Positions 1-64,000 of a DNA stretch of 64,000 bases are shown here, piece after piece; positions within the stretch are counted from its first letter, which is position 1; every line of letters starts with the position of its first letter. The DNA lies in the NCBI RefSeq assembly GCF_004342285.1, contig NZ_SMCV01000008.1, positions 1-64,000 on the forward strand. The letters run 5' to 3'. Both the position numbers and the translations under genes were made by a program. The notes beneath the pieces were generated by a model. It made no database searches and was not told the origin of the DNA. It saw only the letters and a program-made list of their open reading frames with translations. The DNA is from Klebsiella sp. BIGb0138 (GTDB lineage Bacteria > Pseudomonadota > Gammaproteobacteria > Enterobacterales > Enterobacteriaceae).

Positions 1-245
1 AGATCGTACCCGGAGAGGTGCAGCAGGCTGTAAATCAGCATCGAGCCGTGGCCGTTGGACAGCACGAAGCGGTCGCGGTCGGCCCATGACGGGTTGTTCG
101 GGTTATGGTTCAGGAAATCACGCCACAGGACTTCGGCAATGTCAGCCATACCCATCGGGGCACCCGGGTGGCCGGATTTGGCTTTCTGTACCGCATCCAT
201 GCTCAGCGCACGAAGCGCATTGGCCAGCGTCTTACGCGATGACAT
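1..245 (-). CDS. tkt: transketolase, N-terminal part (runs off the left edge)
   Basis: Thiamine-diphosphate enzyme of the non-oxidative pentose phosphate pathway; it moves two-carbon units between sugar phosphates, including onto erythrose 4-phosphate. Only about 81 N-terminal residues lie in the window. They begin [20 protein letters not shown] and carry the family blocks [18 protein letters not shown] and [15 protein letters not shown], closer to E. coli TktA than TktB. The ATG at 245 follows AGGAGG by six bases and overlaps the transaldolase stop by 14 bases, so it is translationally coupled as the last visible gene of the rpiB-tal-tkt unit. A housekeeping tktA would not normally sit here, so this is probably a pathway-dedicated copy (inference). 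Confidence 0.93.
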
Positions 246-1212
246 TTACGGCCTCCTGTTTTTCCAGCAGCTCGCTCAACATCGACTCCAGCTTCTCCTG
301 GTCCTGAGCAAATAAACGGATCCCTTCAGCCAGCTTATCGACGGCCATCGGGTCCTGGTTGTGCAGCCAGTAAAACTCGGCTTCGCTCAGGGGCGACGGC
401 GGTATCTCGCCGGCAACGGGAGGCACCAGCGCCACGGCGAGTTCCCCCTCCATCCGGCTGAGCGCTTCCAGCAGCGCAGGGGCAATGGTCAGACGGTCGC
501 AGCCGGCCAGAGCGATAACCTGCTCCGGTTTACGAAAGCTCGCCCCCATGATGACCGTTGGGTAACGATGTTTTTTGTAGTACTCATAGATGTTGCGTAC
601 CGAGATAACGCCCGGATCGTTCTGTGGGCTTTCATCTTCCAGCAGTTGACGGTCGCGATACCAGTCGTAAATACGCCCGACAAACGGTGAAATCAGCCAT
701 ACGCCCGCTTCGGCACAGGCGCGCGCCTGGGCAAATGAAAAGAGCAGCGTCAGGTTACAGTGGATACCTTCCCGCTCCAGCTCCTCCGCCGCTTTAATCC
801 CCTGCCAGGTCGCGGCCAGCTTGATCAGCACGCGAGCGCGATCGATGCCTTCATCCTCATACAGACGAATCAGTTTACGCGCTTTTGCGACGCACAGCCC
901 GCGGTCGAAGGAGAGGCGCGCGTCAACCTCGGTAGAGACTTTGCCCGGCACCTGGCGCAGCAGTTCCAGGCCAATGTTGACCGCCAGTTTATCGCTGGCG
1001 TTGATCAGGCGCGTCTGCGCCGTCCCGCCCTGTTCACAGGCCCAGGCGATGGCCTGCGTAATCAACGGGCGATAAAGCGGTTGCGCGGCAGCTTTCAGGA
1101 TCAGCGACGGATTGGTCGTCGCATCCTGCGGATGGTATTCGCGGATCGCGGTAATATCGCCGCTGTCCGCGACGACGGTGGTCACTTCTTTCAGCTTTTC
1201 CAGAATAGTCAT
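232..1212 (-). CDS. tal: transaldolase (TalA/TalB family)
   Basis: Cytoplasmic transaldolase that exchanges a dihydroxyacetone unit between sedoheptulose 7-phosphate/glyceraldehyde 3-phosphate and erythrose 4-phosphate/fructose 6-phosphate. The 326-residue protein has the expected length (E. coli enzymes are 316-317). It carries the Schiff-base lysine at about K131 in [11 protein letters not shown], the N-terminal block [10 protein letters not shown] and the block [16 protein letters not shown] chose the ATG at 1212 because GGAG lies eight bases upstream; an upstream in-frame ATG at 1236 would overlap rpiB. It lies between rpiB and tkt. Being next to genes that would make erythrose 4-phosphate suggests it consumes that product. 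Confidence 0.93.
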
Positions 1213-1232
1213 CGTGATGACTCCTTTATTCA

Positions 1233-1712
1233 TCATTCATCTGACCGGGCGGCGCCATCCGGGTGAACAAGCGTTTCGTAATAAGCGATACGTTTCACCT
1301 TCGGCCCGGATCGTCCGGCTTCAAATTCAGCGGCCAGCCAGGCATCGACCAACATTAACGCCAGCTCGCTCCCCACTACCCGTGCGCCCAGAGTCATAAT
1401 TTGCGCGTTATTGCTTTTACGGGCACGCTCAGCTGAGTAAATGTCATGACACTGCGCCGCGCGAACGCCGGGAACTTTATTGGCGACAATCGCCATCCCG
1501 ATGCCGGTACCGCAGAATAAAAGCCCGCGCTCAAACTCCCCTTCGCGGATAGCCGAAGCCAGGTTGAAGGCGATATCCGGATACATCTGCTCATTCCCCA
1601 CCACGTCGTGGCTAAAGTCGACGACCTCAATCTCTTTCTGTTGCAGATGTTCCTTTACCAGATTTTTAAGTCCGGTGGCGGCGTCATCCGCCCCGATTGC
1701 GACTTTCAACAT
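1233..1712 (-). CDS. rpiB: RpiB/LacAB-family sugar-phosphate isomerase, probably D-erythrose-4-phosphate isomerase type
   Basis: Aldose-ketose isomerase of the RpiB/LacAB fold, 159 residues. Visible family residues are the catalytic cysteine C67 in [10 protein letters not shown], the block [16 protein letters not shown] (H89) and the glycine-rich end MTLGARVVG. RpiB homologues encoded in erythritol/threitol clusters (EryI, DerI) convert D-erythrulose 4-phosphate to D-erythrose 4-phosphate, and the [13 protein letters not shown] block resembles that group. Neighbours support this: a DhaK-type kinase and a TIM paralogue are divergent, and transaldolase and transketolase are downstream in the same unit. 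A ribose-5-phosphate isomerase role remains possible; substrate assignment is inference. Confidence 0.88.
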
Positions 1713-2045
1713 ATTTTTTTACCTCATGGATTACGGTGGTCGCATCGAACTTATGTTCATTATCCGCTCATGTGATGGTTTCCGGCTGGAATTCCTGGCG
1801 ACATAACTGAACTAAAGTTCACTGCATGTTCGTATGTAATAATGTTTAGCAAGAAAACCTGCGCTTAAAAAGGGAGGATTGCGCAAAAATTAGCTTTATT
1901 CGTCAAATCACGACCATGATCACATATCCACCCACTGAACATTTGATTGAAGCAAACGATCTGCTAGCGTTCATTTGTGATGGTTATACAAAGGCCAGGA
2001 AATGGCGGCTGGGGTAATAAATGCAAATCATCTGGAGAAGAAAAA
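1713..2045. promoter_or_regulatory. divergent control region with predicted SorC-type regulator sites
   Basis: A 333-base gap between the divergent rpiB and kinase genes with no coding potential. It holds a 14-base perfect palindrome TGAACTAAAGTTCA (1808-1821) and two ten-base boxes, TAATGTTTAG (1840-1849) and TGAACATTTG (1936-1945). The same two boxes, in reverse complement and close together, occur just before the regulator gene (CAAATGTTCA 4666-4675, CTAAACATTA 4680-4689). Sharing between the two regulatory gaps of one locus suggests they bind the local SorC-family regulator. The kinase ribosome site is GGAG near 2034. Confidence 0.55.
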
Positions 2046-3806
2046 ATGACCTGGATTTTTAACCGACCGTCAGACTTCGCAAAAGAAATGGTGGCGGGCT
2101 TTGTCAGCGCACATGCCTCGCTGGTGCGGCAGGTTCCCGGCGGCGTGGTGCGCAACACCCAAAGTAAAGCAGGCAGCGTGGCTATCGTGGTCGGCGGCGG
2201 ATCGGGGCATTACCCCGCCTTTGCCGGACTGGTCGGCCAGGGGCTGGCCCATGGCGCGGCAATGGGCAATCTTTTTGCCTCCCCTTCCGCCCAGCAAATC
2301 TGCTCCGTGGCGCGCGCCGCTAATAACGGCGGCGGCGTCCTGCTGATGTTCGGCAACTATGCCGGCGATGTGCTCCATTTCGGCCTGGCCTGCGAGCGGC
2401 TGCGGGCGGAAGGTATTCCCTGCGAAACCATCGCCATCACCGATGATATTTCCAGCGCACCGCTGGCGGAAAAAGAGAAGCGCCGCGGCGTAGCCGGCGA
2501 CCTGGTGGTCTTTAAAGCGGCGGCGGCGGCAGCCGAGCGTGGCGATTCGCTGGCCGAAGTGCTGGCGATTTCCCGCCGCGCCAACGAACAAACGCGTTCG
2601 CTGGGCCTGGCCTTCAGCGGCTGTACCTTCCCCGGCGCGGAACAACCTTTGTTCACCATTCCGGAAGGGAAAATGGGCTTCGGCATGGGTATCCATGGCG
2701 AGCCGGGGATCAGCGAACTCGATATGGTCCCCTCCGCCGAACTGGCGCGTATGCTGACCACCACCCTGCTGGAAGAGCGCCCGCAGACCATTGCGCAAAC
2801 GAAAGGCGCGCGTCTGGGGGTGATTATTAACGGCCTGGGTTCGGTCAAATATGAAGAGCTGTTCGTGTTCTGGCATGACGTACACCAGCTTCTGCAGGCC
2901 GCCGACGTCGTGATTGCCGACGTGCAGATCGGCGAGTTTGTGACCAGCTTCAATATGGCCGGAATGTCGATGACTTTCGTCTGGTTTGATGACGAGCTGG
3001 AAAGGCTGTGGCTTGCGCCCGCCACCACCCCAGCCTTTAACCGCGGCTCCGTGCTCCCGCATCAACCGCTCGATCCGCAGCAGCTGGAGCAGAGCGGCGC
3101 GGTAAAAATCCCGCAGGGGAGTCCGGCGTCGAGAGAAGTTGCCGTCAACGTCATGCGGATGATCGACGCGGTCGCGCAGACGGTTATCGATAATGCCGAA
3201 GAATTTGGCCGGATTGACGCCGTCGCGGGCGATGGCGACCACGGCATCGGTATGGAACGCGGCGTGGTCGCCGCACGCGAGGCGGCGAAAAAGACCCTCG
3301 AACAGGGCGCCGGCGCCGGTACCGTGCTGCAATTCGCCGCGGATGCCTGGGCAGACGAGGCCGGCGGGACGTCCGGTGCAATTTGGGGCGTGATCCTCAA
3401 TACGCTGGGTATTACCATCGGCAACGATGAAAAACCGGATGCCGCCCGGGTTGCGCTGGCCATCGCCCAGGCTAACGCCGGGGTGATGCATTTCGGCAAA
3501 GCGAAGCCTGGAGACAAAACGCTGGTTGATGTGCTGCTCCCCTTCAGCCAGGCGCTGAGCGCCGCGGCTGACGAAGGATTATCTCTCGCCGACGCGTGGC
3601 GCAAGGGCGAACAGGTCGCCAGGCAGAGCGCGCAGGATACCGCGCAGCTGGTGCCCAAGATTGGCCGCGCGCGTCCGCTGGCGGAGCGTAGCCTCGGCAC
3701 GCCGGATGCCGGCGCGATATCGCTGGCGATGATCATCGCCGCCGTGGGCGCCTGCCTCGCCGATAACACTGAACTCGCGCCTTCTCAGGAGAACGTATGC
3801 CCCTGA
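2046..3806 (+). CDS. DhaK/DhaL-type ATP-dependent ketose kinase (dihydroxyacetone or L-erythrulose kinase)
   Basis: Single-chain ATP-dependent kinase of the dihydroxyacetone kinase family, 586 residues. The N-terminal DhaK domain (about 1-330) carries GGGSGHYPAFAG and the histidine that covalently holds the ketose, H217 in GMGIHGEPG. The C-terminal DhaL domain (about 370-575) carries the Mg-ADP binding aspartates in AGDGDHGIGMERG. The family includes dihydroxyacetone kinases and the L-erythrulose kinase LerK of mycobacteria. A TIM paralogue translated in overlap and the adjacent rpiB-tal-tkt unit favour a tetrulose substrate (inference). Start ATG 2046 follows GGAG; earlier in-frame codons lack a ribosome site. 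Confidence 0.9.
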   Translation: MTWIFNRPSDFAKEMVAGFVSAHASLVRQVPGGVVRNTQSKAGSVAIVVGGGSGHYPAFAGLVGQGLAHGAAMGNLFASPSAQQICSVARAANNGGGVLLMFGNYAGDVLHFGLACERLRAEGIPCETIAITDDISSAPLAEKEKRRGVAGDLVVFKAAAAAAERGDSLAEVLAISRRANEQTRSLGLAFSGCTFPGAEQPLFTIPEGKMGFGMGIHGEPGISELDMVPSAELARMLTTTLLEERPQTIAQTKGARLGVIINGLGSVKYEELFVFWHDVHQLLQAADVVIADVQIGEFVTSFNMAGMSMTFVWFDDELERLWLAPATTPAFNRGSVLPHQPLDPQQLEQSGAVKIPQGSPASREVAVNVMRMIDAVAQTVIDNAEEFGRIDAVAGDGDHGIGMERGVVAAREAAKKTLEQGAGAGTVLQFAADAWADEAGGTSGAIWGVILNTLGITIGNDEKPDAARVALAIAQANAGVMHFGKAKPGDKTLVDVLLPFSQALSAAADEGLSLADAWRKGEQVARQSAQDTAQLVPKIGRARPLAERSLGTPDAGAISLAMIIAAVGACLADNTELAPSQENVCP

Positions 3807-4576
3807 ATCTGGTCATCGGCACCAGCCATAAAACCTATTTTGGCTATCGGCAAACGCAGGCGTGGTGCCAGCAGGTTGCGGAAATATTGCGCCAGCAGCC
3901 CGAAGCGCTGAGCGCGCGGCTGCAGCTGTTCACCTTTCCCGCCATGCCGGCGGTGTCGGCGGCGCTGCAGTGCTTTGAAGGTACCGCGATGGCGACGGGG
4001 GCGCAGAATATCTGCGCGGCGCCCCCCGGCGCATGGACCGGCGAGAGCAGCGCGCCCATGCTGCAGGAAATGGGCTGCCGCTACGTCGAACTGGGCCATG
4101 CCGAACGGCGTCGTCACTTTGGTGAAACCACGGAAATCATCAATCAGAAGATCGATATGGCCCTTGCAAGTCATCTCACCCCGGTCATTTGTATCGGTGA
4201 AAACCAGCAGATGAGCGCCGACGATGCTGCCGTTTACGCCATCGGTCAGGCGCGGGAGCTGCTGGCGCATCGCGTCAGGGACATCCTACCGCCGATGATT
4301 TTCGCCTGGGAACCGCAGTGGGCCATTGGCGCCGCGGAACCCGCCAGCGATGACTATATTCGCCACGTCTGCAAAGCGCTACGCGCGTATTTGCAGCATG
4401 AATACGGTCCTCAATTTCAGGTTATCTACGGTGGCAGCGCGGGTCCCGGCCTGCTGAGCCGTCTGTGGCCGGACGTTGACGGAATTTTTCTGGGCCGTTT
4501 CGCCCATCAGCCTCAGGCCTTCGCATCCATTCTGGCCGAGGCGCAGGAGATCGTCGCCGGCCACCCGCAAGCCTGA
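3797..4576 (+). CDS. triosephosphate-isomerase paralogue, probably tetrulose-phosphate isomerase (EryH/LerI type)
   Basis: TIM-fold isomerase of 259 residues starting inside the kinase gene (10-base overlap). The three catalytic residues of TIM are present: K12 in GTSHKTYF, H101 in VELGHAERR and E172 in AWEPQWAIG, plus the phosphate-gripping YGGSAGPG. It departs from housekeeping TIM at specificity positions: the usual Asn-Trp before the lysine is Ser-His, and loop 6 reads AWEPQWAIGAA instead of AYEPVWAIGTG. Such paralogues in Brucella (TpiA2/EryH) and mycobacteria (LerI) isomerise tetrulose phosphates. Context fits that role; the exact substrate is inferred. Confidence 0.85.
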   Translation: MPLNLVIGTSHKTYFGYRQTQAWCQQVAEILRQQPEALSARLQLFTFPAMPAVSAALQCFEGTAMATGAQNICAAPPGAWTGESSAPMLQEMGCRYVELGHAERRRHFGETTEIINQKIDMALASHLTPVICIGENQQMSADDAAVYAIGQARELLAHRVRDILPPMIFAWEPQWAIGAAEPASDDYIRHVCKALRAYLQHEYGPQFQVIYGGSAGPGLLSRLWPDVDGIFLGRFAHQPQAFASILAEAQEIVAGHPQA

Positions 4577-4633
4577 TGACCACTTCGGCAACGCGCGACG
4601 GGCGAGCACATCGGCCCGTCGCGCTTGCTCCGC

Positions 4634-4689
4634 TTGAGGTCAAAATATTTCTGATATACTTTCAGCAAATGTTCACCCCCTAAACATTA
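4634..4689 (+). promoter_or_regulatory. promoter and operator of the SorC-type regulator gene
   Basis: A plausible -35 TTGAGG (4634-4639) and -10 TATACT (4655-4660), spaced 15, precede an inverted pair of boxes, CAAATGTTCA (4666-4675) and CTAAACATTA (4680-4689). Both boxes recur in the divergent gap at 1936-1945 and 1840-1849. They lie over the expected transcription start, which suggests autoregulation by the gene that follows. Confidence 0.5.
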
Positions 4690-4715
4690 ATCTATCGCGT
4701 GGAGAAAGCAGCCGA

Positions 4716-5678
4716 ATGGAAAAATCGAGTGCGTCCCAGGAATATGAGTTACTCACCGAGATTGCTGTAGCTTATTACTGTGATGAAGTGACGCAGGAGG
4801 AGATTGCCAACAAATTTGGCTTTTCCCGTATCAAGGTCGGACGTCTGCTAAAACGAGCCAAGGAAGAAGGGATTGTCGAGATCAACGTCCGCTATCACCC
4901 CATCTTCAGTACGCAGCTCGAAAAACAGCTTAAGGAACGCTTCCCCATCAGCCGCGCGCTGATCGCGCTCGACCATAATGACGAAGAAGAGCAGCGGCGC
5001 CAGGTTGCCACGCTGGTCTCGAGCCACCTCAACAACATATTGAAAGATAATATCGTGGTGGCCGTCGGCCAGGGGCGCAATGTAGCCGCGGTCGCGGAGT
5101 TCTCCGGCACCATCCAGGCGCGCGACTGCCGTTTTCTTTGCGGCATCGGCGGCACTCACCGCCCGGGCGATATCATCAATGCCGATCACATCAGCCGTCT
5201 GCTGGCGAAAAAATTTGGCGGCAGCAGCGAATCGCTGTATGCCCCGGCCTACGTCGAAAACATGCAGTTAAAAGAGCTGCTGCTGCAGAACGGCACCATC
5301 AAGGAGACCCTCGATCGCGCGCGGAAAGCGGATATTGCGCTGGTAGGCATCGGCGATATGAATGAAGAGAGTTACATGGTGAAACTGGGCTGGTTTACGC
5401 CGCAGGAGATTAACGACGCCAGTATTAACCAGGGAGTCATTGGCGATATCGCCGGCTACGACTTTTTCAACTCCCGCGGCGAACACGTTAACACGGTGAT
5501 GGACAACCGCGTGATTGGGCTGAGCGTGGAAGAACTGAGGCAGATCCCTTGCGTCATCGCCATCGCGTCGGAAAATACCAAAGCCATGGCGATTATGGGC
5601 GCCCTGCGCACCGGGGCAATCGATATTATCGCCACCAGCGCGCGCAACATTCGCACCATTTTAAGCATGAGCCAGTGA
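4716..5678 (+). CDS. SorC/DeoR-type sugar-binding transcriptional regulator
   Basis: 320-residue regulator with an N-terminal helix-turn-helix (about 12-60; TQEEIANKFGFSRIKVGRLL) and a C-terminal sugar-phosphate sensing domain like that of SorC/DeoR/CggR (about 65-318; VVAVGQGRNV, GGTHRPGDI, ALVGIGDM, DNRVIGL). Members of the family bind phosphorylated sugars as effectors. It follows the kinase-isomerase pair by 139 bases and has its own promoter. The repeated boxes upstream of it and in the kinase/rpiB gap make it the likely regulator of the whole locus, with a pathway intermediate such as a tetrose phosphate as effector (inference). A ribosome site GGAG precedes the ATG. Confidence 0.9.
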   Translation: MEKSSASQEYELLTEIAVAYYCDEVTQEEIANKFGFSRIKVGRLLKRAKEEGIVEINVRYHPIFSTQLEKQLKERFPISRALIALDHNDEEEQRRQVATLVSSHLNNILKDNIVVAVGQGRNVAAVAEFSGTIQARDCRFLCGIGGTHRPGDIINADHISRLLAKKFGGSSESLYAPAYVENMQLKELLLQNGTIKETLDRARKADIALVGIGDMNEESYMVKLGWFTPQEINDASINQGVIGDIAGYDFFNSRGEHVNTVMDNRVIGLSVEELRQIPCVIAIASENTKAMAIMGALRTGAIDIIATSARNIRTILSMSQ

Positions 5679-5795
5679 GGGGGCGGCCTGAACCTTAAGC
5701 CCGTCCCGTTCCCTGACCTGTTCGCGCCGCAAACGAGCCAGACGTTTTATCACCCTACCCCGTCGCAGCGACTATCCTTGAGTTTCAGGCGTCGG

Positions 5796-5930
5796 ATGCG
5801 GATGGCGGCGGCGTTATCTGACGCAGAACAGGCGGAATGGCTCAATATGTTAAAAATTCTCAGCAAAGAAGCACGAAGTGAACAGGAAGCGCGCGCGCTG
5901 ACATTTACCATATTTTTTTCAATAGAATAA
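5796..5930 (+). other. short open frame, possible gene remnant
   Basis: A 44-codon frame (MRMAAALSDAEQAEWLNMLK...) ending ten bases before the next gene. The middle is amphipathic and faintly resembles the C-terminal helix region of a MarR-type regulator, but there is no good ribosome site and the end (LTFTIFFSIE) does not look like a natural terminus. It may be a remnant or chance. I have no functional assignment. Confidence 0.2.
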
Positions 5931-5939
5931 GTGGTGCTA

Positions 5940-6560
5940 ATGTCTGTACTCAGAAGCTTTCTCTTTTTCCTCGGCGCAGGTGCCGCCTCTGCCGTCGCGG
6001 TACTCTGTCTATGGATTGACGTACGGGTCTTCGATAACAACATACCGGAAATCTCGCTCACCGAAATCGTGCAGGAGTTGGTGCTGGCAATGATCGTGCT
6101 GATTCACTTCGCTTTAGCCAGCAGGTACACGCTGTTACGCTCCTGCAATATTCTCGTCGGCGGTTTTTTCCTCGCCATGCTGATTCGCGAACTGGACGCC
6201 GTCTTTGATCTAATTTCCCACGGCAGCTGGGTGTGGTTTGCCCTGTTCTCAACGCTGTGTACGCTGATTTATCCGCTGCGCCATTGTCGCCAGACCCTGA
6301 GCCAGCTGGCGCAGTACACCCGCACGCCCTACTACGGCATGATGCTCAGCGGTCTGCTGGCGGTGCTGGTCTTCTCGCGTCTGTTCGGCATGCACGGCCT
6401 GTGGTATTCGATCCTTGAAGCGGGTTACGCCCGGGTGGTGAAAAACGCCGTTGAAGAGGGGAGCGAATCCTTTGGCTATATGCTCTGCCTGACGGCATCG
6501 ATCGGCTACTACTGCTATTTCCGTTATCTCGCCCGCACCTCAACGACAGCCGGCGCCTGA
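5940..6560 (+). CDS. uncharacterised multi-pass inner-membrane protein
   Basis: A 206-residue protein I do not recognise. It has hydrophobic segments at roughly residues 4-24 (SFLFFLGAGAASAVAVLCLW), 43-58 (LVLAMIVLIHFALASR), 65-80, 90-108, 134-152 and 180-200, so five or six membrane spans are likely, with charged loops such as RHCRQTLSQLAQ between them. The most probable start is ATG 5940; GTG codons at 5931 and 5934 are alternatives. It stands alone between the tetrulose-type locus and the LysR gene, on the plus strand, and ends in a shared terminator. Nothing ties it to either neighbour. Confidence 0.7.
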   Translation: MSVLRSFLFFLGAGAASAVAVLCLWIDVRVFDNNIPEISLTEIVQELVLAMIVLIHFALASRYTLLRSCNILVGGFFLAMLIRELDAVFDLISHGSWVWFALFSTLCTLIYPLRHCRQTLSQLAQYTRTPYYGMMLSGLLAVLVFSRLFGMHGLWYSILEAGYARVVKNAVEEGSESFGYMLCLTASIGYYCYFRYLARTSTTAGA

Positions 6561-6607
6561 GCGGTCGCGCAGTCAGGGCATCGCCATGATACGCCTGACT
6601 GCGCCGC
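6561..6607. terminator. bidirectional hairpin between convergent genes
   Basis: Perfect 11-base arms GCGCAGTCAGG (6567-6577) and CCTGACTGCGC (6594-6604), extended by GAGCGG/CCGCTC, fill the gap between the converging membrane-protein and LysR genes. The loop is 16 bases and there is no strong T run. Confidence 0.5.
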
Positions 6608-7519
6608 TCAATAATTCCACTTCGGCCTGGCGACCGTATTCTTCTTCAGTAAATTACGAAACTCTTTCAGATACGGCTCGTTGCTGCGCCCGCGTCGGCA
6701 AATCGCCGAGAACGGCGACTGGAAGCCGAACTCGTTGGGCAGCAGCACCCGCAGCCGGTTCTCCTTGATCCACGGCCAGGCATAATGTTCAGGCAGGTAG
6801 CCGATATATTTCCCCGACAGGATCAGCAGCAGCTGCGCATCAACGGTCTCAACGGTAGCACTGCCTTTACTAAAGCCGCGCCGGCGCAGATCGCTGGTAT
6901 TCCAGTAGCTGCGGGTCACCAGCGGACACTGGCTGATCTGCTCTTTATCAAGCTGGCGGCTGAAGAACATCGGGTGAAGGTCGCTGCAGTACAGCCAGTG
7001 CTGCTCGCGATAGAGCGGCTCGCTGATGATGTTATGGACCTGGGAGTTATAGCTGCCGATAGCCAAATCAATATGGTTGTTCAGCACGCCGTTAAGCTGC
7101 TCCGCCGGGGTGCGGATAATCAGTTTGATATGCACATTGGGAAACTTATCGCTGAAGCTGCGCAGCACCACCGGCAGCGACAGCGCGGTTTCGGTTTCAA
7201 TCGAGTCAAGCGTCGAGATGCAAATCGTGCCGCTGTGCTCGCCCTTCAGCAGCGCCGACTGGCGTTCCAGCTCGTTGAGCTCGCTCAATACCCGAATCGC
7301 CTGCTGTAAAAACTGCTGTCCTTTCTCGGTCAGCGCAAAACCGCCGCGCCCGCGCTGGCACAGGCTAAACCCCAGCTGCCCCTCCAGCTGAGACATCGCA
7401 TTACTGATCGCCGACACCGAAATCCCCAGCTCCTGCTGGGCTCTGCCATAGCTTTCCAGGCGGGCCACCGCCTCAAAAACCTGCAGCTGTCGAATGTTGA
7501 GACTGGCGTCGTTGAGCAT
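6608..7519 (-). CDS. LysR-family regulator of the divergent catabolic unit
   Basis: 303-residue LysR-type regulator. The winged helix-turn-helix occupies about residues 6-65 (IRQLQVFEAVARLESYGRAQ, then LGISVSAISNAMSQLEGQLG). The effector domain begins near residue 95 with SGTICISTLDSIETE. It is transcribed away from the ureohydrolase gene across a 112-base gap that contains a clean dyad (7522-7545) just above its own start, the usual LysR arrangement. It is therefore the likely activator of the 7632-14575 unit, with the imported substrate or an early product as co-inducer (inference). Confidence 0.9.
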   Translation of the reverse strand: MLNDASLNIRQLQVFEAVARLESYGRAQQELGISVSAISNAMSQLEGQLGFSLCQRGRGGFALTEKGQQFLQQAIRVLSELNELERQSALLKGEHSGTICISTLDSIETETALSLPVVLRSFSDKFPNVHIKLIIRTPAEQLNGVLNNHIDLAIGSYNSQVHNIISEPLYREQHWLYCSDLHPMFFSRQLDKEQISQCPLVTRSYWNTSDLRRRGFSKGSATVETVDAQLLLILSGKYIGYLPEHYAWPWIKENRLRVLLPNEFGFQSPFSAICRRGRSNEPYLKEFRNLLKKNTVARPKWNY

Positions 7520-7631
7520 GATTAGTTCACCAATAAATGAACTAAGTATTTACGGCAGACGATTTAAAGTCCAGCACATCTTTCGCACTATCTTCCTGTC
7601 GAGCATTTGTGTGTCAGATTCAGGAGCTGAA
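7520..7631. promoter_or_regulatory. divergent LysR control region with dyad
   Basis: Contains arms TTAGTTCA (7522-7529) and TGAACTAA (7538-7545), a perfect 8-base inverted repeat with an 8-base gap that fits the T-N11-A spacing of LysR sites. It lies directly upstream of the regulator start codon. The ribosome site for the ureohydrolase is CAGGAG at 7621-7626. Confidence 0.55.
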
Positions 7632-8582
7632 ATGGATAACGTCTTTCATCAACCGCAGGGTGGCAACGAGATGCCACGTTTCGGCGGCCGCGCAACGATG
7701 ATGCGCCTGCCTTTTATTGAAGATTTACAGGGACTTGATGCGGCATTCGTCGGCATCCCTCTGGATATCGGCACGTCGCAACGTTCCGGCACCCGTTACG
7801 GACCACGCTATATCCGCAGCGAATCGGTGATGATTCGTCCCTATAACATGGCGACCGGCGCGGCGCCTTTTGAATCCCTGTCGGTGGCGGACATCGGCGA
7901 TGTGCCGATCAATACCTACAGCCTGCTCAAATCGGTGCAGATCATCGAGGATTACTACACTGGTTTAAATAGTTTCCCCCTCATCCCGCTGACCCTCGGG
8001 GGTGACCACACCATCACCCTGCCGATTCTGCGCGCCCTGACCAAAAAACATGGCCCGGTTGGACTGATTCATGTTGATGCCCACACCGACACCAACGACG
8101 AGATGTTCGGCGAGAAAATCGCCCACGGCACCACCTTCCGCCGCGCCGTCGAAGAGGGCCTGCTGGATCTCAAACGCGTCGTGCAGATTGGTCAGCGCGC
8201 GCAGGGCTATGCCGCCGGCGACTTCCAGTGGGGCGTCGACCAGGGCTTTCGTCTGGTACAGGCGGAGCAGTGCTGGCACCGTTCGCTGGCTCCGTTAATG
8301 GCCGAAGTCCGCCAGCAGATGGGCGAGGGGCCGGTCTATCTCAGCTTCGATATCGACAGCCTCGACCCCATCTGGGCCCCCGGCACCGGCACGCCGGAAG
8401 TCGGCGGCCTGACCTCCATTCAGGCGCTGGAAATCGTTCGCGGCTGTCGCGGCCTGAACCTGATCGGCTGCGACCTGGTTGAGGTCTCCCCGCCCTATGA
8501 CGTCAGTGGCAACACCTCACAGCTGGCGGCCAACCTGCTGTATGAAATGCTCTGCGTCCTGCCCGGCGTGAAATATCCATAG
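7632..8582 (+). CDS. ureohydrolase (agmatinase/guanidinobutyrase family)
   Basis: Arginase-fold dinuclear metal hydrolase of 316 residues that removes urea from a guanidino compound. All metal ligands are visible: H126 in LGGDHT, D149/H151/D153 in HVDAHTDT, and D240/D242 in SFDIDSLDP; GTGTPEVGGL and DLVEVSPPYD follow. The sequence style is closer to guanidinobutyrase/guanidinopropionase than to E. coli SpeB. It is first in a unit with an oxygenase and an amino-acid importer, so it probably acts on an imported or oxidised guanidino compound rather than on agmatine. Start ATG 7632 follows CAGGAG; an in-frame extension upstream crosses the LysR operator and was rejected. Confidence 0.88.
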   Translation: MDNVFHQPQGGNEMPRFGGRATMMRLPFIEDLQGLDAAFVGIPLDIGTSQRSGTRYGPRYIRSESVMIRPYNMATGAAPFESLSVADIGDVPINTYSLLKSVQIIEDYYTGLNSFPLIPLTLGGDHTITLPILRALTKKHGPVGLIHVDAHTDTNDEMFGEKIAHGTTFRRAVEEGLLDLKRVVQIGQRAQGYAAGDFQWGVDQGFRLVQAEQCWHRSLAPLMAEVRQQMGEGPVYLSFDIDSLDPIWAPGTGTPEVGGLTSIQALEIVRGCRGLNLIGCDLVEVSPPYDVSGNTSQLAANLLYEMLCVLPGVKYP

Positions 8583-8592
8583 GGGATTCGGA

Positions 8593-9465
8593 ATGCAGCC
8601 AACCATGCAACTCAAGGTCTTTCGCACGCTGTGGGGCGTCACCACTCCGTGGCAACAAACCCTCAGCGAGCTGAAAAGCGTCGGCTGCTGCGGCATTGAG
8701 GCGCGCGTGCCGCTAAGCGCCGACGAACAGCAGACGCTGGCCCGACGCCTGCAGGAGTCCGCGCTGGAGTATATCGCCATCGTCTTCAGCGGCGGCGGCG
8801 TGATTCCGGCGCAGGCCGAAACGCCGCAGCAGCATCTTGAACGTTTGAAAAGCCGCTTTGAAGACGCAAAGGCGCTGAATCCGCGCTTTGTCAATCTGCT
8901 GGCCGGCAACGACCGCTGGCCGCTGGCGCAGCAGGTGGACTTTCTCGGCCGGGCCCACGAGCTGGCCGCCGCCTGCGGACTGACCTGCAGCTTTGAAACC
9001 CACCGCGCCACTTCGCTGTACAGCCCGTGGCTAACCCTCGAGATTATCCGGCAGCTGCCGCAGCTGCGCTTTACCGCCGACATCAGCCACTGGATCGTGG
9101 TGAGCGAGCGTCTGCTGGATGACCCCTGCGATGATTTCAGCGCCTTTATCGACCGCGTGCACCACGTTCAGGCCCGCGCCGGTTATGACCAGGGGCCGCA
9201 GGTACCTCATCCGGCGGCGCCGGAATATCACGCCGCGCTGCAGTTCCAGCAGCGCTTCTGGCAGCAAATCTGGCAGTCGCAACGTCGGCGCGGGTATCAG
9301 CAGACCACGTTGACGCCCGAGTTTGGCCCCGATGGCTATCTGCACCACCTGCCGTTTACCAATGTCCCGGTGGCCGATCTGTGGTCGCTGAATGCGTGGA
9401 TGGCGGAACAGGAACAGCAGCATTTCGCCGAGTTTTTATCGCTAACCGAAAAGGATCTGTCGTAA
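8593..9465 (+). CDS. TIM-barrel protein of the xylose-isomerase-like superfamily
   Basis: 290-residue protein of the sugar-phosphate isomerase/epimerase (AP endonuclease 2-like) fold. Candidate metal-binding positions are glutamate in SFETHRATS, Asp-His in TADISHW, His in VHHVQAR and glutamate in LTPEFGPDGY, so the barrel is likely catalytic. Members isomerise, epimerise or dehydrate small polar substrates, and the true reaction cannot be read from sequence. It follows the ureohydrolase by 10 bases and its stop overlaps the oxygenase start by one base, so the three are co-translated. ATG 8605 is an alternative start. Confidence 0.8.
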   Translation: MQPTMQLKVFRTLWGVTTPWQQTLSELKSVGCCGIEARVPLSADEQQTLARRLQESALEYIAIVFSGGGVIPAQAETPQQHLERLKSRFEDAKALNPRFVNLLAGNDRWPLAQQVDFLGRAHELAAACGLTCSFETHRATSLYSPWLTLEIIRQLPQLRFTADISHWIVVSERLLDDPCDDFSAFIDRVHHVQARAGYDQGPQVPHPAAPEYHAALQFQQRFWQQIWQSQRRRGYQQTTLTPEFGPDGYLHHLPFTNVPVADLWSLNAWMAEQEQQHFAEFLSLTEKDLS

Positions 9466-10541
9466 TGAGCGTCGCAAAAAGTTCTTTCACTGAATTACCG
9501 ACCATCGATATCAGCGATCTTGCCAGCGACAGTCTGGCAAAACGCCAGGCCGTCGCCGACGCCATCGGCAAAGCGGCGCGTGAAGTCGGTTTTTTCTACA
9601 TCACCGGCCACGGCATTGCCCCTGAGCTGATCGCCGGGATCCGCACGGCGGCCAAACAGCTCTTCGCCCTGCCGATGGATCAAAAAATGCAGTACTACAT
9701 CGGCCACTCCCGCAGCCATAAAGGCTATGTCCCGGAAGGGGAAGAGATTTACGGCTCCGGCAAACCGGACCACAAAGAAGCGTTTGATATTGGCTTCCAG
9801 GCCGCGGACGACCACCCGTTTGTGCTGGCCGGCACGCCGCTGATTGGCGCCAATGAGTGGCCGGAACTGCCCGAGTTTCAGTCCCGGGTGCTGGCCTACT
9901 ATGACGCGGTATTCACCCTCGGCCATCGCCTGTTTGACGCCTTCGCCCTCGCGCTTGGCCTGCCGGAGGGCTACTTCAAGGCGATGGTGACCTGCCCGCC
10001 GTCGAAGCTGCGTCTGATCCACTATCCCTTTGACGCCAGCGCCGAAGATGTTCCCGGTATTGGTGCGCACACCGATTACGAGTGCTTCACCCTGCTGCTC
10101 GCCGACCAGCCCGGCCTTGAGGTGCTGAATGAAGAGAGCGCCTGGATAGACGCGCCGCCGCTGAACAACGCCGCCGGCGAAGAGGCTTTCGTGATCAATA
10201 TCGGCGACATGCTGGAAGTGTTAAGCGCTGGCACATTTGTTGCTACAGCACACCGTGTCCGCAAGGTGCCGCAGGAACGCTACTCCTTCCCGCTGTTTTT
10301 CGCCTGCGATTATCACACCCTGATCCGGCCGTTACCCAACTTTTTAGCCGCCGGAGAAGCCAGCGAATATCAGGAACTCAGCATTGGCGAGCATATGTGG
10401 AGCCAGGCGTTGCAGACCTATCGCTACCTGCGCGAGAAGGTCACCAAAGGCGAGCTGCAGCTCCCGGAGCGCGCCCGCGGCACCAACACCTTTGGTCATC
10501 TGAAAAAACAAGCCCAGCAAAAAACCGTTAATAACCCGTGA
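9465..10541 (+). CDS. 2-oxoglutarate/Fe(II)-dependent oxygenase (isopenicillin N synthase-like family)
   Basis: 358-residue non-haem iron oxygenase. The N-terminal DIOX domain (LPTIDISDLA... VGFFYITGHGI) is followed by the jelly-roll with the facial triad H202, D204 (GAHTDYECFTLL) and H263 (ATAHRVRKV). R272 is at the usual 2-oxoglutarate contact, in RYSFP. Relatives include plant guanidino-amino-acid hydroxylases and the bacterial ethylene-forming enzyme, which oxidises arginine. Beside a ureohydrolase and an amino-acid importer, hydroxylation of a guanidino amino acid or amine is the most natural reading (inference). Start ATG 9465 overlaps the preceding stop in TAATG. Confidence 0.87.
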   Translation: MSVAKSSFTELPTIDISDLASDSLAKRQAVADAIGKAAREVGFFYITGHGIAPELIAGIRTAAKQLFALPMDQKMQYYIGHSRSHKGYVPEGEEIYGSGKPDHKEAFDIGFQAADDHPFVLAGTPLIGANEWPELPEFQSRVLAYYDAVFTLGHRLFDAFALALGLPEGYFKAMVTCPPSKLRLIHYPFDASAEDVPGIGAHTDYECFTLLLADQPGLEVLNEESAWIDAPPLNNAAGEEAFVINIGDMLEVLSAGTFVATAHRVRKVPQERYSFPLFFACDYHTLIRPLPNFLAAGEASEYQELSIGEHMWSQALQTYRYLREKVTKGELQLPERARGTNTFGHLKKQAQQKTVNNP

Positions 10542-10550
10542 GGATACATG

Positions 10551-11354
10551 ATGAAAAAAACGCTCAATAAGCTCTCGCGCCGCGTGGCTACGGGCATCGC
10601 CATCGCCGCTTGCTTTTCACCGCTGACCCAGGCTGCCGAACTGCTGACGGATGGCGTATTTAAAGTCGGGATGGAGGTCACCTATCCGCCGTTTGAATCT
10701 TACGACAGCAATAACAACATCGTCGGCCTCGACCCGGAATTCGCCGCGCTGATTGCCGAGCAGCTGAAAGCGAAACCGCAGCTGATCGATACCAAATTCA
10801 CCAGCCTGATCTTAGGGATTGGCAAGAAATATGACGCGGTAATCTCCGGGATGTATATCACGCCGGAGCGCCTTAAACAGGCCGATGCGGTCCCTTACGC
10901 CTTATCCGGCGCGTCGATTATCGCCCTGAAGAACAGCGACATTCAGCCGAAAACGGAAGACCAGTTATGCGGCGTCAAGGTTGGCCTGCAGCAGGGTACC
11001 AGCTGGGTCGCCAGCCTGAAGAATCACTCCGATGAGTACTGCCTGAAAAACGGGAAGCCGGCCATCAGCATCCAGGAGTACCCCACCGCGCCGGAAGTTT
11101 CGCAGGCTCTGCTGTCGAAAAACATTAACGCGCAGCTGGAGATCGCTCCGGCGGCGCAAATTATTGTCGAGAAGAGCCGCGGGCGGCTGGCGATTAGCTC
11201 CACGCGGCTGGTCTATCCATTACCGCTGGGGATTTATGTCGCCAAAGGCAATAGCGAACTGGTGAATGCCATTAAATCGACATTAGCCACCTTAAAAACC
11301 AATGGCAAATATGACGCCATCATCAAGAAATACAATTTAGAACGCATCGATTAA
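10551..11354 (+). CDS. periplasmic polar amino-acid-type binding protein
   Basis: Solute-binding protein of the family-3 (His/Lys/Arg/Orn, cystine) type, 267 residues. The Sec signal peptide has a basic start (KKTLNKLSRR) and a hydrophobic core, and probably ends in TQAAE near residue 26. The mature part has KVGMEVTYPPFESYD and GLDPEFAALIAEQL, a typical ligand-binding lobe, and ends with the C-terminal helix LKTNGKYDAIIKKYNL. ATG 10551 is preferred over 10548 because AGGA then lies six bases upstream. It precedes a fused permease-ATPase, giving a complete importer. A cationic or guanidino ligand is inferred from the neighbouring enzymes. Confidence 0.88.
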   Translation: MKKTLNKLSRRVATGIAIAACFSPLTQAAELLTDGVFKVGMEVTYPPFESYDSNNNIVGLDPEFAALIAEQLKAKPQLIDTKFTSLILGIGKKYDAVISGMYITPERLKQADAVPYALSGASIIALKNSDIQPKTEDQLCGVKVGLQQGTSWVASLKNHSDEYCLKNGKPAISIQEYPTAPEVSQALLSKNINAQLEIAPAAQIIVEKSRGRLAISSTRLVYPLPLGIYVAKGNSELVNAIKSTLATLKTNGKYDAIIKKYNLERID

Positions 11355-11387
11355 ATACGATCACATTAATGCGCAACAGGAGTCGGT

Positions 11388-12908
11388 ATGGAGTTCGATT
11401 GGGGATACTTTTTCTCATTATTTAGCGTTGGGGCATTCTGGCAGGCGTGCGTCACCGTGATCGTCGTCAGTTCATTGTCGTGGTTGATTGGCCTGGTATT
11501 CGGTTTTCTTTTAGCCTGCGCGAAACTCTCCGGCCCGCGCTGGCTGAAAGTTCCCGTCGAACTCTATATTTGGTTTTTCCGCAGCGTGCCGTTAATGGTG
11601 CTGCTGGTATTTGTCTATAACCTACCGCAATTATTTCCGGTGACCCAGCCGCTGCTCGGCATTCCGTTTATTGCCGGCCTGGTCTCGATGACCGTCACCG
11701 AAGCGGCCTACATGGCGGAAATTCATCGCGGCGGGTTAATTTCGGTGGCGAAAGGGCAAAGCGAAGCCGGCCATGCATTAAGCCTCAGCTTTATCGGCAT
11801 TCAGCGCCTGATTATTATCCCGCAGGCGTTTCGCATCTCGCTCCCGACGATGATTAATGAATATATCACCATCATTAAACTCAGCTCGATCCTGTCGGTG
11901 ATCTCGTTGCCGGAACTGCTGTTAACCGGTCAGCGGCTGTACGCGCAGAACTTCCTGGTGATGGAGACTCTGCTGGCGGTGGCGGTCTACTACGTGATGG
12001 TGGTGACGGTGTTTACCTGGCTGTTCCGGGCGCTGGAAAACCTGCTGGATATTCAGCAAAAGCGCCCGCAAACCTTCAATGACGCTGAATGTGAAGCCTT
12101 ACGCCAGAGCCTGAAAACGCCGCGGCACACGGCGAAGGCCGAGCCCGCCAGCGGTAACCCGCCGGCGCTCGATCTGCGGGCGATCGAAAAGTCCTGGGGC
12201 CAGCATCACGTACTGAAAGGTATCGATCTGAAGGTCGAAAACGGCGAGGTGATCAGCATTATCGGCCCATCGGGATCCGGTAAAACCACCCTGATCCGCA
12301 CCATCAACGCCCTGGAAAGCATCGATGGCGGGGAAATTATTCTCTACGGCGAAGATTACCTGAAAGGCGCGGCGATTGTGGATAAACGGCAGATGCGCGC
12401 CGGCGTGCGCCGTATCGGCATGGTTTTCCAGGGCTTCAACCTGTTTCCTCACCGCACGGTGCTCGACAACGTCATGCTCGCCCCGCTGTATCACAAGCTG
12501 GTCGAGCGCAGCGTGGCAAAAGAGCAGGCCCTCTATCTGCTGGACCGCGTCGGCCTGCTGGCGCACGCCGAAAAATACCCGTGGCAACTCTCCGGCGGCC
12601 AGCAGCAGCGTGTCGCCATCGCCCGTGCGCTGGCCTTAAAACCGGACATCATGCTGTTTGACGAACCCACCTCAGCGCTGGATCCGGAGCTGGTTGGCGA
12701 AGTGCTGAAGGTGATCCAGTCTCTCGCCCGCGAAGGGATGACGATGCTGATCGTGACCCATGAGATGGACTTCGCGTTATCCATTTCCGACCGGGTGGTG
12801 ATGATGGAAAACGGCGTGGTGGTGAGCGATGTGCATCCACAGCGCATACGCGACAACGCGAGCGATCCGGCTCTTACCCGCATCCGTGAATTTATGGGAG
12901 TGCAATAA
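11388..12908 (+). CDS. fused amino-acid ABC transporter: permease plus ATPase in one chain
   Basis: 506 residues joining two subunits that are normally separate. Residues about 1-225 form a HisMQ-type permease (five hydrophobic segments and the EAA loop near [22 protein letters not shown]). A linker rich in Lys/Pro/Ala follows (about 235-262). The ATPase (about 263-506) has Walker [11 protein letters not shown]-loop [11 protein letters not shown], signature [15 protein letters not shown], Walker [15 protein letters not shown] and the switch histidine in VTHEMDF. It would act as a homodimer, so both pore halves are identical. It lies 33 bases after the binding-protein gene; the next start follows the stop directly. 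Confidence 0.92.
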
Positions 12909-13637
12909 ATGGCAACTGAACGTGAACTGCGTCAGGACCTGGCCGCCGCCTATCGTCTGGCGGCGCTGTTTGGCTGGGAAGATACGCTGTATACCCACTT
13001 TTCCGTGCGTCTGCCGGGCGACGGTGAACCGCGGTTTCTGATCAACCCGTTCGGCATGATGTTCGATGAAGTCACCGCCAGCAATCTGATCGTCGTCGAC
13101 ATGCAGGGCAAGGTGGTGGAAGGCAACGCCCCGGCGAACTCCGCCGGCTTTACCATCCACAGCGCGGTACATATGGCGCGGGAGGATGCCCACTGCGTCA
13201 TCCACACCCATACCCTGCCGGGAATGGCGGTCGCCGCCTGTCAGGATGGTCTGCTGCAGCTTAACCAGATAAGCACCGAGTTTTATCAGCGCGTCGGCTA
13301 TCACCCGTATGAGGGCGTGGCGTTTGACCTCGACGAACGCGAGCGTATCCAACGCTCGCTCGGCGATAACATCGCCATGATTTTGCAAAGCCATGGCCTG
13401 CTATCGGTCGGGCGCACCGTCGCCGACGCCTTCTACATCATGTACTACCTTAACCGCGCCTGCGAAATTCAGATGGCCGCCGCCCAGCTCGCCCCGCTCA
13501 GCCCGATTCACACCATTCCGGCGCACCTGAGCCAGCACGCCTGCGAACAGCTGATGGGCGTGGAGCACGAGCGCCAGCAGGTCTGGCAGGCGTGGCTGCG
13601 CCGCCTTGACCGTCTCGACACGTCTTACCAGGAGTGA
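12909..13637 (+). CDS. class II aldolase/adducin-family protein
   Basis: 242-residue zinc-type aldolase fold. Metal-binding histidines are visible in VIHTHTLPGMAVA and a third in LQSHGLLSVG; the N-terminal phosphate/carboxylate-binding region includes INPFGMMFDEVTASNL. Relatives cleave or decarboxylate hydroxy-keto acids or fuculose-type phosphates. The usual catalytic glutamate between the metal histidines is not obvious, so lyase activity is not guaranteed. It starts at the first codon after the transporter stop and is co-translated with the dehydrogenase downstream. A role in breaking the carbon skeleton left after nitrogen removal is inference. Confidence 0.85.
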   Translation: MATERELRQDLAAAYRLAALFGWEDTLYTHFSVRLPGDGEPRFLINPFGMMFDEVTASNLIVVDMQGKVVEGNAPANSAGFTIHSAVHMAREDAHCVIHTHTLPGMAVAACQDGLLQLNQISTEFYQRVGYHPYEGVAFDLDERERIQRSLGDNIAMILQSHGLLSVGRTVADAFYIMYYLNRACEIQMAAAQLAPLSPIHTIPAHLSQHACEQLMGVEHERQQVWQAWLRRLDRLDTSYQE

Positions 13638-13642
13638 TGCCT

Positions 13643-14575
13643 ATGCCGAACCTGACTATCGTTGTCGATTGCAACGACCTGAACTACGCCCGCGAGATTT
13701 GCGACGCGCTGCATCTTTTCCCCGACGTGATGGCGGTATTGCCCGACCATCCGGCGGCGCGGCGCGCGGAATACGCCAGCTGCTGGTTCCCCGACCCGCA
13801 GCTGCTGACCCGCTCGCCGGGGCTAAAACTGATCCAGGCCGCCTCTGCCGGGGTCGATCACCTGCCGGATGCGGTGTTCGCCAGCCCGGTTCCGCTGTGC
13901 CGGGTGGTGGATGAAGATTTTCGTCACGGGATGTTCGAGTATGCGCTGTGGGGCGTGCTGTGGTTTCAGCGCCATTTTGACCGCGCGCTGGCGCATCAGC
14001 GCGAGCGGGTGTGGAAAACTTACCCGCAGCGGGCCGCCGCCGATTTTCGCGTCGGCGTGATGGGGCTCGGTGAAATTGGCGGTTACATTGCCACCCGCCT
14101 TGCCGGACTGGGGTATCACGTCTCCGGCTGGGCGCGGAGCGAAAAACAGCTCGCGGGCGTCCGCTGCTACCACGGCGATGCGCAGGCCGATGATTTCTTC
14201 GCTGAGCTGGATGCGCTGATCAACGTGCTGCCGCTGACCGAGCAGACCCGCGGCATCCTCGCGCAGCCGTTGCTCGACCGGCTCCCCGCCGGGGCGGTGC
14301 TGATCAACTGCGGGCGCGGTGAGCATATGGTGAATCACGATGTGCTGCAGGCGCTGGATAGCGGGCGGCTGGCGGGCGCGGTGCTCGATGTCTTCCCCGT
14401 TGAACCGCTGCCGGACGCCGACCCGCTGTGGTCGCATCCGCAGGTGGTGATCACCCCGCACATGGCTTCCATTGCCCCTGCGGAAGTGATCGCTCGCCAG
14501 CTGCTGGAAAATATCCAGCGCCAGCGCCACGCGCTGCCGCTGAAAAATCTGGTCGATAAACAGATCGGCTATTAA
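13643..14575 (+). CDS. D-2-hydroxyacid dehydrogenase (GhrA-like)
   Basis: 310-residue NAD(P)-dependent 2-hydroxyacid dehydrogenase. The Rossmann dinucleotide motif is VGVMGLGEIGGYIATRL (about 135-152), followed by the catalytic-domain blocks NVLPLTEQTRGIL, LINCGRGEHM (catalytic Arg) and DVFPVEPLP (Glu), with the catalytic His in TPHMAS. Shortness and the WARSEKQ second strand resemble glyoxylate/hydroxypyruvate reductase GhrA. ATG 13643 fits AGGAG eight bases upstream; ATG 13637 overlaps the aldolase stop but is too close to that site. It is last in the LysR-linked unit and would reduce or oxidise a 2-keto/2-hydroxy acid product. Confidence 0.88.
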   Translation: MPNLTIVVDCNDLNYAREICDALHLFPDVMAVLPDHPAARRAEYASCWFPDPQLLTRSPGLKLIQAASAGVDHLPDAVFASPVPLCRVVDEDFRHGMFEYALWGVLWFQRHFDRALAHQRERVWKTYPQRAAADFRVGVMGLGEIGGYIATRLAGLGYHVSGWARSEKQLAGVRCYHGDAQADDFFAELDALINVLPLTEQTRGILAQPLLDRLPAGAVLINCGRGEHMVNHDVLQALDSGRLAGAVLDVFPVEPLPDADPLWSHPQVVITPHMASIAPAEVIARQLLENIQRQRHALPLKNLVDKQIGY

Positions 14576-14659
14576 CACCTTGCAGCAGCGATCGCCAACC
14601 CCCGCAGGCATCACCTGCTACGCTTAATGGTCTGTTGCTCAAACAATAAGGCCAAGGTT

Positions 14660-15454
14660 ATGAACATTGATTTATCGGGGAAAGTTGCGCTGGTTACCGC
14701 CTCCACGGCGGGCATTGGGTTTGCTATCGCCAAAGGGCTGGCGGCCAGCGGCGCGGAGGTGATCATTAACGGACGCAGCGAGCGTAGCGTCAATGAAGCC
14801 ATCGCCCGGCTACAAAATGAGGTACCGGGCGCCAGGCCGCGCCCGGCCATTGCCGACCTCAGCAGTGGCGAAGGGGTGAATCAGCTGCTGCAAAGCCTCA
14901 ACGGCGTCGATATTCTGGTTAACAACGCCGGGATTTATGGTCCGCAGGACTTCTACGCCACCGATGACGCCACGTGGGAAAACTACTGGCAGACCAACGT
15001 GATGTCCGGGGTACGTTTATCGCGGGCGCTGCTGCCGGCGATGGTACAAAAAGGCTGGGGCCGGGTGGTGTTTATCTCCTCCGAATCGGCACGTAATATC
15101 CCGGCGGACATGATCCACTACGGGGTGACCAAAACCGCCCAGCTGTCGCTGGCGCGCGGGCTGGCGAAATATGTGGCCGGCAGCGGCGTCACGGTGAACA
15201 GCGTGCTGCCGGGGCCGACGATTTCCGATGGTTTTGCCGAAATGATGAAAGAAGAGGTGGCGAAAACCGGTAAACCGCTGGACCAACTCGCCAAAGAGTT
15301 TGTCATGACCCATCGCCCCAGCTCGGTTATCCAGCGTGCGGCATCGGTTGAGGAAGTCGCCAATATGGTGGTGTATGTCTGCTCAACTCAGGCTTCCGCC
15401 ACCTCTGGCGCAGCCTTGCGCGTCGATGGCGGCGTGGTGGACGATATTGTCTGA
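14660..15454 (+). CDS. short-chain dehydrogenase/reductase
   Basis: 264-residue SDR of the classical type. The cofactor motif TASTAGIGFAIAKGL is near the N-terminus (TxxxGIG form), followed by NNAGIYGPQDF, the catalytic Ser/Tyr/Lys in ISSESARNIPADMIHYGVTK and the C-terminal RVDGGVVDDIV. The start ATG 14660 follows AAGG. It lies 84 bases after the dehydrogenase, on the same strand, and ends in a strong terminator; it may have its own promoter, so membership of the previous unit is uncertain. Substrate unknown. Confidence 0.88.
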   Translation: MNIDLSGKVALVTASTAGIGFAIAKGLAASGAEVIINGRSERSVNEAIARLQNEVPGARPRPAIADLSSGEGVNQLLQSLNGVDILVNNAGIYGPQDFYATDDATWENYWQTNVMSGVRLSRALLPAMVQKGWGRVVFISSESARNIPADMIHYGVTKTAQLSLARGLAKYVAGSGVTVNSVLPGPTISDGFAEMMKEEVAKTGKPLDQLAKEFVMTHRPSSVIQRAASVEEVANMVVYVCSTQASATSGAALRVDGGVVDDIV

Positions 15455-15467
15455 CGGTTTGGTTTGT

Positions 15468-15497
15468 GCCCGACCGCTGGCTAGCGGTCGGGCGTTT
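15468..15497 (+). terminator. rho-independent terminator after the SDR gene
   Basis: Perfect 11-base arms GCCCGACCGCT (15468-15478) and AGCGGTCGGGC (15483-15493), loop of four, then GTTTTCG. The right arm also encodes the last residues of the convergent HTH gene. Confidence 0.8.
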
Positions 15498-15807
15498 TCG
15501 CGGGATCTTTCAGCGAGGTCATTTCAAACTGATTATCCGGATCCATGGCATTGACCGCTTTTTGCAGTTCCGCGAGCGCAAACTTGAGGGAGGCCACCTC
15601 CTCGCGTAGCGCCTGCATCTCCTGCTCCTGAGTGGTGCTGCGGCTGATTTTAGGAAACGCTTCGAAGACATCCTCTTCGAGGAACATACGAACCTGACGA
15701 TTATCCACATTCACCAGCTGATACTTCAGCCGGCCGCTGTTGATGGCGTTATAGATAGTCTTACGACTGACCATCGCTAACTCTATGACGTCGCTGATTC
15801 GTAACAT
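15481..15807 (-). CDS. small HTH protein with C-terminal coiled coil
   Basis: A 108-residue protein. The N-terminus (LRISDVIELAMVSRKTIYNA) reads as an excisionase/MerR-like helix-turn-helix; a heptad-like segment follows (about 60-95; QEMQALREEVASLKFALAEL), and the tail is polar. I do not recognise a named family. I start it at ATG 15807; an ATG at 15834 would add nine residues. It lies 50 bases downstream of the PTS IIA gene on the same strand and may be its last cistron. A regulator of that operon is a guess from position only. Confidence 0.65.
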   Translation of the reverse strand: MLRISDVIELAMVSRKTIYNAINSGRLKYQLVNVDNRQVRMFLEEDVFEAFPKISRSTTQEQEMQALREEVASLKFALAELQKAVNAMDPDNQFEMTSLKDPAKTPDR

Positions 15808-15857
15808 CTTGTCCCTCTTCGCTTCCGGCATCACCGTATGGCACCCATCGTTTTATC

Positions 15858-16310
15858 TTACTGCGTGACGACGGCATCGGTGAACACTTTTGCAATCTCC
15901 TCTGGCGCCATTTTAACAATATCGTTAACGCGATCGCGATCGGCCAATAATGCGAATAAGGATTGGATAATTGCCACTTTTTCGCAAGTTTTATCGATAG
16001 CCATCATCACCACAATCTGCGGCACGACGGCCTCTTCCGGCTCATCGGTGCGCTGGAAGGTCACGCCGGCCAGATTGATGCCGATGGCAAAACCGGTCTG
16101 GTTAACGTACTCAAACTCGGTATGCGGGATCGCGACGCTATGGGTTTCCATAAAAATCCCCGTCGGGTAAACCTGCTCCCGGGTCAACACGCCGTCGATA
16201 AAGCCCGGCTTCACCAGACCATCCGCCAGCAGACTGTCCGCAAGGCGGGTCAGTAGGGCCGTCCGACTCACGGACTCGTTAAAGGTCACGACACGCTGTG
16301 GGCTAAACAT
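15858..16310 (-). CDS. PTS EIIA component, galactitol/fructose type (GatA-like)
   Basis: 150-residue phosphotransferase EIIA of the mannitol/fructose fold. The phosphorylated histidine is H63 in SVAIPHTEFEY. It accepts phosphate from HPr and passes it to the EIIB encoded at 17678-17959. ATG 16310 is preferred over 16313 by ribosome-site spacing; both overlap the EIIC stop (ATGATG). It forms the IIB-IIC-IIA order typical of galactitol-type systems, although GatA usually comes first in E. coli gat. No sugar-phosphate dehydrogenase or aldolase is adjacent, so the sugar cannot be inferred. Confidence 0.88.
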   Translation of the reverse strand: MFSPQRVVTFNESVSRTALLTRLADSLLADGLVKPGFIDGVLTREQVYPTGIFMETHSVAIPHTEFEYVNQTGFAIGINLAGVTFQRTDEPEEAVVPQIVVMMAIDKTCEKVAIIQSLFALLADRDRVNDIVKMAPEEIAKVFTDAVVTQ

Positions 16311-17674
16311 CATTTCTCCGCCTCCACGCTGGCCTGCGCCAGCTGTTCGTTTTCCTGCGCCAGCTTACGTCGGTTCCACAGCACCAGGGCGATGGTGCAC
16401 AGGGTCAGGATCCCCACGCCTATCTCTTTTAAATGGAAGCTCTGGATAATGGCCCACGGCAGCATCGCTCCGGCATAATCCACGCTACTGATACTGGTGG
16501 TCCCCTGCGGCAGGGAGAAACCGGTGCTCACGGCGGTGCTGGTGACGATCGGAGCCAGGCTGGTGCCAATCAGCAGCGCCAGGCTCAGGGTCAATATCCC
16601 GGTCAGCAGCGTCCGGAACATGTCGCCGCGACACACCGCGGTCACCAGTACAAAGGCGAACGGTAAACCGGTCAGGGATGCAAAGGGCAGGAACTGGTTC
16701 CCCGGAATAATCGCCGCCAGTACCAGCATCACCGGAATCATCAGCATCGAAACGGACAGCGTCACCGGGTGGCCAACGCTGACGGCAGAGTCGAGGCCGA
16801 TAGCAATTTTACCGAACGACCCGGCGCGTGACTGGGCAATCTCCTGAATACGTTCACTGATCGGATAGACCCCTTCCATCAGCATTTTCGCCATTCGCGG
16901 AATAATGGTCATGACCGCCGCCATGGTAATCGCGGTTTGTAAAATCGCTTTCACTTCAATACCGGCAATAATACCTAACAGCGCGCCGATAATCGCCCCC
17001 AGAGAAGCCGGGTCGCCAAGAATGGATAAGCGTTTTTGAATCACTTCGGTATCAATTTTAATATCGCGAAGCAGCGGAATACGGTCAACAATGGCATTCA
17101 CCAGCCACGCCGCCGGAACAAATGAGGCGGAGAAACCGTGGGGTACCGAAATTGAAGGAAGATTTAAATATTTCTCGACATCGCCGCTGGTACGATCGGC
17201 AATCACCATCGTAATAATACAGTTAATCCCGGCGGCGAAAATACCCAGCCACAGGCTATCGGTAATAATCGTTACCAGCGATCCGGTAAACGCGTGGTGC
17301 CACAGGTTCCAGATATCGACATTCAGCACCCGGGTCGTTTTGCTGTACAGCATCAGCACGTTAATCGCCACGCATACCGGAATCACCAGGGCGCCGACGC
17401 GCGTCCCCATCGCCACCGCAGCGGCGGCGGGCCAGCCTACGTCCAGCACGTTGAGGTTAAGGCCGAAACGCTCCACCAGCGCGTGGCTGACGGGGGTCAG
17501 AGAGTCAATCATCAGATTGACGGTAATACTTAAGCCGATAAAACCGATCCCCACCATTAATCCGGCTTTCAGCGCTTTACTGAGCGACAGACGTAATATC
17601 AGACCGAGGAGCATAAATATCAGCGGCATCATCACCGATGCGCCTAAGCCGACGATGTAATCAACAATAAACAT
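16310..17674 (-). CDS. PTS EIIC component, galactitol family (GatC-like)
   Basis: 454-residue integral membrane sugar permease of the galactitol PTS family, with about ten to twelve hydrophobic segments throughout (IVGLGASVMMPLIFMLLGLI, then VGIGFIGLSITVNLMI). Sequence blocks such as GWPAAAAVAMGTRVGALVIP and NCIITMVIADRTSGDVEKYL are typical of GatC-like permeases. It binds and translocates the sugar or polyol while EIIB phosphorylates it. It lies three bases after EIIB and overlaps the EIIA start. Substrate unknown; galactitol and other pentitol or hexitol transporters share this family. Confidence 0.9.
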   Translation of the reverse strand: MFIVDYIVGLGASVMMPLIFMLLGLILRLSLSKALKAGLMVGIGFIGLSITVNLMIDSLTPVSHALVERFGLNLNVLDVGWPAAAAVAMGTRVGALVIPVCVAINVLMLYSKTTRVLNVDIWNLWHHAFTGSLVTIITDSLWLGIFAAGINCIITMVIADRTSGDVEKYLNLPSISVPHGFSASFVPAAWLVNAIVDRIPLLRDIKIDTEVIQKRLSILGDPASLGAIIGALLGIIAGIEVKAILQTAITMAAVMTIIPRMAKMLMEGVYPISERIQEIAQSRAGSFGKIAIGLDSAVSVGHPVTLSVSMLMIPVMLVLAAIIPGNQFLPFASLTGLPFAFVLVTAVCRGDMFRTLLTGILTLSLALLIGTSLAPIVTSTAVSTGFSLPQGTTSISSVDYAGAMLPWAIIQSFHLKEIGVGILTLCTIALVLWNRRKLAQENEQLAQASVEAEK

Positions 17675-17677
17675 GGT

Positions 17678-17959
17678 TTAACCCTCGGCGAGAATTAATT
17701 CTTTCACGCTGCTGAACACTTTATCGGTACCCATGCCGGTTAACAGCGGCAGAGCGTTAATGACCGGAACAGAAAGATCGACGGGCGAGGTTGAAACAAT
17801 AAAATCAATATCATCACGCGTTTTTGCTTCCGCCACGGTTCCTTGAGAAATACGGACTTTATCGAGGAGATTCTCTTTTTTCAGAAAGTCCTGCAGTTTA
17901 TTCAGCGCCACGGTGCTGGTCGCTACGCCTGCGCCACAGCAAATCATCATGTGTTTCAT
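17678..17959 (-). CDS. PTS EIIB component, galactitol family (GatB-like)
   Basis: 93-residue EIIB. The N-terminal P-loop-like motif CGAGVATST contains the phosphocysteine C8. The rest has the expected Rossmann-like pattern (DDIDFIVSTSPVDLSVPVI). It is the first gene of the IIB-IIC-IIA unit. A strong palindrome lies 62 bases upstream of its start at 18021-18044. It carries phosphate from EIIA to the sugar bound by EIIC. Confidence 0.9.
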   Translation of the reverse strand: MKHMMICCGAGVATSTVALNKLQDFLKKENLLDKVRISQGTVAEAKTRDDIDFIVSTSPVDLSVPVINALPLLTGMGTDKVFSSVKELILAEG

Positions 17960-18020
17960 GAGTGTTCCTCTCAGTTTAGGTTGAGAGAATTAAATCACGA
18001 CGGCAGATTGAGAATTGTGA

Positions 18021-18044
18021 TCAGTGTGTAATTTTACACACTGA
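18021..18044. promoter_or_regulatory. palindromic operator upstream of the PTS operon
   Basis: Perfect 11-base arms TCAGTGTGTAA (18021-18031) and TTACACACTGA (18034-18044) separated by two bases. It sits in the AT-rich leader 62 bases before the EIIB start. The length and tight centre suggest a dimeric repressor or activator site rather than a terminator. The binder is unknown; an adjacent TGTGA at 18017 could belong to a CRP half-site. Confidence 0.55.
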
Positions 18045-18113
18045 GTACACATAAGAGGAGATTAAATAGATAATTCATTGATAATAATAAATATTTAATT
18101 GAAGGCGTATCCG

Positions 18114-18866
18114 TTACCCTTTCACACCCGCGGCCTGAATATAGCGCTGCGGCGACACGCCTAGCTTTTTGCGGAACATAGCGATAAAGGCGCTGGCGCT
18201 GGCATAGCCCAGCTCATGCGCCAGTTTGCCGACCGTCACCCCGCGGGCAAGATTACACACTGCCTCCAGCAGACGGATCTGCTGGCGCCACTCGGAGAAA
18301 CTAAGATCGGTCTCTTCGCGGAACAGGCGCGCCAGCGTGCGTTCGCTGGCGCCGACCTTTTGCCCCCACCACGCCAGCGTGGCCGTATGGTCCAGCTCGC
18401 GGCACAGCGTATCGCACACCTGGCGTACGCGCCGGTCGCTGGGGAGGACCACATGGCAGAGCATGCTGGCCGGTAAGCGAGCAAGTTCATCGCTTAACAG
18501 CGCGTAAATCAGCGCCTGCCGTTGTGCCGGAACACCTTCTTCCAGGCCTGCGGCAAACAGCGTATGCAGCAACGGCGTCGCCGTCAGACCGCGGCACTGA
18601 ACGCCAAACTGGCGCGAGACCTGAGGGGTTAAATAGAGATTCTGCGTCACCACATGGTCAATCGCCTGCAGACCATGCGACAAACCGCCGGGCAGCCAGA
18701 TGGCGCGCCCGGGCGACAGCAGCCAGATATGCTGCGGGGTGACAACTTTCGCCACTCCGCGCAGCGGATAAATTAGCTGGCCCTGTTCATGTTGATGAAC
18801 CGGCTCTTCGCTGCCCGGGGTATATTTCAGCTGGCGCAGCCCTTCAATAGCGTGCTGGATTGTCAT
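18114..18866 (-). CDS. AraC-family regulator with cupin sensor
   Basis: 250-residue AraC/XylS-type regulator. The N-terminal cupin half-barrel (about 20-85; VHQHEQGQLIYPLRGVAKV, then PGRAIWLPGGLSHGL) precedes two helix-turn-helix motifs near the C-terminus (SERTLARLFREETDLSFSEW and VGKLAHELGYASASAFIAMF). It resembles the NimR subgroup of E. coli. The gene is divergent from the siderophore-receptor gene across 177 bases, so it may control iron uptake; its other neighbour is the tail-facing PTS unit. ATG 18866 (MTIQHAIEG) fits the family start better than upstream codons. Confidence 0.86.
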   Translation of the reverse strand: MTIQHAIEGLRQLKYTPGSEEPVHQHEQGQLIYPLRGVAKVVTPQHIWLLSPGRAIWLPGGLSHGLQAIDHVVTQNLYLTPQVSRQFGVQCRGLTATPLLHTLFAAGLEEGVPAQRQALIYALLSDELARLPASMLCHVVLPSDRRVRQVCDTLCRELDHTATLAWWGQKVGASERTLARLFREETDLSFSEWRQQIRLLEAVCNLARGVTVGKLAHELGYASASAFIAMFRKKLGVSPQRYIQAAGVKG

Positions 18867-18994
18867 CTTCACCTGCCTTTGTCCGATTCTCACCATTTAT
18901 GAGCACTGCTGCGTATAGAGACAACTTTTGTCCGAATGGCGACATCCAGGTGGCCAGTCGCGCCATTCTGCCACGGACGGGCTTCTCTTTTAAA

Positions 18995-19013
18995 GTTGAA
19001 TAATTATCATTTC
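18995..19013 (+). promoter_or_regulatory. probable Fur box upstream of the TonB receptor
   Basis: GTTGAATAATTATCATTTC resembles the 19-base Fur consensus (about 13 of 19 by eye), 31 bases before the receptor ATG. It fits iron-repressed expression of a siderophore receptor. Confidence 0.55.
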
Positions 19014-19043
19014 CACCTAATTCTAATAACAGTCGGAAATGCT

Positions 19044-21179
19044 ATGAGACAGATTGGCAAGTTTCTCAGGGATAAACCGTTGAAAGTACTGGCATGTACG
19101 ATCATCGCAGGATACAGCGGGCAAGCGTTTACTGCAGATAGCGGGCAGGATAGCACAAAAGAACAGACGATGGTGGTCACCGCCGCGGCCGACTCCCAGG
19201 GCCAGGATGACGAAAGTAATATCGTTGCGCATAACGCGACGGCGGGCAGCAAATCCAGCCAGCTGATCGGCCGGACGGCGCAAAGTATTGCCGTCGTCAC
19301 CCAGGCGCAAATCGAAGACCAGGCGGCGAAAACGATCCCGGAAGCGCTGCGCTACGTCTCCGGCGTCTCGTCGGAAAGCTCCGGGCCGGATACCCGCTTT
19401 GACACCATTCTGGTGCGCGGATTTGAAGCCGACGAGTATCTCGACGGCCTGCGCCTGCCGCGCGAAGCCTGGTGGAGCCGGCCGGCATGGGATCCGTTCC
19501 TGCTCTCGCGTATCGAAGTGGTCAAAGGCCCGGCCTCGGTACTCTACGGCCAGGCCAACCCCGGCGGGATCGTCAACATGGTGAGTAAAACCCCGCAGGC
19601 CGAACCCGGCGGCCAGGTGTATGTCACGACCGGTAATAACAACCTGTTCGCTACCGGATTTGACGTCACCGGGCCGCTGAACGCTGACAAAACGCTGCTG
19701 GGTCGCGTCGCGGGTACCTTCTTCGACAGCGAGACCCAGGTCGATCATACCCGCTATCAGCACTATGACATCGCCCCCTCGTTGACCTGGCAGCCGAGCG
19801 ATCGCACCAGCCTGACCCTGCTTGCGCAGCTGCGCAAAGACCCGGACAGCGGCTTTTACAACCAGATGCCCATTTCCGGGACGCTGACGCACAACCCGAA
19901 CGGGCAGATCTCCACCCACTTCTACGGCGGGCAGCCCGATTTTGACAAGTATGAACGCGAACAGGGCAGCATCGGCTATCAGTTCCGCCATGACTTTAAC
20001 GACACGGTGACTTTCCGTCAGAACCTGCGCTATATCAGCAGCACCGGCGACTACCTGATGGTGTATCCGTGGGGCGAGCACGCCGACGCGCCGCTGATTG
20101 ACCGCTATTCGATGAACCTGAAAGAGACGATGGTCAACTTTGCGGTGGATAACCAGGCGGAGTTCCATTTGCAGAGCGGGCCGATCGCCCACACGCTGCT
20201 GGCGGGAATCGACCGGATGCACAGCTCGGTGCGCAGCCAGGCAGGCTACGGCGACGCGAGTCCGATCAACTATCGCGATCCGGACTACAGCACCCCGGTC
20301 GAAAAACCGGCCTTCGACAGCAATACCCACTCCACCATGGATCAAACCGGGTTCTATTTACAGGATCAGCTGGAGTGGAACCGCTGGATCGTGAACCTCG
20401 CCGGGCGCTACGACGCGGCCAAAACCAAAAGCACCGACCTGCTCACCGATAGCCGTAGCGAACGTAACGATTACGCCACCACCGGCCGCGCCGGGCTGCT
20501 CTACCACTTCGATAATGGCCTGGCGCCGTACGTCAGCTACTCGACATCGTTTGTGCCCAGCAGCAACACCGATTTCTCCGGCCACGCCTTTAAACCAACC
20601 GAAGGCAAACAGTCGGAGATTGGCCTGAAGTACGATCCGGTCGGTCTCGACGCGCTGTTTACTCTCGCGCTGTTTAACCTGCGTGAAACCAACGTTGCGA
20701 CCCCGGATCCGGATCATGCCAACTTCAGCGTGCAGACCGGCGAGATCCGCTCCCGCGGGATCGAAGTGGACGGCAAAATCAACATCACCCCGGCCTGGTC
20801 GCTCCTCGCATCCTATGCGCTAACCGATCCCAAAGTCACCAGCGCCAACGACGGTAGCGAAGGTAAACATCCGGTAGGCATTTCCCGGCACAGCGCCAAA
20901 CTGTGGACCCAGTACGCGCTCAGCGGCCCGCTCGACGGTTTCTCGCTGGGCGGCGGCGTGCGTTATGTCGGCAGCAGCTACGCGACCACCGATAACAGTC
21001 TGAAAGTCCCTGCGGCGACGGTTTACGATGCGCGCATTGGCTATCAGTGGCGCGAATGGGGCGTGGCGCTTAACGCCGCCAATCTGACCGATAAAACCTA
21101 CCTCGCCTCATGCCAGGACAACGGCTGCGAATATGCGATGAAACGCCAGCTGGTGGCCACCGTGAACTACAAGTGGTAA
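19044..21179 (+). CDS. TonB-dependent siderophore receptor (FhuA-like)
   Basis: 711-residue outer-membrane receptor. A signal-peptide-like N-terminus (KVLACTIIAGYSGQAFTA) is followed by a TonB box QTMVVTAA near residue 45, a plug domain (IGRTAQSIAVVTQAQIED; RIEVVKGPASVLYGQANPGG) and a 22-strand barrel. The end CQDNGCEYAMKRQLVATVNY resembles the FhuA/FhuE/FoxA hydroxamate-receptor group; the final residue is W rather than the usual F. It should import a ferric hydroxamate-type siderophore, and the FhuD- and FhuB-like genes downstream support that. A Fur box precedes it. ATG 19044 is chosen because a longer start lacks a signal sequence. Confidence 0.9.
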   Translation: MRQIGKFLRDKPLKVLACTIIAGYSGQAFTADSGQDSTKEQTMVVTAAADSQGQDDESNIVAHNATAGSKSSQLIGRTAQSIAVVTQAQIEDQAAKTIPEALRYVSGVSSESSGPDTRFDTILVRGFEADEYLDGLRLPREAWWSRPAWDPFLLSRIEVVKGPASVLYGQANPGGIVNMVSKTPQAEPGGQVYVTTGNNNLFATGFDVTGPLNADKTLLGRVAGTFFDSETQVDHTRYQHYDIAPSLTWQPSDRTSLTLLAQLRKDPDSGFYNQMPISGTLTHNPNGQISTHFYGGQPDFDKYEREQGSIGYQFRHDFNDTVTFRQNLRYISSTGDYLMVYPWGEHADAPLIDRYSMNLKETMVNFAVDNQAEFHLQSGPIAHTLLAGIDRMHSSVRSQAGYGDASPINYRDPDYSTPVEKPAFDSNTHSTMDQTGFYLQDQLEWNRWIVNLAGRYDAAKTKSTDLLTDSRSERNDYATTGRAGLLYHFDNGLAPYVSYSTSFVPSSNTDFSGHAFKPTEGKQSEIGLKYDPVGLDALFTLALFNLRETNVATPDPDHANFSVQTGEIRSRGIEVDGKINITPAWSLLASYALTDPKVTSANDGSEGKHPVGISRHSAKLWTQYALSGPLDGFSLGGGVRYVGSSYATTDNSLKVPAATVYDARIGYQWREWGVALNAANLTDKTYLASCQDNGCEYAMKRQLVATVNYKW

Positions 21180-21181
21180 CG

Positions 21182-22039
21182 ATGCTCTCACGACGCCGGT
21201 TATTAACGGCCGCTCTGCTGGCCCCCGCCCTGTCGTGGGCCGGCAGTACGCCGGTGCCACGGCGGCTGGCGGTACTGGACTGGGGGCTGACGGAGATGAT
21301 CCTTGCCCTCGGCGTGACGCCAGCCGGCGTTTCGGCGCCGGACTGGTATCGCAAACTGATCCCCACGCCTGCTCTGCCACAGACGGTGCAGGACCTGGGG
21401 CTGCTGTTCCAACCCAATCTGGAAACGCTGTATGCCTTGCAGCCGGACACCATTGTGATCACCCCCCAGCATGTTCTGTTAAAACCCGCGCTGGCTCAGA
21501 TCGCCCCTCTCCTGACGCTGCCGGCCCATGGGCTAAGCGCCTTCATCAGCGCCACCCGGCAGCTGGGCGGCGCGCTAAACCGTGAAGCGCGGGCGGCAAC
21601 GCTGCTCGCCCACCTGCGCCAGCAGCTTGCCCGCGCCCGCGGCTACGCGCCCGGTCTGCAGCAGCCGGTGCTGTTCGCCGCGCCGGTGGACGCCCTGCAT
21701 CTGCGGCTGTATACCGCCGGCAGCCTGCCGGGGGATGTACTGACGGCCTGCGGGATGCGCAACGCCTGGCGCGACGGCGGCGGTGCGGAAGGCAACGTCC
21801 TGGTGGAACTGACCCGCATCGCGAGCGTTGACGCCCGGCTGATCCTGCTGGTGGCGGCGGACCAGCAGGAGGCGGTCGCCCGCTGGCAGCAAAGCCCGCT
21901 CTGGCGACGTTTGCCGCTGACCTCACGCTATCCGATCGCGCTGATTGAGCAACCCATCAGCGATGCCGGAGCGCTGATCACCGCCGGGCGTTTTGCCGAT
22001 ATTTTCAGCCAGCTGATGGCGGGGTGGCGCGATGCATGA
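21182..22039 (+). CDS. periplasmic iron-siderophore binding protein (FhuD-like)
   Basis: 285-residue class III binding protein. A twin-arginine-like N-terminus (LSRRRLLTAALLAPALSWAG) suggests Tat or Sec export. The two lobes carry RRLAVLDWGLTEMILALGVT, LETLYALQPDTIVITPQ and a long connecting helix (REARAATLLAHLRQQLARAR), as in FhuD. It delivers the ferric siderophore to the FhuB-like permease. It starts two bases after the receptor stop, so the genes are co-transcribed; its end overlaps the permease start by eight bases. Confidence 0.88.
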   Translation: MLSRRRLLTAALLAPALSWAGSTPVPRRLAVLDWGLTEMILALGVTPAGVSAPDWYRKLIPTPALPQTVQDLGLLFQPNLETLYALQPDTIVITPQHVLLKPALAQIAPLLTLPAHGLSAFISATRQLGGALNREARAATLLAHLRQQLARARGYAPGLQQPVLFAAPVDALHLRLYTAGSLPGDVLTACGMRNAWRDGGGAEGNVLVELTRIASVDARLILLVAADQQEAVARWQQSPLWRRLPLTSRYPIALIEQPISDAGALITAGRFADIFSQLMAGWRDA

Positions 22040-24017
22040 GCCCTTTTCCTGCCGCCTCTCCTGGGGCGTTATCGGCGGACTGTGGTTGGTTTCGCTGCTG
22101 CTGGCGGGCAGCGATGTACTGCATCAGGGCGGGTTTGCCGCGCTGTTCAGTACCCACAGCGGGCAGCCGACGGCGATTATCCTGCACAACATGTGGCTGC
22201 CGCGTCAGGGGATGGCCATTATCGGCGGGGCCACGCTCGGACTGTGCGGCTGGCTGATGCAGCGCGCGCTGCGCAACCCACTGGCGGAGCCAATCACCCT
22301 GGGCATGACCTCCGGCGCGACGCTGGCGATGGGGCTGGCGTCGCTATGGCTGCCGGCGCTCAGCGGCGGAACCAGGATGGGGGTCATTATCGGCGGCGAG
22401 CTGACGGCACTGCTGCTGGTGCTGCTTCTCAGCTGGCGCCAGCGCCTCTCGCCGCTGGTGATGATTCAGGCCGGGATGATGATCAATTTATGGTGCGGCG
22501 CGCTGACGATGCTGATCGCCATCATCAACGATCGTTTCCTGCTGACCGTGCTGATGTGGGGCGGCGGTTCGCTGGCCCAGGAGGACGGCCATCTGTTGCT
22601 GACGCTGCTGCCGCGGCTGGCGCTGTGCCTGGGGCTGCTGTTGCTGCTGTTGCGCCCGCTGGAACTGCTGCAGCTGCCGGAAACGATGGTCACCAGCCTT
22701 GGCGCTTCGCCGCTGCGGATCCGCGCGGCGGCGGTATTGCTGGCGCTGGTGATGAGCGCGCTGATCGTGAACGCCGTCGGGGTGATTGGCTTTATTGGCC
22801 TCGCCGCGCCGCATCTCGCCCGTTTTGGCGGAGCGCGCACCTCGCGCCAGCTGCTGCGGCATAGCGCGCTGCTCGGCGCGGGTCTGCTGTGGTTTACCGA
22901 CCTGTGCGTCTCCCGGGTTTCGCTGCTCAACGGCCAGCTGCTGCCGGTGGGGATGTTGACCGCGCTGACCGGCGGGCCGCTGCTGATCCTGCTGGCGCGC
23001 CATGCCCGCCAGCACGCGCTTGATACGGCGCCGGCGCCGCGGGCGGCGGCGTATTCCGCCAGCCGCTGGGTGCCGTGGGCGACGGCGTTCGCCCTGCTGC
23101 TATCCATCGTGGTCTCGCTGTTTTTCGGCCACGGGCTGACGCATTGGCACTGGGCCCATTCGGCGGAAATGGCTCAGCTCCTGCCTCTGCGGCTGCCGCG
23201 CCTGCTGGCGGCCATCAGCGCCGGCGCTCTGCTCGCCGGGGCGGGCGTACTGATGCAACGGGTAAGCGGCAACCCGCTCGCCAGCCCTGAAGTGCTGGGT
23301 ATTGGCGGCGGCGCGGCGATGGGAGTAACCGTTTATATTCTGCTGTTCCCCACCCACGGCAGCGCTTTTTTGCTGCTCAGCAGCCTCTGCGGCGCGCTCA
23401 TCAGCCTGCTGCTGACGATGTGGAACAGCCGCAGCAGCGCCTTTAATCCACAGCGGGTGCTGCTCAACGGCGTGGCCCTCAACGCGCTTTGTCAGGCGGC
23501 GGTCAGCATTGTCATGCTCAATAACCTCGCCGCCAGCTCAGTACTGCTGCCGCTGATGACCGGCAGCACCTATTACATCAGCGCGCCGCTGGCGCAGGCA
23601 CTGTTTATCGCCACTCTGCTTCTGCTGGCGCTGACGCCGCTGCTGCGCCGCTGGCTGACCCTCCTGCCGCTCGGCGGCGTTGCCGGTTCACTGGGCGTCT
23701 CCCTGCCCCGCGCCCGTTTTGGGGTGCTGGCGCTGGCGGCATTGATGACCGGACTCGCTACGCTGCTGGTCGGCCCGGTGTCGTTTATTGGCCTGCTGGG
23801 GCCGCATCTGGCACGTAAAGTCGGCGTCAAAGGCGCGCTGGCGCAGCTCTACACCGCCGCGCTGCTGTCCGCCTGGATCATGACCTTCGCCGACTGGCTG
23901 GGGCGCAATGCGCTCTATCCGCGACAGCTGCCGGTCGGGCTGGTGGCATCGCTGATCGGCGTCCCGCTGCTGGTCTGGCCGTTGATGCGCGCGAAGCGCC
24001 CGCGCGGCGGTGAATAA
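22032..24017 (+). CDS. duplicated iron-siderophore permease (FhuB-like)
   Basis: 661 residues made of two homologous FecCD-type permease halves (about 1-320 and 335-661), the FhuB arrangement. Each half has about ten hydrophobic segments and an ATPase-coupling loop: GFIGLAAPHLARFGGARTSR in the first and SFIGLLGPHLARKVGVKGA in the second. Both halves carry the NPLA(E/S)P signature (LRNPLAEPITLGMTSG; SGNPLASPEVLGIGGG). No FhuC-type ATPase gene is present in this cluster, so it must borrow one from elsewhere, most simply the chromosomal FhuC. Confidence 0.9.
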   Translation: MHEPFSCRLSWGVIGGLWLVSLLLAGSDVLHQGGFAALFSTHSGQPTAIILHNMWLPRQGMAIIGGATLGLCGWLMQRALRNPLAEPITLGMTSGATLAMGLASLWLPALSGGTRMGVIIGGELTALLLVLLLSWRQRLSPLVMIQAGMMINLWCGALTMLIAIINDRFLLTVLMWGGGSLAQEDGHLLLTLLPRLALCLGLLLLLLRPLELLQLPETMVTSLGASPLRIRAAAVLLALVMSALIVNAVGVIGFIGLAAPHLARFGGARTSRQLLRHSALLGAGLLWFTDLCVSRVSLLNGQLLPVGMLTALTGGPLLILLARHARQHALDTAPAPRAAAYSASRWVPWATAFALLLSIVVSLFFGHGLTHWHWAHSAEMAQLLPLRLPRLLAAISAGALLAGAGVLMQRVSGNPLASPEVLGIGGGAAMGVTVYILLFPTHGSAFLLLSSLCGALISLLLTMWNSRSSAFNPQRVLLNGVALNALCQAAVSIVMLNNLAASSVLLPLMTGSTYYISAPLAQALFIATLLLLALTPLLRRWLTLLPLGGVAGSLGVSLPRARFGVLALAALMTGLATLLVGPVSFIGLLGPHLARKVGVKGALAQLYTAALLSAWIMTFADWLGRNALYPRQLPVGLVASLIGVPLLVWPLMRAKRPRGGE

Positions 24018-24048
24018 CAAAGAATAAGCCATGAAAAAGGAATTCCGC

Positions 24049-25641
24049 ATGTCGGTTCTATTGATGTTGTTTCGTATGGTCGGCGGCTGGCTGCTGCTGG
24101 CAGTGGTTGCCGGGTTAATCAGCGGTTTTAGCAATGCATCGCTGCTGGCGATGATTAACCACAGCCTGACGCTACCCCAGGCGCAAAGCGGGCTCGGGCC
24201 GGGGGTACAGTTTGCGCTGCTGGCCCTGCTGATGCTGGCGACCCGGGTGATTTCGCAGACCACTTTTATGTATCTCGGGCAGAAAGTGAAAGCGCGGCTA
24301 CGTGGCGAACTGACCCGGCACGTCAGCGAGACCCGCTGGCTGGCGCTGGAGCGCGCCGGGATGGCGAAAACGGTCTCGGTGCTGACCCAGGATCTCGATA
24401 CTCTGGTGGTATTTTTCGTCAGCCTGCCGAATCTGTTTATCTATGGCGCGGTGATCGTCGGCTGCCTGGTTTATCTCGCCACCCTCTCGGTCGGCGTCCT
24501 CGCGCTGGCGCTGGCCGCCATCGCCCTCGGCACCCTCGGCTATCGCGCCGCCCACGGCCGGGCCATCGGTCTGCTGCGTCAGTCGCGGCAGCGAGAAGAC
24601 ACCCTGATTCAGCAGTGCAAAAAGCTGTTCGATGGCGGGCGCGAGTACCGGCTGAATGCCTCCCGCCGCCGTCAGTTTGTCTATGGCGAGCTGGCTGACA
24701 ATATTGAGGCCGTCCGCCAGGAGCGTACCCGCGGCTATATCCTGTACGGACTGGCCACCAGCTGGGGCAGCATTCTGTTTTTTGCCTTTATCGGCCTGGT
24801 GCTCTTCGGCCTGCGCGAGTCGCTGACGCTTTCGCCGACGGTGATCACCGGCTATGTCATGATCTTCCTCTACATGATTGTTCCGGTTGAAGGGGTACTG
24901 TCGTCGCTGCCGACCATCGCCAGCGCCCGGGTGGCGCTGCAGCGGGTCCAGCAGCTACGTGACGACCTGCCGCCGGAGCAGCCGCAGCGCCGCTTGCCAG
25001 CGGAGCCTTTTCGCTCTCTGACGCTAAGCGAGGTGCGCTATCAATACCAGGGGGAGGACGGCGAACGCTTTACCCTCGGGCCGTTGAATATGCAGTTTAC
25101 CCCCGGCGAGCTGGTGTTTGTCGTCGGTGGCAACGGCAGCGGCAAAACCACCCTCGCCAATCTTCTGGTGGGCCTTTATCCGCCGGACAGCGGGGCTATT
25201 TTGCTGAACGGCCACCCCGTTGCCGCCGACCAGCAGGAGGCCTATCGCCAGCTGTTCTCGGCGGTATTCAGCGACTTTTTCCTGTTCGACGACGTGGCGT
25301 TTGTGCATGAACGAACGCCAGAGCAGGTTAACCGTCTGCTGCAGTTGCTTAAGCTCAGCCATAAAGTGCGCTTTCAGGACGGGCGCTTCTCCACCACCGC
25401 CCTCTCGCAGGGGCAGCGGAAACGGCTGGCGCTCCTGCAGGCGTGGCTGGAGGAGCGGCCGCTGTACCTGTTCGATGAGTGGGCCGCCGATCAGGACCCG
25501 GAGTTCAAAGCGGTGTTTTACCTTGAACTGCTGCCAATGCTGAAGGCCGAAGGCAAAACCATCATCGCGATTACCCACGACGACCGCTACTTTCACCTGG
25601 CGGATCGGTTGATTAAGCTGGAGTCGGGGCAGATGATTTAG
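24049..25641 (+). CDS. cyclic-peptide/siderophore exporter ABC protein (SyrD/PvdE/YojI type)
   Basis: 530-residue half-transporter with permease then ATPase. Six hydrophobic segments lie in about 1-290. The ATPase (about 330-530) has Walker A VGGNGSGKTT, a short signature LSQGQRKRLALL, Walker B LYLFDEWAADQDP and the switch histidine AITHDDRYF. The DEWAADQDP form is typical of the SyrD/PvdE/YojI exporters of cyclic peptides and siderophore precursors. ATG 24049 has AAGGA seven bases upstream, better than ATG 24031. Linkage to an FhuA-like receptor recalls E. coli YojI, which exports microcin J25 that enters via FhuA; it might instead export a recycled siderophore (inference). Confidence 0.86.
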   Translation: MSVLLMLFRMVGGWLLLAVVAGLISGFSNASLLAMINHSLTLPQAQSGLGPGVQFALLALLMLATRVISQTTFMYLGQKVKARLRGELTRHVSETRWLALERAGMAKTVSVLTQDLDTLVVFFVSLPNLFIYGAVIVGCLVYLATLSVGVLALALAAIALGTLGYRAAHGRAIGLLRQSRQREDTLIQQCKKLFDGGREYRLNASRRRQFVYGELADNIEAVRQERTRGYILYGLATSWGSILFFAFIGLVLFGLRESLTLSPTVITGYVMIFLYMIVPVEGVLSSLPTIASARVALQRVQQLRDDLPPEQPQRRLPAEPFRSLTLSEVRYQYQGEDGERFTLGPLNMQFTPGELVFVVGGNGSGKTTLANLLVGLYPPDSGAILLNGHPVAADQQEAYRQLFSAVFSDFFLFDDVAFVHERTPEQVNRLLQLLKLSHKVRFQDGRFSTTALSQGQRKRLALLQAWLEERPLYLFDEWAADQDPEFKAVFYLELLPMLKAEGKTIIAITHDDRYFHLADRLIKLESGQMI

Positions 25642-25683
25642 CCCGCATTCTGCCGGCGAGAAATGCGGCCTGTTCGCCAGCTG

Positions 25684-25705
25684 CACCTTGCCGGCCGGCA
25701 AGGTG
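25684..25705. terminator. 22-base perfect palindrome between convergent genes
   Basis: Arms CACCTTGCCGG and CCGGCAAGGTG meet with no loop bases, between the exporter stop and the converging binding-protein stop. It has no T run, so it may act as a hairpin barrier rather than a classical terminator. Confidence 0.4.
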
Positions 25706-25719
25706 TTCGCCGCCGGCGC

Positions 25720-26481
25720 CTATTCGTGAATCTTCCACTTTTGTTTGAGGATATTTTTATCCTGGCTATCCAGCCACTGGTTGACCTTCTCCAGCAGCGG
25801 CTGATTATCTTTGCTCATCATATAGACTTTAAAGCTGGCGGTCCCCGGAAACGGCTTATCGGTCGCGACGCAAAAGACGCCGGGCTCTTTGTTCGCGTAA
25901 TAGACTCCCTCAATCAGGTCGGTAACCATCATATCGGCGGTTTTCTTGCGCAGCGCGTCGAGGTTATCGACGTTATTTTTCACCCGAACGATCTGCGCAT
26001 GTTTGATATGGGCATCAACATAGCTTTGGTTGGTGCCGCCGGGATTCACAATCACCTTCACATTCGGCCGGTCTATCTTTTCGAGGCTACCCAGCGCCGG
26101 CGCCGCCATACAGTTGGCGAGAGCGATTTTTCCGTTTGCCACCACCGGATGGCTTAAGGCGAAATCGTTAGCCCGCGGCGGGGTTTCGGTGACGCCCCCC
26201 ATGGCGATATCAAATTTATCGGCCTTCAGGTCTTCAGAAAGCGTCGGCCAGCTGGTGAGCACAAAGGTGACCTTGAGGCCCAGTTTCTGACCAAGGTCTT
26301 TTGCCATATCCACGTCATACCCCCGCAGCTCCCCGGCTTCGTTGCGATACGCCAGCGGCGCGTAATCTCCCGGCACCCCGATCTTCAGCTCGCCGCTGTG
26401 TTGAATTGCCTGCATATCGCGCGCCTGGCTGCTGCAGGCGAGGCTGGCGAATATCAGGGCAATACAGACCTTTACGTTCAT
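25720..26481 (-). CDS. PheC-like periplasmic protein (cyclohexadienyl/arogenate dehydratase family) or amino-acid binding protein
   Basis: 253-residue exported protein with a signal peptide (CIALIFASLACSSQA). The fold is that of family-3 solute-binding proteins, but several blocks match the PheC cyclohexadienyl dehydratase branch: IGVPGDYAPLAYRNEAGELR, TSWPTLSEDLKADKFDIAMG, VIVNPGGTNQSYVD and MMVTDLIEGVYYA. PheC enzymes convert prephenate or arogenate to phenylpyruvate or phenylalanine in the periplasm. No permease or ATPase gene is adjacent, which favours an enzyme or an orphan binder over a transporter subunit. It is divergent from the RpiR gene, and the NtrC site between them could serve it too. 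Confidence 0.75.
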   Translation of the reverse strand: MNVKVCIALIFASLACSSQARDMQAIQHSGELKIGVPGDYAPLAYRNEAGELRGYDVDMAKDLGQKLGLKVTFVLTSWPTLSEDLKADKFDIAMGGVTETPPRANDFALSHPVVANGKIALANCMAAPALGSLEKIDRPNVKVIVNPGGTNQSYVDAHIKHAQIVRVKNNVDNLDALRKKTADMMVTDLIEGVYYANKEPGVFCVATDKPFPGTASFKVYMMSKDNQPLLEKVNQWLDSQDKNILKQKWKIHE

Positions 26482-26620
26482 ACCATCGTCCTTATTAATG
26501 AGTCAGTTACGTTAACTCTGCGTGAAATACATCCGCCTGTTTTCATTTTTTGCCGGCGGATATTCATGACAACTTTGTTAACCATATGTTTTATTTTTGT
26601 GATGCACAACCAGGAAACGT

Positions 26621-26637
26621 TGCACCTTCATTGTGCA
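26621..26637. promoter_or_regulatory. NtrC binding site
   Basis: TGCACC-TTCAT-TGTGCA matches the NtrC consensus TGCACC-N5-GGTGCA except for one base, and a further TGCAC half-site lies at 26603. Its centre is about 120 bases upstream of the predicted sigma-54 start near 26749, the normal distance for an enhancer. Confidence 0.75.
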
Positions 26638-26722
26638 TATTTTGCTGAAAATCTACGCTCATCATTCGCCTGCCTCCAGCCTTTTCCCTGCAATACCGCT
26701 AATGACGGTGTTCCGCAAGAGC

Positions 26723-26737
26723 TGGCATGCATCGTGC
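26723..26737 (+). promoter_or_regulatory. sigma-54 promoter for the RpiR-ddp unit
   Basis: TGGCATGCATCGTGC has the invariant GG and GC with correct 12-base offset and matches the -24/-12 consensus TGGCAC-N5-TTGC at nearly all conserved bases. The start would be near 26749, about 48 bases before ATG 26797. With the NtrC site it indicates nitrogen control. Confidence 0.78.
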
Positions 26738-26796
26738 TTTGTTAGCTGAGTAACACAATGATGGTCCATGAGAGCGAAATATCATTGAGGGCGAGT

Positions 26797-27666
26797 ATGA
26801 ACGAGAGCGACGGGCTGTTTCGCATCATCGAATCGACATTTAACCAGCTTACGCCGAGCGAAAAGCGCATCGGCAGCTGGCTGCTGAGCCATCGACAGCA
26901 TATTCCCTTTGAGACGGCCGACAGCATTGCCCAGGCGACCGGGACCAGCGGGATCACCGTCGGCCGCTACCTGCGCAAGCTCGGCTACCGTAACCTCGAC
27001 GATGTCAAAAACAGCCTGAAAGATCGTGCGCCGGTGCCCTATAAACATTGGGGCGTTATCGACCGCCTCGACTTCTGGGCGCAGCAGCAAACGCAGCCCG
27101 ATCGCGCCAGCCTGTCGCTGCAGATGGAGCTGGATGCTATCCGCTATGTTTACCAGCTGGCGCAGGAAGAGACCTTCGCCCGGGTCAGCGAGCAGATTGC
27201 GCAAGCCGATGCGGTGATGGTGCTCGGCATCCAGTCGACGCGCGGCCTTGCCAACACTTTTTTTAGCCATCTCGAATATTTGCGCCCGCGCGTGACCTAT
27301 GCCGACGGCAGCTCCGGTAGCTGGCTGGAGTCCCTGAACTCCGAATATGAACGCCCCTATATCGTCCTTACCGATACCCGCGCCTACTCCAGCGCCGCCC
27401 GCCAGTTCTGTCGGGTGGCCGCCGACCGCGGCATCGCGACCGCGCTGGTCACCGATATCTGGTGCCCGTGGGCCCGCGACTATCCGGTCGACCTGCTACA
27501 GGTCAAAACCGATACCGGTCATTTCTGGGACTCTCTCGCGCCCATCAGCTGCCTTTTCAACCTGCTGCTCTCTGCGGTCGTTGAACGCCTCGGTCCCTCG
27601 CTGTCGCGGCGTCTGGCGGAGAACCGGGCGCTACAGCAGGAATTTGGTCAATTTGAACGTGAATAA
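26797..27666 (+). CDS. RpiR/MurR-family regulator
   Basis: 289-residue regulator with an N-terminal RpiR-type helix-turn-helix (about 1-75; FNQLTPSEKRIGSWLLSHRQ, then ATGTSGITVGRYLRKLGY) and a C-terminal SIS sugar-isomerase domain (about 125-270; VMVLGIQSTRGLANTFFSHL). SIS regulators normally sense amino-sugar phosphates such as MurNAc 6-phosphate. It is 36 bases upstream of ddpX on the same strand and lies behind the nitrogen-type sigma-54 promoter, so it is likely co-transcribed with ddp and links the operon to a cell-wall-derived signal (inference). ATG 26758 is an alternative start. Confidence 0.85.
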   Translation: MNESDGLFRIIESTFNQLTPSEKRIGSWLLSHRQHIPFETADSIAQATGTSGITVGRYLRKLGYRNLDDVKNSLKDRAPVPYKHWGVIDRLDFWAQQQTQPDRASLSLQMELDAIRYVYQLAQEETFARVSEQIAQADAVMVLGIQSTRGLANTFFSHLEYLRPRVTYADGSSGSWLESLNSEYERPYIVLTDTRAYSSAARQFCRVAADRGIATALVTDIWCPWARDYPVDLLQVKTDTGHFWDSLAPISCLFNLLLSAVVERLGPSLSRRLAENRALQQEFGQFERE

Positions 27667-27702
27667 GCGCCTGCTCGCAGGCTCCAGGACAGGAAATAAC
27701 AG

Positions 27703-28287
27703 ATGAATCAGCAACTCACCCTGGTCGATATCCGCGCGCGGTTCCCGGCGCTCCCTATCGATCTCAAGTACGCCAGCGCCGATAACATTACCGGTCAGCC
27801 TATTTATAGCGAAGCCCGCTGCCTGCTGCACCCGGACGCGGCGGCGGCGTTGGAAAAGTCGCTGCGCATTGCGCAACGGGCTGGCCTGACGCTGCTGGTT
27901 CTCGATGCCTATCGCCCGCAGCAGGCACAGCAGCTGCTGTGGAACGCCTGCCCGAACCAGGATTACGTGGTGCCGATTGCGCTGGGGTCGAACCACAGCC
28001 GCGGTACCGCTATTGACGTGACGTTGCTCGATGAAAACGGCCAGCCGCTGGATATGGGCACCGCCTTCGATGAGATGAACGACCTGTCTCACCCTTACCA
28101 TCCGGCGGTCCCCCAGGCCGCTCAGCGTAACCGCCTGCTGCTGAACGCCATTATGTTTGGCGGCGGCTTTAAGGGCATTTCCACGGAATGGTGGCACTTC
28201 GAATTACCGGACGCGGCCGGTTATCCGCTCCTTGACGATGTTTTCGCCTGCCTGTCCCCAGCCAAGACTGACGGAGTAATTCCATGA
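27703..28287 (+). CDS. ddpX: D-alanyl-D-alanine dipeptidase
   Basis: 194-residue VanX-family zinc dipeptidase that splits D-Ala-D-Ala, here probably for use as carbon and nitrogen source rather than glycopeptide resistance. Zinc ligands are H98 and D105 in NHSRGTAIDVT and H165 in EWWHFE, with the catalytic E162; the conserved DAYRP is at about 68-72. There is no signal peptide, so it is cytoplasmic and acts on dipeptide imported by the following ABC transporter. The order ddpX-A-B-C-D-F is the same as in E. coli. Its stop overlaps the ddpA start by four bases. Confidence 0.93.
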   Translation: MNQQLTLVDIRARFPALPIDLKYASADNITGQPIYSEARCLLHPDAAAALEKSLRIAQRAGLTLLVLDAYRPQQAQQLLWNACPNQDYVVPIALGSNHSRGTAIDVTLLDENGQPLDMGTAFDEMNDLSHPYHPAVPQAAQRNRLLLNAIMFGGGFKGISTEWWHFELPDAAGYPLLDDVFACLSPAKTDGVIP

Positions 28288-29846
28288 AAATGATTCGCAC
28301 CCCATCCGTAGCTTTTCGCCCACTGCTGCTGGCCGTCGCGCTGGCGGCGGCCGTCGCTCCGACCTATGCCGCGGTCCCTAAAGATATGCTGGCGATCGGC
28401 AAAGCCGCCGATCCGCAGACCCTCGACCCGGCCGTCACCATTGATAACAACGACTGGACGGTTACCTATCCGGCCTATCAGCGGCTGGTGAAATATAAAA
28501 CCGACGAGGGGAAAGGCTCTACGGACGTCGAAGGCGAGCTGGCCGAAAGCTGGCAGGTCTCTGATGACGGTAAAATCTGGACCTTTACGCTGCACAAAAG
28601 CATGCAATTCGATGACGGTTCACCGGTGACCGCCGAGGCGGTCAAACTCTCGTTTGAACGGCTGATGCGCATTAAGCAAGGCCCTTCGGAAGCCTTCCCC
28701 ACCGGGCTGAAAATTGATGCCGTGGACCCGACGACGGTACGCTTCACCCTGCCGGAGGCCTTCGCTCCGTTCCTCCATACTCTCGCTAATGACGGCGCGT
28801 CGATCGTCAATCCGGCGGTCCTGAAGGCCCACGCCGCCGACGACGCCCGCGGCTGGCTGGCGGAACACACCGCCGGCTCCGGCGCCTATATGCTGCAACG
28901 CTGGCAAAAAGGCCAGCAGCTGGTGCTGGTGCCCAACCCGCACTATAGCGGCCTGAAACCAACCTTTAAGCGGGTGACGGTGAAAATTATCGGTGAAAGC
29001 TCCGCCCGTCGTCTGCAGTTGACCAAGGGCGATCTGGATATCGCCGATGCGCTGCCGGTAGACCAGTTCGCGGCGCTGAAGAAGGAGGATAACGTCGCGG
29101 TGTATGACTATCCGGCGCTGCGCGTGACCTACCTGTACCTCAACAACAGTAAAGCGCCGATGAACCAGGTCGATTTACGTCGCGCAGTCTCCTGGGCCAC
29201 CGATTATAAAGGGATGGTCAGCGGGATCCTCGGCGGTAACGGTAAACAGATGCGCGGCCCGATCCCTGACGGCATGTGGGGCTTCGACGCCAGCGCCATG
29301 CAGTATTCCCTCGATATGGACAAAGCCAAAGCGGCGCTGGCCAAGGTGGCGGATAAACCGAAAACCCTGTCATTCCTCTACTCCGATAATGACCCTAACT
29401 GGGAGCCGATCGCGCTCTCCACCCAGGCCAACCTGCAGGCGCTGGGGATCACGGTGAAGCTCGAAAAACTGGCTAACGCCACCATGCGCGAGCGGATTGG
29501 TAAAGGGGATTACGACATCGCCATCGGTAACTGGAGCCCGGATTTCGCCGACCCCTACATGTTCATGAACTACTGGTTTGAGTCGGATAAGAAGGGGCTG
29601 CCGGGTAACCGCGCGTTCTATGTCAACCCGCAGGTTGACGCGCTGCTCAAGCAGGCCGTCTCCACCACCGATCAGGCGCAACGCACCAAAGATTATCAGG
29701 CGGTGCAGAAAACGGTGATCGATGAGGCCGCCTATGTCTATCTGTTCCAGAAAAACTACCAGGTGGCGATGAACAAAGAGGTCAAAGGCTTCGTCTTTAA
29801 CCCGATGCTCGAACAGATCTTCAATATTGCCGAAATGCACAAATAG
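28284..29846 (+). CDS. ddpA: D,D-dipeptide ABC transporter, binding protein
   Basis: 520-residue class II peptide-binding protein (DppA/OppA family). A signal peptide (LLLAVALAAAVAPTYAA) is followed by the family entry block MLAIGKAADPQTLDPAVTID and the LAESWQVSDDGKIWTFTLHK block. It captures D-Ala-D-Ala in the periplasm and delivers it to DdpB/DdpC. The start overlaps ddpX by four bases. E. coli DdpA is of similar length. Confidence 0.93.
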   Translation: MKMIRTPSVAFRPLLLAVALAAAVAPTYAAVPKDMLAIGKAADPQTLDPAVTIDNNDWTVTYPAYQRLVKYKTDEGKGSTDVEGELAESWQVSDDGKIWTFTLHKSMQFDDGSPVTAEAVKLSFERLMRIKQGPSEAFPTGLKIDAVDPTTVRFTLPEAFAPFLHTLANDGASIVNPAVLKAHAADDARGWLAEHTAGSGAYMLQRWQKGQQLVLVPNPHYSGLKPTFKRVTVKIIGESSARRLQLTKGDLDIADALPVDQFAALKKEDNVAVYDYPALRVTYLYLNNSKAPMNQVDLRRAVSWATDYKGMVSGILGGNGKQMRGPIPDGMWGFDASAMQYSLDMDKAKAALAKVADKPKTLSFLYSDNDPNWEPIALSTQANLQALGITVKLEKLANATMRERIGKGDYDIAIGNWSPDFADPYMFMNYWFESDKKGLPGNRAFYVNPQVDALLKQAVSTTDQAQRTKDYQAVQKTVIDEAAYVYLFQKNYQVAMNKEVKGFVFNPMLEQIFNIAEMHK

Positions 29847-29905
29847 CGCGCCGTATCTTAACCTTGTCATGCCGGGCCGTCGCAGGCCCGGCAGAGGACG
29901 TCATC

Positions 29906-30925
29906 ATGAGTTTCTGGGGTTTAATCCGACAACGCAGCTGGGGGCTGGTCCTCGTCGTCGCCGGCGTATGCGTGATCACCTTTATTATTTCGCACCTCAT
30001 TCCCGGCGACCCGGCGCGGCTGCTGGCAGGCGACCGCGCGAGCGATGAAATCGTGCAGCATATCCGCCAGCAGCTGGGGCTGGATTTGCCGTTATGGCAG
30101 CAATTTTTTCACTATGTCGGCGCGCTGTTGCACGGCGACCTGGGGACCTCCATCCGTACCGGCCGTCCGGTGCTGGAAGATTTAAAAACCTTTTTCCCGG
30201 CGACCCTGGAACTGGCGATCTGCGCCCTGTTTATCGCGCTGGTGGTCGGCATTCCGCTGGGCGTGCTCTCGGCGGTATACCGCAACCGCTGGACCGATCA
30301 TCTGGTGCGCCTGATGGCGCTGACCGGAATTTCCACCCCGGCGTTCTGGCTGGGTCTGGGGGTGATCGTGCTGTTTTACGGCAAGCTGAACTGGCTGCCG
30401 GGGAGCGGACGGCTTGACGACTGGTTTGACCCACCGACCCACATAAGCGGTTTTTATCTGCTTGACGCGCTGCTGGAAGGGAACCTCGAGGTCTTCTTTA
30501 ACGCCCTGCAGCATCTGATTCTCCCCGCCGCCACGCTGGCCTTCGTTCATCTGGGGATTGTCGCCCGGCAAATTCGTTCCGCCATGCTGGAACAGCTCAG
30601 CGAAGACTACATCCGCACCGCGCTGGCCAGCGGCCTGCCGAAGTGGACCATCATCATACGCTATGCCCTGCCTAACGCGCTGATCCCGTCGGTTACCGTG
30701 CTCGGGCTGGCGCTGGGGGATCTGCTGTACGGCGCGGTGCTGACCGAAACCGTCTTTGCCTGGCCCGGGATGGGGGCCTACGTGGTCTCCTCAATTCAGG
30801 CGCTCGATTTTCCGGCGGTGATGGGATTCGCCGTGGTGGTGTCATTTGCCTACGTGCTGGTCAACCTGCTCGTCGACCTGCTCTATTTGTGGATAGACCC
30901 GCGTATGGGTCGGGGAGAAAACTAA
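29906..30925 (+). CDS. ddpB: D,D-dipeptide ABC transporter, permease
   Basis: 339-residue DppB-type permease with about six membrane segments. The opening helix GLVLVVAGVCVITFIISHLI, the EAA loop YIRTALASGLPKWTIIIRYA and the end FAYVLVNLLVDLLYLWIDPR are typical. It pairs with DdpC to form the channel. The start ATG 29906 follows GAGGA; the E. coli orthologue has about the same length (340). Confidence 0.93.
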   Translation: MSFWGLIRQRSWGLVLVVAGVCVITFIISHLIPGDPARLLAGDRASDEIVQHIRQQLGLDLPLWQQFFHYVGALLHGDLGTSIRTGRPVLEDLKTFFPATLELAICALFIALVVGIPLGVLSAVYRNRWTDHLVRLMALTGISTPAFWLGLGVIVLFYGKLNWLPGSGRLDDWFDPPTHISGFYLLDALLEGNLEVFFNALQHLILPAATLAFVHLGIVARQIRSAMLEQLSEDYIRTALASGLPKWTIIIRYALPNALIPSVTVLGLALGDLLYGAVLTETVFAWPGMGAYVVSSIQALDFPAVMGFAVVVSFAYVLVNLLVDLLYLWIDPRMGRGEN

Positions 30926-30928
30926 GTG

Positions 30929-31819
30929 ATGATAACTCAGGAGCGCCCCGGCGTTATTGCCAAAAGCGGCCGCAGCCACGTGTGGAAGCGCCGCCTGTGG
31001 CTGGTGCGTAAAAGCCCGCTGACGCTGATCGGCGGCGCCATTATGTTGATCATGCTGTTCCTGATGATCTTCTCGCCGTGGCTGGTCCCTCACGATCCCA
31101 ACGCCATCGATCTCACCGTCCGCCTGCAGGCGCCGTCGCTGAACCACTGGTTTGGCACCGACGAAGTGGGGCGGGATCTGTTCAGTCGGGTGCTGATCGG
31201 CAGCCAGCAATCGATCGCCGCCGGACTGGCGGTGGTGCTGATCGCCGGGATCAGCGGCTCGCTGCTGGGCTGTCTTTCCGGGGTCCTCGGTGGGCGCAGC
31301 GATGCGCTGATCATGCGGCTGATGGATATTATGCTGTCGATCCCTTCGCTGGTGCTGACAATGGCGCTGGCCGCGGCGTTAGGCCCGAGTTTATTCAACG
31401 CGATGCTGGCGATCGCCATCGTGCGGATCCCGTTTTACGTCCGCCTGGCGCGCGGACAAACGCTGGTCGTGCGTCAGCATAGCTTCGTTGAGGCCTCCGT
31501 GACCTTCGGCGCCTCCCGCTGGCACCTGATCAGCTGGCATATCCTGCGCAATGCCCTGCCGCCGCTGGTGGTACAAGCTTCGCTGGATATCGGCAGCGCC
31601 ATTCTGATGGCGGCGACGTTAGGCTTTATCGGCCTTGGCGCCCAGCAGCCGACCGCCGAATGGGGCGCCATGGTGGCAAACGGCCGTAATTATGTTCTCG
31701 ATCAGTGGTGGTACTGCGCCTTCCCGGGCGCGGCGATCCTGATCACCGCCGTCGGGTTTAATCTCTTTGGTGATGGGATCCAGGATTTACTGGATCCGAA
31801 ATCAGGAGGGCGCAGTTAA
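30929..31819 (+). CDS. ddpC: D,D-dipeptide ABC transporter, permease
   Basis: 296-residue DppC-type permease. It has the cytoplasmic N-terminal extension of DppC proteins, then the block PNAIDLTVRLQAPSLNHWFG with GTDEVGRDLFSRVLIG, and the EAA loop FVEASVTFGASRWHLISWHI. It forms the channel with DdpB. ATG 30929 follows the ddpB stop closely; the stop forms TAATG with ddpD. Confidence 0.93.
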   Translation: MITQERPGVIAKSGRSHVWKRRLWLVRKSPLTLIGGAIMLIMLFLMIFSPWLVPHDPNAIDLTVRLQAPSLNHWFGTDEVGRDLFSRVLIGSQQSIAAGLAVVLIAGISGSLLGCLSGVLGGRSDALIMRLMDIMLSIPSLVLTMALAAALGPSLFNAMLAIAIVRIPFYVRLARGQTLVVRQHSFVEASVTFGASRWHLISWHILRNALPPLVVQASLDIGSAILMAATLGFIGLGAQQPTAEWGAMVANGRNYVLDQWWYCAFPGAAILITAVGFNLFGDGIQDLLDPKSGGRS

Positions 31820-32805
31820 TGAGCAGCCGGGTTCTGACTATCGATAACGTCCGTTTGAGTTTTCCCGTCTACCAGGGCGAAGTGCATGTCCTGAATGCGG
31901 TCTCGATGCATATTGACCGCGGTGAAATTGTTGGCGTGGTGGGCGAATCCGGTTCCGGTAAATCCGTCACCGCGATGCTCGCGATGCGCCTGCTGCCGCC
32001 GGCAAGCTATCAGATTCACAGCGGCCAGGTGACTCTGCTGGGCAACGATATTCTGCAAGCATCGGAAAAAGAGATGCGCGATATTCGCGGGCGCAAAGTG
32101 GCGATGATTTTTCAGGAACCGATGACCGCGCTGAACCCGACGCGACGGATCGGCAAACAGATGGTGGACGTTATTCGCCAGCATCGCCCGCTCTCCGCCC
32201 GCGCGGCGCGCGCCAGGGCGGTCGCGCTGCTGGCCGATATGCAGATCGCCGACCCGCAGCGGGTGATGGAACGCTACCCTTTCGAACTGTCCGGCGGGAT
32301 GCGCCAGCGGGTGATGATCGCCATCGCCTTTTCCTGCGAACCTGACCTGCTGATTGCCGACGAGCCCACCACCGCGCTGGACGTCACGGTGCAACGCCAG
32401 GTGCTGCGTCTGTTAAAACAGAAAGCGCAGGCTACGGGAACGGCGGTGCTGTTTATCAGCCACGACATGGCGGTGGTCTCCCAGGTCTGCGATCGGCTGT
32501 ACGTCATGTATGCCGGGGCGGTCATCGAAAGCGGCATGACCGCACAGGTGCTGCATCATCCCCTGCACCCTTACTCGGTAGGCCTGCTCAACAGCGCGCC
32601 GGATAACGGCGCGCCGCGATCGCTGCTGCGCTCGATTCCCGGAACGGTGCCGAATCTGGCTCATCTGCCGGGCGGCTGCGCCTTTCGTGAACGCTGCTTC
32701 GCCGCCGGCGAGGCCTGCGCAATCACTCCGCCGCTGCGCCCGATAGCGCAAACCGGGCAGGAAGCGGCCTGCTGGTATCCTCAACTGGAGAAGGCGCATG
32801 TCTGA
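31819..32805 (+). CDS. ddpD: D,D-dipeptide ABC transporter, ATPase
   Basis: 328-residue DppD-type ATPase. Walker A is [12 protein letters not shown]-loop [11 protein letters not shown], signature [15 protein letters not shown], Walker [15 protein letters not shown], and the switch histidine FISHDMAVV. The C-terminal cysteine region ([16 protein letters not shown]) matches the iron-sulphur-like Cys motif of dipeptide ATPases. It dimerises with DdpF. Confidence 0.94.
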
Positions 32806-33760
32806 GATGCTATTAAAACTGAGCGACGTCCATCTTAACTTCCCGGCGCGCAAGAACTGGCGCGGGAAAGTCGTCGAACGCGTGTATGCGCTAAATGGGC
32901 TGGATATTACGGCATATCGCGGAGAAACGTTGGGTATCGTCGGCGAATCGGGCTGTGGAAAGAGTACCCTGGCGAAGCTGCTGATGGGGATGCTTAAACC
33001 CTCTTCCGGGCAGTTTGAACGCCGCAAAACCGCCGATGCCGGGCACGCCAGCGGGAGCATGCAGATGGTCTTTCAGGACCCGCTCTCCTCGCTGGATCCG
33101 CGGCTTCCCGTCTGGCGAACCATCACCGAGCCGGTATGGATCCAGTCCCGGCCCAGCGAGAAGGCGCGGCGCGAGCTGGCGGAACGACTGGCGCTGCAGG
33201 TTGGCCTGCGTCCGGAGTATCTCGATCGCCTCCCGCACGCCTTTTCCGGCGGCCAGCGTCAGCGCATTGCGATTGCCCGCGCGCTGTCGGCGAAGCCGGA
33301 CATTATCGTGCTCGATGAACCCACTTCGGCGCTGGATATTTCGGTACAGGCGCAGATCCTGAATCTGCTGGTCGAGCTGCAAAAACAGCAGAACCTGACC
33401 TATGTCCTGATCTCCCATAACGTTTCCGTCGTGCGCCATATGAGCGACCGCGTGGCGGTGATGTATCTCGGGCAAATCGTCGAGATGGGGGCGGCGCGCC
33501 AGGTCCTCGACGCCCCGGCTCATCCCTATACCCGGCTGCTGATGGAGTCGGTGCCGCGTATCGGCTCGGCGTTAGGGGAAGCGCCACGTAATACCGAACT
33601 GCCCGGCAACCGTCATCTGCCGGAGGGCTGCTACTTTCGCGAGCGTTGCCCCTTCGCCAGCGCAGGCTGTGAAAAACCGCAGCCGCTGCGTGCGCTGGCT
33701 AACGGGGCCTCGGCCCGCTGCTGGAAAGCGGAAGCGATTGCCAGCGGCGCTGCAAACTAA
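32798..33760 (+). CDS. ddpF: D,D-dipeptide ABC transporter, ATPase
   Basis: 320-residue DppF-type ATPase: Walker A GESGCGKSTLAK, Q-loop VFQDPLSSLDPR, signature FSGGQRQRIAIARAL, Walker [15 protein letters not shown], and switch histidine ISHNVSVV. The Cys-rich end (GCYFRERCPFASAGCEK) is as in DdpD. It overlaps ddpD by eight bases and is the last gene of the operon, followed by a strong terminator. Confidence 0.94.
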   Translation: MSEMLLKLSDVHLNFPARKNWRGKVVERVYALNGLDITAYRGETLGIVGESGCGKSTLAKLLMGMLKPSSGQFERRKTADAGHASGSMQMVFQDPLSSLDPRLPVWRTITEPVWIQSRPSEKARRELAERLALQVGLRPEYLDRLPHAFSGGQRQRIAIARALSAKPDIIVLDEPTSALDISVQAQILNLLVELQKQQNLTYVLISHNVSVVRHMSDRVAVMYLGQIVEMGAARQVLDAPAHPYTRLLMESVPRIGSALGEAPRNTELPGNRHLPEGCYFRERCPFASAGCEKPQPLRALANGASARCWKAEAIASGAAN

Positions 33761-33795
33761 AAAACCCGCCACCTTACGCGCAGGTGGCGGGTTTT
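33761..33795. terminator. bidirectional terminator between ddpF and the aldehyde dehydrogenase gene
   Basis: Arms AAAACCCGCCACCT and AGGTGGCGGGTTTT flank a TACGCGC-type loop (33761-33795). A runs on the left and T runs on the right let it end transcripts from both convergent genes. Confidence 0.9.
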
Positions 33796-33831
33796 ATCTG
33801 CCGATCACACGGTGAACGAACAGATGGTCAA

Positions 33832-35352
33832 TCAGAACAGGCCGAGCGGCGCGGTCCCGTAGCTGACCAGCAGGTTTTTGGTTTGCTGATAGGCGTCGAG
33901 GGCCATTTTGTGGGTTTCACGGCCAACCCCCGACTGCTTATACCCGCCAAAGGCAGCGTGAGCCGGATAAACGTGATAACAGTTGGTCCAGACGCGACCG
34001 GCTTTAATTCCCCGCCCCATGCGATACGCCAGGTTGCTATCGCGGGTCCAGACCCCTGCGCCGAGACCAAACTGGGTCTCATTAGCGATCGCCAGCGCTT
34101 GCGCTTCATCCTTAAAGGTGGTGATACCAATCACCGGGCCGAAAATCTCTTCCTGGAAGCTCCGCATGTCGTTGCGACCTTTAATCAGGGTCGGTTGAAT
34201 GTAGTAGCCGCTATCCAGCTCTGCGGTAATGCTGGCGCGCTCGCCGCCGGTCAGGATCTGGCCGCCTTCCTCCCGGGCAATCTTGATGTACGACAGGATT
34301 TTATCGAACTGCTGGCGTGAGGCCTGAGCGCCGATCATCGTATCGGTGTCAAAGGGGTCGCCCCGGCGAATCTGAGCCACTTTCGCCATCACCCGTTCCA
34401 TAAACGGCTCGTAGATAGACTCATGGATCAGCGCGCGCGACGGGCAGGTACATACCTCGCCCTGGTTGAAGAAGCCGAGAACCAGCCCTTCCACCGCCTT
34501 CTCGATAAACTCCTCTTCGCCGTCCATCACGTCGGCAAAATAGATGTTCGGCGATTTGCCGCCCAGCTCAACGGTACATGGGATAATGTTTTCCGCCGCG
34601 CAGGCCAGAATATGCCGCCCGACCGGGGTAGAGCCGGTAAAAGCAATCTTGGCAATGCGCTTGCTGGTCGCCAGCGCCTCGCCGGCTTCCTTCCCGAAAC
34701 CTTGTACTACGTTCAGTACCCCCGGCGGGAAGAGATCGCCGATAATCTCCAGCAGGAGCGTGATGCTCAGCGGCGTCTGTTCCGCCGGTTTAAGCACCAC
34801 GCAGTTTCCCGCCGCCAGCGCCGGGGCCAGCTTCCACGCCGCCATCAGCAGCGGGAAGTTCCACGGAATAATTTGCCCGACCACGCCCAGCGGTTCGTGG
34901 AAGTGATAGGCCACGGTGGTTTCATCAATTTCCGCCGTGCTCCCCTCCTGGGCGCGCAGACAGCCGGCAAAATAGCGGAAGTGATCCACCGCCAGCGGCA
35001 GATCGGCATTCAGCGTCTCGCGAACCGGTTTACCGTTATCCCAGCTTTCCGCTATCGCCAGATACTCCAGGTTTTCCTGAATGCGATCGGCCACCTGTAG
35101 CAGCAGGTTCGAGCGCTGCTGTACCGACGTTTTGCCCCAGGCCTCTGCCGCACGGTGCGCGGCATCAAGGGCAAAGTCGATATCTTTGGCATCAGAGCGG
35201 GGAAATTGTGCAATGTCGCTCCCGTCCACTGGGGAGGTATTCATAAAGTATTCGCCGCCGAGCGGCTCGACAAATTTGCCGTCAATATAGTTACCGTAAG
35301 CGGACTTGAATGAAACCAGGGCGCCCGGCTTGCCAGGATGTGCATAACGCAT
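33832..35352 (-). CDS. NAD(P)-dependent aldehyde dehydrogenase (AldB/ExaC type)
   Basis: 506-residue aldehyde dehydrogenase. The catalytic cysteine is C301 in [11 protein letters not shown] and the general base E262 in [20 protein letters not shown] and FTGSTPVG are the cofactor blocks. The N-terminus ([12 protein letters not shown]) and Cys-Thr-Cys active site resemble the acetaldehyde/short-aldehyde enzymes AldB, ExaC and AcoD. It would oxidise small aldehydes to acids. It is divergent from a GAF-AAA activator gene and has a clear sigma-54 promoter (35427-35442) on its own strand, so induction by that activator is likely. Confidence 0.93.
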
Positions 35353-35426
35353 CGCAATCTCCTTCTGTAGGGTTGAGGCGCAGCGGCGTATTGGTCTTTT
35401 GCTGTTGCCTGCTGCACAGAAGCTAA

Positions 35427-35442
35427 TGCAGGGCTTATGCCA
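35427..35442 (-). promoter_or_regulatory. sigma-54 promoter of the aldehyde dehydrogenase gene
   Basis: Read on the minus strand, TGGCATAAGCCCTGCA has the -24 GG and -12 GC 12 bases apart and matches the consensus apart from two bases. The start would be near 35416, about 64 bases before the ATG at 35352. Confidence 0.78.
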
Positions 35443-35520
35443 GATTTGTGGGTGGATAAAATAAATATATTATTCAATGTGTTGTTAGCTACACCTTCTC
35501 TTCCTCAGCACCGAATGTCG

Positions 35521-35577
35521 CTTATGTGTCGCAAATCGCAACACATAAGAAACTATAAAGCTACAATGTTGCAACAT
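35521..35577. promoter_or_regulatory. two dyads, probable activator binding sites (UAS)
   Basis: Site 1 has arms CTTATGTGT (35521-35529) and ACACATAAG (35541-35549), and contains a nested TGTCGC/GCAACA pair. Site 2 is the 12-base palindrome ATGTTGCAACAT (35566-35577). They share the TGTTGC/GCAACA half-site and lie about 120 and 155 bases upstream of the sigma-54 start, typical for an enhancer-binding protein. Confidence 0.65.
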
Positions 35578-35602
35578 AGCAAAATCGACCATGAGGTGCT
35601 CC

Positions 35603-37405
35603 GTGCGAGGCAATTCGTTTACCCTCGATCCCGAGGTGAAAACCAATCCGTTGCTCAGCGATTCCTGGTTTCGGAGCCAGCGGTATGGCCTGGAACCGAC
35701 CACGGATGATTTTCCTCGCCTGCGCGCCAGCGAGCTGGCGGATGCGCTGGCCAGCCATACCCAGCTACAGCAGCTTACGCAGCCGGTGGTTAACACCCTG
35801 TCACGCAAGGTGGCCGACCTCCAGTCGGTGGTGATCCTCTCTGACGCCAGCGGCCTGGTACTGCAAACCTTTGGCAATATGCACGCCATGCAGAAAGCGC
35901 AGAGTTTTGCCCTCGCTCCGGGAAACGTGTGGAGCGAAAGCGGGCGCGGCACTAACGCTATCGGTACCGCGCTGGCCATCGACGACAGCTGTGAAATCGA
36001 CGGCCGCCAGCACTTTCTGACCAGCAACCAGGATCTCTATTGTGCCGCGATGCCGGTGCAGAGCCCTGACGGACAGATTGCCGGGGTGCTGGATATTTCC
36101 GGCCCGGCCCACTTCCCTCACCCCCACACCCTGGCGTGGGTGCAGGCGGCGGCAAAACAGATTGAATATCTATGGGTGAAACAGAGCTTACACCCACAGC
36201 AATGGCTGATGAGCCTGCACGCGCAGCCCCACAAACTCGATAGCGTTGAAGAGCTGCTGCTGGTCTTTTCCGATAACGTACTGACGGCCGGCAACCGGCT
36301 GGCCATGCGCGAACTGGACCTCGATAGCAAACAATTAGGGAAAATGACCTTCCAGCAGCTGTTTCCGCAGCTGGCGCAAACCGCCGTCAGCATCCCACTG
36401 CCGCTCACTACCCGGCGGCAAAGCTATTATTACCGTTTACGCGCGCCGGCCCGGAGCAGCGTGGCGGTACCGGTTCCGGCGCCGGTGTCGGTGCCGCCCC
36501 CCGCCCCCGACCTGCCTTTCACCAGCCCGCGCGAAGGGGAAAAAATGGTGCGCCTGCTCAATGCCGGCATCGCGCTATGTATTGAGGGAGAAACGGGGTG
36601 CGGGAAAGAGTTTGTCAGCCGTACGCTCCATCGGCACAGCCGCTGGCGCAGCGGTAAATTTGTGGCCATTAACTGCGCCGCCATACCGGAATCGCTGATT
36701 GAATCCGAGCTGTTTGGCTATCAGCCGGGCGCCTTCACCGGCGCCAGTAAAAACGGCTATAGCGGTAAAATTCGCGAGGCTGACGGCGGGGTGCTGTTCC
36801 TCGACGAGATCGGCGATATGCCGATGCTGCTACAGACCCGGCTGCTACGGGTACTGCAGGAAAAAGAGGTCACTCCGCTCGGCGCCAGCCAAAGTTCACC
36901 GGTCAACTTTGCGCTAATTTGCGCCACCCACCGTAACCTGACGCAGCGCGTAGCTGACGGCACGTTTCGCGAGGACCTGCTGTATCGCCTGCGTGAATTC
37001 GCACTCACCATTCCGCCGCTGCGGGAATGGCCAGCGCTGCCGGCCTTTATCCAACAGCTGTGGCAGACGCTCGGCGCCGAACAGCGCCGCGTGCAGCTGG
37101 CGCCTGCGCTTCTGGCGCACCTGTCGCTCCAGCCCTGGCCTGGCAACGTGCGCCAGCTGCAAAGCCTGATGAAGGTGCTGCTGGCGCTGGCTGATGATGG
37201 CGACAGGCTAGACGTGGATGATTTACCCGCCGAATATCGCCCCCGCCCTGCTGTCACCCCAGCCCGTGGACTCCAGCAGCACGATGCCCAGCTGATTGCC
37301 GACACCCTGACAACCTACAACGGCAACATCAGTAAAGCGGCGCAGGCCCTGGGCGTCGCACGCAGTACGCTCTACCGCCGCGCCGCACGTAGCGGAAGAA
37401 AGTAG
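35603..37405 (+). CDS. sigma-54-dependent activator of the AcoR type
   Basis: 600-residue enhancer-binding protein: an N-terminal GAF-like sensor (about 40-180; SDASGLVLQTFG, ESGRGTNAIGTALAI), a Pro-rich linker (about 285-305), an AAA+ domain (about 310-530) with Walker A GETGCGKEF, the sigma-54 contact GAFTGA and Walker B GGVLFLDEIGD, and a Fis-type HTH (NGNISKAAQALGVARSTLYR). I start at GTG 35603 because GAGG lies six bases upstream; ATG 35591 has none. Divergence from a sigma-54-driven aldehyde dehydrogenase gene makes that gene its target, possibly with an aldehyde or alcohol as signal (inference). Confidence 0.9.
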   Translation: MRGNSFTLDPEVKTNPLLSDSWFRSQRYGLEPTTDDFPRLRASELADALASHTQLQQLTQPVVNTLSRKVADLQSVVILSDASGLVLQTFGNMHAMQKAQSFALAPGNVWSESGRGTNAIGTALAIDDSCEIDGRQHFLTSNQDLYCAAMPVQSPDGQIAGVLDISGPAHFPHPHTLAWVQAAAKQIEYLWVKQSLHPQQWLMSLHAQPHKLDSVEELLLVFSDNVLTAGNRLAMRELDLDSKQLGKMTFQQLFPQLAQTAVSIPLPLTTRRQSYYYRLRAPARSSVAVPVPAPVSVPPPAPDLPFTSPREGEKMVRLLNAGIALCIEGETGCGKEFVSRTLHRHSRWRSGKFVAINCAAIPESLIESELFGYQPGAFTGASKNGYSGKIREADGGVLFLDEIGDMPMLLQTRLLRVLQEKEVTPLGASQSSPVNFALICATHRNLTQRVADGTFREDLLYRLREFALTIPPLREWPALPAFIQQLWQTLGAEQRRVQLAPALLAHLSLQPWPGNVRQLQSLMKVLLALADDGDRLDVDDLPAEYRPRPAVTPARGLQQHDAQLIADTLTTYNGNISKAAQALGVARSTLYRRAARSGRK

Positions 37406-37584
37406 CGGAACGGCGTCACTGACAAGATCGCCTGCGGCAGACGAGCGAGTCACCCATCGATGTCACGCGGTGGTTGCCCGGATGCCTGCTGACGCCTACC
37501 CCTTCAGCTCAGTTGTACATTGATATTTAGCTGGGCTAAGGTGAACGTAGCGTTATTCATTCATCAGTACAGAGGAGAACAGCG

Positions 37585-37764
37585 ATGTATTCACCAGGCG
37601 ATCTGGTTCAGCCGCGCGCAGGCGGTCCAAAACTGAAGGTTGTAGCAGTCGACGAAGATCACATCGTCGTCGTACAGGCCAGCAATGAGCAGGGAGAGAA
37701 ATATACTCTGAAGTCGGCTGACGTCACGCCTTATAAAGAAGAAGGCGATTTTGGCGTTTGCTAA
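37585..37764 (+). CDS. YodC-like small protein
   Basis: 59-residue protein with the pattern of the YodC family: an opening block MYSPGDLVQPRAGGPKLKVV followed by short beta-strand-like segments. These are small soluble proteins of unknown function. GGAGAA precedes the ATG at good distance and a terminator follows directly, so it is a single-gene unit between the AcoR-type gene and stpA. Confidence 0.8.
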   Translation: MYSPGDLVQPRAGGPKLKVVAVDEDHIVVVQASNEQGEKYTLKSADVTPYKEEGDFGVC

Positions 37765-37768
37765 TATA

Positions 37769-37794
37769 AACGGTGGGTAGCCCCACCGTTATTT
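37769..37794 (+). terminator. terminator of the YodC-like gene
   Basis: Arms AACGGTGGG (37769-37777) and CCCACCGTT (37782-37790), loop TAGC, then ATTT, five bases after the stop. Confidence 0.8.
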
Positions 37795-37827
37795 CCAGGC
37801 CATTATTTCGACGATCGTCGACAGCCA

Positions 37828-38229
37828 TTAAATCAGGAAACTTTCCAGCGTTGCGCCTGCCGCTATCGCACGGGCAATCGGCTTTGGCATCCGCCCCTGA
37901 CCGGTCCAGGTTTTCTCGGCACCGGAAAAATCAGTGAAACGATATTTTGCCGGGCGCGGCTGGCGTCTTTTCACCGCCTTCGGCTGACCCGCGTTCTGCG
38001 TCACCAGCTCATCAGGCGTAATGCCGTCCGCCATCATCAACTCCAGCCAGGTATTAATTTTCTCCTGGTATTCAGCTTTCTGCTCACGGGCAGCCAGCTG
38101 TTCTGAACGTTTTTCTTCAGTGACGATCCTAAGCTTTTCCAGCATTTCTTCAAGCACGTCAATGGAGAATTCACGCGACATCGCTCGCAGTGAGCGGATA
38201 TTATTCAACTTCTGTAACATTAAAGACAT
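37828..38229 (-). CDS. stpA: H-NS paralogue StpA
   Basis: 133-residue nucleoid protein. The N-terminal dimerisation part (LQKLNNIRSLRAMSREFSID, then VLEEMLEKLRIVTEE) matches E. coli StpA closely, followed by a Lys/Arg/Gln-rich linker (KAVKRRQPRPAKYRF). The C-terminal DNA-binding motif is TWTGQGRMPKPIARAI, in which the usual Thr after QGR is Met. StpA binds curved AT-rich DNA and shares targets with H-NS. It lies on the minus strand next to alaE, as in E. coli, and the AT-rich 731-base gap before alaE is a natural self-target. Confidence 0.93.
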   Translation of the reverse strand: MSLMLQKLNNIRSLRAMSREFSIDVLEEMLEKLRIVTEEKRSEQLAAREQKAEYQEKINTWLELMMADGITPDELVTQNAGQPKAVKRRQPRPAKYRFTDFSGAEKTWTGQGRMPKPIARAIAAGATLESFLI

Positions 38230-38960
38230 AAATAATCAAACGATCCCAAATTGCAAATAAGACAATACTACCGGGACACTTTAATATATGAGGGTATATA
38301 TTGCCACCTTTAATAGAATTAATTAAATATATTCCCCGCCAGCAACTTTAATTCAGCGACGAATGACTACGGCGCGCAGATAATTAAGACCAGGGATTAA
38401 TCAGCCGGTAGTCTGAATAGAATAAAAAGCCGTCGAAATAACCTCAGCCTCTATATTACCTGTATGGTCAGCAGGTTAGCAGGTTAGCAGGTTAGCAGAA
38501 TATCTTGCGCAGGCATGCCAGCCAATAGCAGGCTATAAATGAATGAACATGCACAAAAGTCGAATATGCAACTACAACAAAAAACAGAATCTAATGCTGA
38601 ATTAACCGGCAAAACGGCATAAATAATTCTAAAAGCGATCTCCATCACGCTGAAACGTGCGTTCGGGCTAAAATCGCCCGTTACCTCCTCTCCGCCCTAC
38701 CCGCCACGCGGCAACAGAAAAATAACAACATATTGATATATAAACAAAAAATACAAATACAGAGCGAAAGTAGCGCAAGGGACACAAAACGAGCTTCCAC
38801 AGAGTATTTTATCGACAAAAAGCCAATAAATAAAAATTTATAGCTAGTTGCCACTTTCAATGCAGAGATATAATCTACGCACATCAAAACAGGCAACCCA
38901 AAACGCTGCAAAAGCGCGTATTTTTTGGCGTAACAAACTTCATTTTCGAGGAGCATACCG
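38230..38960. other. AT-rich intergenic region between divergent stpA and alaE
   Basis: A 731-base gap, clearly more AT-rich than its surroundings. It holds the stpA promoter area on the left, the 8-base tandem repeat at 38471-38498, a hairpin CGGGC-TAAAATC-GCCCG at 38664-38680, and the alaE leader near 38940-38960 with GAGGAG. A 27-codon frame at 38539-38622 (MNEHAQKSNM...) has no clear ribosome site and is not called as a gene. The rest shows nothing I can name. Confidence 0.5.
38471..38498. repeat. short tandem repeat, unit GCAGGTTA
   Basis: Three full copies of GCAGGTTA and a final GCAG lie in tandem within the stpA-alaE gap. A perfect 8-base unit can change copy number by slippage. Confidence 0.85.
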
Positions 38961-39410
38961 ATGTTCTCTGCGCAGTCCCGCTTGCGTCATGCGGTAGCAG
39001 ACACCTTTGCAATGGTGGTTTACTGCACCGTTGTGAACATGATGATCGAAATTTTTCTCTCCGGAATGACTTTTGAGCAGTCGTTATCTTCACGCCTGGT
39101 GGCAATTCCGGTGAACATTATTATCGCCGTTCCCTATGGCTTTTACCGCGACCGCGCAATGCGTCTGGCGCGCCATATCAGCCCTTCCGCCGGGATGAAG
39201 AATATTGCCGACGTTGTGGCCTACGTGACTTTTCAGTCGCCGGTGTACGTCGCGATTTTGTTTGCCGTGGGTGCTGACTGGCATCAAATAGCCGCAGCGG
39301 TAAGTTCCAACATCGCGGTATCGATGATGATGGGGGCGGTTTACGGTTACTTCCTCGATTACTGCCGCCGACTGTTCCGCGTCAGCACCTACCAGCAGGC
39401 GAAAGCCTGA
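38961..39410 (+). CDS. alaE: L-alanine exporter AlaE
   Basis: 149-residue inner-membrane exporter that releases excess L-alanine. It is nearly identical in length and layout to E. coli AlaE (YgaW): an opening [17 protein letters not shown], four hydrophobic segments, [20 protein letters not shown] in the middle and the end [20 protein letters not shown]. In E. coli it is induced by alanine via Lrp. It is next to stpA, as in E. coli. GGAG lies ahead of the ATG. Confidence 0.93.
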
Positions 39411-39425
39411 GCCGCTAAACTATCC

Positions 39426-39447
39426 GCGACTGGCTCACGCCAGTCGC
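39426..39447 (+). terminator. hairpin after alaE
   Basis: Perfect arms GCGACTGGC and GCCAGTCGC with loop TCAC, 15 bases after the stop; TGAAAATG follows, so the T run is weak. Confidence 0.55.
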
Positions 39448-39486
39448 TGAAAATGTCCCCCGCCTCACGCCGTATCAGGCGCACGA

Positions 39487-39849
39487 TTAGCTGTGAGACA
39501 GAGTCGGCTGCGCATCACCAAATAGTCCACTCAAAAAACGCTCAAGCGCCATCCGCGAACTGAACCCGTGTGGAATACCATAATGCTGCTGCGCTTCCCC
39601 GGCTAAATACAGCGGAAATTGCTCATAATGATCGCAGGTTTTGATATCCGACGCGGGCTCCGCCAACGAATTGCTACGCTCTTTTAAAGCCGGATGAATA
39701 ATTAAAGCGGTACGCCCCATGCGCGCTTCGCGGTTCACATAAACATAATTATCGCCACGGCGATAGCCGTACGCTTTTTGCGTCACAACATCCATGGTGA
39801 AGCCGGCTTTTTCAAGAACACGCGCCACCTCATCGGGTCTTAAATACAT
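39487..39849 (-). CDS. ygaC: YgaC family protein (DUF2002)
   Basis: 120-residue soluble protein of unknown function, conserved beside alaE/ygaM in enterobacteria. It matches E. coli YgaC almost throughout ([54 protein letters not shown]) and has a longer C-terminus (QPTLSHS). I start it at ATG 39849 because AGGA lies six bases upstream; ATG 39855 would leave no spacing. E. coli ygaC is known to be Fur-regulated; I did not see a clear Fur box here. Confidence 0.9.
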
Positions 39850-39996
39850 ACTCATTCCTCGTTATCTTTTACCGCACATTTACCTTACCTTATTCATCAT
39901 TGGCAGTGCTTTCGGAAAATTCCAGAAACCATACTGAAAAAGCATAATTCAAAATCTTGTTCTACACTTAATGACTCAACGGAATTAAGGGAGAAA

Positions 39997-40326
39997 ATGA
40001 TGGCTAACCGTCTGAACCGCAACAATGTCGATGAAAGCGCTGAAGATATTCATAACGATGTCAGTCAATTAGCAGATTCGCTGGAAGAGGTGCTGAAATC
40101 GTGGGGCAGTGATGCGAAAGAGGAAGCTGACGTCGCACGGAAAAAAGCTCAGGCGCTGCTTAAAGAGACACGTGCCCGGCTGAATGGTAATAACCGCGTA
40201 CAGCAGGCCGCCCGCGACGCCGTTGGCTGTGCCGACACCTATGTGCACGATAAACCGTGGCAAAGCGTGGGTGCCGCCGCCGCAGTTGGGCTATTTATTG
40301 GCGTATTATTGAATTTACGTCGATAA
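39997..40326 (+). CDS. ygaM: YgaM, ElaB/YqjD/DUF883 family ribosome-membrane protein
   Basis: 109-residue tail-anchored protein. The N-terminal helix is charged and coiled-coil-like (about 15-70; LADSLEEVLKSWGSDAKEEA). The block RVQQAARDAVGCADTYV leads to a C-terminal transmembrane segment (WQSVGAAAAVGLFIGVLLNL) with basic end. Relatives ElaB and YqjD bind stationary-phase ribosomes at the membrane. ATG 39997 and 40000 are both possible. GGGAG precedes them. Confidence 0.9.
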   Translation: MMANRLNRNNVDESAEDIHNDVSQLADSLEEVLKSWGSDAKEEADVARKKAQALLKETRARLNGNNRVQQAARDAVGCADTYVHDKPWQSVGAAAAVGLFIGVLLNLRR

Positions 40327-40361
40327 TATAAACGATACATGAAGATAACAAATACGCGTCT

Positions 40362-40394
40362 GCCCCTGAGTGCCCTGGCACCAGGGGCTTTTTG
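40362..40394 (+). terminator. terminator after ygaM
   Basis: Arms GCCCCTG and CAGGGGC around an inner GTGCC/GGCAC stem, followed by TTTTTGTT. Confidence 0.85.
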
Positions 40395-40478
40395 TTGCCG
40401 CATTGCGTGCTGGCGCGAGCGGCTTTTTTAAGTCGGCCAAACCACCGTTTAGCCGAATCCCCTCCACGATCAGCGGCT

Positions 40479-41840
40479 TTACTCCTCACAGCCAGACAGG
40501 GCCTCTCTGAGCTGACGAACCCACTCTGCCGCCATCTCCATCGATGACACATTGGTAAAACTCACCAGTAATCCCCCCTCGCCATGGCTGTGCATTCGCC
40601 AGTCGCTCAACGCCTGCACCGCCAGCCCGGCCTGCCTTGCCCGCCGCGCCAGCGTCCGATCGTCGCCCTCCACCGTGATGACCAGCTGAATCCCCCCCAG
40701 CTGCGGGACCACGCCAAAACCGTGCGCCAGCAAAGCCGACTCCAGCCACTGTCGGCGCAGAGCATAGCTGGCGCGCATTTTCTTCAGGTGACGCCAGAAA
40801 TGGCCTTCAGCAATAAAATCAGCCAGCGTCTGCTGCCACAACGTCGGGACGCTACAGCTCATCAGCGCCGCCTGCTGACGAAAGGCGGCGACCTGCGGCA
40901 GCGGCACCACCAGCCAGGCGGCGCGTAACGCCGGAAACAGCGATTTACTGAAGGTGCCGGCGTAGATCACCCGCTGCGGGGCATCGAGGCTTTTCAACGG
41001 CGGCAGCGGCTTACCCCGATAGCGAAATTCACTATCGTAATCATCTTCAATGATCCAGGCATCGCGCTGCGCCGCCCACGCCAGCAGCTGCCTGCGCCGG
41101 GTCAGCGACAGCGCTACCCCCAGCGGACTTTGGTGCGCTGGCGTCAGGAGCGCGAAATGCGCATCCGCAAAACGGCGCTGCGCCTGGTCCACGTCCATCC
41201 CGTCGTCATCCACAGGCACCGGATCGAGAAGAACTCCGTGCTGGGCAATAACCGGCCGAATCAGCGGAAACCCGGGATCTTCCACCCACATATGTTGCCC
41301 CGGCTGCGCCAGAGTACGCAGGATCAACGTCATCGATGCGGCGTAGCTGCCGGTGACCAGCACCTGCTCCGGCAGGCACTCAATACTGCGCGAAAGACGT
41401 AAATAATCGACAATCGCCCGGCGCAGACTCATCTCCCCGCACGGATCGCCGGGAGCCAGATCAAAGCGGGTTTGGGTTCGCAGCCGCCGTCCCATCACCC
41501 GCGCCCACAGCCCGCGAGGAAACAGATCCAGCGCCGGGAGGCCCATCTGAAACGGCAGCGGCGCCGTCGGGTCGCTGCCTGCCGGGAAGCGCGTCGGGGC
41601 CTCCTGCTGCGGGCTGAGGCGCTCGCTGACGAAGGTTCCCGCCTGCCCCCGCCGCTCCAGCCAGCCCTGGGCCACCAGCTCGCCCCAGGCATTTTCCACG
41701 GTCGCCCGCGACACCCCCAGCTCCTGAGCATATACCCGGCTGGCAGGCAGGCGGCTGCCGGGCGCAAGTTCCCCGCTCTCGATCGCGGATTTTAACTGCC
41801 GGGCAAGACGCTGATAGAGCGGTACCTTTTTGGCTTCCAT
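40479..41840 (-). CDS. MocR-family PLP-dependent regulator (GntR wHTH + aminotransferase)
   Basis: 453-residue MocR/GabR-type protein. The N-terminal GntR winged helix (about 5-70; PLYQRLARQLKSAIESGELA, then LGVSRATVENAWGELVAQGW) is joined by a short linker to a fold-type-I aminotransferase domain. That domain has the PLP lysine in YAGTFSKSLFPALRAAW and the Asp-Tyr pocket near IIEDDYDSEFRY. MocR proteins usually control vitamin B6, GABA or taurine genes. It is divergent from the AhpD-like gene across about 110 bases and probably regulates it; E. coli lacks both here. Confidence 0.9.
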   Translation of the reverse strand: MEAKKVPLYQRLARQLKSAIESGELAPGSRLPASRVYAQELGVSRATVENAWGELVAQGWLERRGQAGTFVSERLSPQQEAPTRFPAGSDPTAPLPFQMGLPALDLFPRGLWARVMGRRLRTQTRFDLAPGDPCGEMSLRRAIVDYLRLSRSIECLPEQVLVTGSYAASMTLILRTLAQPGQHMWVEDPGFPLIRPVIAQHGVLLDPVPVDDDGMDVDQAQRRFADAHFALLTPAHQSPLGVALSLTRRRQLLAWAAQRDAWIIEDDYDSEFRYRGKPLPPLKSLDAPQRVIYAGTFSKSLFPALRAAWLVVPLPQVAAFRQQAALMSCSVPTLWQQTLADFIAEGHFWRHLKKMRASYALRRQWLESALLAHGFGVVPQLGGIQLVITVEGDDRTLARRARQAGLAVQALSDWRMHSHGEGGLLVSFTNVSSMEMAAEWVRQLREALSGCEE

Positions 41841-41950
41841 TATGGTCTGCTTTTTTCATTAAAATATGGCTATCTTTTGCAGTCCATTATAGTGCTATTT
41901 TGCGGCGGTCTGAAAACCTATCACCTGCGGTTCTTAATGAGGAGAACATC

Positions 41951-42382
41951 ATGAGCACACTACGTCAGCCCTACCATGAACTGAGCCCGGAAGTCTATCA
42001 CGCGCTGGTACAGGCCAAAATAGCGTTGGAAAAAAGCACCCTCGAGGGTTCCCTGCTGGAACTGGTCTACCTGCGGATATCGCAGATTAATGGCTGCGCA
42101 TTCTGTCTGGAGATGCACAGTAAAGCGCTGCGTAAATCCGGGGTGGCGCAGAACAAACTTGATGCGCTGGCAGGCTGGCGGGTAAGCGAACATTTCAACG
42201 CGGCCGAACAGGCGGCGCTGGCGTGGGCGGAGTCCGTTACTCACATTGCCAGCACCCATGCTGAAGATGAGGTTTACCTGCCGCTACTGGACCATTTTAG
42301 CGCCCGCCAGATCAGCGATTTGACCTTCGCCATCAGCCTGATGAACGCCTTTAACCGCCTTGCCGTCAGCATGCGCCAGTAA
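41951..42382 (+). CDS. AhpD-like carboxymuconolactone-decarboxylase-family protein
   Basis: 143-residue all-alpha protein of the CMD/AhpD family. It carries the redox motif C49-A-F-C52 followed by E and H56 in GCAFCLEMHSKALRK, the AhpD-type proton relay, so a peroxidase- or disulphide-related role is more likely than decarboxylation. The start follows GAGGAG. The gene is divergent from a MocR regulator, its probable controller, and ends before a GC-rich hairpin at about 42404-42430 that has no T run. Confidence 0.85.
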   Translation: MSTLRQPYHELSPEVYHALVQAKIALEKSTLEGSLLELVYLRISQINGCAFCLEMHSKALRKSGVAQNKLDALAGWRVSEHFNAAEQAALAWAESVTHIASTHAEDEVYLPLLDHFSARQISDLTFAISLMNAFNRLAVSMRQ

Positions 42383-42443
42383 TTTCAGACAACGCGCCCT
42401 CCCCCTCGCCGGATTGGCCGGTGAGGGCATCACTTATCTAAAA

Positions 42444-42459
42444 ACGCTATATATTGCGT
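42444..42459. promoter_or_regulatory. NrdR box upstream of nrdHIEF
   Basis: ACGCTATATATTGCGT is a near-perfect palindrome that fits the NrdR consensus. A weaker second copy (ACTACATCTAGTATTT, 42477-42492) lies 33 bases on, close to the three-turn spacing usual for NrdR pairs. NrdR is the ATP/dATP-sensing repressor of ribonucleotide reductase genes. Confidence 0.7.
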
Positions 42460-42565
42460 GGTTGAACTTTTAGATAACTACATCTAGTATTTCCTGAACA
42501 GTTAACCGATGGCGATCGTCGCGCCTTTTTGCGCCGTGCTGCTATCTTAAATGGAAATACGAATC

Positions 42566-42808
42566 ATGCGCATTACTATTTACACTAAAAATGACTGCGT
42601 TCAGTGCCATGCCACAAAACGGGCGATGGAAAGCCGCGGGTTTGCCTTTGAGATGGTGAACGTCGAACACCACCCGGACGCCGCTGATATGCTGCGCGAG
42701 CAGGGTTTCCGTCAGCTGCCGGTGGTGATTGCCGGAGAAACCCGCTGGTCCGGCTTCCGCCCGGATATGATCAACCGCCTGCGGCCAGAACAGGCGGCCA
42801 GCGCATGA
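42566..42808 (+). CDS. nrdH: glutaredoxin-like protein NrdH
   Basis: 80-residue redoxin that supplies electrons to the NrdEF reductase. The active site is CVQC in [17 protein letters not shown] and the C-terminal [12 protein letters not shown] is diagnostic. I start at ATG 42566 as in E. coli; an in-frame ATG at 42551 is less likely. The stop overlaps nrdI by four bases. Confidence 0.94.
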
Positions 42809-43187
42809 GTCTGATCGTCTACTTCTCCAGCAGTTCCGAAAATACGCACCGGTTCGTCCAGCGTCTGGGGCTGCCCGCAGTGCGTATTCCGCTTAACGAG
42901 CGGGAGCGCATCCAGGTAGACGACCCCTACATTCTCATCGTCCCGAGCTATGGCGGCGGCGGCACCGCCGGCGCCGTACCGCGCCAGGCGATCCGCTTTT
43001 TAAATGACCCGCATAACCGTCAGCTGATACGCGGCGTCATTGCCGCGGGCAACCGTAACTTCGGCGATGCTTACGGCCGGGCCGGCGACGTTATCGCCCA
43101 AAAGTGCGGCGTGCCGTACCTGTACCGCTTTGAGCTGATGGGCACCCCACACGATGTCGACAACGTGCGTAAAGGAGTAAGCGAATT

Positions 43188-43215
<28 letters not shown>
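42805..43215 (+). CDS. nrdI: flavodoxin-like protein NrdI
   Basis: 136-residue flavodoxin that generates the oxidant for building the manganese-tyrosyl cofactor of NrdF. The opening [19 protein letters not shown] is the FMN phosphate loop, and [20 protein letters not shown] with [14 protein letters not shown] are the other family blocks. It overlaps nrdH by four bases and nrdE by 28 bases. Confidence 0.95.
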
Positions 43216-46305
<3,090 letters not shown>

Positions 46306-46563
46306 CCTTACTTTCACCAGGAAAATATTGTCCGGTTTCCTGGTGATCTATTTCACATTATTAACTTTTATCACACAAAAATCGCACCTGATATTTCGCT
46401 GAAACATTGCCGCAATATTCGGCAGAAATCCGTTGGTTTACCAATTATGCTTCCGTCATCATCAAAAAATATTACCTGCCGCTAATCAACGCTCAGCCCT
46501 TCTATCATGGGGAATACGCCGGATAGCCGTCCGCGCATTTCGCCGCCGGAGGGACATTGAGGG

Positions 46564-46591
46564 TTGTCACAGAATCTGAGTATGTTAGGGT
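46564..46591 (+). promoter_or_regulatory. proU main promoter
   Basis: TTGTCA (46564-46569), 16-base spacer, TAGGGT (46586-46591), with start expected about 60 bases before proV. The poor -10 TAGGGT at this place is the known osmoregulated proU P2 layout. The whole gap 46306-46660 (355 bases) has no gene; the first part is AT-rich. Confidence 0.7.
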
Positions 46592-46660
46592 GTAAAACGG
46601 TAATTATCTCCACCAGGTACTATATTGACATAATACAAATAACAGGAAACCCTCAATTGC

Positions 46661-47863
46661 ATGGCAATTAAATTAGAAATTAAGAATCTCTATAAGATAT
46701 TTGGCGAGCACCCACAGCGAGCGTTCAAATATATTGAAAAAGGATTTACCAAAGAACAACTACTGGAAAAAACGGGACTTTCGCTTGGCGTAAAAGACGC
46801 CAGTCTGACCATTGAAGAAGGCGAGATATTCGTCATCATGGGGCTTTCCGGCTCAGGGAAATCCACCATGGTTCGCCTTCTCAATCGCCTGATTGAACCC
46901 ACCCGCGGGCAGGTGCTGATTGATGGCGTCGATATCGCCAAAATTTCAGAAGCCGAGCTGCGCGAGGTGCGCAGAAAAAAGATCGCCATGGTATTTCAGT
47001 CATTTGCGCTGATGCCGCATATGACCGTGCTGGACAATGCCGCCTTTGGCATGGAGCTGGCAGGCATGTCGACCCAGCAGCGGCAGCAGAAGGCGCTGGA
47101 GGCGCTGCGCCAGGTCGGCCTGGAGAATTACGCGCATGCTTACCCGGATGAGCTGTCCGGCGGGATGCGGCAACGCGTCGGCCTTGCCCGCGCGCTGGCC
47201 ATCAATCCTGACATATTATTAATGGATGAAGCCTTCTCGGCCCTCGACCCATTAATTCGTACCGAGATGCAGGATGAGCTGACAAAATTACAGGCGAAAC
47301 ATCAACGTACCGTGGTCTTTATTTCCCACGATCTCGATGAAGCCATGCGCATTGGCGATCGGATTGCCATCATGCAAAATGGCGAGGTGATTCAGGTCGG
47401 TACCCCGGATGAAATACTGAATAATCCGGCGAATGATTATGTGAAAACCTTCTTCCGCGGCGTCGATATTAGCCAGGTATTCAGCGCTAAAGATATTGCC
47501 CGCCGAAGCCCGGTTGGCTTAATTCGTAAAACGCCCGGTTTCGGCCCCCGTTCGGCATTGAAATTATTGCAGGACGAAGACCGGGAATATGGTTATGTGA
47601 TTGAACGTGGTAATAAGTTTGTCGGCATTGTCTCTATCGATTCGCTGAAATCCGCCCTGAGCGAAGGTCAGGGAATTGACGCGGCGTTACTCGAATCCCC
47701 GCTGGCGGTGGATGCGCAAACGTCGCTCAGCGACCTGCTCTCCCACGTAGGCCAGGCGCCGTGCGCGGTCCCGGTCGTGGATGAAGGGCACCAGTATATC
47801 GGCATCATTTCCAAAGGCATGTTGCTGAAGGCTTTAGATCGCGAGGGGGCAAACAATGGCTGA
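46661..47863 (+). CDS. proV: glycine betaine/proline betaine ABC transporter, ATPase
   Basis: 400-residue ATPase of the osmoprotectant importer ProU. The ABC domain (about 40-270) has Walker [10 protein letters not shown], signature [15 protein letters not shown] and Walker [15 protein letters not shown]. Two CBS domains (about 280-400; [37 protein letters not shown]) sense ionic strength. The protein matches E. coli ProV along its full length. Its end overlaps proW by eight bases. In E. coli, H-NS silences this operon through sequences at the start of proV. Confidence 0.96.
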
Positions 47864-48920
47864 TCAATCTAACCCGTGGGATACCGCACCGGCGGCGGAT
47901 AGCGCCGCACAATCCGCCGACGCCTGGGGAAGCCCGGCATCGGCGCCCACCGATGGCGGCGGCGCAGACTGGCTGAACAGCGCGCCCGCGCCGCAGGCGG
48001 AACACTTCAACATTATGGATCCGTTCCATAAAACGCTGATCCCGCTCGACAGCTGGGTCACGCACGGCATCGACTGGATCGTCGTCCACTTCCGCCCGCT
48101 GTTCCAGGGGATCCGCGTGCCGGTGGACTACATCCTCAGCGCCTTCCAGCAGCTGCTACTCGGTATGCCTGCTCCGGTGGCTATCGTGCTGTTCGCCCTT
48201 ATCGCCTGGCAAATCTCCAGCGTGGGGATGGGCGTTGCCACGCTGATTTCCCTCGTCGCTATCGGCGCCATCGGCGCCTGGTCGCAGGCGATGGTCACCC
48301 TGGCGCTGGTCCTGACCGCGCTGCTGTTCTGCATGCTGATCGGCCTGCCGCTGGGGATCTGGCTGGCGCGCAGCCCGCGGGCGGCCAAAATTATCCGCCC
48401 GCTGCTGGATGCCATGCAGACGACGCCGGCGTTCGTCTACCTGGTGCCGATTGTCATGCTGTTCGGTATCGGCAACGTTCCTGGCGTGGTGGTGACGATT
48501 ATCTTCGCCCTGCCGCCTATCGTCCGTTTGACCATTCTCGGGATTAACCAGGTGCCGGCAGACCTGATTGAGGCTTCGCGCTCCTTCGGCGCCAGCCCGC
48601 GTCAGCTGCTGTTTAAGGTTCAGCTGCCGCTGGCGATGCCAACCATCATGGCCGGGGTTAACCAGACGCTGATGCTGGCCCTGTCGATGGTGGTTATCGC
48701 CTCGATGATCGCCGTCGGCGGTCTGGGTCAGATGGTGCTGCGGGGGATCGGTCGTCTCGATATGGGGCTGGCGAGCGTCGGCGGCGTCGGGATTGTGATT
48801 CTGGCGATAATTCTCGACCGCCTGACCCAGGCCGTAGGCCGCGACTCGCGCAGCCGCGGTAACCGTCGCTGGTACGCGAGCGGCCCGCTGGGACTGATTA
48901 CCCGCCCGTTCTGTAAATAA
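47856..48920 (+). CDS. proW: glycine betaine/proline betaine ABC transporter, permease
   Basis: 354-residue inner-membrane subunit of ProU. A long Ala/Pro/Asp-rich N-terminal tail (about 1-60) is typical of ProW. Seven or so hydrophobic segments follow, with the coupling loop near [21 protein letters not shown] hairpin separates it from proX. Confidence 0.95.
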
Positions 48921-48931
48921 TCTTCTTATCG

Positions 48932-48955
48932 CCCGGCAGCAGTGCGCCTGCCGGG
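48932..48955 (+). other. intercistronic hairpin between proW and proX
   Basis: Arms CCCGGCAG (48932-48939) and CTGCCGGG (48948-48955). There is no T run, so it probably shapes mRNA decay or translation of proX rather than ending transcription. Confidence 0.5.
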
Positions 48956-48991
48956 TCAGCAGTTTTCCCTTCTTATGTATAAGGAATAACG

Positions 48992-49990
48992 ATGCGACAT
49001 AACACCATTATTGCCACAGCGTTTGCCACCCTTCTCTCCACCGGCGTCGCCTGTGCGGCCGATCTGCCAGGCAAAGGCATCACCGTCAAACCGATCCAGA
49101 GCACTATTACTGAAGAGACCTTCCAGACCCTGCTGGTGAGCCGCGCGCTGGAAAAACTGGGCTATACCGTCGATAAGCCAAGCGAAGTGGACTACAACGT
49201 CGGCTACACCTCCCTCGCCTCCGGCGATGCGACCTTTACCGCCGTCAACTGGCAGCCGCTGCACGACGATATGTACGCCGCCGCCGGGGGCGACAAAAGC
49301 TTCTACCGCGAAGGCGTTTATGTGAACGGCGCGGCGCAGGGCTACCTGATTGATAAGAAAACCGCCGAGCAGTATCACATCAAGTCCATCGACCAGCTGA
49401 AAGATCCGAAAATCGCCAAACTGTTTGATACCAACGGCGACGGTAAAGCCGATCTCACCGGCTGTACGCCGGGCTGGGGCTGTGAAGCGGTGATTAACCA
49501 CCAGATTGATGCCTATGGTCTGAGCAAGACCGTGGTGCACAACCAGGGGAATTATGCGGCGATGATGGCCGATACCATTGCCCGCTATAAAGAAGGCAAG
49601 CCGGTGATTTACTACACCTGGACGCCGTACTGGGTCAGCGACGTACTGAAGCCGGGTAAAGATGTGGTCTGGCTGCAGGTTCCGTTCTCCTCCCTGCCGG
49701 GTGTGCAGAAGAATATCGATACCAAACTGGCTAACGGCGCGAACTACGGCTTCCCGGTCAGCACCATGCACATTGTCGCCAACAAAGCCTGGGCCGAGAA
49801 AAACCCGGCGGCGGCGAAGCTGTTCAGCCTGATGAAACTGCCGATTGCCGACATTAACGCCGAAAACGCGATGATGCATGAGGGCCACGCTTCGGAAGCG
49901 GATATTCAGGGCCACGTCGACGGCTGGATCAAAGCCCACCAGCAGCAGTTCGATGGCTGGGTACAGGAAGCGCTGGCTGCGCAGAAGTAA
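48992..49990 (+). CDS. proX: glycine betaine-binding periplasmic protein
   Basis: 332-residue binding protein of ProU. A Sec signal peptide ([16 protein letters not shown]) gives a mature start near residue 22. Aromatic residues for the quaternary-ammonium cage are in [13 protein letters not shown] and [12 protein letters not shown], and the paired Cys lies in [15 protein letters not shown]. Last gene of proVWX. Confidence 0.95.
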
Positions 49991-50052
49991 CCTTCCCTGT
50001 GACCCGGATGGCGGTGCTTAGCCCCCGATCCGGGCGTTGAAGGCCACCACGC

Positions 50053-50092
50053 TATCGCCCCGCTGCGTATCACGCGGTCGGGGCGATTTTGC
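50053..50092 (+). terminator. terminator after proX
   Basis: A long stem with arms ATCGCCCCG and CGGGGCGAT plus inner CTGCG/CGCGG, followed by TTTT. The gap 49991-50217 holds nothing else clear. Confidence 0.75.
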
Positions 50093-50217
50093 GAGCAGCC
50101 CATCAACGCGGTGCCATAATAAATCATCGAGGTGTAAAAGCACCCCGCTCTCTGCTAAGGTAAACCTACCCGTTCAATCATGTGATATTCACTTGAATTA
50201 TCAATAAATAACGCAAA

Positions 50218-50964
50218 ATGGAAAAACCTGGCGCATTGACGCAAACCTCTCCTGTCTGCGAATCCACGCTGTCCGAGGGTATCAAAGACAGCCTGCCGAT
50301 TGTGATTAGCTATATTCCCGTGGCCTTCGCCTTTGGCCTTAACGCTACCCGGCTGGGTTTCACTCCGCTGGAGAGCCTGTTTTTTTCCTGCATTATCTAC
50401 GCGGGCGCCAGCCAGTTCGTGATAACGGCGATGATCGCGGCGGGCAGTTCGCTGTGGGTCGCGGCGCTCACCGTAATGGCGATGGATGTGCGTCACGTTC
50501 TGTACGGCCCGTCGCTGCGTAGCCGTATTCCCCGTGCGCTTGATAAGCAAAAAACGGCGTTCTGGGCCTTTGGCCTGACCGATGAGGTCTTCGCGGCCGC
50601 CACCGCGAAACTGGTACGCGACAACCGCCGCTGGAGCGAAAACTGGATGCTCGGCATCGCCTTTACCTCCTGGATTTCATGGGTGTCCGGTACTCTGCTT
50701 GGCGCTTACTCCGGTAACGGCCTGCTGGCGGGTTTCCCGGCGGTGGAAGCGGCCCTGAGCTTTATGCTGCCGGCCTTGTTTATGAGCTTCCTGCTGGCGT
50801 CATTTCAACGCAAGCAGTCGCTCAGCGTGACGGCGGCGCTGGCCGGCGCGCTGGGCGGGATGATTCTCTTTTCTATTCCGGCGGCGATTATGGCGGGGAT
50901 TGTCTGCGGCTGCCTGGCCGCCCTGATACAGGCCAGCATTCGGGGGATGCCCGATGAACAGTAA
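50218..50964 (+). CDS. ygaZ: L-valine exporter subunit YgaZ (AzlC family)
   Basis: 248-residue membrane protein, large subunit of the YgaZH branched-chain amino-acid exporter. It has the AzlC signature ([20 protein letters not shown], then [20 protein letters not shown] and [15 protein letters not shown]) and about seven hydrophobic segments. It overlaps ygaH by 11 bases. The ribosome site is weak. Confidence 0.93.
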
Positions 50965-51289
50965 TGTTCTTATTATCGGTATCGTGGTCGGCTGCGTGAA
51001 TTACCTGTTTCGCTACCTGCCGCTGCGCCTGCGCGCGGACCATTCTCGCCCGGCCCGCCGCGGCCCGATTAGCGTGCTGCTTGATACCATCGGCATCTCC
51101 TCCATCTGCGCTCTGCTGATCGTTTCCAGCGTCCCGGAAATCCTCAGCGATTCCCGGCGACTGCTGCCCACGCTGCTCGGATTCGCGGTGCTGGGTGTGG
51201 CATTCTGGAAGACGCGCAGCATTATTATCCCGACGCTGCTGAGCGCGCTGGCCTACGGCGTGGCATGGAAAATCGGCACTTTTTTATAG
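50954..51289 (+). CDS. ygaH: L-valine exporter subunit YgaH (AzlD family)
   Basis: 111-residue small AzlD-type partner of YgaZ with four hydrophobic segments. The opening [20 protein letters not shown] and the end [13 protein letters not shown] match E. coli YgaH. Its start lies inside ygaZ, so the two are coupled. Confidence 0.92.
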
Positions 51290-51379
51290 GCTTAAAGTAT
51301 CAATTTTAGTCAATAATTGATTTGATTTATTTGTCACAATAGTTATTATATCGGCTGTAATTAATGAGGTCATACCCAA

Positions 51380-51910
51380 ATGGATAGTTCGTTTACTCCC
51401 ATTGAGCAAATGCTCAAATTCCGCGCCAGCCGCCATGAAGATTTCCCTTTCCAGGAGATTCTCCTCACTCGCCTCTGCATGCACATGCAAGGTAAGCTAC
51501 TGGAAAATCGCAATAAGATGCTGAAAGCGCAGGGAATTAACGAGACATTATTTATGGCGCTGATCACGCTGGAGTCTCAGGAAAATCACAGCATTCAGCC
51601 TTCCGAGCTGAGCTGCGCGCTGGGCTCTTCCCGTACCAACGCCACGCGTATTGCCGATGAGCTGGAAAAACGCGGCTGGATCGAGCGTCGCGAAAGCGAT
51701 AACGATCGTCGCTGCCTGCACCTGCAACTGACCGACAAGGGTCATCAGTTTTTGCGTGAAGTCTTACCGCCGCAGCATAACTGCCTGCATCAACTCTGGT
51801 CTTCTTTAAGCACCAGCGAGAAAGATCAGCTCGAGCACATCACCCGCAAGCTGCTTGGTCGCCTCGACCAGATGGAAGAGGATGGCGTGCTTGCGGAGTC
51901 TCTGCGCTAA
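51380..51910 (+). CDS. mprA: MarR-family repressor of emrAB
   Basis: 176-residue repressor MprA (EmrR) that releases the emrAB promoter when it binds uncouplers or other hydrophobic compounds. The winged helix (about 50-125) includes [20 protein letters not shown] and [19 protein letters not shown]; flanking helices form the dimer. It is upstream of emrAB as in E. coli. A hairpin lies between mprA and emrA. Confidence 0.95.
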
Positions 51911-51959
51911 GCGCGGAACCGCTCAAAACTTTTTCTGGATTGACAAGGAAAAACAGACA

Positions 51960-51987
51960 GGCCAGCAGATCTTCTGCTGGCCTTTCT
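51960..51987 (+). terminator. hairpin between mprA and emrA
   Basis: Arms GGCCAGCAGA (51960-51969) and TCTGCTGGCC (51973-51982), loop of three, then TTTCT. A partial terminator that would lower emrAB expression relative to mprA. Confidence 0.65.
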
Positions 51988-52039
51988 GATAAACAGGTCG
52001 GCTCAGCCGATGTGAAATAATAAGATCGTGGAGAATAAC

Positions 52040-53212
52040 ATGAGCGCAAATGCGGAGATGCAAACCCCGCAGCAACCGGACAGCAAGAAAAGCAAGCGCA
52101 AAGGCGCCCTCTTGTTGCTGACATTGCTCTTTATTATTGTTGCCGTGGCATACGGAATTTATTGGTTTTTGGTACTGCGTCATTATGAAGAAACCGATGA
52201 CGCTTACGTGGCAGGGAACCAGGTGCAAATCATGGCGCAGGTCTCCGGCAGCGTGACGAAAGTCTGGGCCGACAACACCGATTTCGTCCAGCAGGGCGAT
52301 CCGCTGGTCACCCTCGACCAGACCGATGCCCAGCAGGCGTTTGAAAAAGCGCAAACCCAGCTGGCCACCAGCGTACGCCAGATGCGCCAGCAGATGATCA
52401 ACAGCAAACAGCTGCAGGCGAACATCGACGTCAAGAAAACCGCGCTCGCTCAGGCGCAGACCGATCTCAACCGGCGCATCCCGCTGGGGGCGGCGAACCT
52501 GATCGGCCGTGAAGAGCTGCAGCATGCGCGCGATACCGTCGCCAGCGCCCAGGCTGAACTGGATGTCGCCGTTCAGCAATTCAACGCCAATCAGGCTATC
52601 GTGATGGGCACCCGTCTGGAACAGCAGCCTGCGGTTCTGCAGGCGGCAACCGAGGTTCGTAACGCCTGGCTTGCGCTGCAGCGTACGAAAATCGTCAGCC
52701 CGATTAGCGGCTACGTCTCCCGACGTTCCGTGCAGCCCGGCGCCCAGATTAGCCCAACCACGCCGCTGATGGCCGTGGTGCCGGCAACGAATCTGTGGAT
52801 CGACGCAAACTTTAAAGAGACCCAGCTGGCGCATATGCGTATCGGCCAACCGGCTACCGTGGTCAGCGATATTTACGGTGATGACGTCAAATATACCGGC
52901 AAGGTCGTCGGGCTGGACATGGGCACCGGTAGCGCGTTCTCCCTGCTGCCGGCGCAGAACGCCACCGGCAACTGGATCAAGGTCGTCCAGCGTCTGCCGG
53001 TGCGTATCGAGCTGGATGCCAAACAGCTGGCGGAACACCCGCTGCGCATTGGTCTCTCCACCCTGGTCGAGGTGAACACCACCGATCGCAGCGGCGAGAT
53101 GCTGGCCAACCAGACGCGTCAATCTCCGGTTTATGAAAGTAACGCTCGTGAAATCGGTCTTGAGCCGGTGAATAAACTGATCGACGGTATCATCCAGGCC
53201 AACGCGGGATAA
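52040..53212 (+). CDS. emrA: multidrug efflux membrane-fusion protein EmrA
   Basis: 390-residue adaptor linking EmrB to TolC. One N-terminal membrane anchor (ALLLLTLLFIIVAVAYGIYW, about 25-45) is followed by the lipoyl half TDDAYVAGNQVQIMAQVSG, a long coiled coil (about 95-205) and the second half with SPISGYVSRRSVQPGAQISP. ATG 52040 with TGGAGAA ahead gives the E. coli length. Confidence 0.95.
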   Translation: MSANAEMQTPQQPDSKKSKRKGALLLLTLLFIIVAVAYGIYWFLVLRHYEETDDAYVAGNQVQIMAQVSGSVTKVWADNTDFVQQGDPLVTLDQTDAQQAFEKAQTQLATSVRQMRQQMINSKQLQANIDVKKTALAQAQTDLNRRIPLGAANLIGREELQHARDTVASAQAELDVAVQQFNANQAIVMGTRLEQQPAVLQAATEVRNAWLALQRTKIVSPISGYVSRRSVQPGAQISPTTPLMAVVPATNLWIDANFKETQLAHMRIGQPATVVSDIYGDDVKYTGKVVGLDMGTGSAFSLLPAQNATGNWIKVVQRLPVRIELDAKQLAEHPLRIGLSTLVEVNTTDRSGEMLANQTRQSPVYESNAREIGLEPVNKLIDGIIQANAG

Positions 53213-53227
53213 TTCGGAGTGAGCGTA

Positions 53228-54766
53228 ATGCAACAGCAAAAACCGCTGGAAGGCGCGCAGCTGGTCATCATGACCATCGCGCTGTCGCTTGCGACCTTCA
53301 TGCAGGTGCTGGACTCCACTATCGCCAACGTGGCTATTCCAACCATCGCCGGTAACCTTGGCTCATCCTTGAGCCAGGGGACCTGGGTCATCACCTCGTT
53401 CGGGGTGGCGAACGCGATTTCCATTCCGATCACCGGCTGGCTGGCAAAACGCGTCGGGGAAGTGAAGCTGTTCCTGTGGTCTACGGTGGCGTTCGCCATC
53501 GCCTCCTGGGCCTGTGGCATGTCCAACAGCCTGACGATGCTGATTTTCTTCCGCGTGATTCAGGGGATCGTCGCCGGTCCGCTGATCCCGCTGTCGCAAA
53601 GTCTGCTCCTCAGCAACTATCCGCCGGCCAAACGCTCTATCGCGCTGGCGCTGTGGTCGATGACGGTGATCGTCGCACCGATCTGCGGGCCGATTCTCGG
53701 CGGCTATATCAGCGATAACTACCACTGGGGCTGGATATTCTTTATCAACGTCCCGATTGGCGTCGCGGTGGTGGTGATGACCCTGCAGACCCTGCGCAGT
53801 CGCGAAACCAGAACCGAACAGCGGCGGATCGACGGCGTCGGCCTGGCGCTGCTGGTTATCGGTATCGGTAGCCTGCAGGTCATGCTCGACCGCGGCAAGG
53901 AGCTGGACTGGTTCGCCTCGCAGGAGATTGTCATTCTGACAATTGTGGCGGTGGTGGCGATAAGCTTCCTTATCGTCTGGGAGCTGACCGATGACAACCC
54001 CATCGTCGACCTCTCGCTCTTTAAGTCGCGCAACTTCACCATCGGCTGTTTGTGCATCAGCCTCGCCTATATGCTCTACTTCGGCGCCATCGTGTTGCTG
54101 CCGCAGCTGCTGCAGGAGGTCTACGGCTATACCGCCACCTGGGCGGGTCTGGCCTCGGCGCCGGTCGGGGTGATCCCGGTAATCCTGTCGCCGATTATCG
54201 GCCGCTTTGCCCATAAGCTCGATATGCGTCGGCTGGTGACCTTCAGCTTTATTATGTACGCGGTCTGTTTCTACTGGCGCGCCTGGACCTTCGAACCCGG
54301 CATGGACTTCGGCGCATCGGCCTGGCCGCAGTTTATTCAGGGCTTCGCGGTGGCCTGCTTCTTTATGCCGCTGACCACCATCACCCTCTCCGGCCTGCCG
54401 GCGGAGCGGCTGGCGGCGGCGTCCAGCCTGTCGAACTTCACCCGTACGCTCGCCGGTTCTATCGGGACCTCGATAACCACCACCATGTGGAGCAACCGCG
54501 AGGCGCTGCACCATGCGCAGCTCACCGAATCGGTGACGCCATATAACCCGAATGCCCAGCAGATGTACGATCAGCTACAGGGCATGGGGTTGACCCAGCA
54601 GCAGGCCTCCGGCTGGATAGCGCAGCAGATAACCAATCAGGGGCTGATTATCTCCGCCAACGAAATTTTCTGGCTATCGGCGGCGATATTCATCCTCCTG
54701 CTCGGTCTGGTGTGGTTTGCCAAACCGCCCTTCAGCGCGGGGGGCGGCGGCGGCGGCGCCCACTAG
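53228..54766 (+). CDS. emrB: multidrug efflux MFS transporter EmrB
   Basis: 512-residue 14-helix proton-drug antiporter (DHA2 family). Motif-like blocks are LDSTIANVAIPTIAGNLG near the start (motif D1), then WLAKRVGEVKLFLWS and PICGPILGGYISDNYHW (motif C). A Gly-rich C-terminus (SAGGGGGGAH) matches E. coli. ATG 53228 is the E. coli-like start; GTG 53219 lies just upstream. Confidence 0.96.
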   Translation: MQQQKPLEGAQLVIMTIALSLATFMQVLDSTIANVAIPTIAGNLGSSLSQGTWVITSFGVANAISIPITGWLAKRVGEVKLFLWSTVAFAIASWACGMSNSLTMLIFFRVIQGIVAGPLIPLSQSLLLSNYPPAKRSIALALWSMTVIVAPICGPILGGYISDNYHWGWIFFINVPIGVAVVVMTLQTLRSRETRTEQRRIDGVGLALLVIGIGSLQVMLDRGKELDWFASQEIVILTIVAVVAISFLIVWELTDDNPIVDLSLFKSRNFTIGCLCISLAYMLYFGAIVLLPQLLQEVYGYTATWAGLASAPVGVIPVILSPIIGRFAHKLDMRRLVTFSFIMYAVCFYWRAWTFEPGMDFGASAWPQFIQGFAVACFFMPLTTITLSGLPAERLAAASSLSNFTRTLAGSIGTSITTTMWSNREALHHAQLTESVTPYNPNAQQMYDQLQGMGLTQQQASGWIAQQITNQGLIISANEIFWLSAAIFILLLGLVWFAKPPFSAGGGGGGAH

Positions 54767-54774
54767 GTTGCATC

Positions 54775-54801
54775 AAAAGGGATCTGCGGATCCCTTTTTT
54801 A
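54775..54801 (+). terminator. terminator after emrB
   Basis: Arms AAAAGGGATC (54775-54784) and GATCCCTTTT (54789-54798), loop TGCG, continuing in TTTATT. Confidence 0.9.
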
Positions 54802-54912
54802 TTGCCGGATAAACCGGCCCGGTTGTCCAGTTTGCGCTAGTTTCTGTCCACTTTGCTAAAGCAGCCCTCTCCTGACTTCTGCAGGATAAAGATCCGATAT
54901 GAGGAGAGAATC

Positions 54913-56589
54913 ATGCTGAAAAACCCTGGCGAAAAATATCGCCCCTGGCCGCCGATTGCCCTGCCCGACCGCCGCTGGCCGGACAACCCGATAACCCATG
55001 CGCCGCGCTGGCTCTCCACCGACCTGCGCGATGGCAACCAGGCGCTGGCCGAGCCGATGGACGGCGCGCGTAAACTGCAGTTCTGGAACCTGCTGCTGGA
55101 GTGCGGATTTAAAGAGATCGAAGTCGCATTCCCGTCGGCATCCCAGACCGACTTCAACTTTGTCCGCCAGCTGATTGAAACGCAGCGTATTCCGCAGGAT
55201 GTCACCATCCAGGTGCTGACCCAGGCGCGTGAGGATTTAATCCTGCGCACCTTCGAATCCCTGCGCGATGCCCACAGCGCCACCGTGCACCTGTATAACG
55301 CCACCGCGCCGCTGTTTCGCCGGCTGGTTTTTGGCATGGAAAAAGCGCAGGTGATTGAGCTGGCCACCCGCGCCACCCGTCTGATTCGCCAGCAGTGCGA
55401 GCAGCAGCCGCAAACCCGCTGGCAGTATGAATATTCCCCGGAAACCTTCTGTTTTACCGAGCCGGAGTTTGCCCTTGAGATCTGTGAAGCGGTGGCGGAA
55501 ATCTGGCAGCCCTGTGCGGAACGCCCGATGATTATTAACCTGCCCGCCACCGTTGAGGTTAACACGCCCAACGTTTACGCCGACCAGATTGAGTTTTTCT
55601 GCCGCCATTTCTCCCGCCGCGCCGATGTCTGCATCAGCGTTCATCCGCACAACGACCGGGGGACCGGCGTCGCCAGCGCCGAACTGGCGGTGATGGCGGG
55701 CGCCGATCGCGTGGAAGGTTGCCTGTTTGGTAACGGCGAGCGTACCGGTAACGTCTGTCTGGTCACCCTGGCGATGAACCTCTACAGCCAGGGCATTGAC
55801 CCACGCCTCAGCTTCCCGGACATGAAACGGGTGGTGGAAGTGGTGGAGAACTGTAATCAGCTGCCGGTTCACCCGCGCCATCCGTGGGCCGGAAGCCTCG
55901 CCTACACCGCCTTTTCCGGTTCGCACCAGGATGCGATTAAGAAAGGGTTTGATGCCCGACGGCCCGGCGATCGCTGGGAGATGCCCTATTTACCTGTCGA
56001 TCCGCAGGATATCGGCTGCAGCTACGAGGCGGTGATTCGCGTCAACAGCCAGTCCGGCAAGAGCGGCAGCGCGTGGTTAATTGAACAGAATCATGGACTG
56101 AAGCTGCCCCGCGCGCTGCAGCAGGATTTCAGCCTGCACGTGCAACGTGAAACAGACAGCCACGGCAAGGAGATGACGCAAAATGCGCTGTGGCAGCTGT
56201 TTCGTGGCCGCTACGGCCTGGTCGCCGAGCCGCCGCTGGCGCTGCTGGACTATAAAAGCGATAGCCAGCAGGATGGCCAGCTCTCTTTACAGGCGACGCT
56301 GAGGGCCTATGGCGAGATCCGCCGGCTGCAGGGCCACGGCAACGGTCTGCTTTCCGCCGCCGCCAGCGGCCTCAGCGCGCTGCTCAGGCAAACGTTCGTG
56401 ATTAAGGATTACCACGAGCATACCCTGGGCGAACGCAGCGACAGCCGTTCGGTGGCCTATATTCGCTGCATCTTCCCTGATGGCGGCAGCCGCTGGGGCG
56501 TCGGCATCGATAATGACGTGGCGCGCGCCTCGTTACAGGCGCTGTGCAATGCCCTCGGCGCAGGCGAGCGCTACGGCGAACGGAAGTAA
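54913..56589 (+). CDS. 2-isopropylmalate synthase, type II (LeuA2)
   Basis: 558-residue alpha-isopropylmalate synthase of the long actinobacterial/fungal type, different from the 523-residue LeuA of the leu operon. The TIM barrel (about 25-320) has metal and substrate residues in LSTDLRDGNQAL and SVHPHNDRGTGVASAELA, and GADRVEGCLFGNGERTGNVC. The linker and C-terminal regulatory-type domain follow (about 400-558). It condenses acetyl-CoA with a 2-keto acid. No leuBCD genes are adjacent, so its true 2-keto acid is uncertain. The last 19 bases overlap the convergent AraC gene. GGAG precedes the ATG. Confidence 0.88.
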   Translation: MLKNPGEKYRPWPPIALPDRRWPDNPITHAPRWLSTDLRDGNQALAEPMDGARKLQFWNLLLECGFKEIEVAFPSASQTDFNFVRQLIETQRIPQDVTIQVLTQAREDLILRTFESLRDAHSATVHLYNATAPLFRRLVFGMEKAQVIELATRATRLIRQQCEQQPQTRWQYEYSPETFCFTEPEFALEICEAVAEIWQPCAERPMIINLPATVEVNTPNVYADQIEFFCRHFSRRADVCISVHPHNDRGTGVASAELAVMAGADRVEGCLFGNGERTGNVCLVTLAMNLYSQGIDPRLSFPDMKRVVEVVENCNQLPVHPRHPWAGSLAYTAFSGSHQDAIKKGFDARRPGDRWEMPYLPVDPQDIGCSYEAVIRVNSQSGKSGSAWLIEQNHGLKLPRALQQDFSLHVQRETDSHGKEMTQNALWQLFRGRYGLVAEPPLALLDYKSDSQQDGQLSLQATLRAYGEIRRLQGHGNGLLSAAASGLSALLRQTFVIKDYHEHTLGERSDSRSVAYIRCIFPDGGSRWGVGIDNDVARASLQALCNALGAGERYGERK

Positions 56590-57335
56590 TCGCTGGGCGC
56601 CACGCCGATGACCCGGCGAAACATGGCGCTGAAGGCGCTGTGGCTGCCATAGCCCAGATCCAGCGCCACCCGCAGCACCGACTGCCCCTGCGCCAGGCGA
56701 ACCAACGCTTCCATTAACTTCGCCCGGCGCACCCATTCACTCCAGGTCAGCGTGGTCTGCTGCTGAAAGCGACGGTTTAACGTCCGTTCGCTCATATTGC
56801 TCTCTGTCGCCGCCTGCTGGCTGCTCCAGGTTTCACCCGGCATTTCCCTCACCTTCTGGCATAAACGGCGCAGCGCCTCGCTCTGCGGCTCCATCAGGCC
56901 AAACGGCAGCATCGTCATGCCGCGAATCTCATCGAGGATCAATTCATAGACGCGCTCATCGCGGCTGCCGGGTTCGTAACGCTCGGCCAGCGCCAGCGAA
57001 GTGACGATCAGCTCACGTAGCAACGGCGTGATCTGGACGATCTGGCAGGATGAAGGGAGATCGGCGCGGGCCAGCGGATCGATGAACAGCGTCCGCGCCG
57101 CGACCTTACCGGTAATACGCAGCGCGTGGGGAGTGCCCGCGGGCAGCCAGACGCCACGCCCCGGCGGTACAACCCAGTAGCCCGCCGGGGTTTCCACCCG
57201 CACCACGCCGCTGAGGATGTGTAACAGCTGGGCGCAGTCGTGCTGATGCCACGGTTCACTCTCACCGTGAGCGTAATCGTGGGCAAAGGGCACCAGCGAG
57301 CGGTGCTGAAAAGAGAAGGTTACGGTCGTCGACAT
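56571..57335 (-). CDS. AraC-family regulator with cupin sensor
   Basis: 254-residue AraC-type protein of the same architecture as that at 18114-18866: cupin (about 20-85; EPWHQHDCAQLLHILSGVVR, then PPGRGVWLPAGTPHALRI) and two C-terminal helix-turn-helix motifs (ATESNMSERTLNRRFQQQT; LRVALDLGYGSHSAFSAMFR). Its 3' end overlaps the end of the isopropylmalate synthase gene by 19 bases. Target genes are not evident; the overlapping neighbour is the simplest candidate only by position. Confidence 0.87.
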   Translation of the reverse strand: MSTTVTFSFQHRSLVPFAHDYAHGESEPWHQHDCAQLLHILSGVVRVETPAGYWVVPPGRGVWLPAGTPHALRITGKVAARTLFIDPLARADLPSSCQIVQITPLLRELIVTSLALAERYEPGSRDERVYELILDEIRGMTMLPFGLMEPQSEALRRLCQKVREMPGETWSSQQAATESNMSERTLNRRFQQQTTLTWSEWVRRAKLMEALVRLAQGQSVLRVALDLGYGSHSAFSAMFRRVIGVAPSDYFRSP

Positions 57336-57386
57336 GCGGCGCAGGAATTTCGGCCCGACGGAGATCGCCGGACCGAGGCAGAAGAA

Positions 57387-57902
57387 CTAGATATGCAGTT
57401 CTTGCAGGGTTTCTTTCGGCAGCGCCAGCTCATCGTTGCTGTTGATACGTACGTCGCGCTCGATGATATGGCGGGCAATCTCCTGAGCTTCTTCCAGCGA
57501 GTGCATGGTATAGGTGCCGCACTGGTAAACGTTCAGTTCAGGGATCTGCTTCTGATCTTTCACTTTCAGTACGTCAGCCATTGCCGCTTTCCAGGCATCC
57601 GCTACGCGCTGCTCGTCCGGCGTGCCGATCAGGCTCATATAGAAGCCCGTGCGGCAGCCCATCGGAGAGATGTCGATAATTTCCACACCATTGCCGTTCA
57701 GGTGATCGCGCATGAAGCCCGCGAACAGGTGCTCAAGAGTATGGATACCTCTTTCCGGCATCACTTCCTGGTTTGGCACGCAGAAACGCAGATCGAACAC
57801 GGTGATTTCATCGCCGTGCGGCGTGTGCATTTTCTTCGCGACGCGCACCGCCGGTGCTTCCATGCGAGTATGGTCGACTGTGAAACTATCTAACAACGGC
57901 AT
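57387..57902 (-). CDS. luxS: S-ribosylhomocysteine lyase (autoinducer-2 synthase)
   Basis: 171-residue metalloenzyme of the activated methyl cycle that yields homocysteine and DPD, the AI-2 precursor. Metal ligands lie in [12 protein letters not shown] (two His) and the Cys in [25 protein letters not shown] is the active-site loop. It has the standard length and location, upstream on the minus strand of the divergent micA gene. Confidence 0.96.
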
Positions 57903-57938
57903 TCTTCACCTCCGATAGTGATTTTTTTTAAAATAAAA

Positions 57939-57966
57939 TGAACTCTTCTTACACCCGCGAGTCTGA
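57939..57966 (+). promoter_or_regulatory. sigma-E promoter of micA
   Basis: TGAACT (57939-57944) and TCTGA (57962-57966), with the small-RNA 5' end six bases on, fit the GGAACTT/TCTGA sigma-E promoter known for micA in E. coli. Confidence 0.7.
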
Positions 57967-57972
57967 GTAGAT

Positions 57973-58047
57973 GAAAGACGCGCATTTATTATCATCATCA
58001 TCCCTGAATCAGAGATGAAAGTTTGGCCACATTGATGTGGCCTTTTT
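57973..58047 (+). ncRNA. micA: MicA small RNA
   Basis: Starts GAAAGACGCGCATTTATTAT, close to E. coli MicA (GAAAGACGCGCATTTGTTAT), and lies between luxS and gshA as there. A first stem (CCCTGAATCAGAGATG) is followed by the terminator GGCCAC-ATTGAT-GTGGCC and a T run. MicA is made in response to envelope stress and, with Hfq, represses ompA and other outer-membrane protein mRNAs. The 5' seed GAAAGACGCGCAU is unchanged, so the ompA pairing should hold. The terminator loop and stem differ from E. coli. Confidence 0.92.
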
Positions 58048-58065
58048 CTTTTGTACTGCTTTTTA

Positions 58066-59622
58066 CTACGCGTGTCTTGCCAACAGCGCTTCAAACGGCT
58101 CGCTATCTTCCGCTTCTATCTGCTGTTGACGCAGCGCCGACGCTTCGCGCTCGGTGATAAAATCCTCTTCACGCAAAATTTCCAGCGGTTCTTCGCGCAG
58201 CATCGTACGATAATGATCGGCCAGCTCTCTACCGGTGCCGCCAATCCCTTCTTCAAGCATAGAACGCAGAATGCGGGCTGAGAAAGTTAATTGCGGATCG
58301 TCGAAGCTGGCAACCAGTTCATCGCATACCTGTTGATACTCTTTACCACCGTGAATGCTATCTAAGGTTTGCGCCACGCGGCGCAAATCGCGGAACAGAT
58401 CTTTACCCACCGTGGACAGTGGGAACTGCGCGCTTTCACAGCCAATGCCCAGCGTCAGCCCCGGTTTACGCCCTTCAAGAATCACCCGATTCCAGTTGGC
58501 GCGCGTACACAGGAGCTCATCGCTGCTCATTTCCGGCGCGTCGGCCAGCACGCACCAGACCATAAACAGGTCGAGGAAACGAACCTGCTGCTCGTCAACG
58601 CCAATCGGCGAGAACGGGTTAATATCCAGCGAACGCACTTCGATATATTCAATACCGCCGCGCAGCAGCGCGTCAGAAGGCGTTTCGCCGCTGCGGGTCA
58701 CGCGTTTCGGGCGGATAGGCGCGTAGAGTTCGTTCTCAATCTGCAGAATATTGCTGTTGATTTGCAGGTACTTACCGTCTTTCTCCAGGCCAATCTGCGC
58801 ATACTCTTCCGACGGGGTTTTAATCGCCCGCTTCAATCCTGCCACATACTCATGCAGATCGTTAAACGTAATTCCGAGATTGCTTTGCGACTTATTGGTA
58901 TAGCCAAGATCGCTCAGGCGCAGAGAAGTGGCGTAAGGCAGGTAGTACATGCCATTTTGCGCTTTCTCAAACGGCAGCGTCGTCGGTTTCCCTTGCAGGA
59001 ACGACGCGCAGATAGCCGGAGAGGCGCCGAACAGATACGGGATCACCCAACCAAAGCGGTAGTAATTGCGGATCGAGCGGAAATAGCCGGCGGAAATCGC
59101 CTCTTTACCGCTTTCCGCATCGGCAACGCCGCATTTCGCCTGCCAGAATGCCATCGGCAGGGAGAAGTTATAATGCACGCCGGAGATGGTTTGCATCAGC
59201 GCGCCATAGCGATTCTTCAACCCTTCACGATATAGCGTTTTCAGGCGACCGATATTCGAGGTGCCGTACTGCGCCAGCTCGATATCCTGGCCAGGGGCAA
59301 TATAGCAGGGCATGCTCAGCGGCCACATCCGTTCATCGCCCAGGTGACGCGCGGTATAGCGATGAACGTCGCGCATAATGGTCAGCATATGCTGAATATC
59401 GCCATCAACTGGCGTAATGAACTCCAGCAAAGCCTCGGCAAAATCGGTAGTAATCCATTTATGGGTCAGCGCCGAGCCCAGGGCCTGAGGGTGACCGGTT
59501 GTCGCCAGTGAACCATCGGCATTGACGCGCAGCGTTTCACGCTCAAGACCACGTTGGATACCCTGCAGGGCCTGTGGATTTTTTTCCAGCCAGGCCAGCG
59601 CCTGTGATACGTCCGGGATCAA
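58066..59622 (-). CDS. gshA: glutamate-cysteine ligase
   Basis: 518-residue ATP-dependent enzyme that makes gamma-glutamylcysteine, the first step to glutathione. The start [20 protein letters not shown] and the blocks [27 protein letters not shown] and [17 protein letters not shown] match E. coli GshA over the full length. It uses a TTG start at 59622 with GGGAGG five bases upstream, as in E. coli. An upstream in-frame ATG would give a longer protein but has no homology. The gene is downstream of yqaA on the same strand. Confidence 0.95.
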
Positions 59623-59779
59623 TTTGACCTCCCGCCTGTCGAAATCGTTTGAATAAGCATAATTGTAATGGTGACCATACAGGCTATTCCAGAAGATGTT
59701 ATTGTTGCAGCCCGTTGAGACCTGTCCCACGTACGGTGCAGATGCATAACGGCCTGCCGGGATAGTCTTAGTTCCACAA

Positions 59780-60208
59780 TTAGTGCCACCACGTCATGCC
59801 CTGAAGCGTTAGCGCCGCAATAACGATATAGCGTAACGCTTTGCCAAGGCATAAGAAAAAAAGTACTGGTCCCCAGGAAATGCGCATCCATCCCGCCAGT
59901 AAACACAGCAAATCGCCGATAACCGGCGCCCAGCTGAGTAATAATGTGACCGCGCCATAGCGCCGTAGCCAGCCGGACGCTTTATCCTGCCAGCGCGATG
60001 TTTTGCGCAGCGGAAACAAACGCCCCAGAATAACGTTAGTTACCCCCCCAAGGCTATTGCCGATTGTTGCTATTAATACCAGTAGCCACGGTTGGCTGAC
60101 TCCCGTAAGTAGCATAGCGACCAGCACAACTTCCGAATTGCCGGGAAGTAAGGTGGCGCTCAGAAAACTGCTGGCAAGCAGCGAGATCAGCGACAGAGCG
60201 TCGCTCAC
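59780..60208 (-). CDS. yqaA: DedA-like inner-membrane protein YqaA
   Basis: 142-residue small DedA/SNARE-associated family membrane protein. Four hydrophobic segments are visible; the block [20 protein letters not shown] and the [16 protein letters not shown] glycine-rich loop are typical. Members are linked to lipid-carrier or phospholipid flipping. It overlaps yqaB by four bases. Confidence 0.93.
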
Positions 60209-60771
60209 AGCAAGCGCACGTCCACGGCGTCCATCCCCGCACGCTTCGCCGCCTGTAGCCCAAAATCGGCATCTTCAAAAACGACGCATTTTTCCGGCGC
60301 AACGCCCATGCGTTCTGCGCACAGCAGGAAAGTATCAGGGGCCGGCTTATGGTTCTGGACATGATCGGCCGCCACCACCGCCGCGAAATAGTGCCGCAGA
60401 TCGAGATGGGCGAGCAGCGCCTCGGCAACCGCGCTTTCGCTACCGGTGCCAACCGACATTGGCCGACGGCCGTGCCACTCCTTGACCACCTCAATCAGCG
60501 GTAAGGGACGCACGCTATCCAGCAGCATCGCTTTCACCGCCGCGGTTTTTTCCTGCGCCAGCCGGTGCGGATCCAAATCAGCATGGTTCAGTTCGATAAT
60601 CGCCTGGGCAATACGCCAGGTAGGAGAACCATTGAGCGCGACCATCGCCTGCTCGTCGAAATGCATACCGTAACGCCCTAAAACCTCATGCCACGCCTTA
60701 CGATGCGTCGGCTCGGTATCAAGGATGGTGCCATCCATATCGAAGATCAGTCCTGCGTAACGTTCGTACAT
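60205..60771 (-). CDS. yqaB: fructose-1-phosphate phosphatase YqaB (HAD family)
   Basis: 188-residue HAD phosphatase. Motif I is FDMDGTILDTEP, motif II the Ser/Thr in SVGTGSESAVAEA, motif III the Lys in NHKPAPDTF, and motif IV FEDADFGLQAA. E. coli YqaB acts best on fructose 1-phosphate and 6-phosphogluconate. ATG 60771 (MYERYAGLIF) gives the E. coli length; a longer frame has no support. It overlaps yqaA by four bases. Confidence 0.94.
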   Translation of the reverse strand: MYERYAGLIFDMDGTILDTEPTHRKAWHEVLGRYGMHFDEQAMVALNGSPTWRIAQAIIELNHADLDPHRLAQEKTAAVKAMLLDSVRPLPLIEVVKEWHGRRPMSVGTGSESAVAEALLAHLDLRHYFAAVVAADHVQNHKPAPDTFLLCAERMGVAPEKCVVFEDADFGLQAAKRAGMDAVDVRLL

Positions 60772-60847
60772 CGTGTTCTCACAAACCGGATAAGAAAACG
60801 TTACTTTATCGCAAAAGGCACATATTGTCGCGGCCGCTGGAGAAGCA

Positions 60848-60873
60848 ACAAAGGCGCCATCAGGCGCCTTTGT
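60848..60873 (-). terminator. hairpin downstream of the BON lipoprotein gene
   Basis: Perfect arms ACAAAGGCGCC and GGCGCCTTTGT with a four-base loop, 17 bases after the minus-strand stop. The T run is weak. Confidence 0.6.
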
Positions 60874-60890
60874 CATCGTAATGCGGTGGT

Positions 60891-61205
60891 TTATTTGATT
60901 TTTAAATCATTCTCAACCACGCGAACGCCCTGAACTCTGCGGGTCACTTCTACCGCGCGGCTGGCATCCTTAGCCGACGAGACAAAGCCACTCAGCTGCA
61001 CGCGCCCTTTAAAGGTCTGCACGCTGATTTCAGTGGACTTAATATCCTTTTCGTTAAACAGCGCGGTTTTGACTTTGGTGGTGACGACGGTATCGTCGAT
61101 ATAGCCACCGGTGCTTTCTTTGGTGGACGATCCGGCACAACCGGCCAAAGATACGGCCACCAGAAGCGTCGCGCAAAACGCAGGTATTGCTTTGAACCAT
61201 TTCAT
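60891..61205 (-). CDS. BON-domain lipoprotein
   Basis: 104-residue lipoprotein. The signal peptide ends in lipobox LAGC (AVSLAGCAGSS), and one BON domain follows (about 38-104; DTVVTTKVKTALFNEKDIKS, then VQLSGFVSSAKDASRAVEVT). BON proteins such as OsmY and DolP bind membranes and act in envelope stress. I cannot tie it to a named E. coli protein at this place. ATG 61205 follows GGAG; the frame opens slightly upstream. Confidence 0.87.
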   Translation of the reverse strand: MKWFKAIPAFCATLLVAVSLAGCAGSSTKESTGGYIDDTVVTTKVKTALFNEKDIKSTEISVQTFKGRVQLSGFVSSAKDASRAVEVTRRVQGVRVVENDLKIK

Positions 61206-61402
61206 GGATTTCTCTCCTTGCACTCATCTCACCCGAATCAGGTCGAAATATACGGGTAAATTATAGTGGAAAGAATCACTTGCCAATAAAAAAGTTCAAA
61301 AGAGAAGTGCCGAACAGAGATGACTGAAGAGTTTTTTGCAAGAAAACGCAGATAGAAGGAAGGAAATTATTTTCGCGAGATAAGGATAATTCACAGAAAA
61401 GA
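61206..61402. other. gap before the tRNA cluster
   Basis: Part of the 327-base gap between the BON gene and the first tRNA. It is AT-rich around 61260-61390 and contains the leader of the BON gene. The remainder up to 61532 is the repeated spacer described under the tRNA-end repeat. No gene is seen. Confidence 0.5.
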
Positions 61403-61532
61403 TGGTGCACCCGGGAGGATGACTCACTTCCCTCGCCCTGTGGGCCGTTGCTGATGCAACGTTATCCTCCCTGGCGCTGGCGATTATCTCGCAGACCATG
61501 CAACAACAGTCTTCCTGTTATCGCGGAGAAGA

Positions 61533-61609
61533 TGGTGCATCCGGGAGGATTCGAACCTCCGACCGCTCGGTTCGTAGCCGAGTACTCTATCCAGCTGAGC
61601 TACGGATGC
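61533..61609 (-). tRNA. tRNA-Arg (ACG), copy 1
   Basis: 77-base tRNA read on the minus strand: GCATCCGTAGCTCAGCTGGA..., anticodon ACG in GGCTACGAACC, acceptor stem closed by GGATGC, and encoded CCA. Identical to E. coli argQ/argV. A34 would be modified to inosine to read CGU, CGC and CGA. Confidence 0.97.
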
Positions 61610-61794
61610 ATCGGGGAACTGCTTTACGACTGATTCCAGCGTTACCGCTGTTAACCCAAAGAAGATAGTGCATCCGGGAGGATGACTCACTTCCCTCGCC
61701 CGTGGGCCGTTGCTGACGCAACGTTATCCTCCCTGGCGCTGACGATTATCTCGCAGACCATGCAACAACAGTCGTCCTGTTATCGCGGAGAAGA

Positions 61795-61871
61795 TGGTGC
61801 ATCCGGGAGGATTCGAACCTCCGACCGCTCGGTTCGTAGCCGAGTACTCTATCCAGCTGAGCTACGGATGC
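61795..61871 (-). tRNA. tRNA-Arg (ACG), copy 2
   Basis: Second of four identical tRNA-Arg genes, with encoded CCA. It lies 262 bases from copy 1 and is part of the same transcript from the serV promoter. Confidence 0.97.
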
Positions 61872-62058
61872 ATCGGGGAACTGCTTTACGACTGATTTCA
61901 GCGTTACCGCTGTTATCGCGGAGAAGATGGTGCATCCGGGAGGACGACTCACTTCCCTCACCCTGTGGCGCCGTTGCTTACACAACGTCATCCTCCCAGG
62001 TACTGGCGATTATCTCGCAGACCATGCAACAACAGTCGTACTGTTATCTCAGGAAAGA

Positions 62059-62135
62059 TGGTGCATCCGGGAGGATTCGAACCTCCGACCGCTCGGTTCG
62101 TAGCCGAGTACTCTATCCAGCTGAGCTACGGATGC
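62059..62135 (-). tRNA. tRNA-Arg (ACG), copy 3
   Basis: Third identical copy with encoded CCA, 264 bases from copy 2. Confidence 0.97.
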
Positions 62136-62332
62136 ATCAGGGAGAACTTGCTTTACTACGCGTCAGTGCCACAACTAACACTTGCCACACTGAGTAAGAT
62201 GGTGCATCCGGGAGGATGACTCGGCTTTCGCCTCGCCCTGTGGGCCGTTGCTTATGCAACGTTATCCTTCCTGGTGCCGGCGGTTATTACCGCTACCCCA
62301 CCACCTCTTCATTGCTGAAGAAATGGAAAATA

Positions 62333-62409
62333 TGGTGCATCCGGGAGGATTCGAACCTCCGACCGCTCGGTTCGTAGCCGAGTACTCTATCCAGCTGAGC
62401 TACGGATGC
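62333..62409 (-). tRNA. tRNA-Arg (ACG), copy 4
   Basis: Fourth identical copy with encoded CCA, 274 bases from copy 3 and four bases after the tRNA-Ser gene. Being first after serV it is processed together with it. Confidence 0.97.
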
Positions 62410-62413
62410 AAAA

Positions 62414-62506
62414 TGGCGGTGAGGCGGGGATTCGAACCCCGGATGCAGCTTTTGACCGCATACTCCCTTAGCAGGGGAGCGCCTTCAGCCTCTCGGCCAC
62501 CTCACC
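62414..62506 (-). tRNA. serV: tRNA-Ser (GCT)
   Basis: 93-base class II tRNA with a long variable arm, read on the minus strand: GGTGAGGTGGCCGAGAGGCT..., anticodon GCT in CTGCTAAGG, T arm GGTTCGAATCC and encoded CCA. It reads AGU and AGC codons. It is the first gene of the cluster, as E. coli serV. Confidence 0.96.
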
Positions 62507-62568
62507 ACACGCCTCTTACGAGTGCTTCGAAGAACTTGTTTCCGCTCTTCGTCGCTGCGATGGCGCAC

Positions 62569-62596
62569 ATATTACTTTCTGGTACTTATAAGTCAA
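62569..62596 (-). promoter_or_regulatory. promoter of the serV-arg tRNA operon
   Basis: On the minus strand: TTGACT (62596-62591), 16-base spacer, TAATAT (62574-62569), then a GC-rich discriminator GTGCGCC. This layout is typical of stringently controlled stable-RNA promoters. Transcription would start near 62562. Confidence 0.75.
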
Positions 62597-62830
62597 ACAA
62601 TTTTTCGAGACCTTTTTCCGTTTGCACACTTACCGCGCAATTAGCCTGCAAAAACGGCAAAAAGAGTGTTTTATCAACAGGAATTCAGCGGGTTCCGCCC
62701 GCGAAAGCCAAAAGATAAATGTCGCGGAGGGTAGGCAATAAACAAAAAAATAGAGGCTGCAGGAGAAGAAAAGTGAGAAAAACCGCTGGCTGTTGGGATG
62801 CGCCTCACGGAATCGCGAGGCGCGAAAACC
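62597..62830. other. gap between the tRNA promoter and csrA
   Basis: No gene seen. It contains a hairpin GCGCCTC (62800-62806)/GAGGCGC (62817-62823) just after the csrA stop that could act as the csrA terminator or stabiliser, without a T run next to it. Confidence 0.45.
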
Positions 62831-63016
62831 TTAGTAACTGGACTGCTGGGATTTTTCAGCCTGGATACGCTGGTAGATCTCTTCACGATGCACGGAGACT
62901 TCTTTAGGGGCATTAACGCCAATACGAACCTGGTTACCCTTAACCCCTAAAACTGTCACAGTGACCTCATCTCCAATCATGAGGGTCTCACCAACTCGAC
63001 GAGTCAGAATCAGCAT
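62831..63016 (-). CDS. csrA: carbon storage regulator CsrA
   Basis: 61-residue RNA-binding regulator; the dimer binds GGA loops in leaders and controls glycogen, motility and biofilm. The sequence starts [21 protein letters not shown]44 and the region [12 protein letters not shown] are the RNA-contact parts. Identical in form to E. coli CsrA. It lies downstream of alaS on the same strand, as in E. coli. Confidence 0.97.
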
Positions 63017-63254
63017 TCTTTGCTCCTTGAAAGATTAAAAGAGTCGGGTCTCTCGTATCCCGGCATTATCCATCATATAACGCCAAAAAGTAAGCGATGA
63101 CAAACACCTTACGGTGTAAGCAGTCACGGCATCACATTCTGTTAAACCTAAGTTTAGCCGATATACACAACTTCAACCCGACTTTATCGTTATCAGTGCT
63201 TCTCTCGCACGATACCGTAATCCGGGGATCACGGCATCTATGCATTTATAGTTA

Positions 63255-64000
63255 TTACAGTTTTGCGCTGACCCAGCCTTTCACACTGGCTAACGCTGAA
63301 GGGAGTGCAGACGCATCGGTACCACCGGCCTGAGCCATATCCGGACGACCGCCTCCTTTGCCACCCACCTGCTGGGCGACCATTCCAACCAGCTCCCCCG
63401 CCTTCACGCGATCTGTCACATCCTTAGACACACCGGCAATCAGAGAAACCTTACCATCCGCTACCGTGGCTAACACGACAACCGTTGAACCCAGCTGGTT
63501 CTTCAGGTCATCAACCATGGTACGCAGCATTTTCGGCTCAACGCCGGTCAGCTCGCTGACCAGCAGCTTAACGCCATTAATCTCTTCCGCTTTGCTGGAG
63601 AGATTTGCGCTCTCCTGCGCCGCAGCCTGCTCTTTCAGCTGCTGCAGTTCTTTTTCCAGCAGACGCGTACGCTCCAGCGCGGCACGCACTTTATCGCCGA
63701 GGTTGTGGCTGTCGCCCTTCAGCAAGTGGGCGATGTCACCCAGCACATCGCTTTGCGCATGCAGGTTAGCGATCGCAACTTCACCGGTCACGGCTTCAAT
63801 ACGACGCACGCCCGCAGCGGTCCCGGATTCAGACGTAATGCGGAACAGGCCGATATCGCCGGTACGCGAGGCATGCGTACCGCCACACAGCTCGGTGGAG
63901 AAATCACCCATGCTCAGCACGCGAACGCGATCGTCATACTTCTCGCCGAACAACGCCATCGCGCCGGACTCCCGCGCCGCATCGATATCCATAATGTTGG
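63255..64000 (-). CDS. alaS: alanyl-tRNA synthetase, C-terminal part (runs off the right edge)
   Basis: About 248 C-terminal residues of AlaRS. The editing domain is represented by its zinc-binding block [13 protein letters not shown] and [21 protein letters not shown] coiled coil ([20 protein letters not shown]) and the C-Ala domain follow (about residue 140 on; [38 protein letters not shown]). The catalytic domain is outside the window. The synthetase charges tRNA-Ala and removes mischarged Ser and Gly. Confidence 0.96.

Follow-up and report, generated by a model that had tools for sequence, protein, structure and literature searches.

The stretch of DNA analysed (hereafter the window) comprises 64,000 nucleotides of Klebsiella sp. 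BIGb0138 and carries seven co-directional genes at 7632-14575, with a LysR gene reading the opposite way. As the preliminary description held, this is a tightly packed unit divergent from LysR: all open reading frames were confirmed, the spacers in gene order are +10 or +22, -1, +6, +33, 0 and -4 bases, and the family assignment of each member agrees with Pfam by profile comparison. The features are as follows:

6608-7519, minus strand: LysR-type regulator (PF00126 and PF03466), divergent from the operon
7520-7631, no strand: intergenic regulatory region, holding the ureohydrolase ribosome-binding site AGGAG (7622-7626)
7632-8582, plus strand: ureohydrolase, predicted 4-guanidinobutyrase (GbuA type), ATG at 7632 behind AGGAG
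8605-9465, plus strand: xylose-isomerase-like TIM barrel protein (TIM), proposed N-(hydroxyalkyl)guanidino hemiaminal lyase; alternative start at 8593
9465-10541, plus strand: 2-oxoglutarate (2OG)/Fe(II) oxygenase with iron/2OG motif, MgdH relative, proposed N-alkylguanidino-acid hydroxylase
10005-10007, plus strand: codon of oxygenase Lys181, from the alignment of window-type and MgdH-type enzymes
10548-11354, plus strand: family 3 periplasmic binding protein (PF00497)
11388-12908, plus strand: fused ABC permease-ATPase, polar amino acid type (PF00528 and PF00005)
12909-13637, plus strand: class II aldolase-fold protein (PF00596), proposed oxidative decarboxylase acting on a 2-hydroxy acid, TqaM/NovR-like
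13634-14575, plus strand: GhrA-like 2-hydroxyacid dehydrogenase (PF02826), proposed 2-ketoarginine/argininate dehydrogenase
14660-15454, plus strand: short-chain dehydrogenase (PF00106), may be an additional gene in the Klebsiella/Raoultella version

The mechanical reading frame of the ureohydrolase starts at 7494 and is too long, so the ATG at 7632 was taken instead. The complete set of metal ligands claimed for this enzyme is visible in its GGDH, DAHTD and FDID motifs. No Rfam riboswitch was detected in the window at the gathering threshold.

Searching other genomes for the same gene set recovered its front part repeatedly: TIM, oxygenase, binding protein and permease-ATPase co-occur in 83 of 85 window-type loci among the matches listed, so the grouping is not due to chance. 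Because 80 of these loci are the closest relatives among the matches listed (the other five come from further genomes), the set leans towards near kin; the loci share kinship and their counts are therefore not independent, and two of them (L019 and L152) look like one record. The unit is modular, with a near-constant front (the fused permease-ATPase alone is present in 83 of 85 loci) and an optional tail of ureohydrolase (38/85), aldolase-fold (38/85) and GhrA-like (30/85) genes, as counted by identity thresholds among the matches listed, where LysR relatives (44% identity or higher) occur in 37 of 85. The short-chain dehydrogenase follows in nine of the 12 Klebsiella/Raoultella-type loci (L005-L015 and L018) among these matches, and may be an eighth operon gene there.

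Judged by its sequence, the ureohydrolase is a predicted 4-guanidinobutyrase. It is identical to the P. aeruginosa guanidinobutyrase 3nio at 240 of 313 query residues (77%), and scores 549 bits against this GbuA, 317 against guanidinopropionase 3nip and at most 207 against the agmatinases of the PDB. Its EMFGEKIAHG segment retains Met where GpuA has Tyr, at what we take to be the site of GbuA/GpuA specificity. The agmatinase equivalog TIGR01230 is also over its cut-off (195 vs. 174 bits). The preliminary description had named a formimidoglutamate-type enzyme as the result that would speak against it; we rejected formimidoylglutamase (HutG) at the sequence level, given the GbuA-type match and a HutG equivalog score of 107 bits, far under the cut-off of 229. 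In the Vibrio/Psychromonas loci L024-L026, a DDAH/arginine-deiminase-family protein and a hydantoinase/carbamoylase-family amidase replace the ureohydrolase, which is another way of taking apart the guanidino group. The GbuA-like ureohydrolase, these deiminase stand-ins and the kinship of the oxygenase to MgdH (see below) support the suggestion that the substrate is of guanidino type.

In Pseudomonas, GbuA and GbuR serve the use of 4-guanidinobutyrate, and AruH and AruI form the arginine transaminase route. The operon resembles this arrangement in its guanidinobutyrase and divergent LysR gene, and the AruI-type 5-guanidino-2-oxopentanoate decarboxylase (identified at 864 bits; cut-off 500) or a relative adjoins the same core in ten of 85 loci among the matches listed. 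However, this genome has no AruI over the cut-off (best 365 of 500 bits), and the operon possesses aldolase-fold and GhrA-like genes, plus oxygenase, TIM and importer. Among the matches listed, none of the ten decarboxylase loci belongs to the 38 whose aldolase-fold gene reaches 45% identity, a contrast qualified by a weaker 41% match some kb further on in L062. One or other of these two genes is present in 41 of 42 loci with a ureohydrolase or deiminase, and in seven of 43 loci with neither (matches listed).

The oxygenase has iron ligands H202, D204 and H263 and 2OG ligand R272 (by motif). The preliminary description gave it relatives that hydroxylate arginine-like amino acids, but it shows no special closeness to arginine hydroxylases; the nearest characterised relative found is the methylguanidine hydroxylase MgdH. 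The ethylene-forming enzyme (EFE) aligns at only 57-62 bits, far more distant than MgdH; for EFE as for the plant homoarginine-6-hydroxylases (2-ODD-C23), we know of no ureohydrolase partner. MgdH and its hemiaminal lyase partner MgdL demethylate methylguanidine in Vreelandella boliviensis (Sinn et al., 2025, PMC12508155). Four published mgdH/mgdL primers match genome G307 exactly, and its mgdH locus bears Gd-I and Gd-II riboswitches, in line with the published description (PMC12508155). Relative to the MgdH read from G307, the window oxygenase has 52.9% identity over 346 residues, and it shares the His/Asp/His and Arg active site of the V. boliviensis enzyme. In the tree, L043 groups with 24 rows from TIM-bearing window-type loci; this set of 25 rows has support of 100/100 and leaves the MgdH rows outside, and a single clade with MgdH was thus rejected; L127 and L128 sit on long branches and their placement is unsure. 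Lys181 is present in 81 of 81 window-type oxygenases, whereas all eight MgdH-type sequences and L128 have Gln. It occupies strand 180-187 of the structure model, two residues from the conserved Arg183, and may lie close to the active site. We found no assay of any member of the window-type clade.

In both systems the operon encodes an ABC importer and pairs the oxygenase with another small enzyme (PMC12508155), but the window operon has a TIM barrel in place of an MgdL homologue, an SBP3 amino-acid-type importer, a LysR gene, no riboswitch that we could find, and a guanidinobutyrase where the MgdH system has guanidine carboxylase. The exchange of partners is nearly exclusive: MgdH-type loci have an MgdL-family gene in 17 of 17 cases and TIM in none (five of the 17 were seen over 4 kb only), and window-type loci have TIM in 84 of 85 and the MgdL family in none, among the matches listed. 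These sets leave out 11 more distant oxygenases (L119, L165-L172, L191 and L192; 40-47% to MgdH), which have neither MgdL nor TIM within 4 kb and count against the pairing, as well as still more distant matches. In L128, TIM stands beside an oxygenase that resembles MgdH and a binding protein of the NMT1 type found in MgdH loci. TIM relatives occur without a window-type oxygenase in six of 369 genomes; in five of these six loci, a membrane protein of the FA_desaturase family lies no more than 3 kb away, while the remaining one is on a contig of 3,983 bases. Two of the six are housed in guanidine carboxylase operons.

TIM is not a sequence homologue of MgdL: BLAST gave no match between them at E <= 1e-3, and MgdL is modelled as a beta-barrel (PMC12508155). 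Relatives of TIM at E <= 1e-20 number 2,373, not all necessarily of one function, and the named ones are annotated as sugar phosphate isomerase/epimerase, xylose isomerase, TIM barrel protein and similar. TIM shares its fold with sugar epimerases and isomerases, and with IolE, which counts against a lyase role, and we know of no hemiaminal lyase with a TIM-barrel fold. Because TIM takes the place of MgdL in window-type loci, we nevertheless read it as a new type of predicted hemiaminal lyase that would form, with the oxygenase, an oxidative N-dealkylase; L043, with oxygenase and aldolase-fold gene but no TIM, counts against this.

In the binding protein the carboxylate-binding Arg is kept in 79 of 79 sequences, and the usual alpha-amino-binding Asp is Ile in 78 of 79, preceded by Glu in 78 of 79. 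This altered site and Lys181 would fit an acid lacking a standard alpha-amino group, though the conserved Glu might still bind an amino group. The aldolase-fold protein is over the PRK07044 cut-off; it scores best against 3ocr, a structure of unassigned function (209 bits), ahead of adducin (163 and 117), 4xxf (105), TqaM (103), NovR (80) and FucA (43-46). Gly80, His99, His101 and His162 are present in all 37 aldolase-fold proteins, and FucA of the same genome has Glu, presumably the catalytic one, at the place of Gly80. A FucA-type class II aldolase was thus rejected despite the three His, and the aldol cleavage envisaged in the preliminary description falls away, since the Glu is gone and the scores are nearer to TqaM, NovR and adducin. 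TqaM is a non-haem iron oxidative decarboxylase. NovR and CloR are enzymes of this kind (PMC13111500). The window protein resembles this group in its three His and missing aldolase Glu, but 3ocr, adducin and 4xxf score higher. We propose that it may decarboxylate a 2-hydroxy acid oxidatively, in the manner of TqaM and NovR, and that the GhrA-like protein (199 bits against the GhrA model, below its cut-off of 403) is a 2-ketoarginine/argininate dehydrogenase.

Gene families, operon structure, partner exclusivity and the kinship to GbuA and MgdH can be read from the sequence; the substrate and reactions, including the chemistry of TIM and of the fourth step below, we infer. We tentatively suggest, at somewhat less than an even chance, that the operon serves the uptake and catabolism of a guanidino acid carrying an N-alkyl group, in the simplest case methyl, candidates being keto, hydroxy or amino acids derived from methylarginine. 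The binding protein and fused ABC protein would bring the substrate in, and the oxygenase would hydroxylate the carbon on the guanidino nitrogen, as MgdH does on methylguanidine. TIM would then split the slowly decaying hemiaminal, as MgdL does in the MgdH system, into a bare guanidino acid and an aldehyde (formaldehyde if the N-group is methyl). From 2-keto- or 2-hydroxy-5-guanidinovalerate, the GhrA-like dehydrogenase and aldolase-fold protein would yield 4-guanidinobutyrate, for which some Pseudomonas would instead use 5-guanidino-2-oxopentanoate decarboxylase, partly with an aldehyde dehydrogenase. Guanidinobutyrase would finally produce urea and GABA. Of the earlier proposal that urea or guanidine is released, urea is the likelier product and free guanidine the less likely, although the latter could also be used, given a guanidine-carboxylase-like gene lying elsewhere in the genome, 4.3 kb behind a guanidine-I riboswitch. 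Other observations also count against the scheme: an aldehyde dehydrogenase is beside the decarboxylase in only four of the ten decarboxylase loci (matches listed), NMMA and ADMA are among the compounds given as causing no oxygen consumption (PMC12508155), and no formaldehyde-handling gene was recognised among the Pfam and model families found.

Hydroxylation might instead occur on the chain carbon that bears the guanidino group (C5 in arginine, C6 in homoarginine, C4 in 4-guanidinobutyrate), TIM yielding guanidine and a semialdehyde and the ureohydrolase providing a parallel route for 4-guanidinobutyrate. We regard this as unlikely: an adjacent guanidino-acid hydrolase or deiminase would be useless once guanidine is gone, EFE is the far more distant relative, and the 85 loci contain no convincing guanidine carboxylase among the matches listed (one 41% match, L077), compared with five of seven MgdH-type loci. 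A guanidine riboswitch is likewise absent from the window and seven relatives scanned, which is weak evidence because, of seven MgdH-type loci scanned, only L123, L126 and L134 have one and L124, L125, L127 and L128 do not. Were hydroxylation on the carbon chain beside a keto group, TIM could be an isomerase or epimerase of the hydroxylated 2-keto acid (hydroxypyruvate-isomerase or OtnI-like) whose product the aldolase-fold protein decarboxylates or cleaves. The resemblance of TIM to epimerases, isomerases and IolE favours this, as does the parallel pairing of OtnI with OtnC; it is nonetheless improbable, as TIM also has guanidine carboxylase genes and an oxygenase of unrelated type as neighbours, tblastn finding no aldolase-fold gene in the six loci concerned, and is coupled with an MgdH-like oxygenase in L128. 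Moreover, 47 of 84 TIM-bearing window-type loci have no aldolase-fold gene, among the matches listed.

A larger group on the nitrogen (carboxymethyl, carboxyethyl or opine-like) could be what the oxygenase takes off or opens, leaving glyoxylate or pyruvate to be reduced by the GhrA-like protein. This agrees with the family of the dehydrogenase and with a binding protein that keeps the carboxylate Arg but not the standard amino-binding Asp. It is very unlikely in our view, leaving unexplained the aldolase-fold gene and why this gene accompanies ureohydrolase or deiminase and not the oxygenase. Least probable is that the aldolase-fold and GhrA-like proteins trap freed formaldehyde by aldol addition to a 2-oxo acid and subsequent reduction: the class II fold and its three metal His are retained, but Gly stands in place of the aldolase Glu (37/37), and the gene goes with ureohydrolase or deiminase instead of following oxygenase and TIM, being absent from 47 of 85 oxygenase loci (matches listed).

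To our knowledge, MgdL, reported in 2025, is the only described enzyme that speeds the breakdown of N-(hydroxymethyl)guanidine. A stronger form of the dealkylation reading, which we consider rather unlikely, is that hemiaminal lyases have a second class, metal-dependent and represented by TIM, which is paired with 2OG or membrane FA_desaturase-family oxygenases, and also that the operon demethylates products of arginine methylation and channels them through 4-guanidinobutyrate. If true, this widespread second solution would mean that a dedicated lyase is commonly required for guanidino hemiaminals, and would give methylated guanidino acids a testable fate in environmental bacteria. The role of methylated guanidine species has been called underappreciated (PMC12508155). 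Annotations such as 'sugar phosphate isomerase', 'aldolase' and '2OG oxygenase' would then merge into one nitrogen-salvage route.

The seven genes occupy positions 7632-14575 of the window, separated by -4 to +33 bases and transcribed away from the LysR gene, and the protein families named in the preliminary description all agree with our assignments. The window also contains RNA genes:
61536-62506, a run of five tRNA genes, of which four score equally
57973-58046, MicA sRNA

When the gene set, initially described as one unit, was searched for in other genomes, import, the xylose-isomerase-like TIM-barrel protein (TIM) and the oxygenase recurred, and the remaining genes proved to be an optional tail. 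Our sample comprised 85 loci (the best 80 among the matches listed and five further loci; L019 and L152 seem to represent a single record), and presence was counted at set identity thresholds: TIM was found in 84 loci and the binding protein with the permease-ATPase in 83, with the ureohydrolase in 38 (the L081 match, at 50% identity, falls under the threshold and outside this count), the aldolase-fold gene in 38, the GhrA-like gene in 30 and LysR in 37. Because of these counts, we divide the operon into a core of import, TIM and oxygenase and a tail of the other genes. Among the matches listed, the window oxygenase is 97% identical to its Raoultella counterpart, in keeping with a Raoultella/Klebsiella-like genome; megablast found no such operon in E. 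coli genome records, and no description of the gene set was found in open-licence papers, most matches being judged from their listing.

The closest characterised relative found for the oxygenase is the methylguanidine hydroxylase MgdH (52.9% identity over 346 residues), which we located through published primers: the mgdH forward primer matched one of 82 genomes searched in the genus of genome G050, that genome matches all four published primers, and the locus carries Gd-I and Gd-II riboswitches. The best PDB sequence match, 9ovh, was rejected as a natural homologue, being a reconstructed ancestral EFE. In the oxygenase tree, 24 rows with window-type TIM and L043 form one 25-row set (support 100/100), and the placement of L128 and L127, both on long branches, is uncertain. 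Twelve positions distinguish window-type from MgdH-type oxygenases, with charge changes at two: Lys181, on strand 180-187 of the oxygenase model, is present in 81/81 window-type sequences and Asp214 in 78/81, these positions being Gln and Thr, respectively, in all eight MgdH-type sequences and L128. Acinetobacter oxygenases (L016, L017) nest with those of Klebsiella and Raoultella (100/100; 82-84% identity) in loci with rearranged gene order and a 2-hydroxyacid dehydrogenase of a different kind, a pattern that likely reflects horizontal transfer. MgdH-type oxygenases occur as tandem pairs in three loci of one genus (L125, L193, L194; genomes G032, G882, G765), and in L124 and L126 oxygenases of this type are followed by proteins of 310-324 residues without a Pfam family (at L124:10090-11061 and L126:10392-11321), which look like long, distant relatives of the lyase MgdL.

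In the binding protein, the carboxylate Arg is kept in 79/79 sequences, and Ile replaces the amino-binding Asp in 78/79, with Glu just before it (78/79); of the two reference sequences in this comparison, LAO is gapped at the Asp site, and in PDB alignments the Asp of AncQR falls in the Ile column. Together with oxygenase Lys181, these residues suggest a guanidino compound that bears a carboxylate and may lack a free alpha-amino group. The methylated 2-keto or 2-hydroxy acid derivatives of arginine would fit every gene, but methylarginines may also be substrates. Against a methylated-acid substrate, MgdH did not accept NMMA or ADMA (PMC12508155). Also against it is the guanidine-carboxylase-like gene (59% identity) lying 4.3 kb downstream of a guanidine-I riboswitch elsewhere in the window's genome (G000:C10:133858-141839). 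Riboswitch scans of the window's operon and of seven relatives gave no match, but four of the seven loci of the MgdH comparison set lack one as well.

The tail's ureohydrolase shares 77% of its residues with guanidinobutyrase 3nio and also scores above the cut-off of the general agmatinase model; formimidoglutamate was dropped as its substrate on profile-model score. Open-licence papers yielded no link between A. baylyi and guanidinobutyrate. In Psychromonas and Vibrio (L024-L026), a DDAH/ADI-family protein and an allantoate-amidohydrolase/carbamoylase-family amidase take the ureohydrolase's place, and four clusters (L058, L063, L076, L081) hold two adjoining ureohydrolase genes.

Another form of the tail carries 5-guanidino-2-oxopentanoate decarboxylase, found in 10 of the 85 loci, four of them with aldehyde dehydrogenase. 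The P. asturiensis-like loci (L027, L036, L037, L062) combine both enzymes with a ureohydrolase and a purine-type permease, the L027 decarboxylase scoring 864 bits against a cut-off of 500; in L054, L060 and L065 the decarboxylase occurs with a ureohydrolase, and in L084, L130 and L131 the decarboxylase lies upstream of the core on the opposite strand, with ureohydrolase absent from the locus. None of the ten carries the aldolase-fold gene at 45% identity or more, and no decarboxylase of this kind passes the cut-off in the window's genome. Either the aldolase-fold gene or the decarboxylase is present in 41 of 42 loci with a ureohydrolase or deiminase and in 7 of 43 without. Since decarboxylase and aldehyde dehydrogenase convert 2-ketoarginine to 4-guanidinobutyrate, we infer by analogy that the GhrA-like and aldolase-fold proteins would be their functional equivalent, the former reducing 2-ketoarginine to argininate and the latter converting argininate to 4-guanidinobutyrate by oxidative decarboxylation.

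The aldol cleavage originally proposed is not borne out: the aldolase-fold protein lacks the catalytic Glu, with Gly80 in 37/37 sequences where same-genome FucA carries Glu (four references from genomes; the Glu of L199 and L204 was read from sequences, not from the alignment). TqaM catalyses oxidative decarboxylation and, with NovR/CloR, is the model for the predicted reaction. Oxidative decarboxylation by NovR/CloR is described in PMC13111500. The alternative that the aldolase-fold protein traps formaldehyde is weakened, as the gene's co-occurrence pattern across the 85 loci disagrees with it. An ADH near L066, considered as a formaldehyde dehydrogenase, scored under the cut-off of every model listed.

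The 2OG oxygenase was rejected as the sole, obligate partner of TIM, which six genomes carry without it. Relatives of TIM also lie near a membrane FA_desaturase-family protein, possibly a second kind of alkylguanidine oxygenase, two of these loci being inside guanidine carboxylase operons:
L145:9444-11324, TIM relative and FA_desaturase-family protein
L146:9813-12775, the same pair
L148:1786-5394, the same pair
L149:7970-10639, the same pair
L150 from 9584, the same pair
Genes for type III glutamine-synthetase-like and creatininase-family proteins turn up repeatedly in the guanidine-type loci L127, L149 and L150.

We conclude that the operon is a modular guanidino-acid catabolic unit, related to yet distinct from the MgdH/MgdL system, and that it encodes, in TIM, a candidate new lyase.
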